This document shows positions 1 to 64,000 of a stretch of 64,000 nt of DNA, piece by piece. The DNA is from Streptomyces sp. M92 (lineage in GTDB: Bacteria > Actinomycetota > Actinomycetes > Streptomycetales > Streptomycetaceae). The stretch covers positions 5,146,001 through 5,210,000 of the forward strand of contig NZ_CP101137.1 of the NCBI RefSeq assembly GCF_028473745.1, written 5' to 3'. The notes under the pieces were generated by a model that ran no database searches, was not told where the DNA came from, and was given only the letters and a program-made list of their open reading frames with translations. A program made the position numbers and the translations under genes. Each line of letters begins with the position of its first letter. Within the stretch, counting starts at the first letter, position 1.

Positions 1-49
1 CCTTCGGCATCTGACCGCGGGAGCCCCTCTGCCGTGTGTGCCGGGTGCC
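1..49. other. window edge, no gene assigned
   Basis: Downstream flank of the MFS gene. A plus-strand frame closes with TGA at 12-14 and could be the tail of a gene lying outside the window, but too little is present to say. Confidence 0.3.
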
Positions 50-1672
50 TCAGGCGACAGGCGCCGCGGGGCCCTTGTCCGCCGGGGCGGCGGCGGACTC
101 GCCGGCCTCCTTGGCGAGGCGCTCCATGCCGCTGGTGGTCTTCAGCGGCTTCTCCTTGATGAAGACCACGGCGACCAGAGCCAGCAGCGCGAACGGGGTG
201 GCCACGAGGAACAGGTCGGCGGTGGCGACGCCGTAGGCGTGCTGCACGATCTCCCGCATCGGGGCGGGCAGCTCGCTCATGTCCGGGACGGCCCCGTGAC
301 CGCCGCCCGAGCCGCCCTCGGCGGCGCCGGTGGCGCCCGCCTTCTCCAGGCCCCTGGTCATCTCGGTCGCGACCCGGTTGGCGAGGATCGCGCCGAGCAC
401 GCTGGTGCCGATCGTGCCGCCCATGCTGCGGAAGAAGGACAGCACGGAGGTGGCCGCGCCCAGTTCGGCCGCAGGGACGTCGTTCTGCGCCGCGAGCACC
501 AGGTTCTGCATCAGCATGCCGACGCCGATGCCGAGGACGGCCATGTAGACGCTGAGGAGCCCGAAGGGGGTGTCGGCGTCGATCAGCGAGAGCAGCGCCA
601 GACCGGCGGTCATGATGACCGCGCCCGCCACCAGGTAGCCCTTCCACTTGCCGGTCCGGCTGATGAGCTGTCCGGCGACGGTGGACGACACCAGCAGACC
701 CAGGATCATCGGCAGGCTCATCAGACCGGCGACGGTCGGCGACTTGCCCAGGGAGACCTGGAAGTACTGGGAGAGGAAGACGGTCCCGCCGAACATGGCG
801 ACGCCGACCAGGAGGCTGGCGACCGTGGTCAGGGTGACCGTGCGGTTCCGGAAGATGCCGAGCGGGATCACCGGCTCGTCGGTGCGGGCCTCGACGAGGA
901 CCGCCAGGCCCAGCAGCACCACGCCGCCGACGACGAGCGCTGCGGTCTGCCAGGACGCCCAGTCGAAGCGGTTGCCCGCCAGGGAGACCCAGATGAGCAG
1001 CGCGCAGACACCGGCGACGATCAGGAAGGCGCCGAGCCAGTCGATCTTCACCTGGCGCTTGACGGTGGGCAGCTTCAGCGTGCGCTGGAGCAGGAAGATG
1101 GCCAGCAGCGCGAACGGCACACCGATGAAGAAGCACCAGCGCCAGCCCAGCCAGTCGGTGTCCACCAGCACACCGCCGATCAGCGGCCCGGCCACGGTGC
1201 CGACGGCGAAGACGGCACCGAAGATGCCCGAGTACTTGCCCAGTTCCCGGGGCGGGATGACGGCGGCCATGACGACCTGCGCGAGCGCGGTCAGACCGCC
1301 CGCGCCGATGCCCTGCACGACCCGGCTGAAGATCAGCAGCGTCGTGTCGTGCGAGAAGCCCGCGAGCAGCGAGCCGATCACGAACATCAGCAGCGAGAGC
1401 TGGAGCAGCAGCTTCTTGTTGAAGAGGTCGGACAGCTTGCCCCACAGGGGCACGGTCGCGGTCATCGCCAGCAGTTCGGCGGTGACGACCCAGGTGTAGG
1501 AGGACTGGCTGGCGCCCAGGTCGGCGATGATCGTCGGCAGCGCGTTGGACACGACGGTGCCCGCGAGGATGGCGACGAACATGCCGGCCATCAGGCCGGA
1601 CATGGCCTGGAGTATCTGCCGTTGGTTCATGGAGGCGGGAGGCGCGTCGGCGGGCGCCTGAGCTGCGGTCAC
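50..1672 (-). CDS. MFS multidrug exporter, DHA2 (14-TM) type
   Basis: Predicted proton-driven drug exporter of the EmrB/QacA subfamily in the cytoplasmic membrane; 540 aa, normal for the family. The motif-A loop reads WGKLSDLFNKK near residue 80, and the TM5 motif-C region GAVFAVGTVAGPLIGG lies near residue 150. The GTG at 1672 is chosen because GAAAGAGA lies just upstream; an ATG at 1630 would remove 14 residues. It lies 92 bp downstream of a TetR gene on the same strand, so that repressor probably controls it. The substrate cannot be read from sequence; assignment by TetR-MFS context is inference. Confidence 0.92.
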   Translation of the reverse strand: MTAAQAPADAPPASMNQRQILQAMSGLMAGMFVAILAGTVVSNALPTIIADLGASQSSYTWVVTAELLAMTATVPLWGKLSDLFNKKLLLQLSLLMFVIGSLLAGFSHDTTLLIFSRVVQGIGAGGLTALAQVVMAAVIPPRELGKYSGIFGAVFAVGTVAGPLIGGVLVDTDWLGWRWCFFIGVPFALLAIFLLQRTLKLPTVKRQVKIDWLGAFLIVAGVCALLIWVSLAGNRFDWASWQTAALVVGGVVLLGLAVLVEARTDEPVIPLGIFRNRTVTLTTVASLLVGVAMFGGTVFLSQYFQVSLGKSPTVAGLMSLPMILGLLVSSTVAGQLISRTGKWKGYLVAGAVIMTAGLALLSLIDADTPFGLLSVYMAVLGIGVGMLMQNLVLAAQNDVPAAELGAATSVLSFFRSMGGTIGTSVLGAILANRVATEMTRGLEKAGATGAAEGGSGGGHGAVPDMSELPAPMREIVQHAYGVATADLFLVATPFALLALVAVVFIKEKPLKTTSGMERLAKEAGESAAAPADKGPAAPVA

Positions 1673-1764
1673 GGCATCTCTTTCGGTGGTGGTCTGACGA
1701 GTCGCGCCGGCGCCCGGCGCGGCGGCGGAGGTGGGAGTGAGGGCGGAGGTGGGAGTGGAGGCGC

Positions 1765-3415
<1,651 letters not shown>

Positions 3416-3450
3416 CCGGCTCCGACGGGCCGGCAGGCGCGGTGGGCCGG

Positions 3451-4194
3451 TCACAGCGCCGCCGTGACGCCCATCGCCACGGCGACGGCGAGCAGTACGG
3501 CACCGAACACGCGCCGCAGCGTCCCAGCGGGCACCCTGGCCGCCAGCCGCCTGCCGTCCCACGCCCCGAGGACGGCGGTGGCCAGGAACGGCAGGAGCAG
3601 CGCGAGGTCCAGGTGTGCGGCGCCGTACGCCCGGGCCGCGAGGGCCACCAGCGCGTTGGCCGTCACGACCAGGAGACTCGTGCCCACCGCCGCGCCCATC
3701 GGCACGGCCAGCACCGTCACCAGCGCGGGTACCGCGAGGAAGCCGCCGCCGACACCGAGGAACCCGGTCACCGCGCCCAGCCCGGCCCCCGCCCCGGCCG
3801 CCCGGACTCCCGAGGCGGGGCCGCCCTCGCTGGGCGCGCGGCGGCGCAGCATCCGCGCCCCGGCCAGTGCGGCCAGCGCCGCGAACAGCAGCGTCAGCAC
3901 CGTCTCGGGGACCCGCGCGGACAGCGCGCCGGCCGCCGCGGCGGGCAGCAGACCCGCCGCCGCGAACACCAGCCCGGCCCGCCAGCGCACCGCGCCGGCC
4001 CGGGCGTGGGCGACCAGTGCGGTGACCGACGAGACGATCACGACGACCAGGCTCGCGGTGGTCGCCGCGGCCGGGGTGAAACCGAGCAGGTAGATCAGCG
4101 CGGGGACGGTGAGGATGCTGCCGCCCGCCCCCAGCGCGCCCAGGGCCAGGCCGGCCACGGCACCGGCCGCGAGGGCGAGGACGAGCGCGGTCAT
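3451..4194 (-). CDS. TauE/SafE-family permease, probable sulfite or sulfur-anion exporter
   Basis: 247 aa, about eight hydrophobic segments arranged as two repeats. Each repeat opens with the family's Gly-rich signature ([19 protein letters not shown] near the N-terminus; [17 protein letters not shown] near residue 145). TauE/SafE proteins move sulfite, thiosulfate or organosulfonates across the membrane. Its ATG overlaps the stop of the CstB-like gene by 4 nt, so the two are translationally coupled. The same trio (CstR, TauE, CstB) forms the cst locus of Staphylococcus aureus; export of sulfite or thiosulfate made by the enzyme is the natural inference. Confidence 0.88.
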
Positions 4195-5573
4195 ACGGCC
4201 CGGCCGCCCGACGGCGTGAACAGCGGGAGGCCGGCGTCCCCCGCCGCCGCGAAGCCGTCGTCGATCGCGACCACCTCACGGCCGGCGGCGTCCAGCACGG
4301 ACGCGGCGACGGCCGCGCGCATGCCGCCCGCACAGTGCACCCACACCGTGCCCGGCGGCACCTCGTCCAGACGGCGGTGCACCTCGTGGACGGGGACGTG
4401 CACGCTGCCCTCGACCCAGCCGTGTGCGCGCTCGCTGTCCCGGCGCACGTCGAGGACCACCACGTCCGCGTCCTGCTGGCGCGCCGCGGCCAGGTCGGCG
4501 AACGTGGCCCGCCGGAACGAGGCCGGCCGGGCGCCGTCCGGGAGCCAGTCGGCCGGGGAGCCGACCGCCGCCGCGGCCGGCCGGTCGATGCCCACCCGGG
4601 TCAGCTCCCGCTGGGCGCGGGCGACGTCCGCGGCGCTCCCCGCCAGCAGCGTCACCGGCTTGCCCCACGGGATCATCCACGCCAGATACGTCGCGAGCTG
4701 CCCGTCGACCTCGAAGTTGAACGACCCGGCCACGTGCCCGGCGGCGAAGGCCACCCGGCCGCGCAGGTCCACGACCCACTCACCGGCGGCCAGCCGCCGG
4801 GCGATCTCGTCGGCGTCGGCCCGGCGGGGCTCGGTCAGGTCCACGGGGGCGGGACCGCCCGTGTTGACCGGACCCATGTGCGCGTAATAGGCGGGCACGT
4901 CGTCCAGCCCCGCCAGCAGCTGGGCGACGAAGGCCTCCACGTCCTGCACGAGCGCCGGGTTGCCCGCCTTCTCGGCGCCTATGGTGCTGTGCTCGCCGCC
5001 CGCCTGGGACGAGGAGCAGAAACTGCCGAACCCGTGCGTCGGCAGCACGGTCACCCCGTCGTCCAGCTGGTCGGCGAGGCGGTGGACGGAGGCGTGCTGG
5101 GCGCGGGCCAGCTCCTCGGTCAGCCGCGGTTCCACCAGGTCGGGGCGGCCCACGCTGCCGATCAGCAGGGAGCCGCCGGTGAACGCGGCCACCGCACGGC
5201 CCGACTCCTGAAGGACGTACGAGGTGTGGTGCGGGGTGTGACCGGGCGTGGCCACCGCGCGCAGCTCCAGTCCCTCGTCGACCGGCTCCACGTCCCCGTC
5301 GGTCACCGCCACCCGCGCGTACGCCACGTCCGCCCCGGCCGGCACCAGGTAGCGGGCGCCGGTGAGGCGGGCCAGCTCCAGGCCGCCGGTGACGTAGTCG
5401 TTGTGGACGTGCGTCTCGGCGACGGCGGTGATCCGCACCCCGCGCCGCGCGGCCTCGGCTATCACCCGGTCGATGTCCCGCGGCGGGTCCACGACCACGG
5501 CCGCGCGGGCGCCGCCGGCCAGGTAGCTGCGGTTGCCCAGTCCCTCGGTCTCCAGGACGTCGACAAAGAACAC
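4191..5573 (-). CDS. cstB: CstB-like metallo-beta-lactamase / tandem rhodanese protein
   Basis: 460 aa, close to S. aureus CstB. Residues 1-240 are a beta-lactamase fold with HVHND at 55-59 and TPGHTPHH further on; about 265-355 is a rhodanese-like domain with no Cys in its active loop (LLAGS); about 365-455 is a second rhodanese with intact CAGGMR. This is the dioxygenase / pseudo-rhodanese / rhodanese order of CstB, which converts persulfides to thiosulfate. One oddity: where persulfide dioxygenases carry the iron-ligand Asp of a TGD motif, this protein reads FTGGSLL, so the metal site may differ. GTG 5573 is chosen for the AGGAG upstream. Two CstR operators sit directly before the gene. 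Confidence 0.85.
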
Positions 5574-5589
5574 GGCACTCTCCTTCCGA

Positions 5590-5641
5590 TTACCCCCTGG
5601 GGTATCCGTTCCCACCGTAACAGATATACCCAGGGGGGTAT
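5590..5641 (-). promoter_or_regulatory. pair of CstR-type operators before the cstB-tauE operon
   Basis: Two copies 36 bp apart: TTACCCCCTGGGGTAT (5590-5605, one mismatch in the arms) and ATACCCAGGGGGGTAT (5626-5641, perfect arms). The proximal copy overlaps the 5' leader just upstream of the AGGAG ribosome site, so binding there would block initiation. Confidence 0.8.
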
Positions 5642-5972
5642 CGGGGCGACTGTCGGGACGGGTGGGGCCGGTGCAGGGTACGTACCGGGGCGGTGCAGGC
5701 CTCGCGCAACTCCTGCGTGCCATCCGAAAGTTGGGGTAAACGGTGCTTCAGCACGGCCGGCACCGGGGTCGGCGCCGGTGGCGGCCGTGCCATTCCGTGC
5801 CCGACTCCGTAACCCGACTCCGTGCCGGTCTCCGTATCCGTCCGGTCCGTACTCCGGCGTGACCCGAACGGTCCTGTCGGGTACCCGACCGGCCCGCGCG
5901 GGGTTGGGATGTGCACGGGGCACCCGGTGCCCGCGCGGCCCGATCGCTGTCCCGACACGGAAAGGACTCCCG
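5642..5972. promoter_or_regulatory. intergenic region upstream of phosphoketolase
   Basis: 331 bp without a gene. It contains an 11-bp direct repeat CCCGACTCCGT (5800-5810 and 5813-5823) and a perfect 14-bp palindrome GTCGGGTACCCGAC (5876-5889) about 85 bp before the phosphoketolase start. The palindrome is a candidate operator for an unknown regulator; I could not assign a -10/-35 pair with confidence. Confidence 0.4.
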
Positions 5973-8363
5973 ATGTCCGCCGACACGCAGCAGGCGCCCT
6001 CGGGGCTCACGGACGAGGAGCTCGCCGCACTGGACGCCCACTGGCGCGCCGCGAACTACCTCTCCGTCGGACAGATCTACCTCATGGCCAACCCCCTGCT
6101 CACCGAGCCGCTGCGCCCCGAGCACGTCAAGCCGCGCCTGCTCGGCCACTGGGGCACCTCACCCGGACTCAACCTGGTGCACACCCACCTCAACCGGGTG
6201 ATCAAGGCCCGCGACCTCGACGCCGTGTGCGTCTGGGGCCCCGGGCACGGCGGCCCCGCCGTGCTGGCCAACGCGTGGCTGGAGGGTTCGTACACCGAGA
6301 CCTATCCGGACATCACCCGGGACGCGTCGGGTATGGCCCGCCTCTTCAAGCAGTTCTCGTTCCCCGGCGGCGTACCGAGCCACGTCGCCCCCGAGACGCC
6401 GGGCTCCATCCACGAGGGCGGCGAGCTGGGCTACGCGCTCTCGCACGCCTACGGCGCCGCCTTCGACCACCCCGGGCTGGTGGTCGCCTGTGTGATCGGT
6501 GACGGCGAGGCCGAGACCGGGCCGCTGGCGACGTCCTGGCATTCCAACAAGTTCCTCGACCCGGTCCACGACGGCGCGGTCCTGCCGATCCTGCACCTCA
6601 ACGGGTACAAGATCGCCAACCCGACGGTCCTCGCCCGCCTCCCCGAGGCAGAGCTGGACGAACTCCTGCGCGGCTACGGCCACGACCCGATCCACGTCAC
6701 CGGCGACGACCCGGCCGCCGTCCACCGTGTGATGGCCCAGGCGATGGACACCGCCCTGGACCGCGTCGCAGCCCTCCAGCGGGCCGCCCGCGAGGACGGC
6801 GCCACGGACCGCTCCCGCTGGCCCATGATCGTCCTGCGCACCCCGAAGGGCTGGACCGGCCCGGCCGAGGTCGACGGCCTGCCCGTGGAGAACACCTGGC
6901 GCGCCCACCAGGTCCCCCTCTCGGCGGTCCGCACCGACCCCGACCACCTGCGGCAACTGGAACAGTGGCTGCGCTCCTACCGCCCCGAGGAACTGTTCGA
7001 CGAAATCGGAGCACCCCGCCCCGCCGTCCTCGCCGCCGTCCCCGAGGGCCCGCGCCGCCTCGGCGCCACCCCCTTCGCCAACGGCGGTCTCCTCCTGCGC
7101 GAGCTGCCCATGCCCCCGCTGGAGCGGTACGCCGTCCCCGTCGACCAGCCCGGCGCGAGCACGCACGAACCCACCCGGGTCCTCGGCGACCTGCTCCGCG
7201 ACGTCATGGCCGCCACCGCCGACCGGCGCGACTTCCGTCTCGTCGGCCCCGACGAGACCGCCTCCAACCGCCTCCAGGCCGTCTACGGCGCCAGCGGCAA
7301 GGCCTGGCAGGAACGCACCCTGCCCGTCGACGAGGACCTCGACCGGCACGGCCGCGTCATGGAGATCCTGTCCGAACACACCTGCCAGGGCTGGCTGGAG
7401 GGCTACCTACTGACCGGCCGGCACGGACTGTTCTCCTGCTACGAGGCGTTCGTCCACATCGTCGACTCGATGGTCAACCAGCACGTCAAATGGCTGCGTG
7501 TGACCCGTCGGCTGCCGTGGCGCGCGCCCATCGCCTCCCTCAACTACCTGCTCACCTCGCACGTGTGGCGCCAGGACCACAACGGTTTCTCCCACCAGGA
7601 CCCCGGCTTCGTCGACCACATCCTCAACAAGAGCCCCGAAGCCGTACGGGTCTACCTGCCGCCGGACGCCAACACCCTGCTCTCCGTCGCCGACCACGCC
7701 CTGCGCAGCCGCGACTACGTCAACGTGATCGTCGCCGGCAAGCAGCCCTGCTTCGACTGGCTCTCCATCGAGGAGGCCCGGGTGCACTGCGCGCGCGGCG
7801 CCGGCATCTGGGACTGGGCCGGCACCGAGGACGGCAGCCGGGAACCCGACGTGGTGCTCGCCTGCGCGGGCGACGTCCCCACCCAGGAGGTGCTCGCCGC
7901 CGCCCAGCTCGTCCGCCGCCACCTGCCGGACCTCGCCCTGCGCGTCGTCAACGTGGTGGACATCGCCCGGCTGCTGCCCAGCGGCGAACACCCGCACGGC
8001 ATGAGCGACTTCGAGTACGACGGCCTGTTCACCGCCGACAAGCCGGTCGTCTTCGCTTACCACGGCTATCCCTGGCTGATCCACCGCCTTGCCTACCGGC
8101 GCACCGGCCACCAGCACCTGCACGTGCGCGGCTACAAGGAGATCGGGACCACCACCACGCCCTTCGACATGGTGGTCGGCAACGACATGGACCGCTACCG
8201 CCTCGTCATGGACGTCATCGACCGCGTCCCCGGCCTCGCCGTGCGCGCGGCCGCCGTGCGGCAGCGGATGGCGGACGCCCGGCTGCGCCACCACGACTGG
8301 ATCCGCGAACACGGAGTGGACCTGCCCGAGGTCGCCGACTGGACCTGGGAGGGCGCACGGTGA
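5973..8363 (+). CDS. xfp: phosphoketolase (xylulose-5-P / fructose-6-P)
   Basis: 796 aa, standard XFP length. It cleaves xylulose 5-phosphate (and usually fructose 6-phosphate) with inorganic phosphate to acetyl phosphate plus an aldose phosphate, using thiamine diphosphate in the cytoplasm. The ThDP-binding segment reads [18 protein letters not shown] near residue 180. The N-terminus ([17 protein letters not shown]) and the [18 protein letters not shown] segment near the C-terminus are family hallmarks. ATG 5973 follows AAAGGA; an upstream in-frame extension is non-coding. Its TGA overlaps the GTG of the GH65 gene, so both are made from one transcript. Confidence 0.96.
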
Positions 8364-10735
8364 CCGCGACACCCTCGACCTGGGACTACGACCACTACGA
8401 CCCGGCTGAGGAGCGGCTGCGCGAGTCACTGTGCACGCTCGGCAACGGCTACTTCGCCACCCGCGGCGCGCTGCCCGAGTGCGCCGCGGACGACGTGCAC
8501 TACCCGGGCACCTATGGGGCCGGCTGCTACAACCGGCTCACCTCCTCCGTCGCCGGACGGGAGGTGGAGAACGAGGACGTGGTCAACCTCCCCAACTGGC
8601 TGCCGTTGCGCTTCCGGACCGCCGGAGGGGACTGGATCACGCCGGACACCACCGAGGTGCTCGACCACCGGCAGACCGTGCACCTGGACTCGGGCGTGCT
8701 GGAGCGCCGCACCCACTTCGGGATCGGCGAAGGGCGCGTGCTGACCTTGCGTCAGCTGCGCCTGGTGCACATGGCCGACCCGCACCTCGCCGCGCTGCGC
8801 ACGGAGTTCACGGTGGACGCCGGCGCGGTGGACCTGGAGGTGGAGGCGGCCCTCGACGGCGCCGTCACCAACTCCGGTGTGCCGCGCTACCGGGACCTGG
8901 ACGGCCGTCACCTGACCCACGTGCACACCGGCGTCACCGACGACACCACGGTGTGGCTGCGTTGCCGCACCCGCACCTCGGACATCCGGATCGGCCTGGC
9001 GGCGCGCACCACGGCCGGGGTGCCCGTCACTCCGGCCCGGGAGCACCAGCGGGTCACCCAGTACACGACCGTGCGCGCCGAGCCGGGCCGTACCGTCACC
9101 GTCGACAAGGTCGTCGCGCTGCACACCTCGCGCGACCCGGCGATCAGCGACCCCCTGCAGGCCGCCGTCGACCGGGTGACCGACGCCCCCGGCTTCGACG
9201 ACCTGCTGCGGACCCACCGCACGGCCTGGGGCCAGCTGTGGCGCCGGGCCGAACTCGACGTGCCCGGCGAGGCGGGCAGCATCCTGCGCCTGCACCTCTT
9301 CCACGTACTGCAGACCCTCTCCCCGCACACCGCCGACCTGGACGTCGGCGTACCGGCGCGCGGGCTGCACGGGGAGGCCTACCGCGGCCACGTCTTCTGG
9401 GACGAACTGTTCGTCCTGCCCTACCTCAACCTGCACTTCCCGGAGGTGTCCCGGGCCCTGCTGCACTACCGGCACCGCCGTCTGGAGCGGGCCCGCGCCG
9501 CGGCCCGCGCGACCGGCCGGCGCGGCGCGCTGTACCCGTGGCAGAGCGGCAGCGACGGGCGCGAGGAGACCCAGCAGCTCCACCTGAACCCGCACTCGGG
9601 CCGCTGGCTGCCGGACCACTCGCACCTCCAGCACCATGTGGGATCGGCGATCGCGTACAACGTGTGGCAGTACTGCGAGGCGAGCGGCGACGCCGAGTTC
9701 CTGCACACCAAGGGCGCCGAGATGCTGCTGCAGATCGCCCGCTTCTGGGCGGACTCCGCCACCTGGGACGCCCAGCTGGGCCGGCACCGCATCCGGGGCG
9801 TCGTCGGCCCCGACGAGTACCACGAGGCGTACCCGGGCGCGGAACGGCCCGGCCTCGACGACAACGCGTACACCAACGTCACCGCCGCCTGGGTGCTGGC
9901 CCGCGCCCTGGAGGTCCTGCGCGACCTCCCCGAGCCCCGCCGCCGCGAACTCGTCGAGCGCACCGACCTGGACGACGCCGAGCTCGAACAGTGGGAGAGC
10001 GTCTCCCGCACCCTCCACGTCCCCTTCCACCAGGGGGTGGTCAGCCAGTTCGAGGGGTACGGCGACCTCGCCGAACTCGACTGGGCGGGCTACCGGGAGC
10101 GGTACGGCGACATCCGGCGCCTGGACCGAGTCCTGGAGGCCGAGGACGACAGCCCCAACAACTACCAGGCGTCCAAGCAGGCCGACGTGCTGATGCTGGG
10201 CTACCTGTTCTCCCCGGCCGAACTGCGCTCGCTCTTCGGCCGGCTGGGGTACCGCCTGGACGAGGAGACCTGGCAGCGCACCGTCGACTACTACCTGGCC
10301 CGCACCAGCCACGGCTCCACCCTCAGCGGCCTGGTGCACGGCTGGATCCTCGCCCGCGCCCGCCGCGCCGAGGCGTGGTCCTACTGCCTGGAGGCGCTCA
10401 AGGGCGACGTCGCCGACCTCCAGGGCGGCACCACCGGCGAGGGCATCCACCTCGGTGCCATGGCGGGCACCCTCGACCTGGTGCAGCGGGGCCTGACCGG
10501 GCTGGAGACCCGCTCCGGCGCCCTGTGGCTGGACCCGGTGCCGCTGCCGGAGCTGTCGTCGTACGGGTTCTCCGTCCGCTACCAGGGCCACTGGGGCGTG
10601 CGGTTCCGGCTGGAGCACGGCCGGCTGGAGGTCGCCGTGCCCGCCTCGGGCCCGCTGCCCATCGACATCCGGCTGCCGGACCGAGAGGTGCGGCTCGCGC
10701 CCGGCGACACCTGCCGGCTGGCGCTCCCGGAGTGA
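8360..10735 (+). CDS. glycoside hydrolase family 65 disaccharide phosphorylase
   Basis: 791 aa, full length for GH65 (maltose, trehalose, kojibiose and nigerose phosphorylases). An N-terminal beta-sandwich precedes an (alpha/alpha)6 barrel with [10 protein letters not shown] near residue 345 and GPDEYHE near 490, where the Glu is the general acid. HGSTLSG near residue 655 matches the phosphate-binding loop. The enzyme phosphorolyses an alpha-glucoside with inversion to beta-glucose 1-phosphate and a sugar. Which disaccharide it uses cannot be told from sequence. No beta-phosphoglucomutase gene is adjacent. The GTG start overlaps the phosphoketolase stop (GTGA), so the phosphorylase depends on phosphoketolase translation. 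Confidence 0.92.
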
Positions 10736-10756
10736 CCGCCGGGAGCGCGGGGCCGG

Positions 10757-11230
10757 TCAGCCCGACAGGGGGTACGTCACCGTGCGCGGGTAGCCGTCCG
10801 GCCTGCCCTCGGTGTAGGTGAGGGTCAGCCGGGTGTAGTGCCGCTCGCCCGGTTCCGTCTGCGACGCCTGCGGCTGGTCGAGCCGGACGATCACGGGATA
10901 CGGGCGGAAGGTGCCCGCGGCGCAGTACGGGTCGCAGTCGTTGACGACGTTGGTGCCCCGGCCCACCGCGGCGTTGGCGTCCCAGCGCATCCAGTGCAGG
11001 GAGACCAGACGGCTGTTGCCGTCCCCGCAGGCGAGGATGAACGCCTCGGGCCGCACCTGGGGCTGGAAGGCGCAGTCGACCAGCACCGGGTCCTGCGTGT
11101 GCCGGCCGTGCTCCGTCCGGACGGTGGTCGCGTGCTGCGCCGAAGGTGCCGCGGAGGCCGTGCCCATGGGTACTGCGAGCGCGGCGGCGGCACAGAGGGT
11201 GATCGCTGCCCTCATCGGGTTTCTGCCCAT
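10757..11230 (-). CDS. secreted four-cysteine protein of unknown function
   Basis: 157 aa. The first 28 or so residues form a Sec signal peptide (MRAAITLCAAAALAVPMG, then ASA before AP), giving a mature extracellular domain of about 13 kDa. Four mature cysteines (DCAF, LACGDG, NDCDPYCAAG) suggest two disulfides. The size recalls streptomycete subtilisin inhibitors, but the reactive-site Cys pattern of SSI is absent, so I do not assign that. The pattern aCGDGN..L..L.W..W looks like a conserved secreted actinobacterial family. GGGAG before ATG 11230 supports the start. Convergent with GH65, 21 bp apart. Confidence 0.75.
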   Translation of the reverse strand: MGRNPMRAAITLCAAAALAVPMGTASAAPSAQHATTVRTEHGRHTQDPVLVDCAFQPQVRPEAFILACGDGNSRLVSLHWMRWDANAAVGRGTNVVNDCDPYCAAGTFRPYPVIVRLDQPQASQTEPGERHYTRLTLTYTEGRPDGYPRTVTYPLSG

Positions 11231-11336
11231 GTCTGCTCCCAGCCGTCTCGGGGTCGCTTGTCTCCGCTCCGTTCCCCGTACCCGACCGTACGGCCGACTC
11301 CGCGAACGCACCACTCGTACGGAGCAGCGCCCTGGG

Positions 11337-11900
11337 CTAACCGGGCGTGTCCAGCAGCCCGGCCACCAGGCGGCGCGCGTACCCGGTGTCGAGGCCGCCG
11401 GGGCGGAAGAGGATCCGGTACATGACCGGGGCGACGACGCGGTCCACGACCGTCTCCGTGTCCGGCACCGCCTCGCCGCGGTCGGCCGCTCGGGCGAGGA
11501 CGATGTCGATCTGCTCGGCGGCGTAGGCCGAGCACCGGCCCGCGTTGCCGCCGTCCGGATCGCCCAGCAGGGCGTCACGGATGTAGGCGCGACCCGGGGG
11601 AGAGGCCATCTCGTCGAGGAACTGTTCGGCCCAGGCCGTCAGGTCCGCGCGCAGGCCGCCGTGGTCCTCGGGGCCGGCGTCGGGGCGCAGCCGTTCGACG
11701 GCCACGTCCGACAGCAGTTCCTGGAGGTCCCCCCAGCGGCGGTACACCGTCGACGGGGTGACCCCGGCGCGGGCCGCGACCAGCGGCACCGTCAGCGCGT
11801 CGCGGCCCACCTCGGCGGTGAGTTCGCGTACGGCGGTGTGCACCGACTCCTGGACCCGGGCGCTGCGCCCGCCCGGGCGGGCCATCGGTCTGGGACTCAT
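11337..11900 (-). CDS. TetR-family regulator of the amidase / MBL hydrolase genes
   Basis: 187 aa, compact TetR protein. The HTH is visible at about residues 28-65 (VPLVAARAGVTPSTVYRRWG), a form close to the AcrR/TetR_C_16-type regulators. It follows the amidase gene on the same strand after 28 bp. A 21-bp imperfect palindrome at 11911-11931, overlapping the amidase stop, resembles two more sites in the divergent promoter region at 13.5 kb. This suggests that the protein controls itself, the amidase operon and the MBL hydrolase. Ligand unknown. Confidence 0.85.
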   Translation of the reverse strand: MSPRPMARPGGRSARVQESVHTAVRELTAEVGRDALTVPLVAARAGVTPSTVYRRWGDLQELLSDVAVERLRPDAGPEDHGGLRADLTAWAEQFLDEMASPPGRAYIRDALLGDPDGGNAGRCSAYAAEQIDIVLARAADRGEAVPDTETVVDRVVAPVMYRILFRPGGLDTGYARRLVAGLLDTPG

Positions 11901-11910
11901 GCCGACAGCC

Positions 11911-11931
11911 TAAAGCAAAGCGATTGCGTCA
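11911..11931. promoter_or_regulatory. candidate TetR operator, copy 3
   Basis: A 21-bp imperfect palindrome with halves TAAAGCAAAG and GATTGCGTCA around one base. It agrees with the copy at 13491-13511 at 16 of 21 positions and lies 11 bp before the TetR start. Confidence 0.55.
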
Positions 11932-13299
11932 AGCGGTGCTCCGTTCGTAGGCGTGGCCCACACGCACCACGGTGGCCTCGTCGAACGGGCGCCCGAGCAC
12001 CTGCATGCCGATGGGCATGCCCGCCCGGTCGGCGCCCACCGGGACGGTCAGCGCCGGGACACCGGTGATGTTGGCCGGCGCGGAGAGCCGGACGTAGGCG
12101 TCCGAGACGCTCTCCACCGTGCCGTCGGACCAGGTGACGGCGGACTGCCCGGCCGGTACCGCGGTGAGGGGCACGGTCGGTGCGACGACGACGTCGACCT
12201 CCCGGAGCAGGCGCGCCCACTCCCGCCGCATCAGCGTCCGCGCCCGCTGGGCCCGCAGGTGGTCCCCGGCGGACATCAGCTCCCCGGCCTCCAGCAGCAC
12301 GCGTACGTCGTCCTCGTACAGGTCGGCGGCGGTGCGCAGGGTCCGCTCGTGGTAGGCGGTGGCCTCGGGCACCATCAGGCCCCACTGGACCGCCTGCACG
12401 TAGCGCGCCATGGGAATCTCCACGTCGACGAGGTGCGCGCCGAGCTCCGCCAGCCGCGCGACGGCGCCCCGGACGGCGGTCTCGACGTCCGGGTCGACGT
12501 GGTCGAAGTAGTAGGTGCGGGGCACGCCGACGCGCAGGCCCGTCAGGTCCCCCGGCCACGCGGCCGGCCGGTGGTCCGCCGCCGGGGCGGGCGTGGAGGC
12601 GGGATCGCGCGGATCGTGGCCCGCCACCGCGGCCAGGACCAGGGCCGCGTCCTCGACGGTGCGGGTGATCGGCCCCACGTGGTCCAGCGACCACGACAGC
12701 GACGTCACCCCGTGGCGGGGGACGAGACCGTAGGTCGGTTTGAGGCCGACGACGCCGTTCAGGGCGGCGGGCACGCGGATCGAGCCCCCGGTGTCGGTGC
12801 CGAGGGCGAAGGTGGCCGCGCCCGCCGCCACGGCGACGGCGGAGCCGCCGCTGGAGCCGCCCGCGATCCGGCCGCGGTCCCGGGCGTTGCGCGTCTGGGG
12901 CGTGGTCAGACCGTAGGCGAACTCGTGGGTGTGGGTCTTGCCGGCCAGCACCGCTCCGGCCGCCGCCAGCCGCGCGGCGACCGTGCTGTCGGCCCGCGCG
13001 CGATGCCCGGCGCGGACCCGAGAGCTCGCGGTGGTCGCCGTGCCGGCGACGTCGATCAGGTCCTTGAGCCCCATCGGTACGCCGTGCAGTGGGCCCCGGA
13101 CGCTGCCCCTCGCCACGTCCCGCTCGGCCGCGCGTGCCGAGCGGCGGGCCCGTTCCGCCGTCAGCGTCACGTACGCGCCGAGCTCCGGTTGCACCTGCGT
13201 GGCGCGTTCCAGTACCGAGTCCACCAGTTCGACCGGCGAGAGCCGCCGGGTGCGGATGGCGTCCGCGGCCGCGGTCAGGGACAACTCATACGGCCGCAC
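11929..13299 (-). CDS. amidase-signature family amidase
   Basis: 456 aa. The Ser-cisSer-Lys catalytic machinery is complete: Lys in MGLKDLIDVAG near residue 78, the Gly/Ser-rich signature GGSSGGSAVAVAAG near 150, and the nucleophile Ser in GTDTGGSIR near 173. It hydrolyses a carboxamide to acid plus ammonia. The preceding small gene encodes an AtzG-like partner and overlaps it by 14 bp, as in AtzE-type amidases that resemble GatA with GatC, so the working enzyme is probably a two-subunit complex. It lies far from any gatB, so a role in tRNA amidation is unlikely. Confidence 0.92.
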   Translation of the reverse strand: MRPYELSLTAAADAIRTRRLSPVELVDSVLERATQVQPELGAYVTLTAERARRSARAAERDVARGSVRGPLHGVPMGLKDLIDVAGTATTASSRVRAGHRARADSTVAARLAAAGAVLAGKTHTHEFAYGLTTPQTRNARDRGRIAGGSSGGSAVAVAAGAATFALGTDTGGSIRVPAALNGVVGLKPTYGLVPRHGVTSLSWSLDHVGPITRTVEDAALVLAAVAGHDPRDPASTPAPAADHRPAAWPGDLTGLRVGVPRTYYFDHVDPDVETAVRGAVARLAELGAHLVDVEIPMARYVQAVQWGLMVPEATAYHERTLRTAADLYEDDVRVLLEAGELMSAGDHLRAQRARTLMRREWARLLREVDVVVAPTVPLTAVPAGQSAVTWSDGTVESVSDAYVRLSAPANITGVPALTVPVGADRAGMPIGMQVLGRPFDEATVVRVGHAYERSTA

Positions 13300-13462
13300 G
13301 ACGCACCTCCTCGCTCCCGGTGTCCGACGCCTCGGCGGCGTGGAAGGCGGCAGCGGGCGGGGTGTCGCCGAAGTCCAGCTCCCGCAGTACCGAGACGACG
13401 CCGTGAATGTGCCGCGCGGTGGCCGTCACCACGGCCCGGCGCTCCTCTTCGGGGATGGGCAC
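13286..13462 (-). CDS. AtzG-like (DUF4089) small amidase subunit
   Basis: 58 aa from GTG 13462, chosen because AAGGAGAGG lies 6 bp before it; the longer GTG 13489 has no ribosome site. The body, two predicted helices ending in FGDTPPAAAFHAAE, matches the pattern of DUF4089/AtzG proteins, which wrap round an amidase like GatC round GatA. It overlaps the amidase start, so the two are coupled. Family assignment rests on size, the terminal pattern and position. Confidence 0.65.
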   Translation of the reverse strand: MPIPEEERRAVVTATARHIHGVVSVLRELDFGDTPPAAAFHAAEASDTGSEEVRRAAV

Positions 13463-13489
13463 AGGCCCTCTCCTTCGCTCTGAGGTCAC

Positions 13490-13560
13490 TTAAAGCTAAC
13501 TGTTTGCGTTAGGGGACCATAGGGTTCTACGGTGGCTAAACGCAAACCAATGGCTTTTAA
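13490..13560. promoter_or_regulatory. divergent control region with two inverted TetR operator copies
   Basis: Copy 1 (13491-13511) has arms TAAAGCTAAC and GTTTGCGTTA around one T. Copy 2 (13539-13560), on the opposite strand, shares AAAGC..A...GTTTGCGTT with it. The copies sit symmetrically before the amidase operon and the MBL hydrolase gene, about 48 bp apart centre to centre. Confidence 0.6.
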
Positions 13561-13586
13561 CGAGTTCGACGAAAGACGGCACCGCC

Positions 13587-14477
13587 ATGCACACCCCCTC
13601 CTGGACCGTGGGCGACACCACCGTCCACCGCGTCGACGAGACCCCCCTGCCGCCCGCCACCGGCCCCTGGCTGCTGCCCGGAGCCACCCCGGACCTGGTC
13701 ACCCGCGAGAAGTGGCTGCGCCCCGACTTCGCCGACGACGACGGCGTCCTGCGCCTCGGCAGCCACACCTTCGCCCTGACCACCGGCGGGCTGCGCGTCC
13801 TCGTCGACACCGGCATCGGCGACGGCAAGACGCGCGCGAACCCGGCCTGGCACGACCTGCGCACCGGCTACCTGGAGCGGCTCACGGCGGCGGGCTTCCA
13901 CCCGGACACGGTCGACCTGGTGATCCTGACCCACCTGCACACCGACCACGTCGGCTGGAACACGCGGTGCACCGACGACGGCTGGGTCCCCACCTTCCCC
14001 CGTGCCCGCTACGTCGTCTCCCGCGCCGAGCGCGACTTCTGGGCCGCGTACCCGATGGACGAGCCCCGGCGCCAGATGTTCCGGGACTCCGTGCACCCGG
14101 TGGAGGACGCCGGGCTGCTCGACCTCGTGGACGTACCCCCCGAGGGCGCCGACCTCGCGCCCGGCCTGCGCCTCCTGCCGACCCCGGGCCACACCCCGGG
14201 CCACGTCGCCGTGCGGGTGGGCGGACCCGGCGCCGACGCCCTCGTCACCGGGGACTGCGTCCACCATCCCGTGCAACTCGCCCACCCCGCGCTGGGCAGT
14301 TGCGTGGACATCGACCCCGCCCTCGCCGAGTCGACCAGGCGCTCCCTGCTCGCCTCCCTGGCCGGCACCGGCACATTGGTGCTGGGTACCCACTTCCCGC
14401 CGCCCACCGCGGGCCGGGTCGTCGGCCACCAGGACGCCTACCGGCTGACGCCCGTGCCCGGCCGGTTCGTGCGATAA
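13587..14477 (+). CDS. metallo-beta-lactamase-fold hydrolase (lactonase-like)
   Basis: 296 aa. The dinuclear metal motif is intact: HLHTDH near residue 115, a later His in TPGHTPGH near 195, Asp in VTGDCVHH near 220 and His in GTHFPPP near 270. The layout resembles the AHL-lactonase/YtnP group, so it may open lactone or ester rings, but its substrate is open. It is transcribed away from the amidase operon under shared operators, so both probably act on one induced substrate. Confidence 0.85.
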   Translation: MHTPSWTVGDTTVHRVDETPLPPATGPWLLPGATPDLVTREKWLRPDFADDDGVLRLGSHTFALTTGGLRVLVDTGIGDGKTRANPAWHDLRTGYLERLTAAGFHPDTVDLVILTHLHTDHVGWNTRCTDDGWVPTFPRARYVVSRAERDFWAAYPMDEPRRQMFRDSVHPVEDAGLLDLVDVPPEGADLAPGLRLLPTPGHTPGHVAVRVGGPGADALVTGDCVHHPVQLAHPALGSCVDIDPALAESTRRSLLASLAGTGTLVLGTHFPPPTAGRVVGHQDAYRLTPVPGRFVR

Positions 14478-14601
14478 GGCGCCGATTGCATCCACCGTGT
14501 GGTCCGGCGGACGGCCCGCAACCAGCCGCCGCCTCGCCGGTGTCTCCTGCCCTCGAGAACGCCGACCCACCAAGGCGACCCACCAAGTGGAGGACCGCGG
14601 T

Positions 14602-14880
14602 ATGCACACCATGACTGCCCCGACCGCCGCCGACCCGGCGCGCTCCGGCGACACCGACGGCGACTTCCTGCTCCAGCCGCCCCACCCCGCCGAACGCGTG
14701 CCCTGCCGCGTCGACCCCGTCGACCTGCGACGCCTGGACCTGCTGGCCCTGCTCACCACGGCCGGCATCGCGCCCTCCGCCGGGGACCGGGCCGCCATCG
14801 AGCGGCTCAGCGAGCTCCCCGGCAGCGTGCACACGGCACTGCACCGGTGGCTGGAGCAGGCCTACGGGTTCTGCCGGTGA
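14602..14880 (+). CDS. small hypothetical protein
   Basis: 92 aa from ATG 14602, with GGAGG 9 bp upstream. It has an acidic, Pro-rich N-terminal 40 residues, then a helical region (DLRRLDLLALLTTAGIAP, and LHRWLEQAYGF at the end). It has no signal peptide and only two cysteines. I do not recognise the family. It follows the MBL hydrolase by 124 bp and may share its transcript. Confidence 0.6.
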   Translation: MHTMTAPTAADPARSGDTDGDFLLQPPHPAERVPCRVDPVDLRRLDLLALLTTAGIAPSAGDRAAIERLSELPGSVHTALHRWLEQAYGFCR

Positions 14881-14905
14881 CGGACGGCCGAGGGCCCCGG
14901 GGCGG

Positions 14906-16168
14906 TCAGAAGTCGACCGGGTCCCGCACCAGCGGGCAGGTCATGCAGTGCCCGCCACCGCGGCCCCGGCCCAGCTCCGCGCCCACGATGGTGACGACCT
15001 CGACGCGGGCCTCGCGCAACAGGGCGTTGGTGAGCGTGTTGCGGTCGTAGGTGAACACCACGCCCGGTTCGATCGCGACCGCGTTGTTGCCGCTGTCCCA
15101 CTGCTGGCGTTCGGAGGCGTAGGCGTCGCCGCCCGTCTCCACCACCCGCAGCGAGGACAGCCCGAGCGCCTTGGCGACCACGTCGGTGAACGGCGTCGTG
15201 CCCTCGTCGACGACGTCGAAGCCCGGGGCCCGGTCCCCAGGGCGCAGCGAGAAGGTGTGCACCGCGTCCATGATGCGCGGGTAGAGGGTCACCACGTCAC
15301 GGTCGGCGAAGGTGAACACCGTGTCCAGGTGCATGGCGGACCGCAGCTTCGGCATCCCGGCCACGACGACGTGCTCGGCGGCTCCGCCGCGGAACAGGGA
15401 CGAGGCCACCTGGGTGACGGCCTGCCGCGAGGTGCGCTCGCTCATGCCCATGAGGACCACGCCGTTGCCCACCGGCATGATGTCGCCGCCCTCGAAGGTG
15501 GCCTGGCCCCAGTCCTGTTCGGGATCGCCCCACCACACCTTGGAGTCCCTGAGGTCGGGGTGGAAGAGGTAGAGCGCCTTCATCAGCAGCGTCTCGTCGT
15601 GCCGCGCCGGCCAGTACAGCGGGTTGAGGGTGACTCCGCCGTACAGCCAGCAGGTGGTGTCGCGGGTGTAGAGGGTGTTGGGCAGCGGCGGCATCAGGTA
15701 CTCGCGGGCGCCGGTCGACTCGCGGGCCAGGGCGAGGTACGGGGAGCGGAAGTCCTCGGGCAGATCACCGACCGCGAGTCCGCCGACCAGGTACTCGGCC
15801 AGTTCCCTGGGCGAGAGGGTCTCCAGGTAGGCGCGGGTGGCGTCGATGAGGCCGACGCCGACCTGGTTGGCGGTGATCTTGCGGTCCAGGAGCCATGCCT
15901 TGGCCTGCGGGATCGCCATGATCTGCGCGAGCAGGTCGTGCAGTTCCACCACCTCGACCCCGCGCCGGCGCAGCTCGCCGACGAACGCGGCGTGGTCGCG
16001 CTGGGCGTTCTCCACCCACATCACGTCGTCGAAGAGCAGGTCGTCGGAGTTGGTCGGGGTGAGCCGCCGGTGCGCGAGGCCGGGGGAGCACACCAGGACC
16101 TTGCGCAGCCTGCCCACCTCGGAGTGGACGCCGAGCGGGGGCATCGGGGCGCTGTCGTTGCTGGTCAC
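14906..16168 (-). CDS. arcA: arginine deiminase
   Basis: 420 aa, typical length. It converts L-arginine to citrulline and ammonia in the cytoplasm by a covalent amidino-cysteine mechanism. The nucleophile lies in the C-terminal motif [17 protein letters not shown] near residue 220 and MHLDTVFTF near 275 carry the substrate-binding Asp/Glu and the catalytic His. A matching amino-acid permease gene lies 46 bp upstream on the same strand. No arcB (ornithine carbamoyltransferase) or arcC (carbamate kinase) is nearby, so any ATP-yielding continuation must be encoded elsewhere. Otherwise the pair serves ammonia release or acid protection. Confidence 0.96.
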
Positions 16169-16214
16169 ACGGCCTCCCTGAAGGGCGCGGGATGTGGGGG
16201 AGAGGGGATGTGGC

Positions 16215-17669
16215 TCACAGGCTGATCCATCCGGCCGCCAGCGCCACGAGGCCCAGCACCGCGCCGGTCACGGAGACGGCCAGGACGACGAGTTCCGCCG
16301 GGGAGAACAGGCGTCGGCCCTGCTCGCGGCGGGCCATCACGAACAGGGCGGTGGCCGGGGCGTAGAGGATGAAGGAGACCAGGACGAACTTCAGTCCGGC
16401 CGCGTACAGCAGGAACGCGGTGTACAGCGTGGCGACGACACCGACGGCAAGCTCCCGCCGGGAGGTCCGCCCGCCCTCCGTGCGCGGGTCGTCGCCAACG
16501 CCGATGCGCACCGCGAAGGCGGCCGCCAGCAGATACGGGATCAGGGACAGCGCGCTGGTCAGGTTGAGCGCGAAGTTGAAGGCGTCGTCCGAGAAACTGG
16601 TGGCGATCAGCACCACCTGGGTGAGCAGCGACGTCATCAGCAGTGCCGGCACGGGCACGTCGACGGCGTTGGCGCGGCGCAGGAAACGCGGCATGTCGTC
16701 GTCCTTGGCCGCGACGAACAGCACCTCGGCCGCCATCAGAGTCCACGCCAGATAGGCCCCCAGCACCGACACGATCAGGCCGACGCTGATGAACACCCTG
16801 CCCCAGGTCCCGACGGCCTCCTCCAGGACGCCCGCCATCGACGGCTGGCGCAGGTCCGCGATCTCGGCCATCGGCATGATGCCGTACGACACGATGGTCA
16901 CCGACGCGAAGACCGCGAACACGCTGAGGAAGCCCAGCACCGTCGCCCTGCCCACGTCCGAGCGGCGCCCCGCGTGCCGGGAGTAGACGCTGGCGCCCTC
17001 GACCCCGAGGAACACGAACACGGTGGCGAGCATGGTGCCGCGCACCTGCGAGAACAGGGAGCCCGCGTAGTCCGACCCACCGAAGTTGTCGGCGAACACA
17101 CCCGGCCGGAAGTACACCAGCGCCAGGATCACGAACAGGACGATGGGGACGAGCTTGGCCACCGTCACGATCTTGTTGATGGCCGTCGCTTCCTTCACCC
17201 CGCGCCGGATCATCCAGAAGAACGCCCACAGCCCGGCCGAGGACAGGACCACGGCGAGGGCGGTGTCGCCGTCACCCAGCTCCGGCCAGATCGAGCCGAT
17301 CGTCGACATGATGAGCACCCAGTAGGTCACATTGCCCACACAGGTGCTGGCCCAGTAGCCGAAGGCCGCGAAGAAGCCCAGGTACTCGCCGAAGCCGGCC
17401 TTGGCGTACGCGTACACACCGGCGTCCAGATCGGGTCTGCGCACGGCGAGGGACTGGAAGACGAAGGCAAGCATCAGCATGCCGGTACCGGCGATCGCCC
17501 AGGCGATCAGCGCGCCCGCGACGCCGGTCGCCTCGGCGAACCGCCCCGGCAGCGAGAACACCCCGGCACCCACCATCGACCCGACGACCATGGCCGTCAG
17601 GGTGAACAGGGGCAGCTTGGCGGCCGGCGGGGCCTCCCCGCCGGTGTCCGTGGCAGCGGCCTGCGACAT
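16215..17669 (-). CDS. APC-family amino-acid permease, probable arginine/ornithine or citrulline exchanger
   Basis: 484 aa, about 12 membrane segments. The TM1 helix-break signature reads [18 protein letters not shown] near residue 30, as in basic-amino-acid antiporters of the ArcD/YdgI type. ATG 17669 is preceded by AGAGGGA; an upstream extension lacks support. It lies immediately upstream of arcA on the same strand, which points to arginine uptake coupled to product export. Without arcB, citrulline may be the counter-substrate, but that is inference. Confidence 0.9.
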
Positions 17670-17765
17670 GCCGTCCCTCTGGGTCGCCGGGCGATTCGCG
17701 ACCACTGTGCCCCATATGGTGGCTTGGGGCATCTTGTTCGTCGGTCACCCGGTCGCCGGTGACGC

Positions 17766-18629
17766 TCACCCTCCGGCGCGCAGATCCGCCCCTCGCCGGG
17801 CGAGCGTCAGGACGCCCACGACGATGAGGGCGACCCCGAGCAGCTGCGGCAGGACCCACCAGCCGCCGCGCACGTCCTCGCGGTAGAGGAACACGCCGAG
17901 CATGAGGCTCACTGCCGCGTCCCCCAGGGTGAGGGCGGGCTGGGAGGCGACCAGGGGGCCGCCCTGCATGGCGTGCTCCAGCAGGAGCACGGCACCGACC
18001 CCGGCCGCGGCGAAGCCGTACGTCTGCCACGTGGTCAGGAAGCCGGCCAGTCCGTCCGTGTCCAGGACGCGCATGGCGTCCTTCATGAGGGCCGCCGTCA
18101 GCGCGTAGCAGACCGCGGTGGCCGCACCGAGGCAGCCGGCGCGGGCCTTGCCGACGGGGCGCCTGAGACCGGCCGCCGCCAACAGCACCGCCGCTGTGGC
18201 ACAGGCCGCCAGCGCGGGCAGCCAGCGGTCCAGGGGAACGTCCTCCCGGCCCGCGTCCGGCGCGGCCGACACCAGCGCGAGTCCCAGCCCGACGACCACC
18301 GCGCCCACGGCCAGCCACAGGGCGGGGGCCAGGTGGCGGCCGGTCATCAGCGAGGCCAGCAGCAGCGCCAGCGGAAGTTCCAGCACGAACAGCGGCTGTA
18401 CGAGTGACAGCGGCCCCGTCGCCAGGGCCACCGCCTGTGCCACGCCGGCGACGACCACGGCGAGCATGCCGCCGAGCCACACCGGCCGCCGCAACAGGTC
18501 GACGACGAGCCCCGGGCGGAACCCCTGTGTCTGGGGCACGGTCAACGCCGCCCGGCGCTGGAGCACGGTGGCCAGCGCGTTGCTGAACGCGGCGAGGAGT
18601 GCGAAGAGCACCGGCAGTACGACACCCAT
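17766..18629 (-). CDS. DMT-superfamily (EamA-like) membrane protein
   Basis: 287 aa, with about nine or ten hydrophobic helices and short loops, repeated as two halves. LSLVQPLFVLELPLALLLAS in the first half and the glutamate-containing final helices resemble the DMT proteins common in actinobacteria (DUF-type members with LQRRAA after TM1). Substrate unknown. Same strand as the permease but separated by 96 bp. Confidence 0.75.
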   Translation of the reverse strand: MGVVLPVLFALLAAFSNALATVLQRRAALTVPQTQGFRPGLVVDLLRRPVWLGGMLAVVVAGVAQAVALATGPLSLVQPLFVLELPLALLLASLMTGRHLAPALWLAVGAVVVGLGLALVSAAPDAGREDVPLDRWLPALAACATAAVLLAAAGLRRPVGKARAGCLGAATAVCYALTAALMKDAMRVLDTDGLAGFLTTWQTYGFAAAGVGAVLLLEHAMQGGPLVASQPALTLGDAAVSLMLGVFLYREDVRGGWWVLPQLLGVALIVVGVLTLARRGADLRAGG

Positions 18630-18674
18630 CCACCGATACTCGCCCGGTTTCCCTGCGGCCGCGCGCGGCGGCCG

Positions 18675-19493
18675 TCAGTCTCCGCTCTGCGCGGACGTCG
18701 CCTTTTCCTCGGTGTCCTGCTGCTTCGCCGCCTCGGGCGCGTCGGTGGCGGTGTAGTAGACCGAGGTGCCCTGCTTGGTGCGCTGCGCCTGGTTCCTGGC
18801 GACGAGCCCCTCCAGAGTGGTGCGCACGACCGTGGTCTTGATGGTGCGTCCGGAGTGTGCCTGGCCGAGCGCCGTGGTGATCTCGGCGGCGGAGCGCGGC
18901 TCACTCTGTTCGGCGAGGTGGGTGCGGACCAGCTCGACCAGTGTGGGCTGGGCGGCGGCCTGCTGGGCGGACGCGGCCTGCGGCGACGGCTTCTTGGCCG
19001 CCGCCTTCCCGGCGGCCTTGGCGGACGGCTTCGGGGTCTGCTTGGGAGCGGACTTCGCGGACTTGGCGGCCGGCTTGGACCTGGCCGCGGACTTGGCGGC
19101 CGGCTTGACGCCCGGCTTGCCGCTCGGCTTGGCACCCGGCTTCGGTGCGGCGGCGCGCTTGGGAGCCGCGGCCGTCCTGCGGCCCCGCGTCCGCTTCCCG
19201 GCGGCCGGCTCCGCGGTGTCACCGTCGCGAGGTGCGGGAACGGTGGCCGAGCCGGCCGCGGCGGGCTCCGCCGCGGTCACCGGCGGGGAGGGCGGCGGGG
19301 TGATGCCCAGCGCCTGCTGCATGTTCACCAGCAGGGCGTGGTCGTGCTGCAGCGCGGCCAGCTGCTGCTGGAGGGAGGTGATCTCCGCGCTGATGCGTTC
19401 CTGCTCCTTGAGGTTGCGCTCCAGGTCGTCGGTCACCTGGACGCTGTACTGCGATGCCAGTTCGGTGGCGGGCTGCGTCGTGCTCTCGGACAT
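18675..19493 (-). CDS. histone H1-like protein: coiled coil, Lys/Ala/Pro tail, winged helix
   Basis: 272 aa in three parts. Residues about 15-62 are a charged coiled coil (DDLERNLKEQERISAEITSL). Residues about 65-190 are low-complexity and rich in Ala, Lys and Pro, with repeats of KPAAK, KPSGK and KPGVK, like the tail of eukaryotic H1 or bacterial Hc1. Residues about 195-250 are a winged-helix-like domain (RSAAEITTALGQ, then RTIKTTVVRTTLEGLVARNQ). The whole is consistent with an oligomeric nucleoid or regulatory DNA-binding protein. ATG 19493 follows GGAGAG. Confidence 0.75.
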   Translation of the reverse strand: MSESTTQPATELASQYSVQVTDDLERNLKEQERISAEITSLQQQLAALQHDHALLVNMQQALGITPPPSPPVTAAEPAAAGSATVPAPRDGDTAEPAAGKRTRGRRTAAAPKRAAAPKPGAKPSGKPGVKPAAKSAARSKPAAKSAKSAPKQTPKPSAKAAGKAAAKKPSPQAASAQQAAAQPTLVELVRTHLAEQSEPRSAAEITTALGQAHSGRTIKTTVVRTTLEGLVARNQAQRTKQGTSVYYTATDAPEAAKQQDTEEKATSAQSGD

Positions 19494-19672
19494 GCTGCTG
19501 ACTCTCCTCGATTCGCGGCCGTGAAGGCTCGGGAGGGACGACGGGACTTCGGGCGCGGGACATGGGGACCATGTCCGATCGGCGCCCGGCCGGTATACCA
19601 CGTATGGCCGTCATCGCGGTATGTGCCGCCGTGTTTCCTCGTGCGTGCGTTCGGCCCGCGAACACCCCGCGC

Positions 19673-20014
19673 TTACCGGCCCTCGGGCAACTCCACGGTG
19701 TGCCCGTCCTTGTCGACGGTGTGTGTCCGCCAGTAGGTGTCCCACTCGTCATCGACGTGCTCGGGCACCTTGCCCGCCGGGTAACGGGTGTAACCCCCGG
19801 GCGGTTCCTCGCCGTTGGGCACGCACGCGCTGCCGGTGCCGCCGACGCCGACGACCGGGTACTCGCCGCCGCCGCAGATCGCCTCCTTCATGGAGCATCC
19901 GGTCAGCACCGCGGCCGCGGTCGCGCAGACCAGTGCGAGACCGATGACGGAACGTACGGCGCGCTGCTCGCGGCGCACGGCTGACGGACGGTGAACTCGG
20001 CTGACGACGCCCAT
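19673..20014 (-). CDS. secreted lipoprotein of a streptomycete-specific family
   Basis: 113 aa from ATG 20014, with AAGGAG 8 bp upstream. The signal sequence ends in the lipobox LTGC (Cys at about residue 40), so the mature protein of about 74 residues is anchored to the outer face of the membrane. The mature part has CGGGEYPVVGVGGTGSAC and an acidic Trp/Tyr-rich stretch (DDEWDTYWRTHTVDKDGH). I recall it as the family NCBI names after SCO0607, from memory. Function unknown. Confidence 0.8.
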   Translation of the reverse strand: MGVVSRVHRPSAVRREQRAVRSVIGLALVCATAAAVLTGCSMKEAICGGGEYPVVGVGGTGSACVPNGEEPPGGYTRYPAGKVPEHVDDEWDTYWRTHTVDKDGHTVELPEGR

Positions 20015-20105
20015 GTCCTGCTCCTTCTGGCAGACTGACACGGCAAGCCTCCTCCGGCGTGGTCCGGCTCCTCATGAGTACGGGTACTCAGTCTTGTCCG
20101 CCGTA

Positions 20106-21026
20106 CTACTCGACCCGGCCGGCCAGCCGGTCGGCCTGCCGTGCGGCCTCGCGTGCCTCGTGCGCGGCCCGGTCCAGGGCGTCCGCCGCCGAGTGCTCGC
20201 GCTCCTGTGACTCCCGCCGTTCCCGCTCGGCCCGCTCCAGTCGCTGTCGTGCCTGCCGCAGCCGCCGCTCGGCCGACGACACCTCCCCGCGTGCCCGGTC
20301 GAGTTCGTCGCCGGTGCGCCGGAGCGCGGAGTCGGCGTCCGCGTGTTCCGCCCGGCGGTCGCGCAGCTGCCGCTCGGCTTGCTCGGCGGCCTGTTCGGCG
20401 CGGGCTACGTCCTGCTGCCGTTTGCGGCGCCGCTCGGCGAGTTCGTCCTTCGCGCGGCCCGCGGCGGGAGTCCGCGCCCGGGAGGGACGCTCGCGCGGCG
20501 CGGGTTCGGCCGGGACCGTGTCCGGGGGGAACTCCGAGGGCGGGGTGAGCGAGCCCTCCAGCCGCCCGCCGGCCCATCGCGCGGCCGCGTCCGGGTCCGT
20601 GAGGACGGCTTGCAGCGTCGACTCGACCTCCCGCTGCGCCGCTTCGGACAGCCGGTGCCCCGCCTCGCGGGCGAGCAGGGCGGCCTGCCGGGACAGCGCG
20701 GAGACGATGCTCCGCCGCTGCGCGGAGAGCTCCTTGAGACCGTCGGCGTCCAGGGTGCGGTAGGCCTCGCGCAGCGCCTGCCCCAGGTCCAGGAACCGTC
20801 GGCTCTCCTCGGGCCGGGAACGGGCCAGCAGGTTCGCCGCCCATGCCGCGAGCGTGGGCCGGCGGGCCGCGTGGATACGGCGGGCGTCCTCCTTGCGGCC
20901 GGCGGTCCTGGCGGCCTTGGCGTGCTCCTCGCGGAGGGCGACGAAGCCGGACGGCGGTGCCGTGTAGAGCTCGTCGAGCACCGACTCGACCGGCTCCGCG
21001 TCGTGGTCGCCGCCCTCGCGCTGCAT
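20106..21026 (-). CDS. conserved actinobacterial coiled-coil protein
   Basis: 306 aa. The N-terminal third has a recognisable pattern (ELYTAPPSGFVALREEHAK, then RPTLAAWAANLLAR) that I associate with a conserved actinobacterial family of unknown role. The C-terminal 130 residues are an almost unbroken Glu/Arg/Ala coiled coil. No signal peptide or membrane segment. It is cytoplasmic and probably oligomeric. Confidence 0.7.
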   Translation of the reverse strand: MQREGGDHDAEPVESVLDELYTAPPSGFVALREEHAKAARTAGRKEDARRIHAARRPTLAAWAANLLARSRPEESRRFLDLGQALREAYRTLDADGLKELSAQRRSIVSALSRQAALLAREAGHRLSEAAQREVESTLQAVLTDPDAAARWAGGRLEGSLTPPSEFPPDTVPAEPAPRERPSRARTPAAGRAKDELAERRRKRQQDVARAEQAAEQAERQLRDRRAEHADADSALRRTGDELDRARGEVSSAERRLRQARQRLERAERERRESQEREHSAADALDRAAHEAREAARQADRLAGRVE

Positions 21027-21078
21027 GGTCCTCCGCCTCCACCTCGACGTGTGTCCGCCACCGACGGCCGCGAACCCG

Positions 21079-21636
21079 CTACGACCGCGCGTGCCTCGCC
21101 GCCTCGTCCTCGTCGTCGTACACGAGGAGCCCGTCCGTCCGCAGCCGTGCCCCCGGGGTGGGGGAGTGGGGTGTCAGGCGGCCGTCGTGCATGAGGTGGT
21201 CCACCGGAGTGCCCCGGGCCAGCACGGCGAAGTCGGCGATGAGGCGCCGGTGGCAACGCCACCACACCGTTTCGCTGCACATCACCGTGGTGCGTTCCCG
21301 CGCGGCCTGCTCCAGCAGCTCGTCCATGGCGGTGACGAACTCCGGCGAACGGGTGTGGCCGGCGTACCCGCGGAAGGACTCGTTGCGCCACACCACGTCG
21401 GGCGAGTCCGGCGCCGGCTTGCGGAAGCCGCCCAGCCGCTGCTCCCACCGGTAGGCGACACCCTCCTCGGGCAGCCACCGGGCGAGCCGTTCCCGCAGCA
21501 GGTCGGGGTCGCGCCGGCTGCCCGGCGCCGTCCTGACGTCGACCACGGCCGGCACGTCGGCGCCCCGCAGCAGCTCGGCCAGTGCGGCGCGGCCCGCGGT
21601 GCCGTGTCCGAACGTGACCAGGTGGGGATGCGACAT
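21079..21636 (-). CDS. DUF488 protein
   Basis: 185 aa. Family features: the TFGHGT opening, VVDVRTAPGSRR near residue 32, and VMCSE.VWWRCHRR near 120, with the conserved Cys and Cys-His pair of DUF488. Members are of unproven function; some look like thiol- or nucleic-acid-handling proteins. Same strand as the GlxA-type regulator, 28 bp downstream of it, so probably cotranscribed. Confidence 0.82.
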   Translation of the reverse strand: MSHPHLVTFGHGTAGRAALAELLRGADVPAVVDVRTAPGSRRDPDLLRERLARWLPEEGVAYRWEQRLGGFRKPAPDSPDVVWRNESFRGYAGHTRSPEFVTAMDELLEQAARERTTVMCSETVWWRCHRRLIADFAVLARGTPVDHLMHDGRLTPHSPTPGARLRTDGLLVYDDEDEAARHARS

Positions 21637-21664
21637 GTGACCCAGGTCCCCGCACCGCCCGCGC

Positions 21665-22636
21665 TCATGCCTCCCGGCCGCGCGCCCGCGGCACCGCCCG
21701 GCCGAACGAGCGCCGGTAGGCGTGCGGGCTGACTCCGGTGGTCCGCTTGAAACGGTCCCGGAACGCGGTGGGCGAACCGAAGCCGACCTGTGCCGCGACG
21801 CGCTCCACGGAGTGCTCCGTGGTCTCCAGCAGGTGCTGCGCCTGCCGGACGCGGGCCCGGTGCAGCCACTGCAGCGGGGTGGAGCCGGTCTGTTCCCGGA
21901 AGCGGCGTATCAGCGTGCGGGTGCTCATGCCGGCGTGGTCGGCGATGTCGGCGAGGGCGAGTTCGCGGGAGAGGTTGTCCCGCAGCCAGGCGAGCAGGGG
22001 TTCGAGGGCGGACCCGCGGGGCGTGGGCGGGCAGTCGTGCACGATGAACTGCGCCTGGCCGCCCTCGCGTTCCAGCGGCACGACCGACAGCCGGGCGGCG
22101 TGGGCGGCGACCGCCGAGCCGTAGTCCCGCCGGATCATGTGCAGGCACAGGTCGAGTCCGGCGGCGGCGCCGGCCGAGGTGAGGAACTGGCCGTTGTCGA
22201 CGTACAGGACGTCCGGGTCGACCTCGACGTCCGGGTGCGCGGCGGCCAGGACGTCGGCGGCGGCCCAGTGGGTGGTCGCCCGCAGGCCGTCGAGCAGCCC
22301 GGTGGCGGCCAGCGGGAAGGTGCCCGAGCAGATGGACGCGATGCGCGTGCCGCTCGCGGCGGCCGCGCGCAGGGCGTCGCGGACGGCCGGGGGGAGCGGG
22401 GCGCCGGCGGTGGCCGTACCCGGCACGATGACCGTGTCCGCGTCCCGCAGGCCCTCCAGCCCCCACGGCGCGCGCAGGGTGAAGGCCCCGGCGTCGGTCT
22501 CGGGGTGTTCCGCGCACACGCGGATCTGGTAGCCGGGCCGCCCGTCGGGGAGGCGGGTGCGGGCGAAGACCTCGATCGGGGTGGACAGGTCGAACGGGAT
22601 CACCTGGTCCAGCGCGAGTACGGCGACGGTGTGCAT
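21665..22636 (-). CDS. GlxA-type transcriptional regulator (DJ-1/PfpI domain plus AraC HTH)
   Basis: 323 aa. Residues about 5-190 form a DJ-1/PfpI-like class I amidotransferase fold with the nucleophile-elbow Cys in SICSGTFPLA. Residues about 220-315 hold the two HTHs of AraC proteins (LADIADHAGMSTRTLIRRFR, then VAAQVGFGSPTAFRDRFK). ATG 22636 gives the family's usual length. The target is unknown. A paralogue with the same architecture is at 62.3 kb. Confidence 0.9.
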   Translation of the reverse strand: MHTVAVLALDQVIPFDLSTPIEVFARTRLPDGRPGYQIRVCAEHPETDAGAFTLRAPWGLEGLRDADTVIVPGTATAGAPLPPAVRDALRAAAASGTRIASICSGTFPLAATGLLDGLRATTHWAAADVLAAAHPDVEVDPDVLYVDNGQFLTSAGAAAGLDLCLHMIRRDYGSAVAAHAARLSVVPLEREGGQAQFIVHDCPPTPRGSALEPLLAWLRDNLSRELALADIADHAGMSTRTLIRRFREQTGSTPLQWLHRARVRQAQHLLETTEHSVERVAAQVGFGSPTAFRDRFKRTTGVSPHAYRRSFGRAVPRARGREA

Positions 22637-22775
22637 GGCCGGAACGGACCTCCTCACCGGACGGCGGCCGTGGCCGTGGCCGGCCACCAGCCCATTGAAA
22701 CGCAGGTCGGAGACAGGTCAGGAGCCTTCCTGCCGCCGTGGCACTTTCCCGTTGGAAGTTGTCGGGAACGCCACG

Positions 22776-23267
22776 TCAGGCGACCACCCGGTCGACGAAC
22801 GCCGCGACGTTGGCGACCGTCCGCCGGATCTTCTCCTCCAGCGTGATCGTCTCGTGCAGGCGCGCCCCGGCGTCCGGCTCCCGGATGCCCCGCACATACA
22901 GCGAACAGGCCAGGTCGCCGCATATGTAGGCACCCACCGAGTTGCCCTGCTGCCCGGCCTTGCCGGCCTTGGGCGCGACCATCAGCGAGACGCCGCCGGA
23001 GTGGGTCGTCAGGCACATCGAGCACATGCTGCGCCGGGTCTGCCCGGAACCCGCGCCGGAGGCGCGCATCGCGAGCCCGGTCGGACGGCCGTCCAGTTCG
23101 GTCACGAGGTAGGCGCGGTCCGGCGCCTGCGGGTCCCGCCAGCCGAAGTAGTCCAGGTCGTCCCACGGGCGGTCGGCCAGGTCGTGCGGCACGGACAGGC
23201 GCTTGGCCGCGCCCTTGGAGCAGTTCACGAAGGCGGCGCGGATCTCTTTGTCGGTCAGGGGTCTCAT
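22776..23267 (-). CDS. FBP-domain protein (FusB-like treble-clef zinc finger)
   Basis: 163 aa. It opens with LTDKEIRAAFVNCSKG and carries a four-Cys zinc site: CSMC near residue 86 and CGDLAC near 120. This matches the FBP domain of FusB/FusC, which binds elongation factor G and frees stalled ribosomes. Actinobacterial members are uncharacterised. The ATG at 23267 has no ribosome site, but a -10 hexamer ends 7 nt before it, suggesting a leaderless mRNA. It is divergent from a TetR gene across a single large palindrome. Confidence 0.85.
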   Translation of the reverse strand: MRPLTDKEIRAAFVNCSKGAAKRLSVPHDLADRPWDDLDYFGWRDPQAPDRAYLVTELDGRPTGLAMRASGAGSGQTRRSMCSMCLTTHSGGVSLMVAPKAGKAGQQGNSVGAYICGDLACSLYVRGIREPDAGARLHETITLEEKIRRTVANVAAFVDRVVA

Positions 23268-23274
23268 ACGACGG

Positions 23275-23312
23275 AGAGTAGGTTGCCTAAAAGCCTTAGG
23301 CAAATGCATAAT
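23275..23312. promoter_or_regulatory. shared divergent promoters built on one palindrome
   Basis: The palindrome 23283-23303 has perfect 8-bp arms TTGCCTAA and TTAGGCAA around AAGCC. Each arm supplies a TTGCCT -35. Leftwards: 17-nt spacer, then -10 TACTCT at 23275-23280 and the leaderless ATG of the FBP gene. Rightwards: 18-nt spacer, then -10 CATAAT at 23307-23312 for the TetR gene. One bound TetR dimer-pair would shut off both. Confidence 0.75.
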
Positions 23313-23338
23313 CGGTTCAGGTAAACGGAAGGATGGTT

Positions 23339-23908
23339 ATGGTGCGCGTGGGGCTGACCACGGAACGCCTGGTCCGGGCGGGCGCGGAACTGGCCGACGA
23401 GGTCGGCTTCGACCAGGTGACGGTCTCCGCACTGGCCCGGCAGTTCGACGTCAAGGTCGCGAGTCTGTACTCGCACCTGCGGGGCTCCCAGGACCTCAGG
23501 ACCCGCATCGCCCTGCTCGCCCTGGAGGAGCTGGCGGACCGGGCCGCCACCGCGCTGGCCGGGCGGGCCGGCAAGGACGCCCTGGCCGCCTTCGCGGACG
23601 TCTACCGCGACTACGCCCGGGAGCACCCCGGCCGCTACGCCGCGGCCCAGCTGCGCCTGGACCCGGAGACGGCGGCAGCGAGCGCGGGTGTCCGCCACGC
23701 GCGGATGACGCGGGCCGTCCTGCGGGGCTACGACCTGACGGAACCCGACCAGACCCACGCGGTCCGGCTGCTGGGCAGCGTCTTCCACGGCTACGTCAGT
23801 CTCGAGATGGGCGGCGGCTTCGACCACAGCGCCCCCGACACGCAGGAGACCTGGACCCGGATCGTGGACGCCCTCGACGCCCTGCTGCGCAACTGGCCGG
23901 CCCCCTGA
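23339..23908 (+). CDS. TetR-family regulator divergent from the FBP gene
   Basis: 189 aa from ATG 23339, which is 7 nt past GGAAGG; the in-frame ATG 23333 is too close to it. The HTH covers VSALARQFDVKVASLYSHLRG at about residues 28-48, and a TetR_C_33-type (WHG) C-terminal domain is likely from the RLLGSVFHGYVSLE segment. It probably represses itself and the FBP gene through the palindrome between them. The SGNH hydrolase gene starts 45 bp after its stop and may share the transcript. Confidence 0.87.
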   Translation: MVRVGLTTERLVRAGAELADEVGFDQVTVSALARQFDVKVASLYSHLRGSQDLRTRIALLALEELADRAATALAGRAGKDALAAFADVYRDYAREHPGRYAAAQLRLDPETAAASAGVRHARMTRAVLRGYDLTEPDQTHAVRLLGSVFHGYVSLEMGGGFDHSAPDTQETWTRIVDALDALLRNWPAP

Positions 23909-23952
23909 ACCCCGTACCGCGGAGCGAGACACCACCACAGCCGGAGAACCAC

Positions 23953-25128
23953 ATGCACACCCACGACGGCCTGATCACCACGCCGATCACCCCGGACCTG
24001 ATCCGCGGCGCCCTCGACCTGGAGCGCACCGAACACGGACTGCTGCCGCACCGGCTGCCGGCCCGGGCCCGCGCCCAGAACACCGACGGACAGCTGGCCA
24101 TGGCCGAGTCCCAGCCCTCCGGCGTACGCCTGGCGCTGCGCACCCGCGCCACCGTCCTCGAACTGGACACGCTGCCCACCAAGCGCCTCTACGCGGGCGC
24201 CCCGCCGCGCCCGGACGGCGTGTACGACCTGCTGGTCGACGGCCGCCCGGCGGGCCGGGGCAGCGTCGCGGGCGGCAACACCCTCACCATCGACATGACC
24301 GCCGGCACGGCCTCCGTCGAGCCCGGCCCGGTGGGCACCCTCCGTTTCCCGGACCTGCCCGAGGGCGACAAGGACATCGAGGTCTGGCTGCCGCACAACG
24401 AGACCACCGAACTCGTCGCCCTGCGCACCGACGCCCCCGTGGAACCCGCTCGGGACCCCGGCCGCAGGGTCTGGCTGCACCACGGCAGCTCGATCAGCCA
24501 CGGCTCCGACGCCGCGAGCCCCACCACGACCTGGCCCGCGCTCGCCGCCTCCCTCGGCGGCGTCGAGCTGATCAACCTGGGGCTGTCCGGCAGCGCCCTG
24601 CTCGACCCGTTCACCGCGCGGGCCATGCGCGACACCCCCGCCGACCTGATCAGCGTCAAGATCGGCATCAACGTGGTCAACGCCGACCTCATGCGGCTGC
24701 GCGCCTTCGGCCCCGCCGTGCACGGCTTCCTCGACACGATCCGCGAGGGCCACCCCACCGCCCCGCTGCTGGTCGTCTCGCCCGTCCTGTGCCCCGTCCA
24801 CGAGGACACGCCCGGCCCCCTCGCCCCTGACTTCGGCGAGGCCGCCGAGGGGCGGCTGCGCTTCGTGGCCACCGGCGACCCGGCCGAACGCCAGAGCGGG
24901 AAGCTGACCCTGAACGTCATCCGGGAGGAGCTGGCCCGGATCGTGGCCCAGCGGGCGGCCGACGACCCGAACCTGCACCACCTCGACGGCCGCGACCTCT
25001 ACGGCGAGGCCGACGCCGCCGAGCTGCCCCTGCCCGACAACGTCCATCCGGACGCCGCCACCCACCGCCGCATGGGCGAACGCTTCGCCCAGCTGGCCTT
25101 CGGCGACCGGGGCGCCTTCAGCGGCTGA
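23953..25128 (+). CDS. SGNH/GDSL-fold hydrolase
   Basis: 391 aa. An N-terminal beta-rich domain (about 1-165) precedes an SGNH domain whose blocks are visible: the nucleophile Ser in HHGSSISHGSD near residue 180, Gly in NLGLSGSALL near 213, Asn in KIGINVVN near 238, and the DxxH pair in PDNVHPDAATH near 361. It should hydrolyse an ester; the two-domain form resembles carbohydrate-esterase-like actinobacterial proteins. It has no signal peptide and is therefore cytoplasmic. Confidence 0.85.
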   Translation: MHTHDGLITTPITPDLIRGALDLERTEHGLLPHRLPARARAQNTDGQLAMAESQPSGVRLALRTRATVLELDTLPTKRLYAGAPPRPDGVYDLLVDGRPAGRGSVAGGNTLTIDMTAGTASVEPGPVGTLRFPDLPEGDKDIEVWLPHNETTELVALRTDAPVEPARDPGRRVWLHHGSSISHGSDAASPTTTWPALAASLGGVELINLGLSGSALLDPFTARAMRDTPADLISVKIGINVVNADLMRLRAFGPAVHGFLDTIREGHPTAPLLVVSPVLCPVHEDTPGPLAPDFGEAAEGRLRFVATGDPAERQSGKLTLNVIREELARIVAQRAADDPNLHHLDGRDLYGEADAAELPLPDNVHPDAATHRRMGERFAQLAFGDRGAFSG

Positions 25129-25847
25129 AGCCCGGCTCCCCACGGCCGCGGCCCCGTACGACCGCGGCGAAACACCGGGCGACCCCGTGCCAGACCGCTT
25201 CGGCGGCCGGCTCGTCGCGCTCCGCCCGGCCGGCACAGCTCCGCCGGGTCCAGCCCCCGCGCCCGCAACCGCTGCGGATCCCACGACCGCATCCGGTCCG
25301 CGCCCGCCTCGGGGTGGAACTGCACGCCCCAGGCCCGGTCGCCGACCCGGAACGCCTGGTACGGGCACCGCTCGCTCTCCATCAGCCAGGCGGCGCCCGG
25401 CGGCAGGGCGGTGACGGCGTCCACATGGTGCTCGACGGCCGTCACCCGCTCCGGGAGCCCGCCGAAGAGCGGATCGTCACCGGCGCCGGGCCGCAGGGTG
25501 AGCGGGGTGCTGCCGAACTCGGGTTCGCCGTGCTCGCCCCGTACCGTGCCGCCCGCGACGTGGGCGAGGAGCTGCCCGCCGAGGCAGATCCCGAACACGG
25601 GGGCGCCCCGCTCCAGCGCCTCGGCGACCAGAGCGCGCGTGGGCGCCAGCCAGGGCGCGCGCACGTCGTCGCCGGGCAGGTAACCGCCCCCGAGCACCAC
25701 GACACCGTCGTGCGTGAGGCGACGGGGGAGCGGGGCGCCGGCGTAGGCGCGCACGACGTCCAGTGACACGCCGTCCGCGACGAGCCAGTCACCGAACCGG
25801 CCCGGCCCGCCGCCGGGACCGTTCTGCACCACCAGCAGCCGCGCCAT
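24999..25847 (-). CDS. class I glutamine-amidotransferase-like protein with frameshifted tail
   Basis: The GATase fold is complete over residues 1-190: oxyanion strand VVLGGGYLPGD, nucleophile Cys in FGICLGGQLLA near residue 97 and His-x-Glu in WGVQFHPEAG near 175. After LDPAELCR the frame turns into low-quality sequence and runs 130 bp into the convergent SGNH gene, ending at 24999. Shifting by one base around 25224-25234 instead gives RAERDEPAAEAVWHGVAR and a proper tail that stops at 25118, a 242-aa protein. So one extra base is present, by mutation or sequencing error. The catalytic domain is untouched. GGGGAG precedes ATG 25847. Confidence 0.75.
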   Translation of the reverse strand: MARLLVVQNGPGGGPGRFGDWLVADGVSLDVVRAYAGAPLPRRLTHDGVVVLGGGYLPGDDVRAPWLAPTRALVAEALERGAPVFGICLGGQLLAHVAGGTVRGEHGEPEFGSTPLTLRPGAGDDPLFGGLPERVTAVEHHVDAVTALPPGAAWLMESERCPYQAFRVGDRAWGVQFHPEAGADRMRSWDPQRLRARGLDPAELCRPGGARRAGRRSGLARGRPVFRRGRTGPRPWGAGLQPLKAPRSPKASWAKRSPMRRWVAASGWTLSGRGSSAASASP

Positions 25848-25922
25848 CGCCCACTCCCCGCCTCAGACCCTAGGACACCACCACCCTGCCCGGGGCGCTC
25901 CGGCCCGCAACCCCGTCACGCG

Positions 25923-27554
25923 TCACAGACTCGCGGCGCGGTGTGTCGGATCGCCGTCCAGGACGGTCAACAGAACGGGTACGTCGGCCAGTTCGGTGGC
26001 CGGCACGGTGAGTGGGTCCGCGGCGAGCACCGTGAGGTCGGCGCGGTGACCGACGGCGATCCGCCCGGCCTCGTCCTCCTCGCCCGCCGCGTACGCCGCG
26101 TTCACGGTCGTGCCGCGCAGCGCCTCCAGCGCCGACAGCGCCTGCTCGGGGCCGTGCGGCGCCCGGCTGAGGTCGCGGGTCGGGCGGCGGTGGCGGGCGC
26201 CGGCCATGATGCCCAGCGGCGGGTAGGGGGCGATGGGCCAGTCGGAGCCGAGCACCACGACGGCGCCGGAGTCGTGCAGGTCGCGGCAGCGCCAGGCCCG
26301 CGAGGCGCGCGGTTCGCCCAGCCGCCGGGACCAGTTGTCGGTGTGGTCGGCCCGGGTGAAGTCGCAGCAGTGGGTGGGCTGCATGGAGGCCACGACCCCG
26401 AGTTCGGCGAACCTGCGCAGCGTGTCGTCGGGGACGGTCTCGATGTGCTCGACCCGGTGCCGCACCCCGCGTCCGCCACCCGCCTGGGCCTTCTCGACCG
26501 CGTCGAGGGCGTGACGTACGGCCGCGTCGCCGATCGCGTGGGTGGCCGTGGGCACGCCGGCCCGGTGCAGCTCGCCGACGACGCGGGTGTACTCCGCGGG
26601 GTCCGGCCAGAAGGCGTGCCGGGACTCCCCGTGGCAGTCCGGCTGCTCCAGCCAGGCGGTGCCGTTGTCGACGGTCCCGTCCATGAAGATCTTGACGCCG
26701 GCGGTCCGCCACAACCGGCCGCCCCTGCCCTGCCCCTCGACGAGGGCGCGCACCCCGTCCGCGCCGGTGCCCGGCTGGCACCAGGGCGCCACCCGGAGCC
26801 GCAGCGGCAGCCGTCCCGACTGGTCCAGCTCGGTGAAGAGGTCGAGGCTGTCGCCATTGGCGTCCATGACGTGACCGCCCGTCAAGCCGGTGGCCGCCAT
26901 GGCACGCAGGGCCGCCGCCAGCCGGTCGAGGCGCTCCGCCCGGGTGGGCTGCGGGGCGATCCGCTCCACCAGTTCGCAGGCGGCGTCCTCCAGCAGCAGG
27001 CCCGTGGGCCGCCCCTCGGCGTCGCACACCACCTCGGCCGTGGCCTGCTCGAAGGTGCGCGGCCCGTCCACCCCGGCCAGCTCCAGGGCCCGCCGGCTGG
27101 CCAGCATGGAGTGCGCGTCGAAGAGCAGCAGCAGCGCCGGCACGCCGTCGAGTACGGAGTCGAAGGGCGCCGTCTGCACCGGCCGGTCGCCGAAGACGTT
27201 GGGGTCCAGTCCCCAGCCGTGCAGCCACGCGCCGGGGGCCAGGTCCCGCACCGCGCGGGCCAGCGCCTCGCGCACCTGGCCGACGTCGGTGCAGCCCGAC
27301 AGGTCGAGGCCGTGGGTCAGTTCGGCACCGGTGACCGGGTGGATGTGCCCGTCGACCAGGCCGGGGGTCACCACGGCGCCCTTCAGGTCGACGACCGTGG
27401 TCGAGGCGTCCGCGAGCGCACGGATCTCCCGGTCGTCACCGAGGGCGCTGATCCTGCCGTCGGCCGCGGCCAGCGCGGTCTGCGGCAGGAAAGCGCCGGT
27501 GACCGGGTCGAGCAGCCGGGCCGAGAGCAGGACGAGAGAGGTGCGCACAGTCAC
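25923..27554 (-). CDS. amidohydrolase family protein (Amidohydro_3, YtcJ-like)
   Basis: 543 aa, cytoplasmic metal-dependent hydrolase of the amidohydrolase superfamily. The metal motif HIHP follows GLVDG near residue 70. A Lys in GVKIFMDGTVD near 297, HAIGD near 350, HRVEHIE near 377 and the catalytic Asp in LGSDWP near 440 follow in the expected order. YtcJ-type enzymes act on N-acyl or cyclic amide substrates that are seldom known. It lies 15 bp downstream of a TetR gene, which is divergent from an NCS1 permease. That suggests hydrolysis of an imported cyclic amide such as a hydantoin or pyrimidine derivative; this is inference. Confidence 0.88.
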   Translation of the reverse strand: MTVRTSLVLLSARLLDPVTGAFLPQTALAAADGRISALGDDREIRALADASTTVVDLKGAVVTPGLVDGHIHPVTGAELTHGLDLSGCTDVGQVREALARAVRDLAPGAWLHGWGLDPNVFGDRPVQTAPFDSVLDGVPALLLLFDAHSMLASRRALELAGVDGPRTFEQATAEVVCDAEGRPTGLLLEDAACELVERIAPQPTRAERLDRLAAALRAMAATGLTGGHVMDANGDSLDLFTELDQSGRLPLRLRVAPWCQPGTGADGVRALVEGQGRGGRLWRTAGVKIFMDGTVDNGTAWLEQPDCHGESRHAFWPDPAEYTRVVGELHRAGVPTATHAIGDAAVRHALDAVEKAQAGGGRGVRHRVEHIETVPDDTLRRFAELGVVASMQPTHCCDFTRADHTDNWSRRLGEPRASRAWRCRDLHDSGAVVVLGSDWPIAPYPPLGIMAGARHRRPTRDLSRAPHGPEQALSALEALRGTTVNAAYAAGEEDEAGRIAVGHRADLTVLAADPLTVPATELADVPVLLTVLDGDPTHRAASL

Positions 27555-27569
27555 TCCTTGAGGGGCGGT

Positions 27570-28211
27570 TCAGTTGGGGTCGGTGGTCGTCAGGGCGCCG
27601 GCGGGCAGGCCGAGTTCACGCTCGGCGGTGGTGATCGGCATTCGTCGCACCGCGGGCGGGTCGCCACCCGTGTCGGCGCTGTTGACGAGCATGCCGAGGC
27701 CGTCGAGGACGACCAGGATCTGGACGGCGGCCACCAGCGGGTCGTCGGTGCGGAACTCGCCCCGCTCGACGCCGTCGCGGATCACCGCCTCCAGCCGGTC
27801 GCGCCAGGCCGCCTCCTGGACGGCCACCCTCGCGCGCAGGGCGGGCCGGTAGCGGCTCAGGTGCCGGGCGTTGAGCCACAGCCGGCTGATGTCGTCGAAG
27901 TCCGGCCCGGTCGCCCGCGCGAAGAACCGGGCCAGCCGCCGGGTCGGCGTCGCGCCGTCCAGGTCGGCGGGGAGGAGTTCGTCGAGCTCGGCGGAGGCGG
28001 CGTCGCCGTACGCCTCGGCCACCAGGTCCTCCACCGCCGGGAAGTAGTGGCTGATCAGTCCGGGGCGCACGTCCAGCTCCTCGGCGACCCGCCGCAGAGT
28101 GATGCACTCCAGCCCTTCGGTCACTGCGACCCCGGACGCCGCTACAACGATTTCCGCACGTCTGGTGGCGGGAGACTTGCGGATTCGCTTGTTCGGAATG
28201 CTTGACGGCAT
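27570..28211 (-). CDS. TetR-family regulator of the amidohydrolase / NCS1 permease locus
   Basis: 213 aa. The HTH lies at about residues 28-65 (ITLRRVAEELDVRPGLISHYF), followed by a long BetI-like C-terminal domain. ATG 28211 fits a leaderless start: -10 TAGCAT ends 7 nt before it. It is cotranscribed with the amidohydrolase and is likely to control that gene and the divergent permease. A much longer open frame upstream on this strand is only a shadow of the permease gene. Confidence 0.87.
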   Translation of the reverse strand: MPSSIPNKRIRKSPATRRAEIVVAASGVAVTEGLECITLRRVAEELDVRPGLISHYFPAVEDLVAEAYGDAASAELDELLPADLDGATPTRRLARFFARATGPDFDDISRLWLNARHLSRYRPALRARVAVQEAAWRDRLEAVIRDGVERGEFRTDDPLVAAVQILVVLDGLGMLVNSADTGGDPPAVRRMPITTAERELGLPAGALTTTDPN

Positions 28212-28218
28212 GGAATCG

Positions 28219-28247
28219 ATGCTATTGAGTGTGCGACCAACAAGCAA
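28219..28247 (-). promoter_or_regulatory. promoter of the TetR-amidohydrolase operon
   Basis: On the minus strand -35 TTGCTT (28242-28247), a 17-nt spacer and -10 TAGCAT (28219-28224). The start codon follows 7 nt after the -10, so transcription should start at or next to the A of ATG. Confidence 0.65.
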
Positions 28248-28280
28248 GCAGGTGGGACACCAGCACCCCGGAGGAGCCTC

Positions 28281-29735
28281 ATGGCGTCCACGATCCCCGA
28301 CCCGCACCCCGGCACCGGCGCCGCGCCCCGGGAGGCACCGCACCCGCCGCCGTCGGACCGGGCGGGCCGCGTCGAGGCCCACGGCATCGACCACATCCCC
28401 GACCACGAACGCCACGGCCGGCCGCGGCAGTTGTTCTCGGTGTGGGCGGCGGCCAACGTCAACTACCTGAGCCTGGTGACCGGCGGCGCCCTGGTCCTGA
28501 TGGGCCTGACCCTGTGGCAGGCGCTGGCGGTGATCGTGGCGGGCAACCTCTTCTGGCTGCTCACCGGTCTGCTCTCGATGTCCGGGCCGGCGGCGGGCGC
28601 GCCGAGCGAGGTCATCACCCGGGCGATGTACGGGGTGCGCGGCAACCGCGTCAACAACGCGATCGTGGGCTGGCTGATCTCCGTCTGCTACTTCGCCCTC
28701 AACCTGGCCGCCGCCGCGACCGCCGCCTTCGCCCTCGTGGAGATGGCCGGCATCACCGCGAACACCGGTGTGAAGGTCGTCGTGGTGATGGTGGTCGCCG
28801 CGCTCACCCTGGTCATCGGCGTCTACGGCCACGCCATGATCATGAAGCTGTACCTCCCCATCACCCTGGCCCTGACGGCCGCCTTCGCGGTCGTCGCCGT
28901 GGGCGTGTTCCGGCACGCCGACCTCTCCTACGTGCCGGCCGAACCGCTCACCGGCACGGACCTGCTGACCGTCGTGGTCGCCGGCGTCACCCTCATCGCC
29001 TCCGCCCCGCTGTCGTACACCACCAGCGCCGACTTCTCCCGCTACCTCCCGCGCACCACGCCCGCCCGGGCCGTCGTCGGCTGGACCTTCCTGGGCGGCT
29101 TCCTGCCCGGCGTGGCCGTCTGCTCGCTGGGCGCCCTCGCCGCGACGGTGGCCGACATGACGGACCCGCAGGCGGGGCTGCGGCAGCTCCTGCCCGACTG
29201 GTTCGGCCCGGTCCTCCTGCTCGCCCTGGTCCTCGGCACCATCGCCATCAACGCCCTGACCGCCTACAGCGCGGGCCTCGCCCTCCAGGCCGTCGGCATC
29301 CGCATCCGCCGCTCCCTCAGCGTGCTCGCCGACGGCACCGCCGCGGTCGCCCTCACCCTGTACGGGCTCCTCGTCTCCGACTTCCTCGACACGGTCAGCA
29401 ACGTCCTCCAGCTCACCGTCGTCCTGCTGGGCCCCGCCCTGGCCGTCTACGCCACCGACATCCTGCTGCGCCGCAACCGGTACGACGGCCCCGCGCTGAT
29501 GGACGAGACGCCCGGCAGCCCCTTCTGGTACCGCGCCGGGGTCAACCCGGCGGGCGCCCTCGCCCTCGCCGGAGGCGTCACCGTCGCGGCCCTGTGCGTG
29601 AACACCCTCTACACCGGGCCGATCGCCCACGCCCTCGGCGGGGTGGACCTCGCCCTGCCGGCCGGTCTCGTCACCGCCTCGCTGCTCTACGCGGCCCTGT
29701 CCCGCGGCGGGGCACTCCGGACGCCGACGCCCTGA
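28281..29735 (+). CDS. NCS1-family nucleobase permease (CodB-like)
   Basis: 484 aa, 12 membrane segments after a 55-residue hydrophilic N-terminus. The first helices read FSVWAAANVNYLSLVTGG and the loop after TM2/3 reads GPAAGAPSEVITRAMYGVRG, as in cytosine/allantoin/purine permeases that import a nucleobase with H+ or Na+. GGAGGAG precedes ATG 28281. Its divergent partner is a TetR-amidohydrolase operon, so the imported ring compound may be that enzyme's substrate. Confidence 0.9.
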   Translation: MASTIPDPHPGTGAAPREAPHPPPSDRAGRVEAHGIDHIPDHERHGRPRQLFSVWAAANVNYLSLVTGGALVLMGLTLWQALAVIVAGNLFWLLTGLLSMSGPAAGAPSEVITRAMYGVRGNRVNNAIVGWLISVCYFALNLAAAATAAFALVEMAGITANTGVKVVVVMVVAALTLVIGVYGHAMIMKLYLPITLALTAAFAVVAVGVFRHADLSYVPAEPLTGTDLLTVVVAGVTLIASAPLSYTTSADFSRYLPRTTPARAVVGWTFLGGFLPGVAVCSLGALAATVADMTDPQAGLRQLLPDWFGPVLLLALVLGTIAINALTAYSAGLALQAVGIRIRRSLSVLADGTAAVALTLYGLLVSDFLDTVSNVLQLTVVLLGPALAVYATDILLRRNRYDGPALMDETPGSPFWYRAGVNPAGALALAGGVTVAALCVNTLYTGPIAHALGGVDLALPAGLVTASLLYAALSRGGALRTPTP

Positions 29736-29759
29736 AGGACGGTCCCACCCCGGCCGGGG

Positions 29760-30881
29760 TCAGCGCCGCGCCATGTACAGCTCCAGCGCCTTGTGCAGCA
29801 CCTTGTTGAGCGGGTAGTTCCACTCGCCGAGGTACTCGACGGCCCGGCCGCCGGCGCCCACCTTGAAGCGCAGCAGCCCGAGCAGGTGGTCGTCCGCGTC
29901 GAGGGTGTCGGTGATGCCGCGGAAGTCGTAGACCGAGGCGCCCAGTTCGAGCGCGTCGCAGATCATCCGCCACTGGAGGGCGGTGCTGGGCTGCACCTCG
30001 CGCCGGCGGACGGTGGACGCGCCGTAGGAGTACCAGACGTGCTCGCCGACCGTCAGCATCGTGGCCGCGGCCAGCACCTCCCCGTCGTGGTGGGCGAGGT
30101 AGAGCCGCATGCGGTCCGGGTCCTCGGCCGTCAGCGCCGTCCACATCCGCTCGAAGTAGCCGAGCGGTCGCGGCACGAACCGGTCCCGCTCGGCGGTCTC
30201 GACATAGAGCTCGTAGAACGCCTTCAGGTCCTCGCGGTCACCCCGGACGACCTTGACGCCGGCCTTCTCGGCCTTCTTGACGTTCCGCCGCCACTGCTGG
30301 TTGAAGCCGCTGAGAAGCTGCTCCGGGGTCCGCCCGGCGAGCGGCAGCTGGCACACGTAGCGCGGCTGTCCGGTGGCGAACCCGTCCTCGCCGCCGGACG
30401 CGGAGCGACGCCAGCCCGTCCGGCGCAGCCGCTCGGCCACCGCCTCGGCCCCGGGTTCCCGTTCGGTCGCCTCCACGTCCCCCAGCCGCCCGGCCTCCGG
30501 GTCGGCGATCGCCGCCTTGACCGCCTCGGGGCTCCAGCGCCGGGCCACCACCGGCGGCCCCATCTTCACCGAGAAGGCGCCCCGCCGCTTCAGGTGCGCG
30601 AGCATCGGCTCCAGCCACCGCTCCAGGTCGGGCGCGTCCCAGTCGATGACCGGACCCTCGGGCAGATAGGCCAGGTACCGCTTCAGCCGCGGCAGCGGAC
30701 GCAGCAGCACCAGTCCGGCCCCCACCAGTTCGCCGCGCTCGTCGAACCAGCCCAGGCTCTCCGCCCGCCAGTCCGGCTTCACCTCGCCCCAAGCGGGCGT
30801 CTGCAGGTGGCTCACGGACGGCCGGGCCGCGACGAACCGCAGGTGCTCCTCGCGACTGATCGGCTTCACGTGACGGCTCAT
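29760..30881 (-). CDS. femX: FemX-type peptidoglycan interpeptide-bridge aminoacyltransferase
   Basis: 373 aa, FemABX family (two GNAT-like halves). Hallmarks: [10 protein letters not shown] near residue 26, [18 protein letters not shown] near 65, [13 protein letters not shown] near 197 and the C-terminal [10 protein letters not shown]...[10 protein letters not shown]. The family adds amino acids from aminoacyl-tRNA to the lipid II stem peptide. In Streptomyces the first glycine on LL-diaminopimelate is added by FemX, so that role is likely. The enzyme acts on the cytoplasmic membrane face. It is divergent from the Ku gene. Confidence 0.9.
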
Positions 30882-31105
30882 GGGCGGCGCCCCTCTGTTC
30901 GGCTCTGCGGCTTCGACGTGTGCTTCCTCGTGGTACGGCCGGCGCGGTCGCCGTCCCGCACCTCACAGGGAAACCCGGCGGCGGCCGATCCGCGCGCTGC
31001 CGGCCCGCCGCCCACCCGAGTGCGCCGCCCGGCGCGCGGGAGCGCGGGCGCGGTGTCAGTGTGGAACGCCCGAGCGGTACGGCAGGACGGACGGAGCGGA
31101 CGGCG

Positions 31106-32149
31106 ATGGCACGGGCGATCTGGACAGGCGTCATCACGTTCGGGCTGGTCTCGGTGCCCGTCGGGCTCTTCACGGCGACCGAGAACCACACGGTTCACTT
31201 CCACCAGCTCCAGCGCGGCACCTCCGACCGCATCCGGAACCGGCGCGTCAACGAGCGCACCGGCAAGGAGGTCGACCCCGGCGACATCGTCAAGGGCTAC
31301 GAGGTGGGCGAGGGCGAGTACGTCGTCGTCGAACCGGACGAACTCGACGAGATCGCGCCCGGCCGCTCCCGCGCCCTGGAGATCACCGACTTCGTCGAAC
31401 TGGACCGGATCGCACCGGTCTACTTCGACCGCACCTACTACGTCGCCCCGCGCGGCAAGGAGTACCTCAAGGTCTACGAGCTGTTGCGCGCGGCCCTCGC
31501 CGAGTCCGGCAAGGCCGGCGTCGCCACCTTCGTCATGCGCAACCGCCAGTACCTGACCGCGCTGCGCGCCGAGGACGACGTCCTGGTGCTCCAGACCCTC
31601 CACTGGGCCGACGAGGTCCGCGACCCGGTCAGGGAGCTGCCCGAACTGCCCTCGGACCGGGCCGGCCGGGGCAAGGAGCTCGACATGGCGCTGCGCCTCG
31701 TGGACGCCCTCAGCGGCCCCTGGGAGCCGGACCGCTACCACGACACGTACCAGGAGAAGGTCCGCGAGCTGGTGCGGGCCAAGGCCGAGGGCGAGGAGGT
31801 CGCGGTGGCGCAGGAGGCGCCGCAGGCGACCAACGTGGTCGACCTGATGGAGGTGCTCCAGGGCAGCCTCGAGCAGGCGAAGGGCGCGGGCGCGGGCACG
31901 GGCGGCGGAAAACCGGCCGGGAAGGCGAAGAGCGGCGAACGCCCCGCCGGGGCGCGCAGGAAGGCCACCGCCCCCTCCCGCGGGAAGCCGCCCACACGCG
32001 GCGAGCTGCGGGAGCTGAGCAAGGCCGAGCTCTACCAGCGGGCCACCGACCAGGACGTCGCGGGCCGCTCCAGGATGAGCCGCGACGAGCTGATCGACGC
32101 CCTCACCGGAACCGGCGGCCGCCGGCGGAAGAAGACGGCCGCCGCCTGA
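31106..32149 (+). CDS. ku: Ku-type DNA end-binding protein
   Basis: 347 aa. The Ku core spans residues 1-255 ([20 protein letters not shown] start, [18 protein letters not shown] near 95). It is followed by a Lys/Gly/Ala-rich linker and a SAP-like C-terminal segment ([18 protein letters not shown], then [13 protein letters not shown]). It bridges broken DNA ends for nonhomologous end joining with a ligase encoded elsewhere. ATG 31106 gives the standard N-terminus. Its position beside SigB and Dps fits a stress or stationary-phase role. Confidence 0.95.
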
Positions 32150-32174
32150 GAGTCGGCAGCGGCCGCCGGCCGGC

Positions 32175-33020
32175 TCAGGCCGTGCTGAGCATGCCCTCGC
32201 GCAGGCGGGCCAGCAGGCGCGAGATGAGCCGGGAGACGTGCATCTGCGAGACGCCCAGGCGTTCGCCGATGTCCTTCTGGGTCAGCTCCTCGACGAACCG
32301 CCAGTGGATGATCTGCCGGTCCCGTTCGTCGAGTTCGGCGATCATCGGGGCGAGCGCGTGGAAGTCGTCCACGAGCGCCAGCGTGGCGTCGTCGGCGCCG
32401 ATGAAGTCCGCCAGGGCCGACTCGCCGTCCTCGCTGCCGCCGATGGCCGCGTCCAGCGAGGCGGAGTTGTAGCCGTTCGCCGCGAGGCGGGCCTCGACGA
32501 CCTCGTCCTCCGGCAGGCTCATCAGCTCGGACAGCTCCTTCGTCGTGGGGTTGCGGCCCAGCCGGCTGCGCAGCTCCTCGGTGGCGCGGGCCAGCTGCAC
32601 CCGGGCCTCCTGGAGCCGCCGCGGCACGTGCACCGCCCACGAGGTGTCCCGGAAGAAGCGCTTGATCTCACCGACGATGTACGGCACGGCGAAGGAGGTG
32701 AACTCGACCTCGCGGGTCAGCTCGAACCGGTCGATGGCCTTGATCAGGCCGATCATGCCGACCTGGACGATGTCCTCCATCTCCTCCGGACCGCGGCTGC
32801 GGAACCGGCCGGCCGCGAAGCGGACCAGGGACATGTTCATCTCGATCAGCGTGTTGCGCGCGTACTGGAACTCGGGCGTGCCCTCCTCCAGCAGGGTCAG
32901 CTGCTCGAAGAACAGCTTCGACAACTCCCGCGCGTCCTTGGGCGCCACCTTGGACGGGTCCGCGACCTCCGGCATGCCCGTGGTGGTGTGCGCGGTGGTC
33001 TGTGCGGTCGTCGTCGCCAT
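32175..33020 (-). CDS. sigB: stress-response sigma factor, SigB/SigF family
   Basis: 281 aa, the length I recall for S. coelicolor SigB. Region 2 includes NMSLVRFAAGRFRSRG and the core FELTREVEFTSFAVPYIVGEIKR is present in part. Region 3 follows, and the region 4 HTH reads ELTQKDIGERLGVSQMHVSR. A disordered Thr-rich N-terminus precedes it. GGGAGG lies before ATG 33020. The upstream genes encode a kinase-type anti-sigma factor and a STAS antagonist, so activity is set by partner switching, with an internal promoter giving autoregulation. Confidence 0.92.
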   Translation of the reverse strand: MATTTAQTTAHTTTGMPEVADPSKVAPKDARELSKLFFEQLTLLEEGTPEFQYARNTLIEMNMSLVRFAAGRFRSRGPEEMEDIVQVGMIGLIKAIDRFELTREVEFTSFAVPYIVGEIKRFFRDTSWAVHVPRRLQEARVQLARATEELRSRLGRNPTTKELSELMSLPEDEVVEARLAANGYNSASLDAAIGGSEDGESALADFIGADDATLALVDDFHALAPMIAELDERDRQIIHWRFVEELTQKDIGERLGVSQMHVSRLISRLLARLREGMLSTA

Positions 33021-33082
33021 GATGTGCCCTCCCAGTCGATCGGCCCCCGTCACCGTCGGCTCACCGGCCGACGACTCACCGC

Positions 33083-33107
33083 CTACCCCCGGCCATGGCT
33101 CTCATGC
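33083..33107 (-). promoter_or_regulatory. candidate SigB-type promoter before sigB
   Basis: On the minus strand GCAT (33104-33107), 15 nt, then GGGTAG (33083-33088). This fits the SigB-family pattern GNNT-N14-16-GGGTA except for the last base, and would give a leader of about 55 nt. It lies between rsbA and sigB, where an internal autoregulated promoter is known in S. coelicolor. Confidence 0.5.
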
Positions 33108-33185
33108 CTGCCCGCTCGCCGACCGGGACGACGAAGCGTCAAAAACCCGATTCAAACGGACATACGGCAGGAGTCGGCGACGGAG

Positions 33186-34115
33186 TCAGAGACCGACGTA
33201 GAAGCGGACCGCGGTGCCCTCGTCCCCCGTGTAGGTCCGGACCAGGTCGGCCACGTGGTGCACGAGCAGCAGCCCCCGCCCGCCGATCTGCCCCGGCCGC
33301 GGGGGACGGCGCCCGGCGAGCGGATCGGTCAGCCGTCCGGTGTCGCGGACCTCGCACACCACGTGCCCCGCCTCGGCCCACACCGCCAGCTTTCCCCGGC
33401 CACCGCCGTGAACCACGCTGTTGGTGGTCAGCTCCGCCACCGCCAGCTCCACGTCCGGCAGCCGCCGCTCGGACAGGCCGAGGGAGCCGGCCCGTTCGAC
33501 GGCGAAGCGGCGCGCCTCGGGCAGCTCCGCGGTATCGAAACCCAGGACGGCGGCGTCCGGCCCGGGTCCCAGCGGCTCGTTGTACCGGGCGACCACCGCG
33601 CGCCAGTCGTAGGCCCCGCTGGCCCGTTCACCGCCCCGGTCGATGACCGTCGGATGGGTGACCAGGGCGTCCGCCAGCACGTCCGCGTCCAGCCGGGTCT
33701 CGTCGTACGGACACAGGATGGTCGCCGCACGCCCCGCGAACGCCTCGTTGATCAACGCCTCGTGCTGCGCGCACGCCGGGTACTCCGCCGCGCTCCGCCC
33801 GGCCCAGACCGGCTCGCCGATGATCCGCACCCGTCCCCGGTCGTGGCCGTCGGCGAACGCCCGGAGCACGCCGGGGATGATCCGCCCCGGATTGCGCCCG
33901 GCCACGCTCATGTCGAGGAAGGTGACCTCCCGCGCGTCCGTGCCCAGCCCGTTCCTGATCAGCTCGAGATTGGGGGCCGGCACCGCCACCGCCACCGGCT
34001 CACCGGCGGCCAGCCCTTCCCGTACGAACGACACCGTCCGGTCGGTGTACTCGCCCTCGGAGCGGTAGAACAGGGCCGGATGCGAGAAGGCCTCCTCGGT
34101 GCCCGTCGTGGTCAT
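33186..34115 (-). CDS. rsbA: anti-sigma factor: MEDS sensory domain plus HATPase kinase (RsbA-like)
   Basis: 309 aa. Residues about 8-170 are a MEDS domain (HPALFYRSEGEYTDRTVSFV, then RVRIIGEPVW and ILCPYDETRLD). Residues about 205-309 are an RsbW-type ATPase with N-box VELAVAELTTNSVVHGG, G1 box RDTG and G2 box GGRGLLLVHHVAD. It is expected to bind SigB and to phosphorylate the STAS antagonist; the MEDS part may sense a small ligand. It overlaps the antagonist gene by 4 nt and precedes sigB. Confidence 0.9.
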   Translation of the reverse strand: MTTTGTEEAFSHPALFYRSEGEYTDRTVSFVREGLAAGEPVAVAVPAPNLELIRNGLGTDAREVTFLDMSVAGRNPGRIIPGVLRAFADGHDRGRVRIIGEPVWAGRSAAEYPACAQHEALINEAFAGRAATILCPYDETRLDADVLADALVTHPTVIDRGGERASGAYDWRAVVARYNEPLGPGPDAAVLGFDTAELPEARRFAVERAGSLGLSERRLPDVELAVAELTTNSVVHGGGRGKLAVWAEAGHVVCEVRDTGRLTDPLAGRRPPRPGQIGGRGLLLVHHVADLVRTYTGDEGTAVRFYVGL

Positions 34116-34465
34116 CGCGGCGCCACCTCGATCCGTCGCAGCGATGGCCAGAACAGCTCCAGCACCCGGGGCAGCTGCGGCGGCGGCCGCTCCACGACCA
34201 CCCGCCCGCCGGACAGGTTCATGGCCGTGACGGCGAGAGCCGCCACGCCGGCCACGTCGACGAAGCGCAGGCCGGACAGTTCCACGTAGGACACGTCCGC
34301 GTGCCGCCGGGACAGGTCGGTGAGAGCGTTCTCCCAGGACCGGCGGGTGGTCACGCCGATCTCTCCGCTGGCACGGATGCCGGGACGGCCGGGCAACGGG
34401 CCCACCTCCAGCACGGCACCGCCCCGGTCCCGGGACGGCCCGCCCGTGGGGCCTGTGGCATCCAC
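34112..34465 (-). CDS. rsbV: STAS-domain anti-sigma factor antagonist (RsbV-like)
   Basis: 117 aa from GTG 34465, with AAGGAG 7 nt upstream; longer ATG-started frames have no ribosome site. The STAS core includes VSYVELSGLRFVDVAGVAAL, where the phosphoacceptor Ser normally found before the G.R.. turn aligns with the Ser of ELSGLRFVD. When unphosphorylated it would sequester the RsbA-like kinase and free SigB. First gene of the rsbV-rsbA-sigB operon. Confidence 0.87.
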   Translation of the reverse strand: MDATGPTGGPSRDRGGAVLEVGPLPGRPGIRASGEIGVTTRRSWENALTDLSRRHADVSYVELSGLRFVDVAGVAALAVTAMNLSGGRVVVERPPPQLPRVLELFWPSLRRIEVAPR

Positions 34466-34638
34466 ACTCGGTCTCCTTCGGAAATCCGCCGGGTGCCCCG
34501 TCCCTGCCCGGGTGCCCTCTCCGGCCAGGAGCCTATCGCGGGGCGGGCGCCGTACGCCGGAAAGAGGACAAAACATGCGACGGGCGAGCGAAGCGGGGAA
34601 CAAGACAGTGAGCGCCTCCTCCGAAGGGAACACAGAAC

Positions 34639-34995
34639 ATGTTCGAAGCCGACAACATCCGTGACTGGCGGGGCCAGGACGTCGTGGACAGCGGCGGCCA
34701 CAAGATCGGCACCCTGGAGTCCATCTACTTCGACACCGCCACCGACCGGCCCGCGTTCGCGGCGGTCACCATCGGCCTGCCGACCCGTCGGCGTCTGGTG
34801 TTCGTTCCGGTCGACAAGGCCACCGTCGGACCGAGCTACCTGAAGGTCACCTACGACAAGGGCCTGGTCAAGGACGCGCCCGGCATCGACCCGGACGGCG
34901 AGCTCGCGGCCGAGGACGAGGGCGCGGTCTTCGCCCACTACGACCTGCCGTACGAGCAGGGCAGCCGGGGCGAGCGGCGGCTCGGCCGGCGCTGA
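34639..34995 (+). CDS. PRC-barrel domain protein
   Basis: 118 aa. The PRC-barrel beta domain fills residues 1-80 (IRDWRGQDVVDSGGHKIGTL, then RRRLVFVPVDKATVG), with an acidic C-terminal extension and a final Arg-rich tail. PRC-barrel proteins of this kind are common in streptomycete stress regulons, but their partners are not known. It is divergent from the rsbV operon and followed at 34 bp by a small membrane protein. Confidence 0.87.
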   Translation: MFEADNIRDWRGQDVVDSGGHKIGTLESIYFDTATDRPAFAAVTIGLPTRRRLVFVPVDKATVGPSYLKVTYDKGLVKDAPGIDPDGELAAEDEGAVFAHYDLPYEQGSRGERRLGRR

Positions 34996-35029
34996 ACCGT
35001 CCGGCGATGCTTCCCGAGGGGAGACGGCC

Positions 35030-35194
35030 ATGAGCCTGTTCCTGCTGCTGTTGCTGGTGGCGCTGGTCCTCGGGGTGATCGGACTGGCCGCCGAAGGGCT
35101 GTTCTACCTGTTCGTCGTCGGCGTCGGGGTGCTGGTCGCCGACCTGATCCTCGCCGGCGTGCTCATCGGGCGCCGGACACGCCGCGGACGCTGA
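35030..35194 (+). CDS. 54-residue membrane protein
   Basis: 54 aa: two hydrophobic helices (MSLFLLLLLVALVLGVIG and FYLFVVGVGVLVADLILAG) and an Arg-rich cytoplasmic tail (GRRTRRGR). GAGGGGAGA precedes ATG 35030. It probably forms an operon with the PRC-barrel gene and ends at a strong hairpin. Similar short hydrophobic proteins accompany PRC-barrel genes in streptomycetes; function unknown. Confidence 0.72.
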   Translation: MSLFLLLLLVALVLGVIGLAAEGLFYLFVVGVGVLVADLILAGVLIGRRTRRGR

Positions 35195-35221
35195 GCACCT
35201 GCCCGGCGAAGAGGGAGCGCA

Positions 35222-35263
35222 CACGGGGCCGACCGCGCGTACTGCTCGGCGGTCGGCCCCGTG
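35222..35263 (+). terminator. strong hairpin terminator
   Basis: Perfect 15-bp stem (35222-35236 with 35249-35263) around a 12-nt loop, 28 nt after the small membrane-protein gene. Confidence 0.8.
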
Positions 35264-35284
35264 CTATCCCCTCCCGGGACGCCC

Positions 35285-35420
35285 AGGGGCTGTCGTTCGG
35301 ATCACGCCGCAGACGCGGGGTCCGGCACGTACTCCCCCACTGCCTGAAGGAGTGGCGGAGGTGCCCCCCAGCGGCGTTGTCGCCGGCTGCCCCTGCGACC
35401 TGGTCCGAACAACAGTCCCT
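35285..35420. mobile_element. MITE-like element with terminal inverted repeats
   Basis: 136 bp with no coding capacity. The ends are inverted: the left end begins AGGGGCTGTCGTTCGGATC (35285-35303), and the right end read on the minus strand begins AGGGACTGTTGTTCGGACC (35402-35420); 16 of 19 match. The interior has two further imperfect hairpins (about 35331-35355 and 35370-35390). It abuts the Dps gene, and its terminal AG forms part of the TAG stop. No clear target-site duplication remains. The ends look like those of IS5-family elements in Streptomyces, from memory. Confidence 0.65.
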
Positions 35421-35982
35421 AGCCGAGTTCCGCCCCGCGCTCCGCCGCCTGTGTCTCGGAGGTCGCGGTGCCCGTGGCCAGGGTGCCGCCGGCGCTCTCC
35501 AGATGGGCCCGCACGAACCACTGGAACTGCTCGAGGTCCCTGAGCTGCCCGATCAGGAGGTCCTCCGTGGCCGGGTCGATCTTCCCGGCCTCCTCGACCG
35601 CCGCGCGCATCCCCTCGACCACGCCGGTGTAGACGACGTCGAGTGCGCCGAGGTGGGCGATGGCGTCGGCCCGTCCGATGGAGTAGTCGTCCCACTTCCG
35701 TTCGGAGACCAGGGCGCCGGGCGTGCCCTGGGCCACCCCGCCGAGCGCGGCGATGCGCTCCGCGACGTCGTCGGCCATCTCGCGCACCTGGTCGACCTGG
35801 GGGTCGATCATCTCGTGCACCGCGATGAAGTGCGGTCCCACGACGTTCCAGTGCACGTGCTTGAGGGTCAGGTGCAGATCGTTGAGGGCGTGCAGACGCA
35901 TGCGCAGCACGCCGATCAGCCGCCCGGCGGCCTCGCGCTCGATGCCGGGGACCGTGTACTTCGGGGTCAGGTCGTGCGTCAT
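35419..35982 (-). CDS. dps: Dps-family ferritin-like DNA-protection protein
   Basis: 187 aa. The interfacial ferroxidase centre of Dps is present: LTLKHVHWNVVGPHF near residue 42 and MIDPQVDQVREMADDVAER near 62. It stores iron oxidised by peroxide in a 12-subunit shell and often coats DNA. An N-terminal tail of 20 residues and a C-terminal tail rich in Thr/Ala/Glu flank the four-helix core. The last codon and stop abut a MITE-like element, so the tail may have been altered by the insertion. A SigB-like promoter lies upstream. Confidence 0.93.
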   Translation of the reverse strand: MTHDLTPKYTVPGIEREAAGRLIGVLRMRLHALNDLHLTLKHVHWNVVGPHFIAVHEMIDPQVDQVREMADDVAERIAALGGVAQGTPGALVSERKWDDYSIGRADAIAHLGALDVVYTGVVEGMRAAVEEAGKIDPATEDLLIGQLRDLEQFQWFVRAHLESAGGTLATGTATSETQAAERGAELG

Positions 35983-36031
35983 GGCGGACTTCAGCTCCTC
36001 ATGCGGTTCGTACGTCGTTGCACATGCACGA

Positions 36032-36056
36032 ATGCCCCGCATCGGCGGCGGCAGAC
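36032..36056 (-). promoter_or_regulatory. candidate SigB-type promoter of dps
   Basis: On the minus strand GTCT (36053-36056), 15 nt, then GGGCAT (36032-36037). It matches GNNT-N15-GGGTA-type promoters at all but one position of the -10 core. The leader to ATG 35982 would be about 43 nt. Confidence 0.5.
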
Positions 36057-36103
36057 ATGCACGGCCGGGGAGGACGGGTCTCCCGCCGGCGACGAGCCAA
36101 TCG

Positions 36104-36709
36104 TCAGGAAGGCGGCGCGGGCAGCGGCATCGCGCTGAGTGCTCGGGCCGCGTGGACGAGGTTGGAGGCCATGGCCCGGCCGGTGGAGGCCGACCAGTCG
36201 TGGCCGCGGTCGTCGTCCAGGTAGTCCGGGCCGGGACCGGGGCCGAGGTGCCAGTAGGTCCACGCCTGGCCGGGGATGGTGTAGCCGATGTCCGTGAGCG
36301 CCCCGGCGATCTCGCTGATCACGTGGTGGGCGCCGTCCTCGTTCCCGGTGACCAGGACGCCGGCGACGCGGTTGTAGGCGACGGGGCGCTCATCGTCGTC
36401 GGTCTCGGAGAGCATGGCGTCCATGCGTTCGAGGACCCGCTGGGCGATGGAGGACGGGCGGCCGAGCCAGGTCGGCGACGCGATGACCAGGATCTGCGAC
36501 GAGAGCAGCTTCTCGTGCACACCGGGCCAGTCGTCGCCCTCGCCCATGTCGGTCCGGACCCCGGGTTTCAGGTCGAGATCGACGGCTCGTACGACGTCCA
36601 CCTCGACGCCGTGGCCCTTGAGAGCCGCGATGACCGTGCCGGCGAGGGCCTCGGTGTTCGAGGGCTGAGGGGAGGGCTTGAGGGTGCAGTTGATGACGAG
36701 TGCGCGCAT
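36104..36709 (-). CDS. flavodoxin-fold NAD(P)H-dependent oxidoreductase
   Basis: 201 aa. It opens with a flavodoxin-like strand and phosphate loop (RALVINCTLKPSPQPSNTEAL) and continues with ILVIASPTWLGRPSSIAQRV, the FMN-binding signature of the NADPH:FMN reductase/WrbA superfamily. It probably reduces quinones or flavins as a detoxifying or redox-balancing enzyme. ATG 36709 gives the natural N-terminus. Confidence 0.85.
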   Translation of the reverse strand: MRALVINCTLKPSPQPSNTEALAGTVIAALKGHGVEVDVVRAVDLDLKPGVRTDMGEGDDWPGVHEKLLSSQILVIASPTWLGRPSSIAQRVLERMDAMLSETDDDERPVAYNRVAGVLVTGNEDGAHHVISEIAGALTDIGYTIPGQAWTYWHLGPGPGPDYLDDDRGHDWSASTGRAMASNLVHAARALSAMPLPAPPS

Positions 36710-36763
36710 GCCTGACCCTGTTCCCCGCGAGACGGCTCGTGACCGTGGTGGCGGGAAGGCGTT

Positions 36764-36798
36764 CACCCGCCCGGCCGCACGGCGGTCGCGGGCGGGTG
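36764..36798 (-). terminator. hairpin behind the Cys-rich gene
   Basis: Perfect 10-bp stem (36764-36773 with 36789-36798) around a 15-nt loop, 23 nt past the stop at 36821. Confidence 0.6.
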
Positions 36799-36820
36799 TC
36801 CGGCGGCCCGGCGCGGCCCG

Positions 36821-37036
36821 TCAGGGCGCCGCGATGGCGTCCAGCCTGCCCCGCTTCGCGTCCTCGACCAGCGACGAGAACTGGTCGGCGCTCATCTGCA
36901 CGCGCTGGCCGAAGTCGTCGGTCAGGACGATCCGCTGCTCCGCGGGGGCGGCCGGATCGACGAACAGCTGCGGGCAGCCGCAGTCGCAGTTGCCGCAGAA
37001 CGTCGCGACGGGCTCCAGCCCGTGAAGGTCGGTCAT
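36821..37036 (-). CDS. small Cys-rich protein with CxxCxCxC motif
   Basis: 71 aa. A cluster FCGNCDCGCPQLF near residues 13-25 offers four closely spaced cysteines. The rest (RIVLTDDFGQRVQMSADQF, then LVEDAKRGRLDA) has the beta-strand/helix rhythm of DUF397-like small streptomycete proteins. The cysteines could bind zinc, copper or an iron-sulfur cluster; none is proven. No signal peptide. Start ATG 37036. Confidence 0.65.
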   Translation of the reverse strand: MTDLHGLEPVATFCGNCDCGCPQLFVDPAAPAEQRIVLTDDFGQRVQMSADQFSSLVEDAKRGRLDAIAAP

Positions 37037-37388
37037 ACTCCTGCGCCTTCCGTGGGGAACGAGCGACCGCACCGGCGGCCGTGGGGCTGCCGGGGAGATA
37101 CCCGCCGCGCCGGCCGCGGACGCGCGGACCGCGCCCGGCGCGGAGGCACGGCGGACGGCCACCGTGCGCCGGTGCACCCCGCTCCGCCCCCGCCGCTTCG
37201 ACGACACGGGGACGGCCGGGAACCAGAAGGGGCCGCCGTCCGACCGTACGTGCGTGAGCCGCGGCGTGTGAGAGGTCGGCTGTGCAGGGGTATGGCGTGC
37301 CTCACACGTGTCGGATTGAGTGGGGAACCGGACCGGAATCCGTACTCACCGGCGATCAGGAAAGCCCGGATGCGAGGATGAGGCCGCG
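37037..37388. promoter_or_regulatory. intergenic region between divergent small-protein genes
   Basis: 352 bp with no gene I can support. It must hold the promoters of the Cys-rich gene (left) and the His-rich membrane protein (right). I see a widely spaced inverted repeat GTGTGAG/CTCACAC around 37266-37310 but no convincing hexamer pair. Confidence 0.35.
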
Positions 37389-38105
37389 ATGAGAGCAGGG
37401 TGGTGCTGTCGCACGGTACGGGCCGGGGTGTTCGCGGCCGTCTGTGTGCTGCTCGCCGCCCTGGGCCACCTCCTGATGTCCGGCGCGGTCGTGCCCTGGT
37501 GGGCCGTGGCGGCGGGCGCGTCGGCGACGGGCACGGCCGCCTGGTGGCTGGCCGGCCGGGAGCGCGGCCCCGTCGCCGTCGTCCTGCTCGCGGTGGCCGC
37601 CCAGACCGTCCTGCACGCCGCCTTCTCGCTCGCCCAGGCGACGGCCCACCCCGGTTCCACCGGCGACGCGTCCCTCGTACGCCGGTGGCTCGACGTCCTG
37701 CTGTGCCGGATTCCGTCGCACCCTGGCGCGGAGCCGGGCACCGTGCCGATGCCGATGGGCGCCGCGGACCACGGCGGCCATGCCGGGCACGCCACGCACG
37801 CCACGGACGCCGTCGGTCACGCCATGGGCGGCATGTCATCCACGGGGATGCTCGCCGCCCACCTGGTGGCCGCGCTGCTGTGCGGACTGTGGCTCGCCCA
37901 CGGCGAGCGCGCCGCGTTCCGCATCGTGCGGTCGCTCGCCGCCCGGCTCGTCGCCCCGCTGCGCCTGCTGCTGAGGCCGGCCGCGCCGCCGCACCGGCCC
38001 CGGGTCCGTCCCGGCCGGGCGGCTTCCGACCGGGCGCCGCGCCGCCTCACCCTCGCCCATGCGATCACCTCCCGGGGACCGCCCGCCCGGAGTGCTGTCG
38101 CCTGA
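37389..38105 (+). CDS. membrane protein with His/Met-rich loop, possible copper handling
   Basis: 238 aa, about five membrane helices. The loop between helices 3 and 4 (about residues 117-155) is rich in Met and His: PMPMGAADHGGHAGHATHA and HAMGGMSS. It is followed by GMLAAHLVAALLCGLWLAHGE. This layout is a conserved actinobacterial family often found near copper genes; copper or other soft-metal binding is inferred from the loop. An ECF sigma gene follows 195 bp downstream. Confidence 0.72.
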   Translation: MRAGWCCRTVRAGVFAAVCVLLAALGHLLMSGAVVPWWAVAAGASATGTAAWWLAGRERGPVAVVLLAVAAQTVLHAAFSLAQATAHPGSTGDASLVRRWLDVLLCRIPSHPGAEPGTVPMPMGAADHGGHAGHATHATDAVGHAMGGMSSTGMLAAHLVAALLCGLWLAHGERAAFRIVRSLAARLVAPLRLLLRPAAPPHRPRVRPGRAASDRAPRRLTLAHAITSRGPPARSAVA

Positions 38106-38300
38106 CGACAGCGGCTCCCCGAGGCCGCCGGCGACCCCGCCGAGCCGTCGAGCCGACGGCGCCGCGCCCCGGGCCCCGGCCGCGCGCTCCCGCGCCCGGC
38201 CGCAACCCCGTCACCGGTCCCTGAGTGCCGCCTGCCCGTCCCGCGCGGGCGGGCCCGCCCGGAGACCGGATTCCTGATCCCGACACAAGGACGGACACAG

Positions 38301-38918
38301 GTGATCACTCCTGCCTCGCCCCCTGCCCGCCGGCGCCCGGACCCGGACGCCGAGGAGGCGTCCATCACGGCCTGGGCGCTCGCCGCGGGCACCGGCGACC
38401 CCGACGCGGTCGAGCACTTCGTACGCGCCCTGCACCGGGACGTCCGCCGCTACGTGACGTTCCTCGGTGCCGACCCGCAGAGCGCCGACGACCTCACCCA
38501 GGACACGTTCCTGCGGGCCCTCGGCAGCCTGCACCGCTTCGAGGGACGGTCCTCGGCCCGCACCTGGCTGCTCTCCATCGCCCGCCGCGCGGTGGTCGAC
38601 AACATCCGCCACGATTCCTCCCGGCCACGGCCGGCGGCGACGGAGGACTGGGAGTCGGCCGCCGAACGCACCCAGCCGCGCGGTCTGCCGGGCTTCGACG
38701 ACGGCATCGCCCTCGCCGACCTGCTGGCCACCCTCCCCGACGAGCGGCGCGAGGCGTTCGTCCTCACCCAGATGCTCGGACTGCCCTACGCGGAGGCGGC
38801 CGACGTCAGCGCCTGCCCGATAGGGACGGTGCGTTCCCGGGTCGCACGGGCCCGCAGCTCCCTGATCGAGTGGCTGAACGACGCGGAGCGTCCCGTGCCG
38901 GTGACCACCGCCGCGTGA
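38301..38918 (+). CDS. ECF-type RNA polymerase sigma factor
   Basis: 205 aa from GTG 38301. Region 2 (RDVRRYVTFLGADPQSADDL with TQDTFLRALGSL) and region 4 (ALLATLPDERREAF-type segment, YAEAADVSACPIGTVRSRVARAR) are both clear. It is a group IV sigma factor. No anti-sigma gene with a zinc-binding domain follows; the upstream membrane protein with a His-rich loop is the only candidate membrane partner, by position only. Confidence 0.9.
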   Translation: MITPASPPARRRPDPDAEEASITAWALAAGTGDPDAVEHFVRALHRDVRRYVTFLGADPQSADDLTQDTFLRALGSLHRFEGRSSARTWLLSIARRAVVDNIRHDSSRPRPAATEDWESAAERTQPRGLPGFDDGIALADLLATLPDERREAFVLTQMLGLPYAEAADVSACPIGTVRSRVARARSSLIEWLNDAERPVPVTTAA

Positions 38919-39037
38919 CGCGCGAGCCGCGTGACGCACGACGGTGACGGGCGGTCCGGAAACCGGCAGCCAACTGCGGGCCGACCCTGCCGGACCGCCC
39001 CCACGACCCGACGCTCTTGGGCAGCCATCCTGTCCCC

Positions 39038-39856
39038 ATGGCCCGCTTCCAGCACACTGTCACGCTCGTCCCCGTGCCCCGCCGCCTGCTGGAGTCGTGC
39101 CTCGGCATGCTCCACGACCTCGCCGAAGGCACGGAAGCCGAAGGCACGGAAGCCGACGGAGCGGCGCTGCGGCTGCCCGACGGACGCCCGCTGACCGGTC
39201 TGGTCCTGACCGAGGGGCGCCACCTGCGGCCGGGCGCCCGCTACCGGGCCACCGGCGGGGCGGACGGACGCCCGGAGACCGAACCGACCGTCACCGTGTT
39301 CGCCTGGGACCGCCGCCGTGAGACGGCACTCGAGGTCGTCACGCAGGACGACGATCCGGCCCATCCCGCCCGGCTGGCCTGCGTACTGGGCGTCCGGAGC
39401 GCCGACCGGCCGCGCGAGGCGTGGCTCGAGACGACGGTGCGGACCGGCGCGGGGAAGGGGGCGAAGTACCTCGGCGGCACCGGACGGCTGCGCCTGGATC
39501 TCGGCAGATGGTGGGCGTCGGCGGCCGGACACGGCCGACGGTCCTCCGCCGCACCGGTGCGCGGGACCGTGACGCACGCACTCGCCCGCGCCACCGTGAC
39601 GGTCGTGCCGCGACCGGCTCCGGACGGACGCTGGCGGGTGACCGTGAAGGCGCGCGTCAGGGGCCGTTCCTTCGCGCGTCCCCTGCTCCCCGTCGCCACG
39701 GCCGTGGCGGGACGCCGCGCGCACCGGGCCTTCGCCGAGGCGCTGGACGGTGCCGCGGCACAGTGGAACGCACAGGTGCCCAGTATGGTCCGGAAGGAAG
39801 TGGAGCAACTGCGCGCGGAGTTGACCGGGCACCTGTGCGTCCCTTCGCACGGATAG
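39038..39856 (+). CDS. conserved hypothetical protein
   Basis: 272 aa, cytoplasmic, mostly beta-strand-like with many Arg and Thr. It contains a 15-bp tandem duplication (39122-39151) that encodes AEGTEAEGTEAD near residue 30, probably a length-variable loop. I recognise no catalytic motif. ATG 39038 is chosen over TTG 39017. The alpha/beta hydrolase gene starts 10 bp after its stop, so they are likely cotranscribed. Confidence 0.65.
   Translation: MARFQHTVTLVPVPRRLLESCLGMLHDLAEGTEAEGTEADGAALRLPDGRPLTGLVLTEGRHLRPGARYRATGGADGRPETEPTVTVFAWDRRRETALEVVTQDDDPAHPARLACVLGVRSADRPREAWLETTVRTGAGKGAKYLGGTGRLRLDLGRWWASAAGHGRRSSAAPVRGTVTHALARATVTVVPRPAPDGRWRVTVKARVRGRSFARPLLPVATAVAGRRAHRAFAEALDGAAAQWNAQVPSMVRKEVEQLRAELTGHLCVPSHG
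39122..39151 (+). repeat. 15-bp tandem repeat inside the hypothetical gene
   Basis: GCCGAAGGCACGGAA twice in tandem, followed by a partial third unit. In frame, so copy-number change would lengthen the protein by five residues at a time. Confidence 0.8.
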
Positions 39857-39865
39857 AGTGTCCGA

Positions 39866-40669
39866 ATGAACTCCGTATCCGTGCGTGGCGCCACGATCGA
39901 GTACGACGACTTTGGCCCTGCGTCGGGGCTCCCGCTGCTGCTGGTCCACGGGCATCCGTTCGACCGCACCCTGTGGGCGCCCCAGGTGACCGCCCTGACG
40001 GCGGCCGGGTACCGGGTGGTCACCCCGGACCTGCGCGGCTACGGCCGCAGCGGTGTCACCGCCGGCAAGGTGCTGCTCGCCGACTTCGCCGACGACCTCG
40101 CCGCGCTCCTGGACCACCTGGGCATCGAACGCGCGGTGGTCGGCGGCGTCTCCATGGGCGGGCAGATCACCATGGAGTTCCAGCTGCGCCACCCGGAGCG
40201 GGTCCGCGCACTGGTGCTGTCCGACACCTCGGCACCCGCGGAGACCGCCGAGGGCAAGGTGTTCCGCAACCGGCTGGCCGACCGGCTCCTCGCGGAGGGC
40301 ATGGAGGGGTACGCGCACGAGGTCATCGACAAGATGCTCGCCGCCTACAACGTCACCGCCATGCCGGACGTGGCGGCCCGCGTCCTGAAGACGATGTGCG
40401 CCACCGACCCGCGGGGCGCCGCCGCCGCGCTGCGCGGCCGGGCCGAACGCCCCGACTACCGGGACGTCCTGGCTTCGGTCCGGGTACCGGTCCTGGTGCT
40501 GGTCGGCGCGGACGACGTCTACACCCCCGTGGCGGAGGCCGAGGCCGTCCAGGGCCTCGTCCCGCACGCCGCCCTGGCCGTGATCGAGGGGGCCGGCCAC
40601 CTCCCCGGCGTCGAGCAGCCCGAGCGCTTCAACGCCGCGCTGCTGCGCTTCCTCGCCGAGCGCCTGTGA
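39866..40669 (+). CDS. alpha/beta-fold hydrolase
   Basis: 267 aa, cytoplasmic. The HGHPFDRTLW oxyanion segment is near residue 29. The nucleophile elbow GGVSMGGQI has Ser at about 96. The acid is Asp in VGADDVYTP near 213, and the His is in GAGHLPG near 242. The triad is complete. It resembles the 3-oxoadipate enol-lactonase/haloperoxidase group, which tells little about substrate. Confidence 0.87.
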   Translation: MNSVSVRGATIEYDDFGPASGLPLLLVHGHPFDRTLWAPQVTALTAAGYRVVTPDLRGYGRSGVTAGKVLLADFADDLAALLDHLGIERAVVGGVSMGGQITMEFQLRHPERVRALVLSDTSAPAETAEGKVFRNRLADRLLAEGMEGYAHEVIDKMLAAYNVTAMPDVAARVLKTMCATDPRGAAAALRGRAERPDYRDVLASVRVPVLVLVGADDVYTPVAEAEAVQGLVPHAALAVIEGAGHLPGVEQPERFNAALLRFLAERL

Positions 40670-40843
40670 CCGCCGGCCCGCGTTCCGGCGTAGTGCTCTG
40701 GCGCGTGAACAGCGCACATCGCCGGTGAGTGAGCCCTGTACGCGCCCCCGTGACCGAACGGACAATGCGCAGTGGCCGTGATCACGCGGCGGGAGGCGAG
40801 ACGTCGTCGTACCGCCGCCCGCCGGGAAAGCAGGTCGATCGCC

Positions 40844-41560
40844 ATGCTGTTGCGTCTGCCCACGTCCGTGTCCGAAGCGCAGGAGTGCATGGCGGAGGGA
40901 GCGGTGCCCATCGGCGGGGCCACCCTGGTGTGGGCCGCCTGGCAACGGGACGGCTTCCCGGCGCTGGCCATGTCGCTGCGCGACCTGCCGGAGGCGAACG
41001 TGCTCGAGCCCGAGGCACTCGGGAGCGCCGTGGTCCTGCACCGCATCGACGACCGCGTGCCCGAGGTGCTGCGCCGGGCGGCCGGCACGGTGGGCACCGG
41101 AGCCGTACGCCGGACCGCCACGGTCGGCGGGAACATAGTCGGCAGCAGCCTGCGCTGCCTGCTGCCCGCCGCCCTCGTCCTGGACGCCCGTCCGACCGTC
41201 CTGGGACCGGACGGCGCCTACGAGACCGACCTGGCCGAGGTCCTGGCCAAGCGTCACCTGTTGCTCGGTCTGCGCTGGCGCACCCCGGTGGCCAGCGGCT
41301 ACCGCAAGCAGCCCGCCGAGGCCGGCGGCCCACCGCCCCTGGTCGTCGCCACCGCCGTACACACCGACGACGAGGGCCGCCACCTGCGGGTGGCCGTCCG
41401 CGACGGCTACGAGGTGCTCAGCGAGAGCGCGCCGTGCGACGACGGGAGCGCCGAGCAGGTGGCCGCCGCCCTGGAACGCACGGACGTCGGCGCCCTGCCC
41501 TCCGGCGCCCGCGACATCGTGCGTGAGCAGGTCGCCGGCGTCCTGGCCTCCCTCTCCTGA
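40844..41560 (+). CDS. orphan FAD-binding subunit of a molybdenum hydroxylase
   Basis: 238 aa, the medium (CoxM/CutM-like) subunit fold. FAD loops PIGGATLVWAAW near residue 23 and GAVRRTATVGGNIVGSS near 87 are present. Such subunits normally pair with a 2Fe-2S subunit and a molybdopterin subunit, in adjacent genes. None is here: the next genes are a muramidase and the thiol-redox operon. It is either a relic or works with subunits encoded elsewhere. ATG 40844 matches the family start; an upstream GTG 40772 would add an Arg-rich stretch. Confidence 0.8.
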   Translation: MLLRLPTSVSEAQECMAEGAVPIGGATLVWAAWQRDGFPALAMSLRDLPEANVLEPEALGSAVVLHRIDDRVPEVLRRAAGTVGTGAVRRTATVGGNIVGSSLRCLLPAALVLDARPTVLGPDGAYETDLAEVLAKRHLLLGLRWRTPVASGYRKQPAEAGGPPPLVVATAVHTDDEGRHLRVAVRDGYEVLSESAPCDDGSAEQVAAALERTDVGALPSGARDIVREQVAGVLASLS

Positions 41561-41567
41561 CGCAGCC

Positions 41568-41625
41568 GTCCGCCGGCCTCGGGGGGGCCGGCGGACGGAC
41601 GGAGGACGTACGGCGGGCGTACGTC
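41568..41625. terminator. double hairpin between convergent genes
   Basis: First hairpin: 11-bp stem (41568-41578 with 41586-41596). Second: 8-bp stem GACGTACG/CGTACGTC (41605-41612 with 41618-41625). Together they separate the FAD-subunit gene from the muramidase gene and can serve both strands. Confidence 0.7.
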
Positions 41626-41629
41626 GGCG

Positions 41630-42478
41630 TCAGCCGTTGGCCAGCGCCTTGACGCGGTCGAGCGCCCCGTTGAACCTGTCGTGGTCCCCGACGGTCGGCC
41701 CGGTCGAGGTGTACTGCCACATCGTGTGGAAGTCCCAGCCGGCCGGGAGCTCGCCCACGCTCGACGCGTACCGGGCGACCCACAGCGGGTTGGTGTCGCC
41801 GAAGCCGCTGTAGTTGCCGGTGCACTGCTTCCACCAGTTGGTGGAGGTGTAGATGGCCGCGTGACGCCCGGTGCGCTCCTTGTAGCGGTCCAGGAAGTCG
41901 CCGATCCAGTCGACCATCTGACTCGCCGTCCTGCCGTAGCAGGTGGCGCCGTACGGGTTGTACTCGATGTCGAGCACACCCGGCAGGGTCCGGCCGTCCT
42001 TGGACCAGCCGCCGCCGTGGTCGACGAAGTAGTCGGCCTGCGCGGCGCCGCTCGCGCCGTCCGGGATCGCGAAGTGGTACGCGCCGCGGATCATGCCGGT
42101 GTCGTAGGAACCGTCGTACTGCTGCGAGTAGTAGGGGTTCCGGTAGGACGTGCCCTCGGTGGCCTTCACGTAGGCCCACTTCACCCCGCTCTTCCAGAGG
42201 GTGGACCAGGCCACGTTGCCCTGGTGGCTGGAGACGTCGACGCCCTCGGTCTGGGCGACGCGGGTACCGGCGGGCACACCCTGGACGCCCTCGTGGGCCA
42301 GGACGCCCATGCCCATGTGGGCGGTGCCGCGGGCGGGTGTCGCGTCCGCGCCGTCGGCCGACGCGGGGACCGCGGACAGGGCCAGCAGGAGCGACTGGGA
42401 GGCGAGGAGGACGCCCGACGCGAGCAGGCGGCGTGAGTGGCGGGACGCCACGGATATGGGTTTGCGCATGGCACCCAT
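41630..42478 (-). CDS. secreted GH25 muramidase
   Basis: 282 aa from ATG 42478. A twin-Arg-containing signal (SRHSRRLLASGVLLASQSLL, then ASADG) directs secretion. The mature enzyme has a linker of about 35 residues and a GH25 barrel: Asp in EGVDVSSHQGNV, Asp and Glu in GVLDIEYNPYG and the end strand WQYTSTG. It hydrolyses the beta-1,4 bond after N-acetylmuramic acid, including O-acetylated walls in the Streptomyces cellosyl type. It has no separate wall-binding module. Confidence 0.92.
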   Translation of the reverse strand: MGAMRKPISVASRHSRRLLASGVLLASQSLLLALSAVPASADGADATPARGTAHMGMGVLAHEGVQGVPAGTRVAQTEGVDVSSHQGNVAWSTLWKSGVKWAYVKATEGTSYRNPYYSQQYDGSYDTGMIRGAYHFAIPDGASGAAQADYFVDHGGGWSKDGRTLPGVLDIEYNPYGATCYGRTASQMVDWIGDFLDRYKERTGRHAAIYTSTNWWKQCTGNYSGFGDTNPLWVARYASSVGELPAGWDFHTMWQYTSTGPTVGDHDRFNGALDRVKALANG

Positions 42479-42538
42479 CCGATCCGCTGTCCCGCCCGGC
42501 CGCATCTCACAGTCACCCAGACGGTGTTGGCAAAGCCC

Positions 42539-43387
42539 CTAACGCTCCTCCGGACCGCCGTGCCGCGGCCCCCGCACCCCGCGTACCAGGACGACCAGCG
42601 CCCCCACCGCCACGGCCAGGGCGAGCACACCCAGCAGCGCACGGTCGGAGACGGCCTCCCCGATGCCGCTCATCCGCTGCTCCCAGGCGAACTCGGTGTC
42701 CACACCCAGCAGCGAGGGCAGCGCCGAAGTACCGTCGAACAGCAGGAAGACCGCGCCCAGGACGATGAACATCACCCCGCCCGCCAGCGACGTGGAGTGC
42801 GTCCGCAGCGGGCCCAGCCGTACCGGCCGGCCACGCAGCCAGTTCCGCCGGCCCAGGTCGAACCGGTCCCACAGGCCGGCCAGCACGAACATCGGCACGG
42901 CCATCCCCAGGGCGTACACCGCGAGAAGCGCCCCACCACGCCACGGGTCGCCACCCATCGCGGCCACCGTCAGGACGCTGCCGAGGATGGGCCCGGCGCA
43001 GAAGCCGGCCAGCCCGTACACCGCGCCGAGCGCCGTCACGGACAGTGCCGAACCCGACCGGCGGGCCCCGGCCGCCTGCTGCATCCGGCGCGAACCGAAC
43101 CCCAGGCCCAGCACCTGTGCCACTCCGAGGGCGACGACCAGCCAGCCGCCCACCGTGACCAGCAGGTCCCGGTGCCCGTAGAAGAGGCGCCCGGCCAGCG
43201 ACCCCGCCACGCCGAGGGGCACCATGGTCAGACACAGTCCCGCGTAGAACAGCGCGGTCCGCCCCAGCAGTCGGGTGCGGCTGGTGAACGAGTAGGCGAA
43301 GAACGCCGGCAGCAGCAGGGCCGAGCAGGGGCTGAGCAGCGCCAGCAGCCCGCCGAGGAAGGCCACCGCGAACCCCGGGTCACTCAT
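42539..43387 (-). CDS. CcdA/DsbD-type thiol-disulfide electron carrier
   Basis: 282 aa, about seven membrane helices. The redox pair typical of CcdA is in place: Cys in LLSPCSALLLPAFF (TM1) and Cys in LAGFCAGPILG (TM4). It carries reducing equivalents from cytoplasmic thioredoxin to extracytoplasmic thiols. Its ATG overlaps the stop of the DsbA-like gene, so the two are coupled and probably redox partners. A cytochrome c maturation role is possible, but no ccs or res genes are nearby. Confidence 0.88.
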   Translation of the reverse strand: MSDPGFAVAFLGGLLALLSPCSALLLPAFFAYSFTSRTRLLGRTALFYAGLCLTMVPLGVAGSLAGRLFYGHRDLLVTVGGWLVVALGVAQVLGLGFGSRRMQQAAGARRSGSALSVTALGAVYGLAGFCAGPILGSVLTVAAMGGDPWRGGALLAVYALGMAVPMFVLAGLWDRFDLGRRNWLRGRPVRLGPLRTHSTSLAGGVMFIVLGAVFLLFDGTSALPSLLGVDTEFAWEQRMSGIGEAVSDRALLGVLALAVAVGALVVLVRGVRGPRHGGPEER

Positions 43388-44165
43388 CGGTCCCGCCCTG
43401 TGCGCGTGCTTCCCCGGCGGCGGCCTCGGCCGCCTCGACCGCCTCCGCGAACACGTCCGTGGGCTGGGCGCCCAGGATCGGCCGTCCGTTCACGAGGAAG
43501 GCGGGGGTGCTGCTGACGCCGAGCGCGTACCCCTCCTCGACGTCCCGGTTCACGGCCTCGTCCGCCGCGGCGGAGGCCATGTCCGCGCGGAAGCGGTCGA
43601 GGTCCCCGACGCCCGCCTCCTCGGCCATGGCGACCAGTTCCTTCTCCGCGAAGTCGCCCTTGTTGCGCTCGCGCGGCTCGCCGTAGGCGGTGTCGTGGAA
43701 ATCCCAGAACCGGCCCTGCCGTCCCGCCGCCCACGAGGCCCGGGCCGCCTGCTCGGACTCCTCGCCGAAGATCGGGAAGTGGCGCCACTCGATCCGCAGG
43801 ACGCCCTTGTCGACGTAGTCGCGCAGCAGTTCGGGCTTGGTCTCGCGGGCGAACCGGCCGCAGTAGGGGCACTGGAAGTCCGAGTACTCGATCAGTACGA
43901 CGGGTGCGTCCGGCTCGCCCAGGGCGTACGGGTCGTCGGCGTCCCGGCGGGCCAGCGCGAGCAGCGCGGGATCGGCGGGCGGGGCGGCTGAGGCGGGGCC
44001 GGAGGACGAGGCGGTGGCCGGACGGTCGGCCGACTCGCCGCCACCGCCCAGAGAGACGGCGGCGACGGTGACGGCGGCCACGAGGACCAGGGCGGCCAGG
44101 ACCACCCGCAGCCGGCGGCGCGGCGTCGGACGGGACTTGCCGGGCAGGCGTGATGCAGCGTTCAT
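43380..44165 (-). CDS. membrane-anchored DsbA-family thioredoxin-fold protein
   Basis: 261 aa. An N-terminal cytoplasmic Arg-rich stretch and one helix (LRVVLAALVLVAAVTVAAV) anchor it. The extracytoplasmic domain has CPYC after YSDFQ near residue 98 and cis-Pro in VSSTPAF near 222. It resembles the oxidoreductase partner of VKOR or CcdA systems in actinobacteria. ATG 44165. A longer upstream open frame is not coding. Confidence 0.9.
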   Translation of the reverse strand: MNAASRLPGKSRPTPRRRLRVVLAALVLVAAVTVAAVSLGGGGESADRPATASSSGPASAAPPADPALLALARRDADDPYALGEPDAPVVLIEYSDFQCPYCGRFARETKPELLRDYVDKGVLRIEWRHFPIFGEESEQAARASWAAGRQGRFWDFHDTAYGEPRERNKGDFAEKELVAMAEEAGVGDLDRFRADMASAAADEAVNRDVEEGYALGVSSTPAFLVNGRPILGAQPTDVFAEAVEAAEAAAGEARAQGGTDE

Positions 44166-44227
44166 GGGTCGACTCCACGGAAGGAGGAAAGAGGGAGGAC
44201 GAAGGGGGGAAGGGCCGCGGCCGGCGC

Positions 44228-44725
44228 TCAGACGCGGGCCGGCACCGGGCAGGCCTCGGCCGTCGACAGCCTGCGCAGCGCCGCCTCGGCGAGCAGCGCC
44301 AGGGAGGCGACGGCGACGACCGGCTGGAGCGGGGCCCAGTAGGTCAGCGCGCCGGAGCTGCCGAGGAGCAGCAGGACCACCTTGTTGCAGACGGGACAGC
44401 CCACGGCGAGGAAGGAGAGCACCCCGCCGAGGGGGCCCAGCCTGCTGCCGGGACCGTCGGTCCGCGGCGTGCCGGAAGCGCCGGGCGGGCGCACGAAGGT
44501 GGCCAGCACCAGGCCGGCGAGCACGGCGGTGGCCGCGAGCACCGGATGGTTCCACCACTGGACGGGGACCGAGCGGGAGAAGAAGGGCGAGGGCACGACC
44601 GCGGTGGGGACACCCACGACGACGGCGGTCAGGACGGCACCGGCCCCGGCGGCGGCCCACTGGGCGGGCCGCCAGGACACGAGGGCCGCTCCCGCCCGGC
44701 GCAGTGACCGGGAGGAGGAGGGCAT
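44228..44725 (-). CDS. membrane protein with intramembrane CPVC motif
   Basis: 165 aa from ATG 44725, four to five helices. A Cys-Pro-Val-Cys motif sits inside a hydrophobic helix (FLAVGCPVCNKVVLLLLG). The placement and the neighbouring CcdA and DsbA genes suggest electron transfer or metal passage in the membrane. I recognise it only as a conserved actinobacterial type. GGAG precedes the start. Confidence 0.72.
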   Translation of the reverse strand: MPSSSRSLRRAGAALVSWRPAQWAAAGAGAVLTAVVVGVPTAVVPSPFFSRSVPVQWWNHPVLAATAVLAGLVLATFVRPPGASGTPRTDGPGSRLGPLGGVLSFLAVGCPVCNKVVLLLLGSSGALTYWAPLQPVVAVASLALLAEAALRRLSTAEACPVPARV

Positions 44726-44776
44726 GGGAGTGCTCCGTTCGAGAGGATGCGGCGGACGCGGCACGAACGGGCCGGT

Positions 44777-45193
44777 CTAGATCCTCAGAACGGTGGTCGA
44801 GGTACCCATGGCACAACTCGCGGGCGGCGCGGGCCCGGCGGTCACACGGACGGGCGGCGACGGGGCCGTACCGCGCTGGGCGGCCGAGTCCGCGGTGCCG
44901 GCGGTCGGCGCCTCCGGAACGCGGAGGTCCCCGCGCGTCGACGACTGCTCGGCCAGGCCCTTCTTCTCGCACGGACGCGGCGCCGCGGGCGACGCCTCGT
45001 CCCCCGGGGCATGACCGACGGCGAGTACGGCGACCGCGGACGGGGAACCGGCCACCGCGCTCTCCTCAGCGGCGCCCGAGGCCGGTGAACGGCCCGCCCC
45101 CGCCACGCACAGCACGGCGACGACCACGGTGACCATCGCCAGCGCACAGCGAAGCAGCGTCACCGCTCGGGTGTGCCTGCCGCGCTGGGACAT
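44777..45193 (-). CDS. small exported protein, first gene of the thiol-redox operon
   Basis: 138 aa. One N-terminal helix (CALAMVTVVVAVLCVAGAG) after an Arg-rich start acts as signal or anchor; the rest is low-complexity Ala/Pro/Ser/Gly with two cysteines (PRPCEKK and ASCAMG). No domain is recognised. The two cysteines could be a substrate for the DsbA-like protein two genes downstream. Spacing to the CPVC gene is 51 bp. Confidence 0.6.
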   Translation of the reverse strand: MSQRGRHTRAVTLLRCALAMVTVVVAVLCVAGAGRSPASGAAEESAVAGSPSAVAVLAVGHAPGDEASPAAPRPCEKKGLAEQSSTRGDLRVPEAPTAGTADSAAQRGTAPSPPVRVTAGPAPPASCAMGTSTTVLRI

Positions 45194-45484
45194 GGGGACG
45201 GCTCCTACCGCAGGGACTGATCGGGGGCTGACTCGGGGACGACCCGGGGACGTGTGCGGAAGCCACCCTACATACCCCCCGCCGGGTGGAGAGCAACCGC
45301 CCGGAACGCCTGTATCACATCGCCGGGTTCGATCGGCGAGATGCCGGGGAAGTTCGCTCCTCGGTGGGGTCCGCGGTCGGTCCGGCTTACGCGCACCGGG
45401 CGCTGACTAGCATGAGCCGCAGGCCCGCCGACACCTGTCGGCCCGCCCCTTTTCCCCGCTCTCAAGGACCAGAGGGACCGCGGA
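45194..45484. promoter_or_regulatory. control region between thiol-redox operon and conservon
   Basis: 291 bp. ATACCC and GGGTGG form a CsoR-like half-site pair at 45272-45289 (arms 6 bp apart instead of 4), about 80 bp before the leftward gene. A palindrome CCGACACCTGTCGG (45428-45441) lies about 45 bp before the conservon start. A weak rightward pair TTACGC/TAGCAT is visible near 45388-45414. Confidence 0.4.
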
Positions 45485-47188
45485 ATGTCAGTGTCTGCAC
45501 CCCCCACCCCGCCCCGGACGCAGAAAGCCCGCCGCACCACCCCCGCCGTGCCCCTGCTGGTGCTGCCGGCGGCCGCCGCGGCCGCCGGCGCCGCCTGGGC
45601 GGCGGCCCCCGAGACCGCCCGGAGCTGGACCGCGACCCTCGCCGTGTCGTCCTGGCTGTGCGTCGCCGTGGCCGTCGTACTCGGCTCCCACCTGGTCGGT
45701 CGGGCGCGCCGGACCGCGTCCGACCGGAGGGCGGAGATCAGCGCCCTCAAGGCCCGCATCGCCCACGAGAGCGCGGGTTTCGCACACCTCGTCAACGTGG
45801 CCCTGCCGGGCATCGCCCAGCAGGTCCGCGACGGCGTGAGCGCCGAGGAGGCCGTGGCGAACACCGCGCCCGTCTCCGGCGCCCACCTGCGCCAGGTAGT
45901 GCAGAGTTTCGCCGCGCTGACCGAGGACGCGGCCCGGCAGTCCGCCGACGCCGACTCCCGCCACCGTCGGGCGGTTCAGGAGACGCGCCGGCTCACCGGG
46001 GAACTGGAACACCTCACGAGCAGCACCCTGCCCGCCGCGGTGGAGAAACTGCGCGACGGCACCTCGGCGGAGGTCGTCCTCGCCGAACTTCAGTGGCCGC
46101 GCGGCCCGCAGGCACGCGCCTGCGCCGAGCTCTTCGTCCGGGAACTGGCCCACAGCGAACGGCGTACCGCCGCGGCGCAGGCGGCCGCCGCCAAGTCCCT
46201 CAGCCGCGTCCAGGCCAAGGCCGTCGGCATGCTCGCCGACCTGCGCGAGATGCAGGACCGCCACGGCGAGGAAGTCCTCGGCGACCTGCTCCGCCTGGAC
46301 CACAGCACCTCGCAGCTCGGCCTCGTCACCGACCGCCTGGCCCTCCTGATGGGCGGACGCTCCAGCCGGGCCTGGAACAAGCCCATCGTGATGGAGAGCA
46401 TCCTGCGCGGCGCCGTCGGCCGGATCGCCGCCTACCGCCGGGTCCGCATGCACTGCTCCACCAGTGCCGCGATCTCCGGGTACGCGGCCGAGGGCGTGAT
46501 GCACCTCCTCGCCGAACTGATGGACAACGCCGCCAACTTCTCGCCGCCCATCGACGAGGTCCACGTCTACGTGGAGGAACGTACCGCCGGAATCGTCATC
46601 ACCATCGAGGACAGCGGACTGAAGATGGCCGACGCGGCCATGCGCCACGCCGAACAGGCGGTGTCGGGACGCATGAACGACCTGGCCCAGCTCCAGGGCA
46701 CGCGGCTCGGCCTCGCCGTGGTCGGACGGCTGGCCGCCAAGTACCGGATCGGCGTCAGCTACCGGCCCTCCTCGCGCGGCGGCACGGGCGTCGTCGTCCT
46801 GGTCCCGCCGCAACTGCTCGCCCAGCAGCGGGACCCCGGCCCGTACGCGACCCTCGGCCGTACGGCCACCGGTGCCCTCACCGTCCCCGGCCCCGCGCCG
46901 GCCCCCGCGGACCGGCGGCGCGTCCCGGACGTCCGCCCCGACCTCCCCGAACAGCCGCCGACGCCACCCCGCCCCGCACCCGCCACCGAGGGAGGGCTGC
47001 CGGTGCGTTCCCCGGGCCGCACGATGGCCGCGGCCGAACGCGAACGCCGGGAGCAGCACCGCCGGGCCCCGGACCGGGCGGCGACGGCGCCCCGGGACGC
47101 CGGCTCCAGTTTCGGCGCCTTCCACCGCGGCCGCCGCAGCGGGGCGGCCGGCGGGGCACCCGGGACCGAACCGCCCGCCCACGGGTAG
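45485..47188 (+). CDS. cvnA: conservon sensor ATPase CvnA (nitrate-sensor-like histidine kinase fold)
   Basis: 567 aa. Two N-terminal membrane helices (VPLLVLPAAAAAAGAAWAAA; LAVSSWLCVAVAVVLGSHLV), a long coiled-coil signalling region (about 80-270), and a C-terminal HATPase with N-box LLAELMDNAANFSPP and G-box IEDSGLKM. A Pro/Arg-rich tail of about 130 residues follows. Conservons are conserved four-gene sets of streptomycetes in which CvnA is thought to signal to the GTPase CvnD through CvnB and CvnC. There is no phosphoacceptor His in a clear H-box, as usual for CvnA. Confidence 0.92.
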   Translation: MSVSAPPTPPRTQKARRTTPAVPLLVLPAAAAAAGAAWAAAPETARSWTATLAVSSWLCVAVAVVLGSHLVGRARRTASDRRAEISALKARIAHESAGFAHLVNVALPGIAQQVRDGVSAEEAVANTAPVSGAHLRQVVQSFAALTEDAARQSADADSRHRRAVQETRRLTGELEHLTSSTLPAAVEKLRDGTSAEVVLAELQWPRGPQARACAELFVRELAHSERRTAAAQAAAAKSLSRVQAKAVGMLADLREMQDRHGEEVLGDLLRLDHSTSQLGLVTDRLALLMGGRSSRAWNKPIVMESILRGAVGRIAAYRRVRMHCSTSAAISGYAAEGVMHLLAELMDNAANFSPPIDEVHVYVEERTAGIVITIEDSGLKMADAAMRHAEQAVSGRMNDLAQLQGTRLGLAVVGRLAAKYRIGVSYRPSSRGGTGVVVLVPPQLLAQQRDPGPYATLGRTATGALTVPGPAPAPADRRRVPDVRPDLPEQPPTPPRPAPATEGGLPVRSPGRTMAAAERERREQHRRAPDRAATAPRDAGSSFGAFHRGRRSGAAGGAPGTEPPAHG

Positions 47189-47274
47189 CCACGCCGCACT
47201 CGCCCCCGCCGCACCCCACGGCGCGCATCGGCGCCCCTCGCCCTTCGAGCTCGTGAGATTGGAGGAACGGGCCG

Positions 47275-47733
47275 GTGACCGCAGAACCAGGAACCACCGT
47301 CCCCCCACCCACCATGCAGACCACCGACAACAGCCTCACCTGGCTCCTGCAGAACCTCCTCGACCGCACCCCCGGCACCCGGCACGCTCTCGTCCTCTCC
47401 CGCGACGGCCTCAAGCTGTGCTGGACCGAACACCTCACCCTCGACCGGGCCGACCAGCTCGCCGCGATCTGCTCCGGCATCCAGGCCCTCGCCCAGGGCG
47501 CTTCCGTCGAGTTCGGCGACGGAACCGGCGGCGTGCGGCACTCCATGACCGAGTTCCACGGGGGACTGCTGTTCATCGTGGAGGCCGGCGAGGGCGCGCA
47601 CCTGGCCGTCGTCGCGGTGGAGGACGCCGACCCTGGCGTGGTCGGCCACCAGATGACCGAGATGGTCGAGCAGATCGGTGAGCACCTGCGTGCCGAGCCG
47701 CGCCACGCCGTCCCCGGGAGCAGTACGCCGTGA
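47275..47733 (+). CDS. cvnB: conservon roadblock/LC7-domain protein CvnB
   Basis: 152 aa from GTG 47275, after GGAGGAAC. The roadblock/LC7 domain is complete (LTWLLQNLLDRTPGTRHALV; LVLSRDGLKL; AICSGIQALAQGASVEFG; LLFIVEAGEGAHLAVVA). These domains act as activators or scaffolds for small Ras-like GTPases, here CvnD. Its stop overlaps the cvnC start by 4 nt. Confidence 0.93.
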   Translation: MTAEPGTTVPPPTMQTTDNSLTWLLQNLLDRTPGTRHALVLSRDGLKLCWTEHLTLDRADQLAAICSGIQALAQGASVEFGDGTGGVRHSMTEFHGGLLFIVEAGEGAHLAVVAVEDADPGVVGHQMTEMVEQIGEHLRAEPRHAVPGSSTP

Positions 47734-48086
47734 CGCGCAGGCCCGTGGACACCGGCGAACCCGACCGGCTCTACACGGTCACCGGCGGACGCAGCCGCGC
47801 CGACGACTCGTTCGACCTGGTCACGCTGGTGGTCAGCGAATGCGAGCCGGCGGCCGGCATGCAATCGGAACACGTCCGCATCCTCGACCTGTGCCGGCAC
47901 CCGACGGCCGTGGTCGAACTGGCCGCCGAGCTGAGCCTGCCGATCACGGTGGTCCGCATCCTGCTCGGCGACCTGCTCGCCACCGGCCGGATCACCGCCC
48001 GCCATCCCCGCCTGGGGCAGTCCGCCGCGTCGCACCCCGATACCGCCCTTCTCCAGGAGGTGCTCCATGGGCTCCGCAACCTCTGA
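47730..48086 (+). CDS. cvnC: conservon DUF742 protein CvnC
   Basis: 118 aa, GTG 47730. The DUF742 pattern is intact: RLYTVTGGRSRADD..FDLVTLV near the start, and a winged-helix-like VVELAAELSLPITVVRILLGDLL. It is thought to be part of the conservon complex at the membrane. It overlaps cvnB by 4 nt and cvnD by 20 nt. Confidence 0.92.
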   Translation: MTRRPVDTGEPDRLYTVTGGRSRADDSFDLVTLVVSECEPAAGMQSEHVRILDLCRHPTAVVELAAELSLPITVVRILLGDLLATGRITARHPRLGQSAASHPDTALLQEVLHGLRNL

Positions 48087-48702
48087 CCCACCCTCACCGG
48101 CCGTCACGGCCTTGGGTCGCACGCCCCTGACCCACGCCGCGGAGACCGGCCTGAAGATCGTCGTCGTGGGCGGCTTCGGCGTCGGCAAGACCACCCTCGT
48201 CCGCTCCGTCAGCGAGATCCGCCCCCTCAACACCGAGGAGGTGATGACCCAGGCCGGCGTCGGCGTCGACGAGACCGGCGAGGTCACCGGCAAGACCACC
48301 ACGACCGTGGCCTTCGACTTCGGCCGGATCAGCCTCAACGACCGCATGGTGCTGTACCTGTTCGGGGCCCCCGGCCAGGAACGCTTCTGGTTCCTCTGGG
48401 ACCGGCTGTTCTCCGGCACCCTCGGCGCGGTCGTCCTCGTCGACACCCGGCGGATGGACGACTCCTGGTACGCGATAGACCGGCTGGAACACCACCGCAC
48501 CCCGTTCGTGGTGGCCGTCAACCGCTTCGACGACGACCGTGCCCGCCACTCCCTCGACGAGATCCGGCAGGCACTCGCCCTGTCCGAGGACGTACCGCTG
48601 ATCGACTGCGACGCACGGGTGCGGACCTCGGGCAAGCACGTACTGGTCACCCTCGTGGACCACCTCTACCGACTGGCACTGGCCCAGGAGAGCGCACCGT
48701 GA
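48067..48702 (+). CDS. cvnD: conservon small GTPase CvnD
   Basis: 211 aa. P-loop GGFGVGKTTLV near residue 36, the G3 region LFGAPGQERFWFLW near 97 with Gly-Ala-Pro instead of the usual DTPG, and NRFDDD as a modified NKxD near 155. This is the MglA/Ras-like form found in all conservons. Nucleotide state is expected to be set by CvnA-C. Its stop overlaps the P450 start by 4 nt, so the P450 belongs to the operon. Confidence 0.93.
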   Translation: MGSATSDPPSPAVTALGRTPLTHAAETGLKIVVVGGFGVGKTTLVRSVSEIRPLNTEEVMTQAGVGVDETGEVTGKTTTTVAFDFGRISLNDRMVLYLFGAPGQERFWFLWDRLFSGTLGAVVLVDTRRMDDSWYAIDRLEHHRTPFVVAVNRFDDDRARHSLDEIRQALALSEDVPLIDCDARVRTSGKHVLVTLVDHLYRLALAQESAP

Positions 48703-49961
48703 CCGACATCGACCCCGCTCCCGACCGCACCGCACCGCCCGCGTGCCCCGCGCACGACAAGGCCGTGGCGCTCGCCGGACTGGAGTACCAGCAGACACCG
48801 TCGGAGCTCTACCGAGGCCTGCGCGCCGAGCACGGCGCCGTCGCCCCGGTGCTCCTGGACGGTGGCGTCCCCGCCTGGCTGGTCCTCGGCTACACCGAGG
48901 TCAGCTATGTCACCAGCCACGACGAGCTGTTCGCCCGGGACTCGCGCCGCTGGAACCAGTGGGACGCCATCCCGCCCGACTGGCCGCTGCTGCCCTACGT
49001 CGGCCACCAGCCGTCCGTCCTGTTCACCGAGGGTGAGGAACACCGGCGGCGGGCGGGTGTGATCTCGCAGGCCCTCGCGGGCGTCGACCAGTTCGAACTG
49101 GCCCGCGACTGCCGCCAGCTCGCCGACGGACTCATCGCGTCCTTCGCGGGCAGCGGCCGGGCCGAGCTGATGCGGGACTACGCCCACGCCCTGCCGATGC
49201 GCGCCGCCGTGCGCATGTGCGGGATGCCGCACAGCGGCGACGAGACCCGGCAGCTCGTCGAAGACCTGCGCGTCTCCCTGGACGCGGCGGAGGGCGACGA
49301 CCCGGTCGCGGCGTACGCGCGGGTGGGCGAGCGCATCCACGGGCTGGTACGCCGGAAGCGGGAGCGGCCCGGCCCCGACGTCACCTCCCGGATGCTGACG
49401 CACCCGGCGGGGCTGACCGACGAGGAGACCGTCCAGGATCTGATCTCCGTCATCGCCGCCGCCCAGCAGCCCACCGCCAACTGGATCGGCAACACCCTCC
49501 GGCTGCTGCTCACCGACGAACGCTTCGCCCTGAACGTCTCGGGCGGCCGGCTCAGCGTCGGCGAGGCGCTGAACGAGGTGCTGTGGCTGGACACGCCGAC
49601 CCAGAACTTCATCGGCCGCTGGGCCGTGAACGACACCCAGCTCGGCGGCCGCCAGATCCGGGCCGGCGACTGCCTGGTACTGGGCCTGGCCGCGGCCAAC
49701 ACCGACCCGCAGCTGTGGCCCGAGGCGCACGTGGGAGCCGAGAACTCCGCGCACCTGTCCTTCAGCAACGGCGAGCACCGGTGCCCGTACCCGGCACCAC
49801 TGCTCGCCGACGTCATGGCCCGCACGGCGGTCGAGACGCTGCTGGAACGCCTCCCCGACCTGGTGCTCGCGGTGGACCCCGACGAGCTGACCTGGCGGCC
49901 CTCCGTCTGGATGCGCGGACTGACGGCCCTGCCGGCCCTCTTCACGCCCGTGGTGCCGTGA
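48699..49961 (+). CDS. CYP157-type cytochrome P450 without an ExxR motif
   Basis: 420 aa, GTG 48699. The heme loop is FSNGEHRCPYPAP with Cys362 as thiolate ligand. The K-helix, normally ExxR, reads E293-V-L-W296. CYP157 enzymes of S. coelicolor are the known P450s that lack this motif, so this is a family trait rather than damage. The I-helix segment IAAAQQPTANWIG lacks the acid-Thr pair as well. Monooxygenase activity is therefore doubtful; it may act with CYP154 or as a heme-based partner of the conservon. Translationally coupled to cvnD. Confidence 0.88.
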   Translation: MTDIDPAPDRTAPPACPAHDKAVALAGLEYQQTPSELYRGLRAEHGAVAPVLLDGGVPAWLVLGYTEVSYVTSHDELFARDSRRWNQWDAIPPDWPLLPYVGHQPSVLFTEGEEHRRRAGVISQALAGVDQFELARDCRQLADGLIASFAGSGRAELMRDYAHALPMRAAVRMCGMPHSGDETRQLVEDLRVSLDAAEGDDPVAAYARVGERIHGLVRRKRERPGPDVTSRMLTHPAGLTDEETVQDLISVIAAAQQPTANWIGNTLRLLLTDERFALNVSGGRLSVGEALNEVLWLDTPTQNFIGRWAVNDTQLGGRQIRAGDCLVLGLAAANTDPQLWPEAHVGAENSAHLSFSNGEHRCPYPAPLLADVMARTAVETLLERLPDLVLAVDPDELTWRPSVWMRGLTALPALFTPVVP

Positions 49962-51186
49962 CGGGCGAGGGCGGAGTGAACCGCACCGGCAGCGACTGCG
50001 GGCCCCGGGTGAAGACCCCCTGTTCCACCACGTCGAAGCCGTCGGCCGGCCGCAGGCCGGGCATGGCGTCCAGCAACTGGTCCACGCCGGTCTCGACCTC
50101 GGCCTTCGCCAGCAGCGCGCCGACGCAGAAGTGCCGTCCGAGCGCGAAGGCGAGATGGTCGGCGGCGGCCGAGAACGCGGTCGTCGTGGTGAGGTCGTCG
50201 CGGAGGATGTCGAAACGGTCCGGGTCGCGGTAGCGGTCCCCGTCCCGGTTGGCCGCGCCGATCAGACAGGTGACGGTGGCGCCCGCCGGTATGATGCCGC
50301 CGCTCAGCTCCACCTCGGTCGCGGTCTGCCGCATGATCATGTGGACGGGCGGTGTGTAGCGCAGTGTCTCGGCGAAGGCGCGGGGTATCAGGCTCCGGTC
50401 CTCGCGCACGGCCGCCAACTGCTCCGGGTGCGCCAGCAGGTTGGCGAAGATGCTCGCGATGGCCTTGTCGGTGGTCTCGCCGCCCGCTGCGAGCAGCAGA
50501 CTGCAGAACGCCTTGATGTCCTCGTCGCTCATCCGTACCCCGTCCACCTCCGCGGCGCACAGGGCGGACAGCAGGTCGTCGCCCGGGTTCTCGCGGCGCT
50601 CCCGGATGACCGGGAACATGTACTCGGCGAACTCCACCCGGGTGCGGGCGCCCGCCGCCGTCACCTCGGGGTCGCCGGAGAGGTTGCCGAGGAAGGCGAT
50701 GACGGACGTGTACCAGCCGTGGAAGCGGTCGTGGTCGGCCTTGTCCAGGCCCAGCATGTCCGCGATGACGTTGACGGGGAACCGGGTCGCGTAGTCGGCG
50801 ACCAGATCGGCCCGCCCGGTGTGCCGGAAGGCGTCGATGAGTTCGCGGCTGTTGCGCTCGATGACCGGCAGGAACTTCTCCCGCAGCTCGGCCCCGCGGA
50901 AGGCCGGGGCGACCAGCGCGCGCCGCACCGCGTGCTCGCGGCCGCTCAGCTGGAGGATCGTCCTGCCGTGCACGGGCTCGATCTGCCAGTCGTAGTTCTC
51001 CGTGGTGAACTGCCCGGCGCGGTCCTTGAAGACGCGTTCCACGTCCTCGTAGCGCGACACGATCCAGCTCTGGGTGGCCTCGTGCCGGATGAGCGGCGCG
51101 CTCTCGCGCATCACCCGGTAGGCCGGGTAGGGGTTCGCCGCGAACTCGGGGGAGAGGATGTCGGGGACCTGCTGCGCGGTGGACAT
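49942..51186 (-). CDS. CYP154-type cytochrome P450
   Basis: 414 aa. All standard motifs are present: I-helix AAGGETTDK near residue 240, K-helix ETLRYTPP near 280, and heme loop FALGRHFCVGALLAKAE near 352. It should be a working bacterial class I P450 needing ferredoxin and reductase from elsewhere. In S. coelicolor CYP154 and CYP157 genes often occur together in conservons. Here the two are convergent, overlapping by 20 bp at their 3' ends, so this gene has its own promoter near 51.2 kb. Confidence 0.92.
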   Translation of the reverse strand: MSTAQQVPDILSPEFAANPYPAYRVMRESAPLIRHEATQSWIVSRYEDVERVFKDRAGQFTTENYDWQIEPVHGRTILQLSGREHAVRRALVAPAFRGAELREKFLPVIERNSRELIDAFRHTGRADLVADYATRFPVNVIADMLGLDKADHDRFHGWYTSVIAFLGNLSGDPEVTAAGARTRVEFAEYMFPVIRERRENPGDDLLSALCAAEVDGVRMSDEDIKAFCSLLLAAGGETTDKAIASIFANLLAHPEQLAAVREDRSLIPRAFAETLRYTPPVHMIMRQTATEVELSGGIIPAGATVTCLIGAANRDGDRYRDPDRFDILRDDLTTTTAFSAAADHLAFALGRHFCVGALLAKAEVETGVDQLLDAMPGLRPADGFDVVEQGVFTRGPQSLPVRFTPPSPVTAPRA

Positions 51187-51321
51187 GGGGCTCCTCGGTC
51201 GACAACGGCCGTACCGCACCAGGCTATTGACGACCGGGCGGGCCCGACAGACCGCGCGGGCGCCCGCGTTCCCGTGCCTACGCCCGCGCGTCGAACGCGG
51301 GCCGTCACCCGCAGCAGGCCG

Positions 51322-51761
51322 GACACGTCCGAGCGCGTGGCCGGCTACCAGACCAACGTCTTCCCGGGCCGGGCCTCCGCCCGCGTCGACGGCCGTTTCC
51401 CGCCCGGCCACGAGCAGGAGCTGGTCGACACCATCGACGCCCTGCTCCTGCCCTCGGTCTCCCGGGAGTGGGTCAACCACGACATCTGGAGACCACCTTC
51501 GACGGTCCGCTCGTCGACGCCCTGTGCGCGGCGGTGTGCGCCGAGGACCCCGACGTCCATCCCGTGCCGTACTGCAACCCGGGCGGCACCGATGCGAAGG
51601 CATTCACCAAGCTGGACATCCGCTGCTTCGGCTCCAAGGGCCTCAAGCTGCCGCACGACCTCGGCTACGGCCGCCTCTTCCACGGCGTCGACGAACGGGT
51701 GCCGCTGGAAGGACTGCGCTTCGGCGTGCGGGTGCTGACCCGGCTGCGGCACAGCTGCTGA
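51322..51761 (+). pseudogene. remnant of an M20-family metallopeptidase
   Basis: Two pieces of one M20 dimerisation/C-terminal region survive in different frames. First: VAGYQTNVFPGRASARVDGR and GHEQELVDTIDALL (about 51339-51480). Second, one frame over: LETTFDGPLVDALCAAV, GGTDAKAFTKLDIRCFG and LFHGVDERVPLEGLRFGV to a stop at 51761. The break falls near 51484-51492 and is explained by one missing base. The N-terminal catalytic half, with the metal ligands HTDVVP-type motif, is absent. A non-functional relic next to the P450 promoter. Confidence 0.8.
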
Positions 51762-51830
51762 CCGGGACGGCCCGGGGTGCACGTTCCGTTCCGCGAGGAA
51801 CGCCGACCCGGCTCCGAGCCCCGGACCCGC

Positions 51831-51871
51831 ACACCACGGCCCGGCGTGTACCGGGGGCCGGGCCGTGGTGT
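51831..51871 (-). terminator. hairpin terminator behind the exonuclease gene
   Basis: Perfect 14-bp stem (51831-51844 with 51858-51871) and a 13-nt loop, 20 nt past the stop of the leftward exonuclease gene. Confidence 0.75.
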
Positions 51872-51890
51872 GCCGCGTCGCGGGGTGCGG

Positions 51891-53810
51891 TCAGTCGGCC
51901 ACGTCGACGCCGTAGCCCCGCGCCAGGGCCTTCAGGTCGTGGTCGTAGCCCTGGCCGACCGCCCGCAGCCGCCAGCTCTGCCCGCGCCGGTAGATCTCGG
52001 CGAGCAGCATGGTGCGTTCCGTGGTCGCGGCGTCCAGCGTCGCCTGCACCAGGGCCGCCGCTCCGGTGCCCGGCCCGGAGACGATGTGCAGGGCGCCGAC
52101 GTCGCCGAAGACCGGGGAACCGTCGACGGCGGCGGCCACGACCACCTTGCGGGCCGACGGCGGCAGCGTCGCGAGGTCCACGCTGATCGTCTGCTCGGTG
52201 GGGCCGTCGCTCAGCAGCCGCACCGTCCCGCCCGGGTTCTCCGGGGCGCCGTAGAAGACGAAGTCCTCGTCGAACGAGACCTGCTCGTCCTCGTCCAGCA
52301 CGAACGCGACCACGTCGATGTCGCAGGCGGTCTGCTGCGCCCAGGACGCGGTGACCGTCCAGCGGTGGGCGGGCCCCCGCCCGCCCTGCAGGGGCAGGTC
52401 GACGACACCGCCGCGCGGCAGCACGTGCGCCGCCGCGCGCCGGTCGCCGGCCCCTGGCGCGTCCGTGACGACCGGCGCGACCAGCCACGCGGCGTCGTGG
52501 GTGGGCAGGAGCAGCGCCCTGATCCGGGGCAGCCGCCGGTCGGCCTCTCCGCCGTCGAGGATCACCACGTCGGTGACGCCGGCGGACAGGTTGACGGCCG
52601 CGGCACCGCCCAACTCGACGACACGGGTACGGGCGGCCACCGCCTCGGGGTGGGTGCCGCCGAGCACCAGGACGCGCCGGCCGGTCAGCGGGCCGCGCGG
52701 GCGGGCGCGCCGAGCGGGTTTCGGGGCCTCGGCCGACGAGGCCGGCTGTGTCCGCGCGGCGGGGGCGGTGGTCCCGGTTTCCGGCGCGGAGGGCTCCACG
52801 GCGTCGGTGTCGGGTGTCTCCGGCGGGCGCGGGGCCGGGACGGCGGGCAGCGCCGGGGAGGCGGCGTCGGCCCGGGGCTCCCCTTCCTCGTGCGGGACGC
52901 CGGCCCGGACGTCGGCGAGCAGCCGCAGGAAGGTCTCCTCGTCGATGAGCGGTACGCCCTCGGCGAGTGCGCGCCGGGCCTTGGCGGAGCCGGTCGCGGA
53001 GTCGTTGGCGACCAGGGCGCTGGTGTGCCGGCTGACCGAGGTCATCATGTTCAGCCCCGCCGCCGCGCCCCGCAGCAGCAGGTCCGCCCGCGAGGTCCCG
53101 GTCTCCCCGGTCACGGCGATCTTCATGCCCTGCACCAGCGGCCCGCCCTCGGCGAGCCGTCCCGGATTGCGGAACGCGCACGGCGTCTTCGGCGGCTTCG
53201 GCGCGAACCGGGGGTCCTGCCGGGGCGGGCAGGCCACCAGGGGCAGCGGCAGGTCCAGACGTGCCGCCTCACGCAGGGAGGCCCGCAGCACGCCCGCCAG
53301 CACCCGCGTGTCGTCGAGTGCGTCGTGCGCCCGCGTCTGCACGACGCCGTAGTGGGCCGCGAGCGTGCCGAGCGTCAGGTCGTCGGTCGGCGGGTCCACG
53401 CGGCGGTTCAGGGCCAGGGTGCACAGTCGCCGGGCGACGGGCAGCCGCAGTCCCGCCCGTGCGAACTCGTGGGCGAGGAAGTCGTAGTCGAACTGGGCGT
53501 TGTGGGCGACCAGGACCCGGCCCTCCAGCAGCGCGGCGATCCGCTCGGCCACCTGCTCGAAGACCGGTGCCCCGCGCAGCCGCCGTGCGGTCAGTCCGTG
53601 CACGTGCGCCGGTCCCGGGTCGCAGCCGGGGTCGAGCAGGGTCGAGTACTCACCGGTCTGCTCGCCGTCCGGGCCGAGCGTCACGACGGCCAGGGACAGC
53701 ACCCGGTCACGACGGGGGACCAGACCGGAGGTCTCGACGTCGACCAGGGCCCACTCGTGGCGATGGTCGAGCACGGCGGAGGAGCCGGGAGCGGCTGACG
53801 TGACAGACAT
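51891..53810 (-). CDS. DnaQ-type exonuclease fused to BRCT and TerD domains
   Basis: 639 aa. Residues about 15-180: DEDDh exonuclease with DVETSG, HNAQFDYDFL and HDALDD. About 215-300: BRCT (MKIAVTGETGTSRADLLL, then VANDSATGSAKARRALAEG). About 300-370: Pro/Glu/Ala linker. About 375-450: a second BRCT-like or Rossmann-type segment (GRRVLVLGGTHPEAVA). About 470-639: TerD domain with the Asp-rich calcium-site pattern (DIDVVAFVLDEDEQVSFDEDFVFYG). It should trim DNA 3' ends, with TerD linking it to the tellurite/stress Ter network. ATG 53810 is probable; no strong ribosome site. Confidence 0.85.
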   Translation of the reverse strand: MSVTSAAPGSSAVLDHRHEWALVDVETSGLVPRRDRVLSLAVVTLGPDGEQTGEYSTLLDPGCDPGPAHVHGLTARRLRGAPVFEQVAERIAALLEGRVLVAHNAQFDYDFLAHEFARAGLRLPVARRLCTLALNRRVDPPTDDLTLGTLAAHYGVVQTRAHDALDDTRVLAGVLRASLREAARLDLPLPLVACPPRQDPRFAPKPPKTPCAFRNPGRLAEGGPLVQGMKIAVTGETGTSRADLLLRGAAAGLNMMTSVSRHTSALVANDSATGSAKARRALAEGVPLIDEETFLRLLADVRAGVPHEEGEPRADAASPALPAVPAPRPPETPDTDAVEPSAPETGTTAPAARTQPASSAEAPKPARRARPRGPLTGRRVLVLGGTHPEAVAARTRVVELGGAAAVNLSAGVTDVVILDGGEADRRLPRIRALLLPTHDAAWLVAPVVTDAPGAGDRRAAAHVLPRGGVVDLPLQGGRGPAHRWTVTASWAQQTACDIDVVAFVLDEDEQVSFDEDFVFYGAPENPGGTVRLLSDGPTEQTISVDLATLPPSARKVVVAAAVDGSPVFGDVGALHIVSGPGTGAAALVQATLDAATTERTMLLAEIYRRGQSWRLRAVGQGYDHDLKALARGYGVDVAD

Positions 53811-53960
53811 GGAGAAAGGATGGAGCTCCGTCCACGGTTCCTTCAACTCGAACGCCGCTTGATCCGGTTTCGCCCTGTTCTCGGCGGGCGTCGGCCGCCG
53901 GCGACTCCTTTTGGGAGACTGTCGGGGTGTCATTCGCCAGGCGTTCAGGAGGACTTCGCC

Positions 53961-55037
53961 ATGACCGAGCAACCGCGCGACCGGGTCGCCCGGTACGGGC
54001 GCCGTTTCGAGCGGGTCTTCGCGGAGTACTTCGACACTCTCGGCACGACGCTGGACGCCCCGGCGTTCAGCCGCTTCACCCCGGACTGCCTCGCGCTGCT
54101 GCGTGACCTGTCCCTGCGGGGAGGCAAGCGGATGCGGGTCGCCCTGCTGCACGAGGCCGCACGACTGGTGCGTGAGGACGCACCGTCCGAGGCACTGGAC
54201 GCCGCCGCGCTGAGCATCGAGCTGCTGCAGACCCACGGCCTCGTGCACGACGACCTCATCGACGACAGCGCCACCCGCAGGGGCGGGCCCACCACCTACC
54301 ACGCCTACCTCGACAGGTTCCCCGGCGACCCGCGGGCCGCACTCGGACTGACCGTCCTCGCCGGCGACCTGGCGCTCGCCCTCTCCCTGCGGGTGCTGCT
54401 GGACGCCGGGCTCCCGGCCGAGCTGCGGCAGGCGATGACCGAGGTCCAGGTCCGGGCCGCGACCGACACCTTCGTCGGCCAGATCACCGACCTGGAACGG
54501 GACTTCACCCCCGGCACACCCGACGACGAGGTCCTCCACGACGTCGCCGACCACAAGTCGGCCCGCTACTCGGTCCTCGCGCCACTGCGCCTGGGGCTCC
54601 TCGCCGCCGGTGAGCAACCGGGCCCCCACGAGACGGAACTGCGCCGCTACGCACGGCTGGTCGGCATCTGCGGCCAGATGCGCGACGACTACCTCGACCT
54701 GTTCGGCGACGCCGCCGCGATGGGCAAACCGACGGGCGGCGACATCCGCGAGGGAAGGCGCAGCTACACGGTCGCCCGCCTGCTCGCCACCGTGGGCGGC
54801 TCGGAACGGGCGCTCGTGGAGCGGGCCCTCGGCGACCGGGACTGCGCCGAGGAGACCGTCGCCACGATCCGTGAGATCGGCGAGCGCCACGGCGTGGCCG
54901 CCCGCCTGCGGGCCGACATGCGGCGCCACGCCGAGCAGGCCGCGCAGGTGGCGGCCGGCTGGCGCCCGCGGTGGCGCGAGGACGCGGTCGCCTTTTTCGA
55001 GCTGCTGCCCCGGTGGAGCGTCGACCGCGACGCATGA
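53961..55037 (+). CDS. trans-isoprenyl diphosphate synthase 1
   Basis: 358 aa, AGGAGG before ATG 53961. The first Asp-rich motif is DDLIDD near residue 98, followed by SATRRGG; GKRM near 55 binds the diphosphate. The second Asp-rich motif is DDYLD in QMRDDYLDLFGD near 238. It condenses isopentenyl diphosphate onto an allylic primer to a C15, C20 or longer chain; length cannot be called safely. First gene of a four-gene rightward operon whose other members are a small protein, a second synthase and an Lcp-like oxygenase. Confidence 0.92.
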   Translation: MTEQPRDRVARYGRRFERVFAEYFDTLGTTLDAPAFSRFTPDCLALLRDLSLRGGKRMRVALLHEAARLVREDAPSEALDAAALSIELLQTHGLVHDDLIDDSATRRGGPTTYHAYLDRFPGDPRAALGLTVLAGDLALALSLRVLLDAGLPAELRQAMTEVQVRAATDTFVGQITDLERDFTPGTPDDEVLHDVADHKSARYSVLAPLRLGLLAAGEQPGPHETELRRYARLVGICGQMRDDYLDLFGDAAAMGKPTGGDIREGRRSYTVARLLATVGGSERALVERALGDRDCAEETVATIREIGERHGVAARLRADMRRHAEQAAQVAAGWRPRWREDAVAFFELLPRWSVDRDA

Positions 55038-55177
55038 CTCGCACCCCCTCCGACGCCTGTTCCCCATGTCGCTCAAAGGGGAAAACCGGATCTTCCGCCC
55101 GGACCGCCGGGTCATGCTCTGACCGGATGCGCCGCTGACCAGGCGCATCGGCCACGACGTGATCCCTGGGGGAGAAC

Positions 55178-55462
55178 ATGACGCACTCGGCGCGACGGGG
55201 CGCGGGAGGGGACGACCGGGCCGTGCTGCTGGCGGCCGGACTCGCCGACCTGGCGGTGAGCACACTCGGCTCGGCGGTCGGCGCGGTGCGCGGACTCCTG
55301 CGCCGCTCGGACACCGCCGACCTGGTCCGGGAAGCGGAGCACGACATCCGGTCCCGGGGCAGGCTGGCCCTGGACCGGTACGCGCACGTTCCGCCCGCCC
55401 ACCTGGAGGTGCTCGCACGGCACGTGCGGGCGCGCCGGGCGGCCGACGCCGGCGATGACTGA
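55178..55462 (+). CDS. small protein between the two prenyl synthases
   Basis: 94 aa, GGGGGAGA before ATG 55178. Predicted helical, Arg/Ala-rich, with a mildly hydrophobic middle (VLLAAGLADLAVSTLGSAVGAVRGLL) that could lie on a membrane or on a protein partner. No cysteine, no known motif. Its end overlaps the second synthase start by 8 nt, which implies a set ratio with that enzyme. A regulatory or non-catalytic partner subunit is possible. Confidence 0.65.
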   Translation: MTHSARRGAGGDDRAVLLAAGLADLAVSTLGSAVGAVRGLLRRSDTADLVREAEHDIRSRGRLALDRYAHVPPAHLEVLARHVRARRAADAGDD

Positions 55463-56513
55463 CCGCTGGGACCGGGACGCCTTCAAGGCGCGCGTCGACG
55501 GCGTGCTGCACGGCTTCCTGGACGAGGAGTCCCGCCACCTCCTGGCCATCGACGACACCCTCGCACCCGTGGCCGGGCAGCTCCGGAACGCGGCGGGGCA
55601 CGGCAAGCGGCTGCGCGCGGCCTTCTGCTACTGGGGCTGGCGGGCGGCCGGACAGCCCGACAGCGACGCCCTGCTGCGGGCGGCGGCCTCGATGGAACTG
55701 GTGCACGCCGCGGCGGTCGTCCACGACGACCTCATCGACGACAGCGCCCTGCGCCACGGCCTGCCCACCGCCCACGTCGCCCTGGAGACCGCACTGTCCC
55801 GGTCGGGCCGCCCACGGGTCCGCCCGGCCGCCCGGTCCCTGGCCATGCTGGTGGGCGATCACCTGATGGCCCTGGCGGGGGAGCTGTTCGCCACCAGCGG
55901 CCTGCCCGCCGCCTACCTCGCCAGGGCCCGCCCCCTGTGGGCCGCGCTCGCCCGTGAACTCGTCGCCGGGGAATGCCTGGAGATATTGCACACCGGCGGA
56001 CCACCGGACACCGGCACCTCACTGAAGGTGGTCCGGTACAAGACCGCCAAGTACACCGTCGAGCACCCCCTGCTCATCGGCGGCCTGCTCGCCGGCGCGG
56101 GCCCCGCGCTGCGGGACGCCTACTCCGCCTACGGCGTGCCCCTCGGGGAGGCGTTCCAGCTGCGCGACGACCTGCTCGGCCTCTTCGGCGACCCGCGGCA
56201 CACCGGCAAGGAGGAACTGGACGACGTCCGCGCCCACCGCCCCACCGCGCTGCTCGCCGAGACCTGGCGGGCGGCCGACGCCCGGCAGCGCGAGCGGCTG
56301 CGCGGCGTGCTGGGCCGCCGCGACCTCGACGACACGCACTTCGACGACGTACGCGACCTGATGCGGGAACTGGGGGCGCCGCAGCGGGTCGAGCAGATGA
56401 TCCACACCCGCGTGGAGCAGGCCACCCGCGCCCTGGACACCGCCGGCGCACCGCCGCACGCCCGCCGGGCGCTGCGCGACCTCGCCCGGCAGGCCACCGA
56501 CCGCGTCCACTGA
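55455..56513 (+). CDS. trans-isoprenyl diphosphate synthase 2 (GGPP synthase-like)
   Basis: 352 aa. GKRLR near residue 53, first Asp-rich motif DDLIDD near 93 (SALRHG follows) and second motif RDDLLGLFGDP near 236, with the DDxxG form usual in actinobacterial GGPP synthases. TGK after the motif binds diphosphate. It overlaps the small gene upstream and precedes the oxygenase by 13 bp. Two complete synthases in one operon suggest either sequential elongation or a heteromer. Confidence 0.92.
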   Translation: MTDRWDRDAFKARVDGVLHGFLDEESRHLLAIDDTLAPVAGQLRNAAGHGKRLRAAFCYWGWRAAGQPDSDALLRAAASMELVHAAAVVHDDLIDDSALRHGLPTAHVALETALSRSGRPRVRPAARSLAMLVGDHLMALAGELFATSGLPAAYLARARPLWAALARELVAGECLEILHTGGPPDTGTSLKVVRYKTAKYTVEHPLLIGGLLAGAGPALRDAYSAYGVPLGEAFQLRDDLLGLFGDPRHTGKEELDDVRAHRPTALLAETWRAADARQRERLRGVLGRRDLDDTHFDDVRDLMRELGAPQRVEQMIHTRVEQATRALDTAGAPPHARRALRDLARQATDRVH

Positions 56514-56526
56514 CGAGGAGACCGTG

Positions 56527-57687
56527 ATGACCTACACCGAGACGTCGATGGACGCCCTGCGCCGCGGCGGCGACGAACTGGCCGACGCCGTCGTCGCCAC
56601 TCTGTTCGAGCGCGGCGAGATCGGCAAGTTCAACTCCCTGATGCGCTACGTCTCCACCGCCGGCCAGGAACTGCCCGACGGCCTGCCCGGCGTGGCCCGC
56701 GAGTACCTGCGCACCACCGGCACCCCGCCGGACTGGGTGGACTGGGCCGAGATGGAGAAGGCCCGCCTCTTCTTCATCGACAACAACGTGCACATCTCCA
56801 CGGCACTGTCGTTCGCGTCCATGCCCGCCTGCTACGTCGTCCCGCACGTGGCCAGGCTGCTGTCGGCCACCCACGGACTGAGCTACCCCTCCAAACGCAT
56901 GGCGGAGACCGGGCAGTTCACCGTCCACCTGATGCAGCCCGACGCCTTCGAGGCCGGCGGCCGGTTCATTCCGGCGGCCCAGAAGGTACGCCTGCTGCAC
57001 GCCGCCGTCCGCCACCACCTGAAGCGGGAGGACCGCTGGGACACCGAGAACCTCGGCACCCCCATCTGCCAGGAGGACATGATCGGCGGGCAGATGTTCT
57101 TCTCCCTGCTCGTCCTGGACAGCCTGCACCGCCTCGGCATCCACATGTCCGCCGAAGGGGCGGACGCCTACTTCTACGCCTGGCGCGTGGTCGGCGCCGT
57201 CCTCGGCGTCGACCAGACGGCCGTACCCACGACGCTCGACGAGGGACGGCAGTTCCTCGACCTGTACATGCTGCGCCACATGGGCCCCTCCGAGGAGGGC
57301 GCCCACCTCACGCGACAGCTGATCGACCTGTACGAGGAGGTCGTCCCGGGCAGCCTCTTCGACCCGGTGGTGTCCGCACTGATCCGCTACCTCGTCGGCG
57401 ACACGTGCGCCGACTGGCTGGAGGTCCCCCGCACCGCCTGGGACACCGCCGTGAAGGCCGCACCGCACCTCCTCGGCGTGCTGGAGACGATCGAGGACCG
57501 CTCACCCTTCGGGGCGTGGGCGCTGGACCGGCTCGGCCACCTCACCACGGTCCTGGAACTGTCCACCCTCACCCGCGGGCGCGTCATGCACTACGCGATC
57601 CCGGAACAACTGAGGAAGGAGTACGGCGTCACGGGCGCGGCATCCCGCACCCGCCGCTGGACCCCGCCGCCCGCCACCGTCTCCTGA
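56527..57687 (+). CDS. DUF2236 heme oxygenase, Lcp-like (MpaB/latex-clearing family)
   Basis: 386 aa. The residues that place heme b in the latex-clearing protein Lcp of Streptomyces K30 are kept at the right spacing: R124-x3-T128, then R155, H158 and R162, equal to R164, T168, R195, H198 and R202 there, recalled from memory. The K167 position is Glu. Lcp enzymes cleave polyisoprene with O2 and are Tat-exported; this protein has no signal peptide, so it acts in the cytoplasm. Last gene of the prenyl synthase operon, so its likely substrate is the operon's own isoprenoid. ATG 56527, 7 nt after GGAG. Confidence 0.85.
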   Translation: MTYTETSMDALRRGGDELADAVVATLFERGEIGKFNSLMRYVSTAGQELPDGLPGVAREYLRTTGTPPDWVDWAEMEKARLFFIDNNVHISTALSFASMPACYVVPHVARLLSATHGLSYPSKRMAETGQFTVHLMQPDAFEAGGRFIPAAQKVRLLHAAVRHHLKREDRWDTENLGTPICQEDMIGGQMFFSLLVLDSLHRLGIHMSAEGADAYFYAWRVVGAVLGVDQTAVPTTLDEGRQFLDLYMLRHMGPSEEGAHLTRQLIDLYEEVVPGSLFDPVVSALIRYLVGDTCADWLEVPRTAWDTAVKAAPHLLGVLETIEDRSPFGAWALDRLGHLTTVLELSTLTRGRVMHYAIPEQLRKEYGVTGAASRTRRWTPPPATVS

Positions 57688-57709
57688 ACACCGGGCGCGC
57701 GGCCGGGCG

Positions 57710-58132
57710 TCAGGCGATGGACGCCGATATGACGGCCGACACGGCGACGTTGCAGGAGGCCGTCACCCACACCGCGGGGTGGGGCTCCGGCTCGACCAGC
57801 GTCGCGCCCAGCCGGCCCGGCGTGATCAGGTCCACCACCAGGAAGGCCACGGCCATCATCACGAGCCCCAGCAGCCCGAACGCCGCGGTCGACACCAGGC
57901 CCTTGCCGAAGTCCTCGTACGTCGTCCAGATGGAGGTGAAGACGATGCCGCCGATGCCGAGCAGCGCGGAGCTGAGCAGCACGGCCGCGTTGCGGTTGCG
58001 CTGCTCCCAGATCAGCCGGCCGAGCTTTCCCGGCGTCAGCACGTCGACCAGGACGATGCCGAGGACCAGGAGGACCAGGCCGAGACCGCCGTAGGCGGTG
58101 GCGCGGCCGAGTCCGTTGACGATGTCGCTCAT
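57710..58132 (-). CDS. DUF350 membrane protein
   Basis: 140 aa, four helices in two repeats of the DUF350 unit (GLGLVLLVLGIVLVDVLTPG; LLGLVMMAVAFLVVDLITPG). The repeated VD-LTPG motif marks the family. Unknown role; such proteins are found in stress and electron-transfer loci. It lies downstream of the DUF475 gene on the same strand. Confidence 0.85.
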   Translation of the reverse strand: MSDIVNGLGRATAYGGLGLVLLVLGIVLVDVLTPGKLGRLIWEQRNRNAAVLLSSALLGIGGIVFTSIWTTYEDFGKGLVSTAAFGLLGLVMMAVAFLVVDLITPGRLGATLVEPEPHPAVWVTASCNVAVSAVISASIA

Positions 58133-58282
58133 GGGGTTGCCGGCTCCGTAGCGTCAGGGATCGTGAGTGATCGTGGTCAAAGCGTGGTCGGGGTGGTGCG
58201 AGACGCAGCGCGCAAAATGTAGCGCACGCGTTCGGTCCCCCGACCCGCGGTACGGCGATCCGGCGGCCCGCCGGACGCGGGG

Positions 58283-59398
58283 TCAGGACGCCGCGGCCAG
58301 GGCCCGGTTGCGGCGGACGGAGGACAAGAACGACGACCCGATCAGGACGACGCCGATGAGGCCCGTGACGATCTCGCTGATCTCGTACCGGATGGTCACC
58401 AGGAGGATGACGGCGAGGGCGCCGATGGCGTAGTGGGCGCCGTGCTCCAGGTAGACGTAGTCGTCGAGCGTGCCCTGGCGGACCAGGTAGACGGTCAGGG
58501 ACCGGACGTACATGGCGCCGATGCCGAGGCCGAGGGCCATCAGGACGATGTCGTTGGTGATGGCGAAGGCGCCGATGACGCCGTCGAAGGAGAACGACGC
58601 GTCCAGGACCTCCAGGTAGAGGAACATGAAGAACGCCGCCTTGCCCGTCAGGGCCACGGCCGAGCGGGGTCCGCCGCCGCGCGCCGCCCGTTCCTCGGCG
58701 GCCCGCTCGCGCTCCTCCTCCCGTTCGAGCCGCTCCTCGAAGAAGCCGGACAGGCCGCCGACGACCATGTAGGTGATCAGCCCGCCGACACCGGCGAGCA
58801 GCACCGTCTCCGCTTTGTCGACGTGGGTGCCGCCGTGCTGGTGGGCGTGGGCGCCGAAGGTGAGCGCGGAGACCAGCAGCACGATCAGCGCCACGCACAC
58901 CGACAGCATGTCGACCCTGCCGAGCCTGGCCAGCGGGCGCTCCAGCCACCCCAGCCACTTGATCTCCCGGTCCTCCAGGACGAAGTCCAGGAAGATCATC
59001 AACAGGAACATGCCACCGAAGGCGGCGATCGACGGATGGGCGTCCGTCACCAGCTCCTGGTAGCGCTGCTTGTCCGTGAGGGCCAGATGGACCGCCGACC
59101 ACGGGTTCAGCCGGGCACTGATCGCGACGATCACCACCGGGAAGACCAGGCGCATGCCGAAGACGGCGATCAGGATGCCGACGGTGAGGAAGATCTTCTG
59201 CCAGAAGGCGCTCATCTTCTTCAGGATCCCGGCGTTGATCACCGCGTTGTCGAACGACAGGGAGACCTCCAGCACGGCGAGGATCGCCACGAGGCCGAAG
59301 GCGGTCCACCCGTCGTAGAGCACTCCCAGGACCAGACCGAGGGCGGTGGCGGCGAAGGCCCAGCGGAACGTCTTCAACAGCACGGGCTGATCACTCAC
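58283..59398 (-). CDS. DUF475 (TerC-like) membrane protein
   Basis: 371 aa, nine or so helices. Family signatures, repeated in each half, carry acidic residues within helices: VLEVSLSFDNAVINAG near residue 42 and FLYLEVLDASFSFDGVIG near 263. A His-rich loop (GAHAHQHGGTHVDK) and a charged coiled segment (EERLEREEERERAAEER) separate them. Similar intramembrane Asp/Glu/Asn motifs in TerC are thought to bind metal ions, manganese in recent work. GTG 59398 is tentative; the ribosome site is very close. Confidence 0.82.
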   Translation of the reverse strand: MSDQPVLLKTFRWAFAATALGLVLGVLYDGWTAFGLVAILAVLEVSLSFDNAVINAGILKKMSAFWQKIFLTVGILIAVFGMRLVFPVVIVAISARLNPWSAVHLALTDKQRYQELVTDAHPSIAAFGGMFLLMIFLDFVLEDREIKWLGWLERPLARLGRVDMLSVCVALIVLLVSALTFGAHAHQHGGTHVDKAETVLLAGVGGLITYMVVGGLSGFFEERLEREEERERAAEERAARGGGPRSAVALTGKAAFFMFLYLEVLDASFSFDGVIGAFAITNDIVLMALGLGIGAMYVRSLTVYLVRQGTLDDYVYLEHGAHYAIGALAVILLVTIRYEISEIVTGLIGVVLIGSSFLSSVRRNRALAAAS

Positions 59399-59550
59399 TC
59401 CTGTTGTCGGGTCGTGCCGGGACACGGCATTCCCTGCCGGTGCCCACCACCCACGTTGTCTACACGATCGTCCGGGGCCGACCCGGCAGGCCGGACACGG
59501 CGGCGGCACACCGGCACCGGACGGTCACCGAAATGGATCGGTTCGTTTCC

Positions 59551-59580
59551 TTGAGTCGTTCGTGTTTGCGGGAGTAGGTT
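59551..59580 (+). promoter_or_regulatory. promoter of furA-katG
   Basis: -35 TTGAGT (59551-59556), 18-nt spacer, -10 TAGGTT (59575-59580). ATG 59588 begins 7 nt after the -10, so the furA message is probably leaderless or nearly so. Confidence 0.6.
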
Positions 59581-59587
59581 CACCGCC

Positions 59588-60034
59588 ATGACCGCATCCC
59601 GGGACCCGGCCGTCGCCTCCCAACTGCGCGGAGCCGGACTGCGAGTGACCGCCGCCCGTGCCGCGCTGCTCGAGACCGTCCGGCGGGGCGATCACCTCGA
59701 CGCCGAGGCGATCGCGGCCGGGGTGCGCCGCCGCGTGGGCCACGTCTCCCTCCAGGCCGTGTACGAGGCGCTGCGCGCGCTCACCGCGGCCGGACTCGTG
59801 CGCCGCATCCAGCCGCCCGGCGGCCCGGCGCGGTTCGAGGGACGGGTGGGCGACAACCACCACCACGTCCTGTGCCGGTCCTGCGGCGTTCTCGCCGACG
59901 TCGACTGCGCCGTCGGCGAGGCGCCCTGCCTGACCGCCTCCGACGACCACGGCTTCTCGATAGACGAGGCCGAGGTCATCTACCGGGGCCTGTGCCCCGA
60001 CTGCTCCACCACCCGCAGTTCCCCAGCACCTTGA
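59588..60034 (+). CDS. furA: FurA, Fur-family peroxide-responsive repressor of katG
   Basis: 148 aa. The winged helix (LRVTAARAALLETVRRG, then HVSLQAVYEALRALT) is followed by the metal region. HHHVLCRSCG near residue 94 carries a CxxC and GLCPDCS near 137 a second, together a structural zinc site. In Streptomyces and mycobacteria FurA represses its own operon with katG and releases DNA on oxidation. The katG start lies 24 nt after its stop, so the pair is one operon. Confidence 0.95.
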   Translation: MTASRDPAVASQLRGAGLRVTAARAALLETVRRGDHLDAEAIAAGVRRRVGHVSLQAVYEALRALTAAGLVRRIQPPGGPARFEGRVGDNHHHVLCRSCGVLADVDCAVGEAPCLTASDDHGFSIDEAEVIYRGLCPDCSTTRSSPAP

Positions 60035-62281
<2,247 letters not shown>

Positions 62282-62290
62282 TCCGCTGTT

Positions 62291-62322
62291 GTCCGGGCCG
62301 GCCGGAACCGGCCGGCCCGGAC
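62291..62322. terminator. bidirectional hairpin terminator after katG
   Basis: Perfect 15-bp stem (62291-62305 with 62308-62322) with a 2-nt AA centre, 10 nt from each convergent stop codon. Very GC-rich, no U-tract. Confidence 0.82.
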
Positions 62323-62332
62323 GCCGCCGCCC

Positions 62333-63310
62333 CTACGCGCCGCCGCGGAACGTGTTGCGGTACGCCCGCGGCGACACCCCGAGCACCTCACGGAAGTGCT
62401 GGCGCATCGCCGTACCGGTGCCGAAGCCGGCCAGGGCGGCGACGCGGTCCACCGGTTCGTCGCCGCGCTCCAGCAGCCGCCGGGCGTAGTCCAGACGCTG
62501 CCGGCCGAGCCACTGCATCGGCGTCTCCCCGGTCTCCTGCCGGAACCTCCGGCTGAGGGTCCGCACACTCATCGCCGACTGCCGGGCCAGGTCCTGCAGG
62601 GTGAGGGGCTCGCCCAGCCGCTGGAGCGCGTAGGTGCGGGCGGCGGCCGTCGTCGAGTCGTCCGCCTGCCTGATGGGGCGGTCGACGTACTGGGCCTGGC
62701 CGCCCTCGCGGTGCGGTGGCACCACGGTGCCGCGCGCGACGGTGTTCGCCACCTCGGCGCCGTGGTCGCCGCGGATCATGTGCAGGCACAGGTCGATCCC
62801 GGCGGCGACACCGGCCGAGGTGAGCACACCACGGTCGTCCGTGTAGAGCACGTCCGGATCGACGTCCACCTCCGGGTAGAGCGCGGCCAGTTCGGCGCAC
62901 GACTTCCAGTGCGTCGTGGCCCGCCGCCCCGCCAGCACCCCGGCCGCCGCCAGCACGAACGAACCGGTGCAGATGGACGCCAGCCGGGCCGTCGGGGGAA
63001 TCCGCTCCAGGGCCGCGCGCACCGGTGCGGCGAGCCGCCCGCGCTCCTGCGGCGCGTAGTCCTCCACGGCCGCCGGCACCACCACCGTGTCGGCGCCTTC
63101 CAGTACGTCCGGCCCGTGCGCGACGTTCACACTGAAGTCGGTGTCCGTGGCGATCTCGCCGGGCTCGGACGCGCACGTGAGCACCGAGTACAGCCGCCGG
63201 CCGGCGTCGTCGACGGCGGTCCCGAACAGACGGTGCACGATCCCCAGCTCCATCGGCAGCAGTCCGGGACGTACGTAGACCACCACACGGTGCACTGCCT
63301 CACCCCTCAT
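62333..63310 (-). CDS. GlxA-type transcriptional regulator (DJ-1/PfpI plus AraC HTH), second copy
   Basis: 325 aa. The amidotransferase-like fold spans about 5-195 with Cys in SICTGSFVLA and a hydrophobic PIRQADD linker after it. The AraC tandem HTH spans about 220-320 (LQDLARQSAMSVRTLSRRFR, VAALAGFGTGTAMRQHFREV). It shares the architecture of the regulator at 21.7 kb; the pair are paralogues. It is divergent from the phosphotransferase gene at 63.4 kb, a possible target. Confidence 0.9.
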   Translation of the reverse strand: MRGEAVHRVVVYVRPGLLPMELGIVHRLFGTAVDDAGRRLYSVLTCASEPGEIATDTDFSVNVAHGPDVLEGADTVVVPAAVEDYAPQERGRLAAPVRAALERIPPTARLASICTGSFVLAAAGVLAGRRATTHWKSCAELAALYPEVDVDPDVLYTDDRGVLTSAGVAAGIDLCLHMIRGDHGAEVANTVARGTVVPPHREGGQAQYVDRPIRQADDSTTAAARTYALQRLGEPLTLQDLARQSAMSVRTLSRRFRQETGETPMQWLGRQRLDYARRLLERGDEPVDRVAALAGFGTGTAMRQHFREVLGVSPRAYRNTFRGGA

Positions 63311-63414
63311 CCCTCGCCCAATGCCTGGCTCACGGCCGGATTCTGCCACCCTCTCGCTGCCGGGCGGCCCGAAAAGCGCTGGCCGCCCGGGACGCACGGT
63401 GCTGGGATGACCGG

Positions 63415-64000
63415 ATGCGCAGCGAGATCTCGGCGACCGTGGACCGCGGGCGGTTCCAGGACGCGGTGACGCCCTGGGACGACGACGTCTGGCGGGCCGG
63501 CGTCCTCGACTGGGTGACGGCCTCGCTCGCCGCCCTGGGCGTGCGCCCGACGGGGGAGTGGCGGGTGCGGTCACGGCCGTGGTCCGTCCTGGCGCGGCTG
63601 TCCGTCGAGGGGCGCGACGCGGTCTGGTTCAAGGCGAACCCGCCGGCCAGTGCCTTCGAGGGCCTGCTGACGGCGGCGCTGGCCCGCTGGGCACCGGGGC
63701 ACGTCCTGGAACCGCTCGCGGTGGACGCCGTCCGCGGCTGGTCCCTGCTGCCCGACGGGGGACCGCTGTTGCGGGACGTACTGGACCGCCGGGGCGCCGG
63801 CCCCGAAGCGTGGGAAGGGCTCCTGCGCCGGTACGCGGCCCTGCAGCACGCCCTGACGCCCCGCGCGCGGGAGATCGAACGGCTCGGGGTCCCCGGCACG
63901 CCCGTCACCGCCCTGCCCGGCGTCTTCGACCGGCTCGACGACACGCCGCTGGAGCCGGAGGAACGGCACCGGCTCCGCCGCCTGGGCCCCCGCCTCCTGG
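63415..64000 (+). CDS. phosphotransferase of the APH fold, N-terminal part (cut by window end)
   Basis: Open from ATG 63415 to the end of the window, 195 codons and no stop. The N-lobe is recognisable: WRVRSRPWSVLARLSVEGRD, the likely ATP-lysine strand AVWFKANPP, and GWSLLPDGGPLLRDVL as hinge. The catalytic HGD loop would lie beyond the window. It resembles the aminoglycoside/choline-kinase-like proteins numerous in Streptomyces, most of unknown substrate. Confidence 0.78.
   Translation, partial: MRSEISATVDRGRFQDAVTPWDDDVWRAGVLDWVTASLAALGVRPTGEWRVRSRPWSVLARLSVEGRDAVWFKANPPASAFEGLLTAALARWAPGHVLEPLAVDAVRGWSLLPDGGPLLRDVLDRRGAGPEAWEGLLRRYAALQHALTPRAREIERLGVPGTPVTALPGVFDRLDDTPLEPEERHRLRRLGPRLL

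Follow-up and report, generated by a model that had tools for sequence, protein, structure and literature searches.

Three adjacent genes of Streptomyces sp. M92, encoding a small conserved protein (SP94), a trans-prenyl diphosphate synthase (PT2) and a predicted heme oxygenase of the MpaB/Lcp family (MPAB), form a unit that recurs in other genomes. The recurring unit comprises these three genes and not four: the second prenyl synthase gene that precedes them (PT1) is not part of it. Because prenyl synthase, oxygenase and SP94 recur together, our main reading of the sequences (probability roughly 0.55) is that SP94-PT2-MPAB is a self-contained, probably horizontally moving cassette that would build an isoprenoid chain and oxidise it within the cell. 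If this is true, the cassette would be a bacterial counterpart of the fungal MpaB step, and one small enough to be rebuilt in the test tube.

The window analysed is a 64,000-nucleotide stretch of contig NZ_CP101137.1, in which the four genes occupy positions 53961-57687 (Table 1). A sequence-only reading of this DNA had described a tightly packed head-to-tail row of genes for two prenyl synthases, for a 94-residue protein and for a DUF2236 protein, and open reading frames and Pfam searches reproduced both the arrangement and the distances: 140 bp between PT1 and SP94, -8 bp between SP94 and PT2, and 13 bp between PT2 and MPAB. These distances assume the PT1 start at 53961 (the longest PT1 reading begins at 53820 and gives 405 residues) and the MPAB ATG at 56527, one codon downstream of a GTG. 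All four genes behave as real genes, since their dN/dS ratios (six pairs per gene) lie between 0.14 and 0.55; MPAB is the most constrained (0.14-0.19), followed by PT1 (0.19-0.28), PT2 (0.29-0.35) and SP94 (0.31-0.55). A promoter and terminator scan returned no promoter-like site; its single terminator-like site, which precedes PT1 at 53889, compares with an expectation of 0.5. The spacer between PT1 and SP94 does not fold better than its shuffles (z -1.02).

Table 1. Features of the PT1 and cassette region, in window coordinates.
Feature	Position	Strand	Basis or remark
PT1, trans-polyprenyl diphosphate synthase, 358 aa	53961..55037	+	PF00348, 1.3e-42
Spacer between PT1 and cassette, 140 bp	55038..55177	+	sequence; left edge of the segment absent at the empty site
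SP94, small conserved protein, 94 aa, family unnamed	55178..55462	+	ORF and alignment
PT2, cassette trans-prenyl diphosphate synthase, 352 aa	55455..56513	+	PF00348, 1.7e-38
MPAB, unsignalled MpaB/Lcp-family heme oxygenase (predicted), 386 aa	56527..57687	+	PF09995, 2.2e-17; LcpK30, 2.6e-32
H158 codon, predicted proximal heme ligand (LcpK30 His198)	56998..57000	+	alignment
Cassette right edge	57688..57709	.	collinear with the empty site at the DUF350 gene
DUF350 gene	57710-58132	-	beyond the cassette right edge

Recurrence was scored in the best 80 of 223 loci by MPAB identity, a biased sample, and SP94 and PT2 were both found in 79 of them. Presence of the four genes was determined by tblastn, because the first gene caller had placed a false minus-strand reading frame over PT1; neighbouring genes were scored only as unannotated clusters of the sequences that a simple gene finder predicted, and none of these clusters outside the cassette is shared by more than 11 of the 80 loci. 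In the 101 loci where all three genes were detected (a set that contains a few duplicate loci and in which the window is counted twice), the three lie on the same strand throughout. In a set of 394 genomes from the class, 20 carry SP94 (E <= 1e-5) and 19 carry cassette-type MPAB, all 19 of them alongside SP94. The distance from SP94 to MPAB is always 996-1270 bp in these genomes, which leaves space for PT2 only. Of these 19 genomes, eight belong to families other than the window's, and PT2 sits between SP94 and MPAB in all eight; the cassette has been found in three families besides the window's own, as well as on plasmids. The oxygenase had been proposed to be tied to both prenyl synthases, and these counts uphold the tie for PT2. 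The one genome with SP94 alone (G732) retains a relic consisting of SP94 and a broken PT2, and two weak SP94 matches (in G277, and at an additional site in G815, E about 1e-3), where neither PT2 nor MPAB was found, are taken as chance. The remaining locus of the fetched 80, L095, has MPAB without SP94 and PT2.

Within the genus of the window, the cassette oxygenase is patchily distributed, occurring in about a third of the sampled genomes (63/199). In a first sample of 100 relatives, 33 genomes matched MPAB at 1e-30: the window's own, 25 others with a cassette-type protein, one with a C-terminal fragment (G051) and six with distant relatives only. PT2 was found at E <= 1e-75 in five of 396 genomes of a phylum-wide draw that included the window's own, all of them in the same genus. 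This patchiness, together with varied neighbourhoods, plasmid copies and one empty site, indicates that the cassette probably moves horizontally. MPAB occurs on five plasmid records (74-82% identity), and the complete triad is present in all three of those inspected. At the empty site (L211, in genome G910) the DUF350 gene begins about 55 bp after PT1 with no cassette between them, although this evidence comes from one fragmented genome in which loss is also possible. Since no neighbour cluster travels with the cassette, any later steps of the pathway would need host enzymes.

PT2 is a member of the trans-prenyl synthase family, scoring 132.7 bits against the PF00348 model (cut-off 27), and both the first aspartate motif (DDxxD) and the second DD motif are conserved in an alignment of 105 rows; under a strict pattern the first motif went undetected in 10 rows, among them L046, which has RHS. 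The closest sequence in the PDB is the GGPP synthase 3lk5 (1.1e-48), which is also the best match for PT1. The aspartate motifs of 3lk5 are the same as those of PT2 and PT1, whereas 3lk5 has RRG and REGKRT where PT2 of the window has RHG and RAHRPT. In the proposed pathway PT2 would condense IPP with an allylic diphosphate to yield a short all-trans chain, probably C15-C25. A role as cargo of a Family 2 encapsulin was rejected, since PT2 and PT1 reach 197.5 and 128.2 bits against the cargo polyprenyl transferase model (NF041169; cut-off 450), and the only 2B encapsulin shell match over the cut-off in the genome (G000:C1:3128941, at 3.13 Mb), which has a prenyl synthase beside it, lies about 2 Mb away.

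SP94 represents a family of small conserved proteins. Across 61 members (alignment A1), the invariant positions include R43, R60, G61, R62, R67, L76, E77, L79 and A80. The window protein has no Pfam match, and a Pfam scan of the 61 members gave just two single-member matches (0.03 and 0.09). The first helix is hydrophobic, the best 19-residue hydropathy exceeding 1.6 in 91 of 101 rows. With this one hydrophobic helix, and with its apparent translational coupling to PT2, SP94 would anchor one or both of PT2 and MPAB to the membrane, or would hand the greasy substrate from one to the other. Alternatively, SP94 could be a regulatory small subunit of PT2, comparable to those of the two-component heptaprenyl and hexaprenyl synthases, rather than a membrane adaptor. 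This possibility concerns SP94 alone, is otherwise compatible with our main reading, and is the least unlikely of the alternatives: in 95 of 101 loci the SP94 and PT2 genes share 8 or 11 bp, the AlphaFold model is helical (at low confidence; pLDDT 67.9, pTM 0.30), and NCBI labels SP94 a “polyprenyl synthetase” in two plasmid records inspected, a label for which we found no sequence support. Against it stand the hydrophobic helix and the lack of any match between SP94 and prenyl synthase components in Pfam, NCBIfam or the PDB; identity with a known subunit was rejected on the latter ground.

The third protein, MPAB, matches the MPAB_Lcp_cat domain (PF09995) with 64.4 bits (cut-off 23), and a phmmer search of the PDB matched it to the latex-clearing protein LcpK30 (5o1m, 5o1l), to which it aligns over residues 16-302. 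As had been proposed, the heme-placing residues correspond: R124, T128, R155, H158 and R162 align with R164, T168, R195, H198 and R202 of LcpK30, and they are present in 107 of 108 family rows, the remaining row being gapped there. His198 is the proximal heme ligand of LcpK30 (PMC5522427). MPAB would be expected to bind heme b via H158 and, with O2, to break or oxygenate a C=C bond of the chain, giving an oxo-isoprenoid. If it cleaves like MpaB and Lcp, the product would be an aldehyde and/or a methyl ketone.

In its distal residues MPAB differs from LcpK30. In LcpK30, Glu148 is the catalytic base, Thr230 hydrogen-bonds Glu148 and Lys167 is the distal ligand (PMC5522427); the corresponding residues of MPAB are V108, G188 and E127. 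Throughout the 108 rows, the Glu148 position is occupied by Val (104), Leu (2) or Ile (1), the Lys167 position by Glu (92), Ala (10) or Asn (5; one gap), and the Thr230 position by Gly (107). All ten full-length relatives of the secreted type have E and T at the Glu148 and Thr230 positions (divergent L033, with A and E, was excluded). The description of the protein as Lcp-like has to be qualified, since none of these three residues is retained. Because Glu148 and the distal Lys167 are missing, C=C cleavage by MPAB cannot be assumed, and the exchange of the former for a hydrophobic Val and of the latter for Glu, Ala or Asn raises the possibility that MPAB oxygenates the chain without cutting it (to an epoxide, alcohol or ketone). 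We consider this rather improbable, as neither residue appears strictly needed: the Glu148Ala and Lys167Ala variants of LcpK30 keep about 20% activity and form the same products, and Lys167 is conserved in just 59% of 495 Lcp sequences (PMC5522427). Glu148 substitutions as a group leave 2-20% activity (PMC5522427). Should this branch cleave C=C bonds even though it lacks Glu148 and Lys167, the mechanism proposed for Lcp would have to be revised.

The absence of an export signal, also noted from the sequence, extends to the family: a Tat-like motif was found in the first 40 residues of 0 of 108 rows, with starts chosen to match that of the window, and the in-frame stretch upstream of the window MPAB holds no further start except the GTG. 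There is no strongly hydrophobic segment either, the best 19-residue hydropathy being at most 1.5 across the family. Judged from alignment and tree, MPAB belongs to an unsignalled branch of DUF2236 with distal residues of its own, apart from the secreted, rubber-degrading Lcps. Unlike LcpK30, MPAB is encoded beside a prenyl synthase. Absence of a signal is not unique to it, since other DUF2236 proteins (L180-L182) also lack one. The AlphaFold model of MPAB (mean pLDDT 44.8), likely poor because the underlying alignment had little depth (41 rows, 83-97% identical to the first one), was judged too weak for use at the heme site. NCBI names the relatives “oxygenase MpaB family protein”, and Purwani et al. 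reportedly described bacterial MpaB-type C=C-cleaving heme oxygenases in 2024.

Fungal MpaB of mycophenolic acid synthesis, likened to MPAB by Pfam family (PF09995) and description, is an intracellular ER enzyme that cleaves a self-made prenyl chain (PMC9134587, PMC12724181). MpaB' is located at the ER (PMC9134587), in contrast to MPAB with its lack of a strongly hydrophobic segment. Bacterial members of the MpaB family, to which MPAB also belongs, include Gordonia Nro1; heme b and C=C cleavage are reported or proposed for them (PMC12724181). Nro1 is membrane-bound and has D57 and K71 at the places of LcpK30 E148 and K167, and the consulted part of that source mentions no prenyl synthase cassette (PMC12724181). 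Since the MpaB substrate is an already prenylated aromatic (PMC9134587, PMC12724181), the chain in Streptomyces might by analogy first be attached to a host quinone, lipid carrier or metabolite and then be trimmed by MPAB, as MpaB trims the phthalide farnesyl chain. As the cassette has no other recurrent companion cluster, a widespread host compound would have to serve as the acceptor. We regard this, too, as rather unlikely, in that no recurrent prenyltransferase neighbour was seen, a weak objection given unannotated clusters from a simple gene finder.

Oxidation of the PT2 chain by MPAB is the reading we prefer. Its fullest form is more tentative: a minimal actinobacterial pathway in which PT2 feeds a cytoplasmic heme dioxygenase via a new family of small membrane adaptors to give a cleaved, oxidised isoprenoid. 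It is equally tentative that such a pathway is unreported, has moved as a three-gene unit, works without any terpene cyclase, and yields a signal, volatile or lipid. The cassette is not described among the literature matches listed, which is weak evidence of absence because most subscription papers and preprints lay outside the search, and no assigned product was found in the literature searched.

PT1 is a separate resident gene outside the conserved cassette. The four-gene operon proposed from the window, and the recurrent four-gene order expected of it, were rejected: PT1 occurs in the fetched stretch of only 11 of the 80 relatives and is absent from the other 69, among 199 genomes of the genus 13 have both PT1 and the cassette oxygenase, against a chance expectation of 10.4 (Fisher p 0.20), and in G910 and G947 this locus holds PT1 but no cassette. 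It is accordingly very improbable that all four genes serve one pathway, with two synthases acting in sequence or as a heterodimer, even though PT1 is close to the cassette and on its strand in the window, as it is in all but one of the 11 relatives that have it (in L037 it lies 5.3 kb away), and even though PT1 directly follows another PT2-like synthase (39-40% identity) in L216 and L218.

Four plus-strand open reading frames lie head to tail at the positions tabulated, with gaps of 140, -8, and 13 bp, bearing out the layout described in the sequence-only reading. Both prenyl synthases, PT1 and PT2, belong to PF00348, and the last gene, MPAB, belongs to PF09995 (MpaB/Lcp oxygenase). No family match was found for the 94-residue protein SP94, and no terpene cyclase adjoins among the listed neighbor genes of the window.

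Locations of the genes and loci discussed
Feature	Location	Strand
Conservon-like set	window 45548-51186	
Peptidase remnant	window 51468-51761	
PT1	window 53961-55037	+
SP94	window 55178-55462	+
PT2	window 55455-56513	+
MPAB	window 56527-57687	+
DUF350 gene	window 57710-58132	-
PT1 and another synthase	L216 5077-7275	
PT1 and another synthase	L218 5526-7720	
Encapsulin shell gene and prenyl synthase	G000:C1:3128941-3131353	
C-terminal MPAB fragment	G051:C1:6924421	

Of 223 loci confirmed with MPAB, the best 80 were fetched, a sample biased to near relatives. MPAB is accompanied by SP94 and PT2 in 79 of these 80; it stands without either in L095, and in L104 PT2 aligns as two separate pieces. 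When these loci are pooled with shorter ones (a few genomes counted twice, the window included), all three genes of the SP94-PT2-MPAB cassette are detected in 101 loci, always on the same strand, with an SP94/PT2 overlap of 8 or 11 bp in 95. By a simple gene finder, any neighbor cluster beyond the three genes is limited to 11 or fewer of these best 80 loci, and a common neighborhood is found within several small groups of loci, including the window's own.

Class-wide draws of 394 genomes were searched with an SP94 profile (61 sequences) and the MPAB protein. SP94 (E <= 1e-5) occurs in 20 genomes, cassette-type MPAB (E <= 1e-170) in 19, and the two together in 19, with 996-1270 bp between them. 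Flanks were fetched for 13 of 22 SP94 places, and the full triad is present at 10 of the 13 inspected, eight from outside the window's family; neither PT2 nor MPAB lies in the fetched flanks of two weak SP94 matches, and in L160 (genome G732) SP94 remains with a broken PT2, one third of the gene, MPAB being absent. This locus and a C-terminal MPAB fragment in genome G051 are probable decayed cassettes. Four families hold the cassette, counting one family of the window's own order. Five plasmid records bear MPAB (74-82% identity), and each of the three inspected (L111, L115, L116) carries the triad. SP94 of L115 (NZ_CP109497) and L116 (NZ_CP108162) is labeled “polyprenyl synthetase” by NCBI, apparently a misannotation; sequence support for the label was not found.

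PT1 stands apart from this cassette. It lies within the fetched stretch of 11 of the best 80 of 223 loci (L035-L045), 5.3 kb away in L037. Across 199 surveyed genomes of the genus (Streptomyces, judging by named relatives), PT1 occurs in 33 and cassette MPAB in 63; they co-occur in 13, versus 10.4 expected (p 0.20), and are separated by about 90-120 kb in genomes G288 and G223. In G910, ~55 bp separate PT1 from the next gene, the DUF350 gene found beyond the cassette in the window, and the right-edge sequence is collinear with the window. G910 (a fragmented assembly) and G947 have PT1 at the same locus, and neither is among the genomes with cassette MPAB. The preferred reading of the window is that a cassette was acquired next to PT1, with loss of the cassette in G910 as the alternative. 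In two genomes (L216 and L218), the gene immediately ahead of PT1 encodes a further synthase with 39-40% identity to PT2, and neither an SP94 nor an MPAB match lies within the 14 kb fetched.

The alignment of MPAB with the latex clearing protein LcpK30 spans residues 16-302 (E 2.6e-32). MPAB was correctly claimed to retain the heme-placing residues: R124, T128, R155, H158, and R162 align with LcpK30 R164, T168, R195, H198, and R202. In contrast, at the E148, K167, and T230 positions of LcpK30, cassette members carry V/I/L, E/A/N, and G, respectively. According to PMC5522427, Glu148 probably serves as a base and the distal ligand Lys167 closes the site, with partial activity retained in mutants of either. 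The substitutions in MPAB suggest that its distal pocket is changed and that the enzyme is not dead, because the heme-placing residues do not vary and, among the genes compared, MPAB has the lowest dN/dS.

The comparison set comprised ten cassette members, LcpK30, and 15 relatives; the tree excludes one of the relatives, which is truncated. Ten full-length relatives resemble secreted Lcps, with E148, K167, and T230 in 10 of 10 and the Tat pattern matched in nine; the tenth, L189, has SRRGIL, which the pattern used misses. L033, a divergent relative without R164 and T168, was set apart from these, and three further relatives (L180-L182) lack the Tat-like motif as well as E148 and K167, with T230 kept in two. 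In the tree of 25 rows, the cassette oxygenases form a single clade (support 100/99) that groups with L180-L182 and L033, distinct from the secreted forms and LcpK30; the tree program warns of long branches, and therefore only the split of the cassette clade from secreted Lcps is relied on.

PT2 keeps both aspartate motifs, with RHG replacing RRG in most members, and REGKRT of the GGPP synthase structure 3lk5, its best PDB match, is RAHRPT in the window's PT2. Small residues precede the first aspartate motif, which argues against a pocket for C10-C15 only. Under the chain-length rules of prenyl synthases, the product is estimated as C15-C25. SP94 has one hydrophobic helix (best 19-residue hydropathy median 1.81, above 1.6 in 91 of 101) and a helical structure model of low confidence; it may act in membrane docking or hand-over. 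The MPAB reaction would, by analogy, follow those of MpaB and Lcp, as described in PMC9134587 and PMC12724181; on bacterial heme oxygenases that cleave C=C bonds, PMC12724181 cites Purwani et al. (2024).

Elsewhere in the window, genes for a HATPase, Roadblock/LC7, DUF742, a small GTP-binding protein, and a P450 form a conservon-like set, accompanied by another P450 gene on the opposite strand. A 97-residue M20-type peptidase remnant has a weak Pfam match (23 bits versus 24.6); in its neighborhood, eight close relatives have a gene of ~445 aa, probably the same peptidase. L223 (genome G737) and L224 (G464) encode a DUF2236 protein without a Tat-like motif (33-34% identical), directly after DnaJ-like and MerR/HspR-type regulator-like genes and, in L223, with a DnaK-like gene upstream (all identified by eye); these neighbors suggest a heat-shock-linked cytoplasmic heme oxygenase. 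A Family 2B encapsulin shell gene adjoins a prenyl synthase elsewhere in the window's genome.
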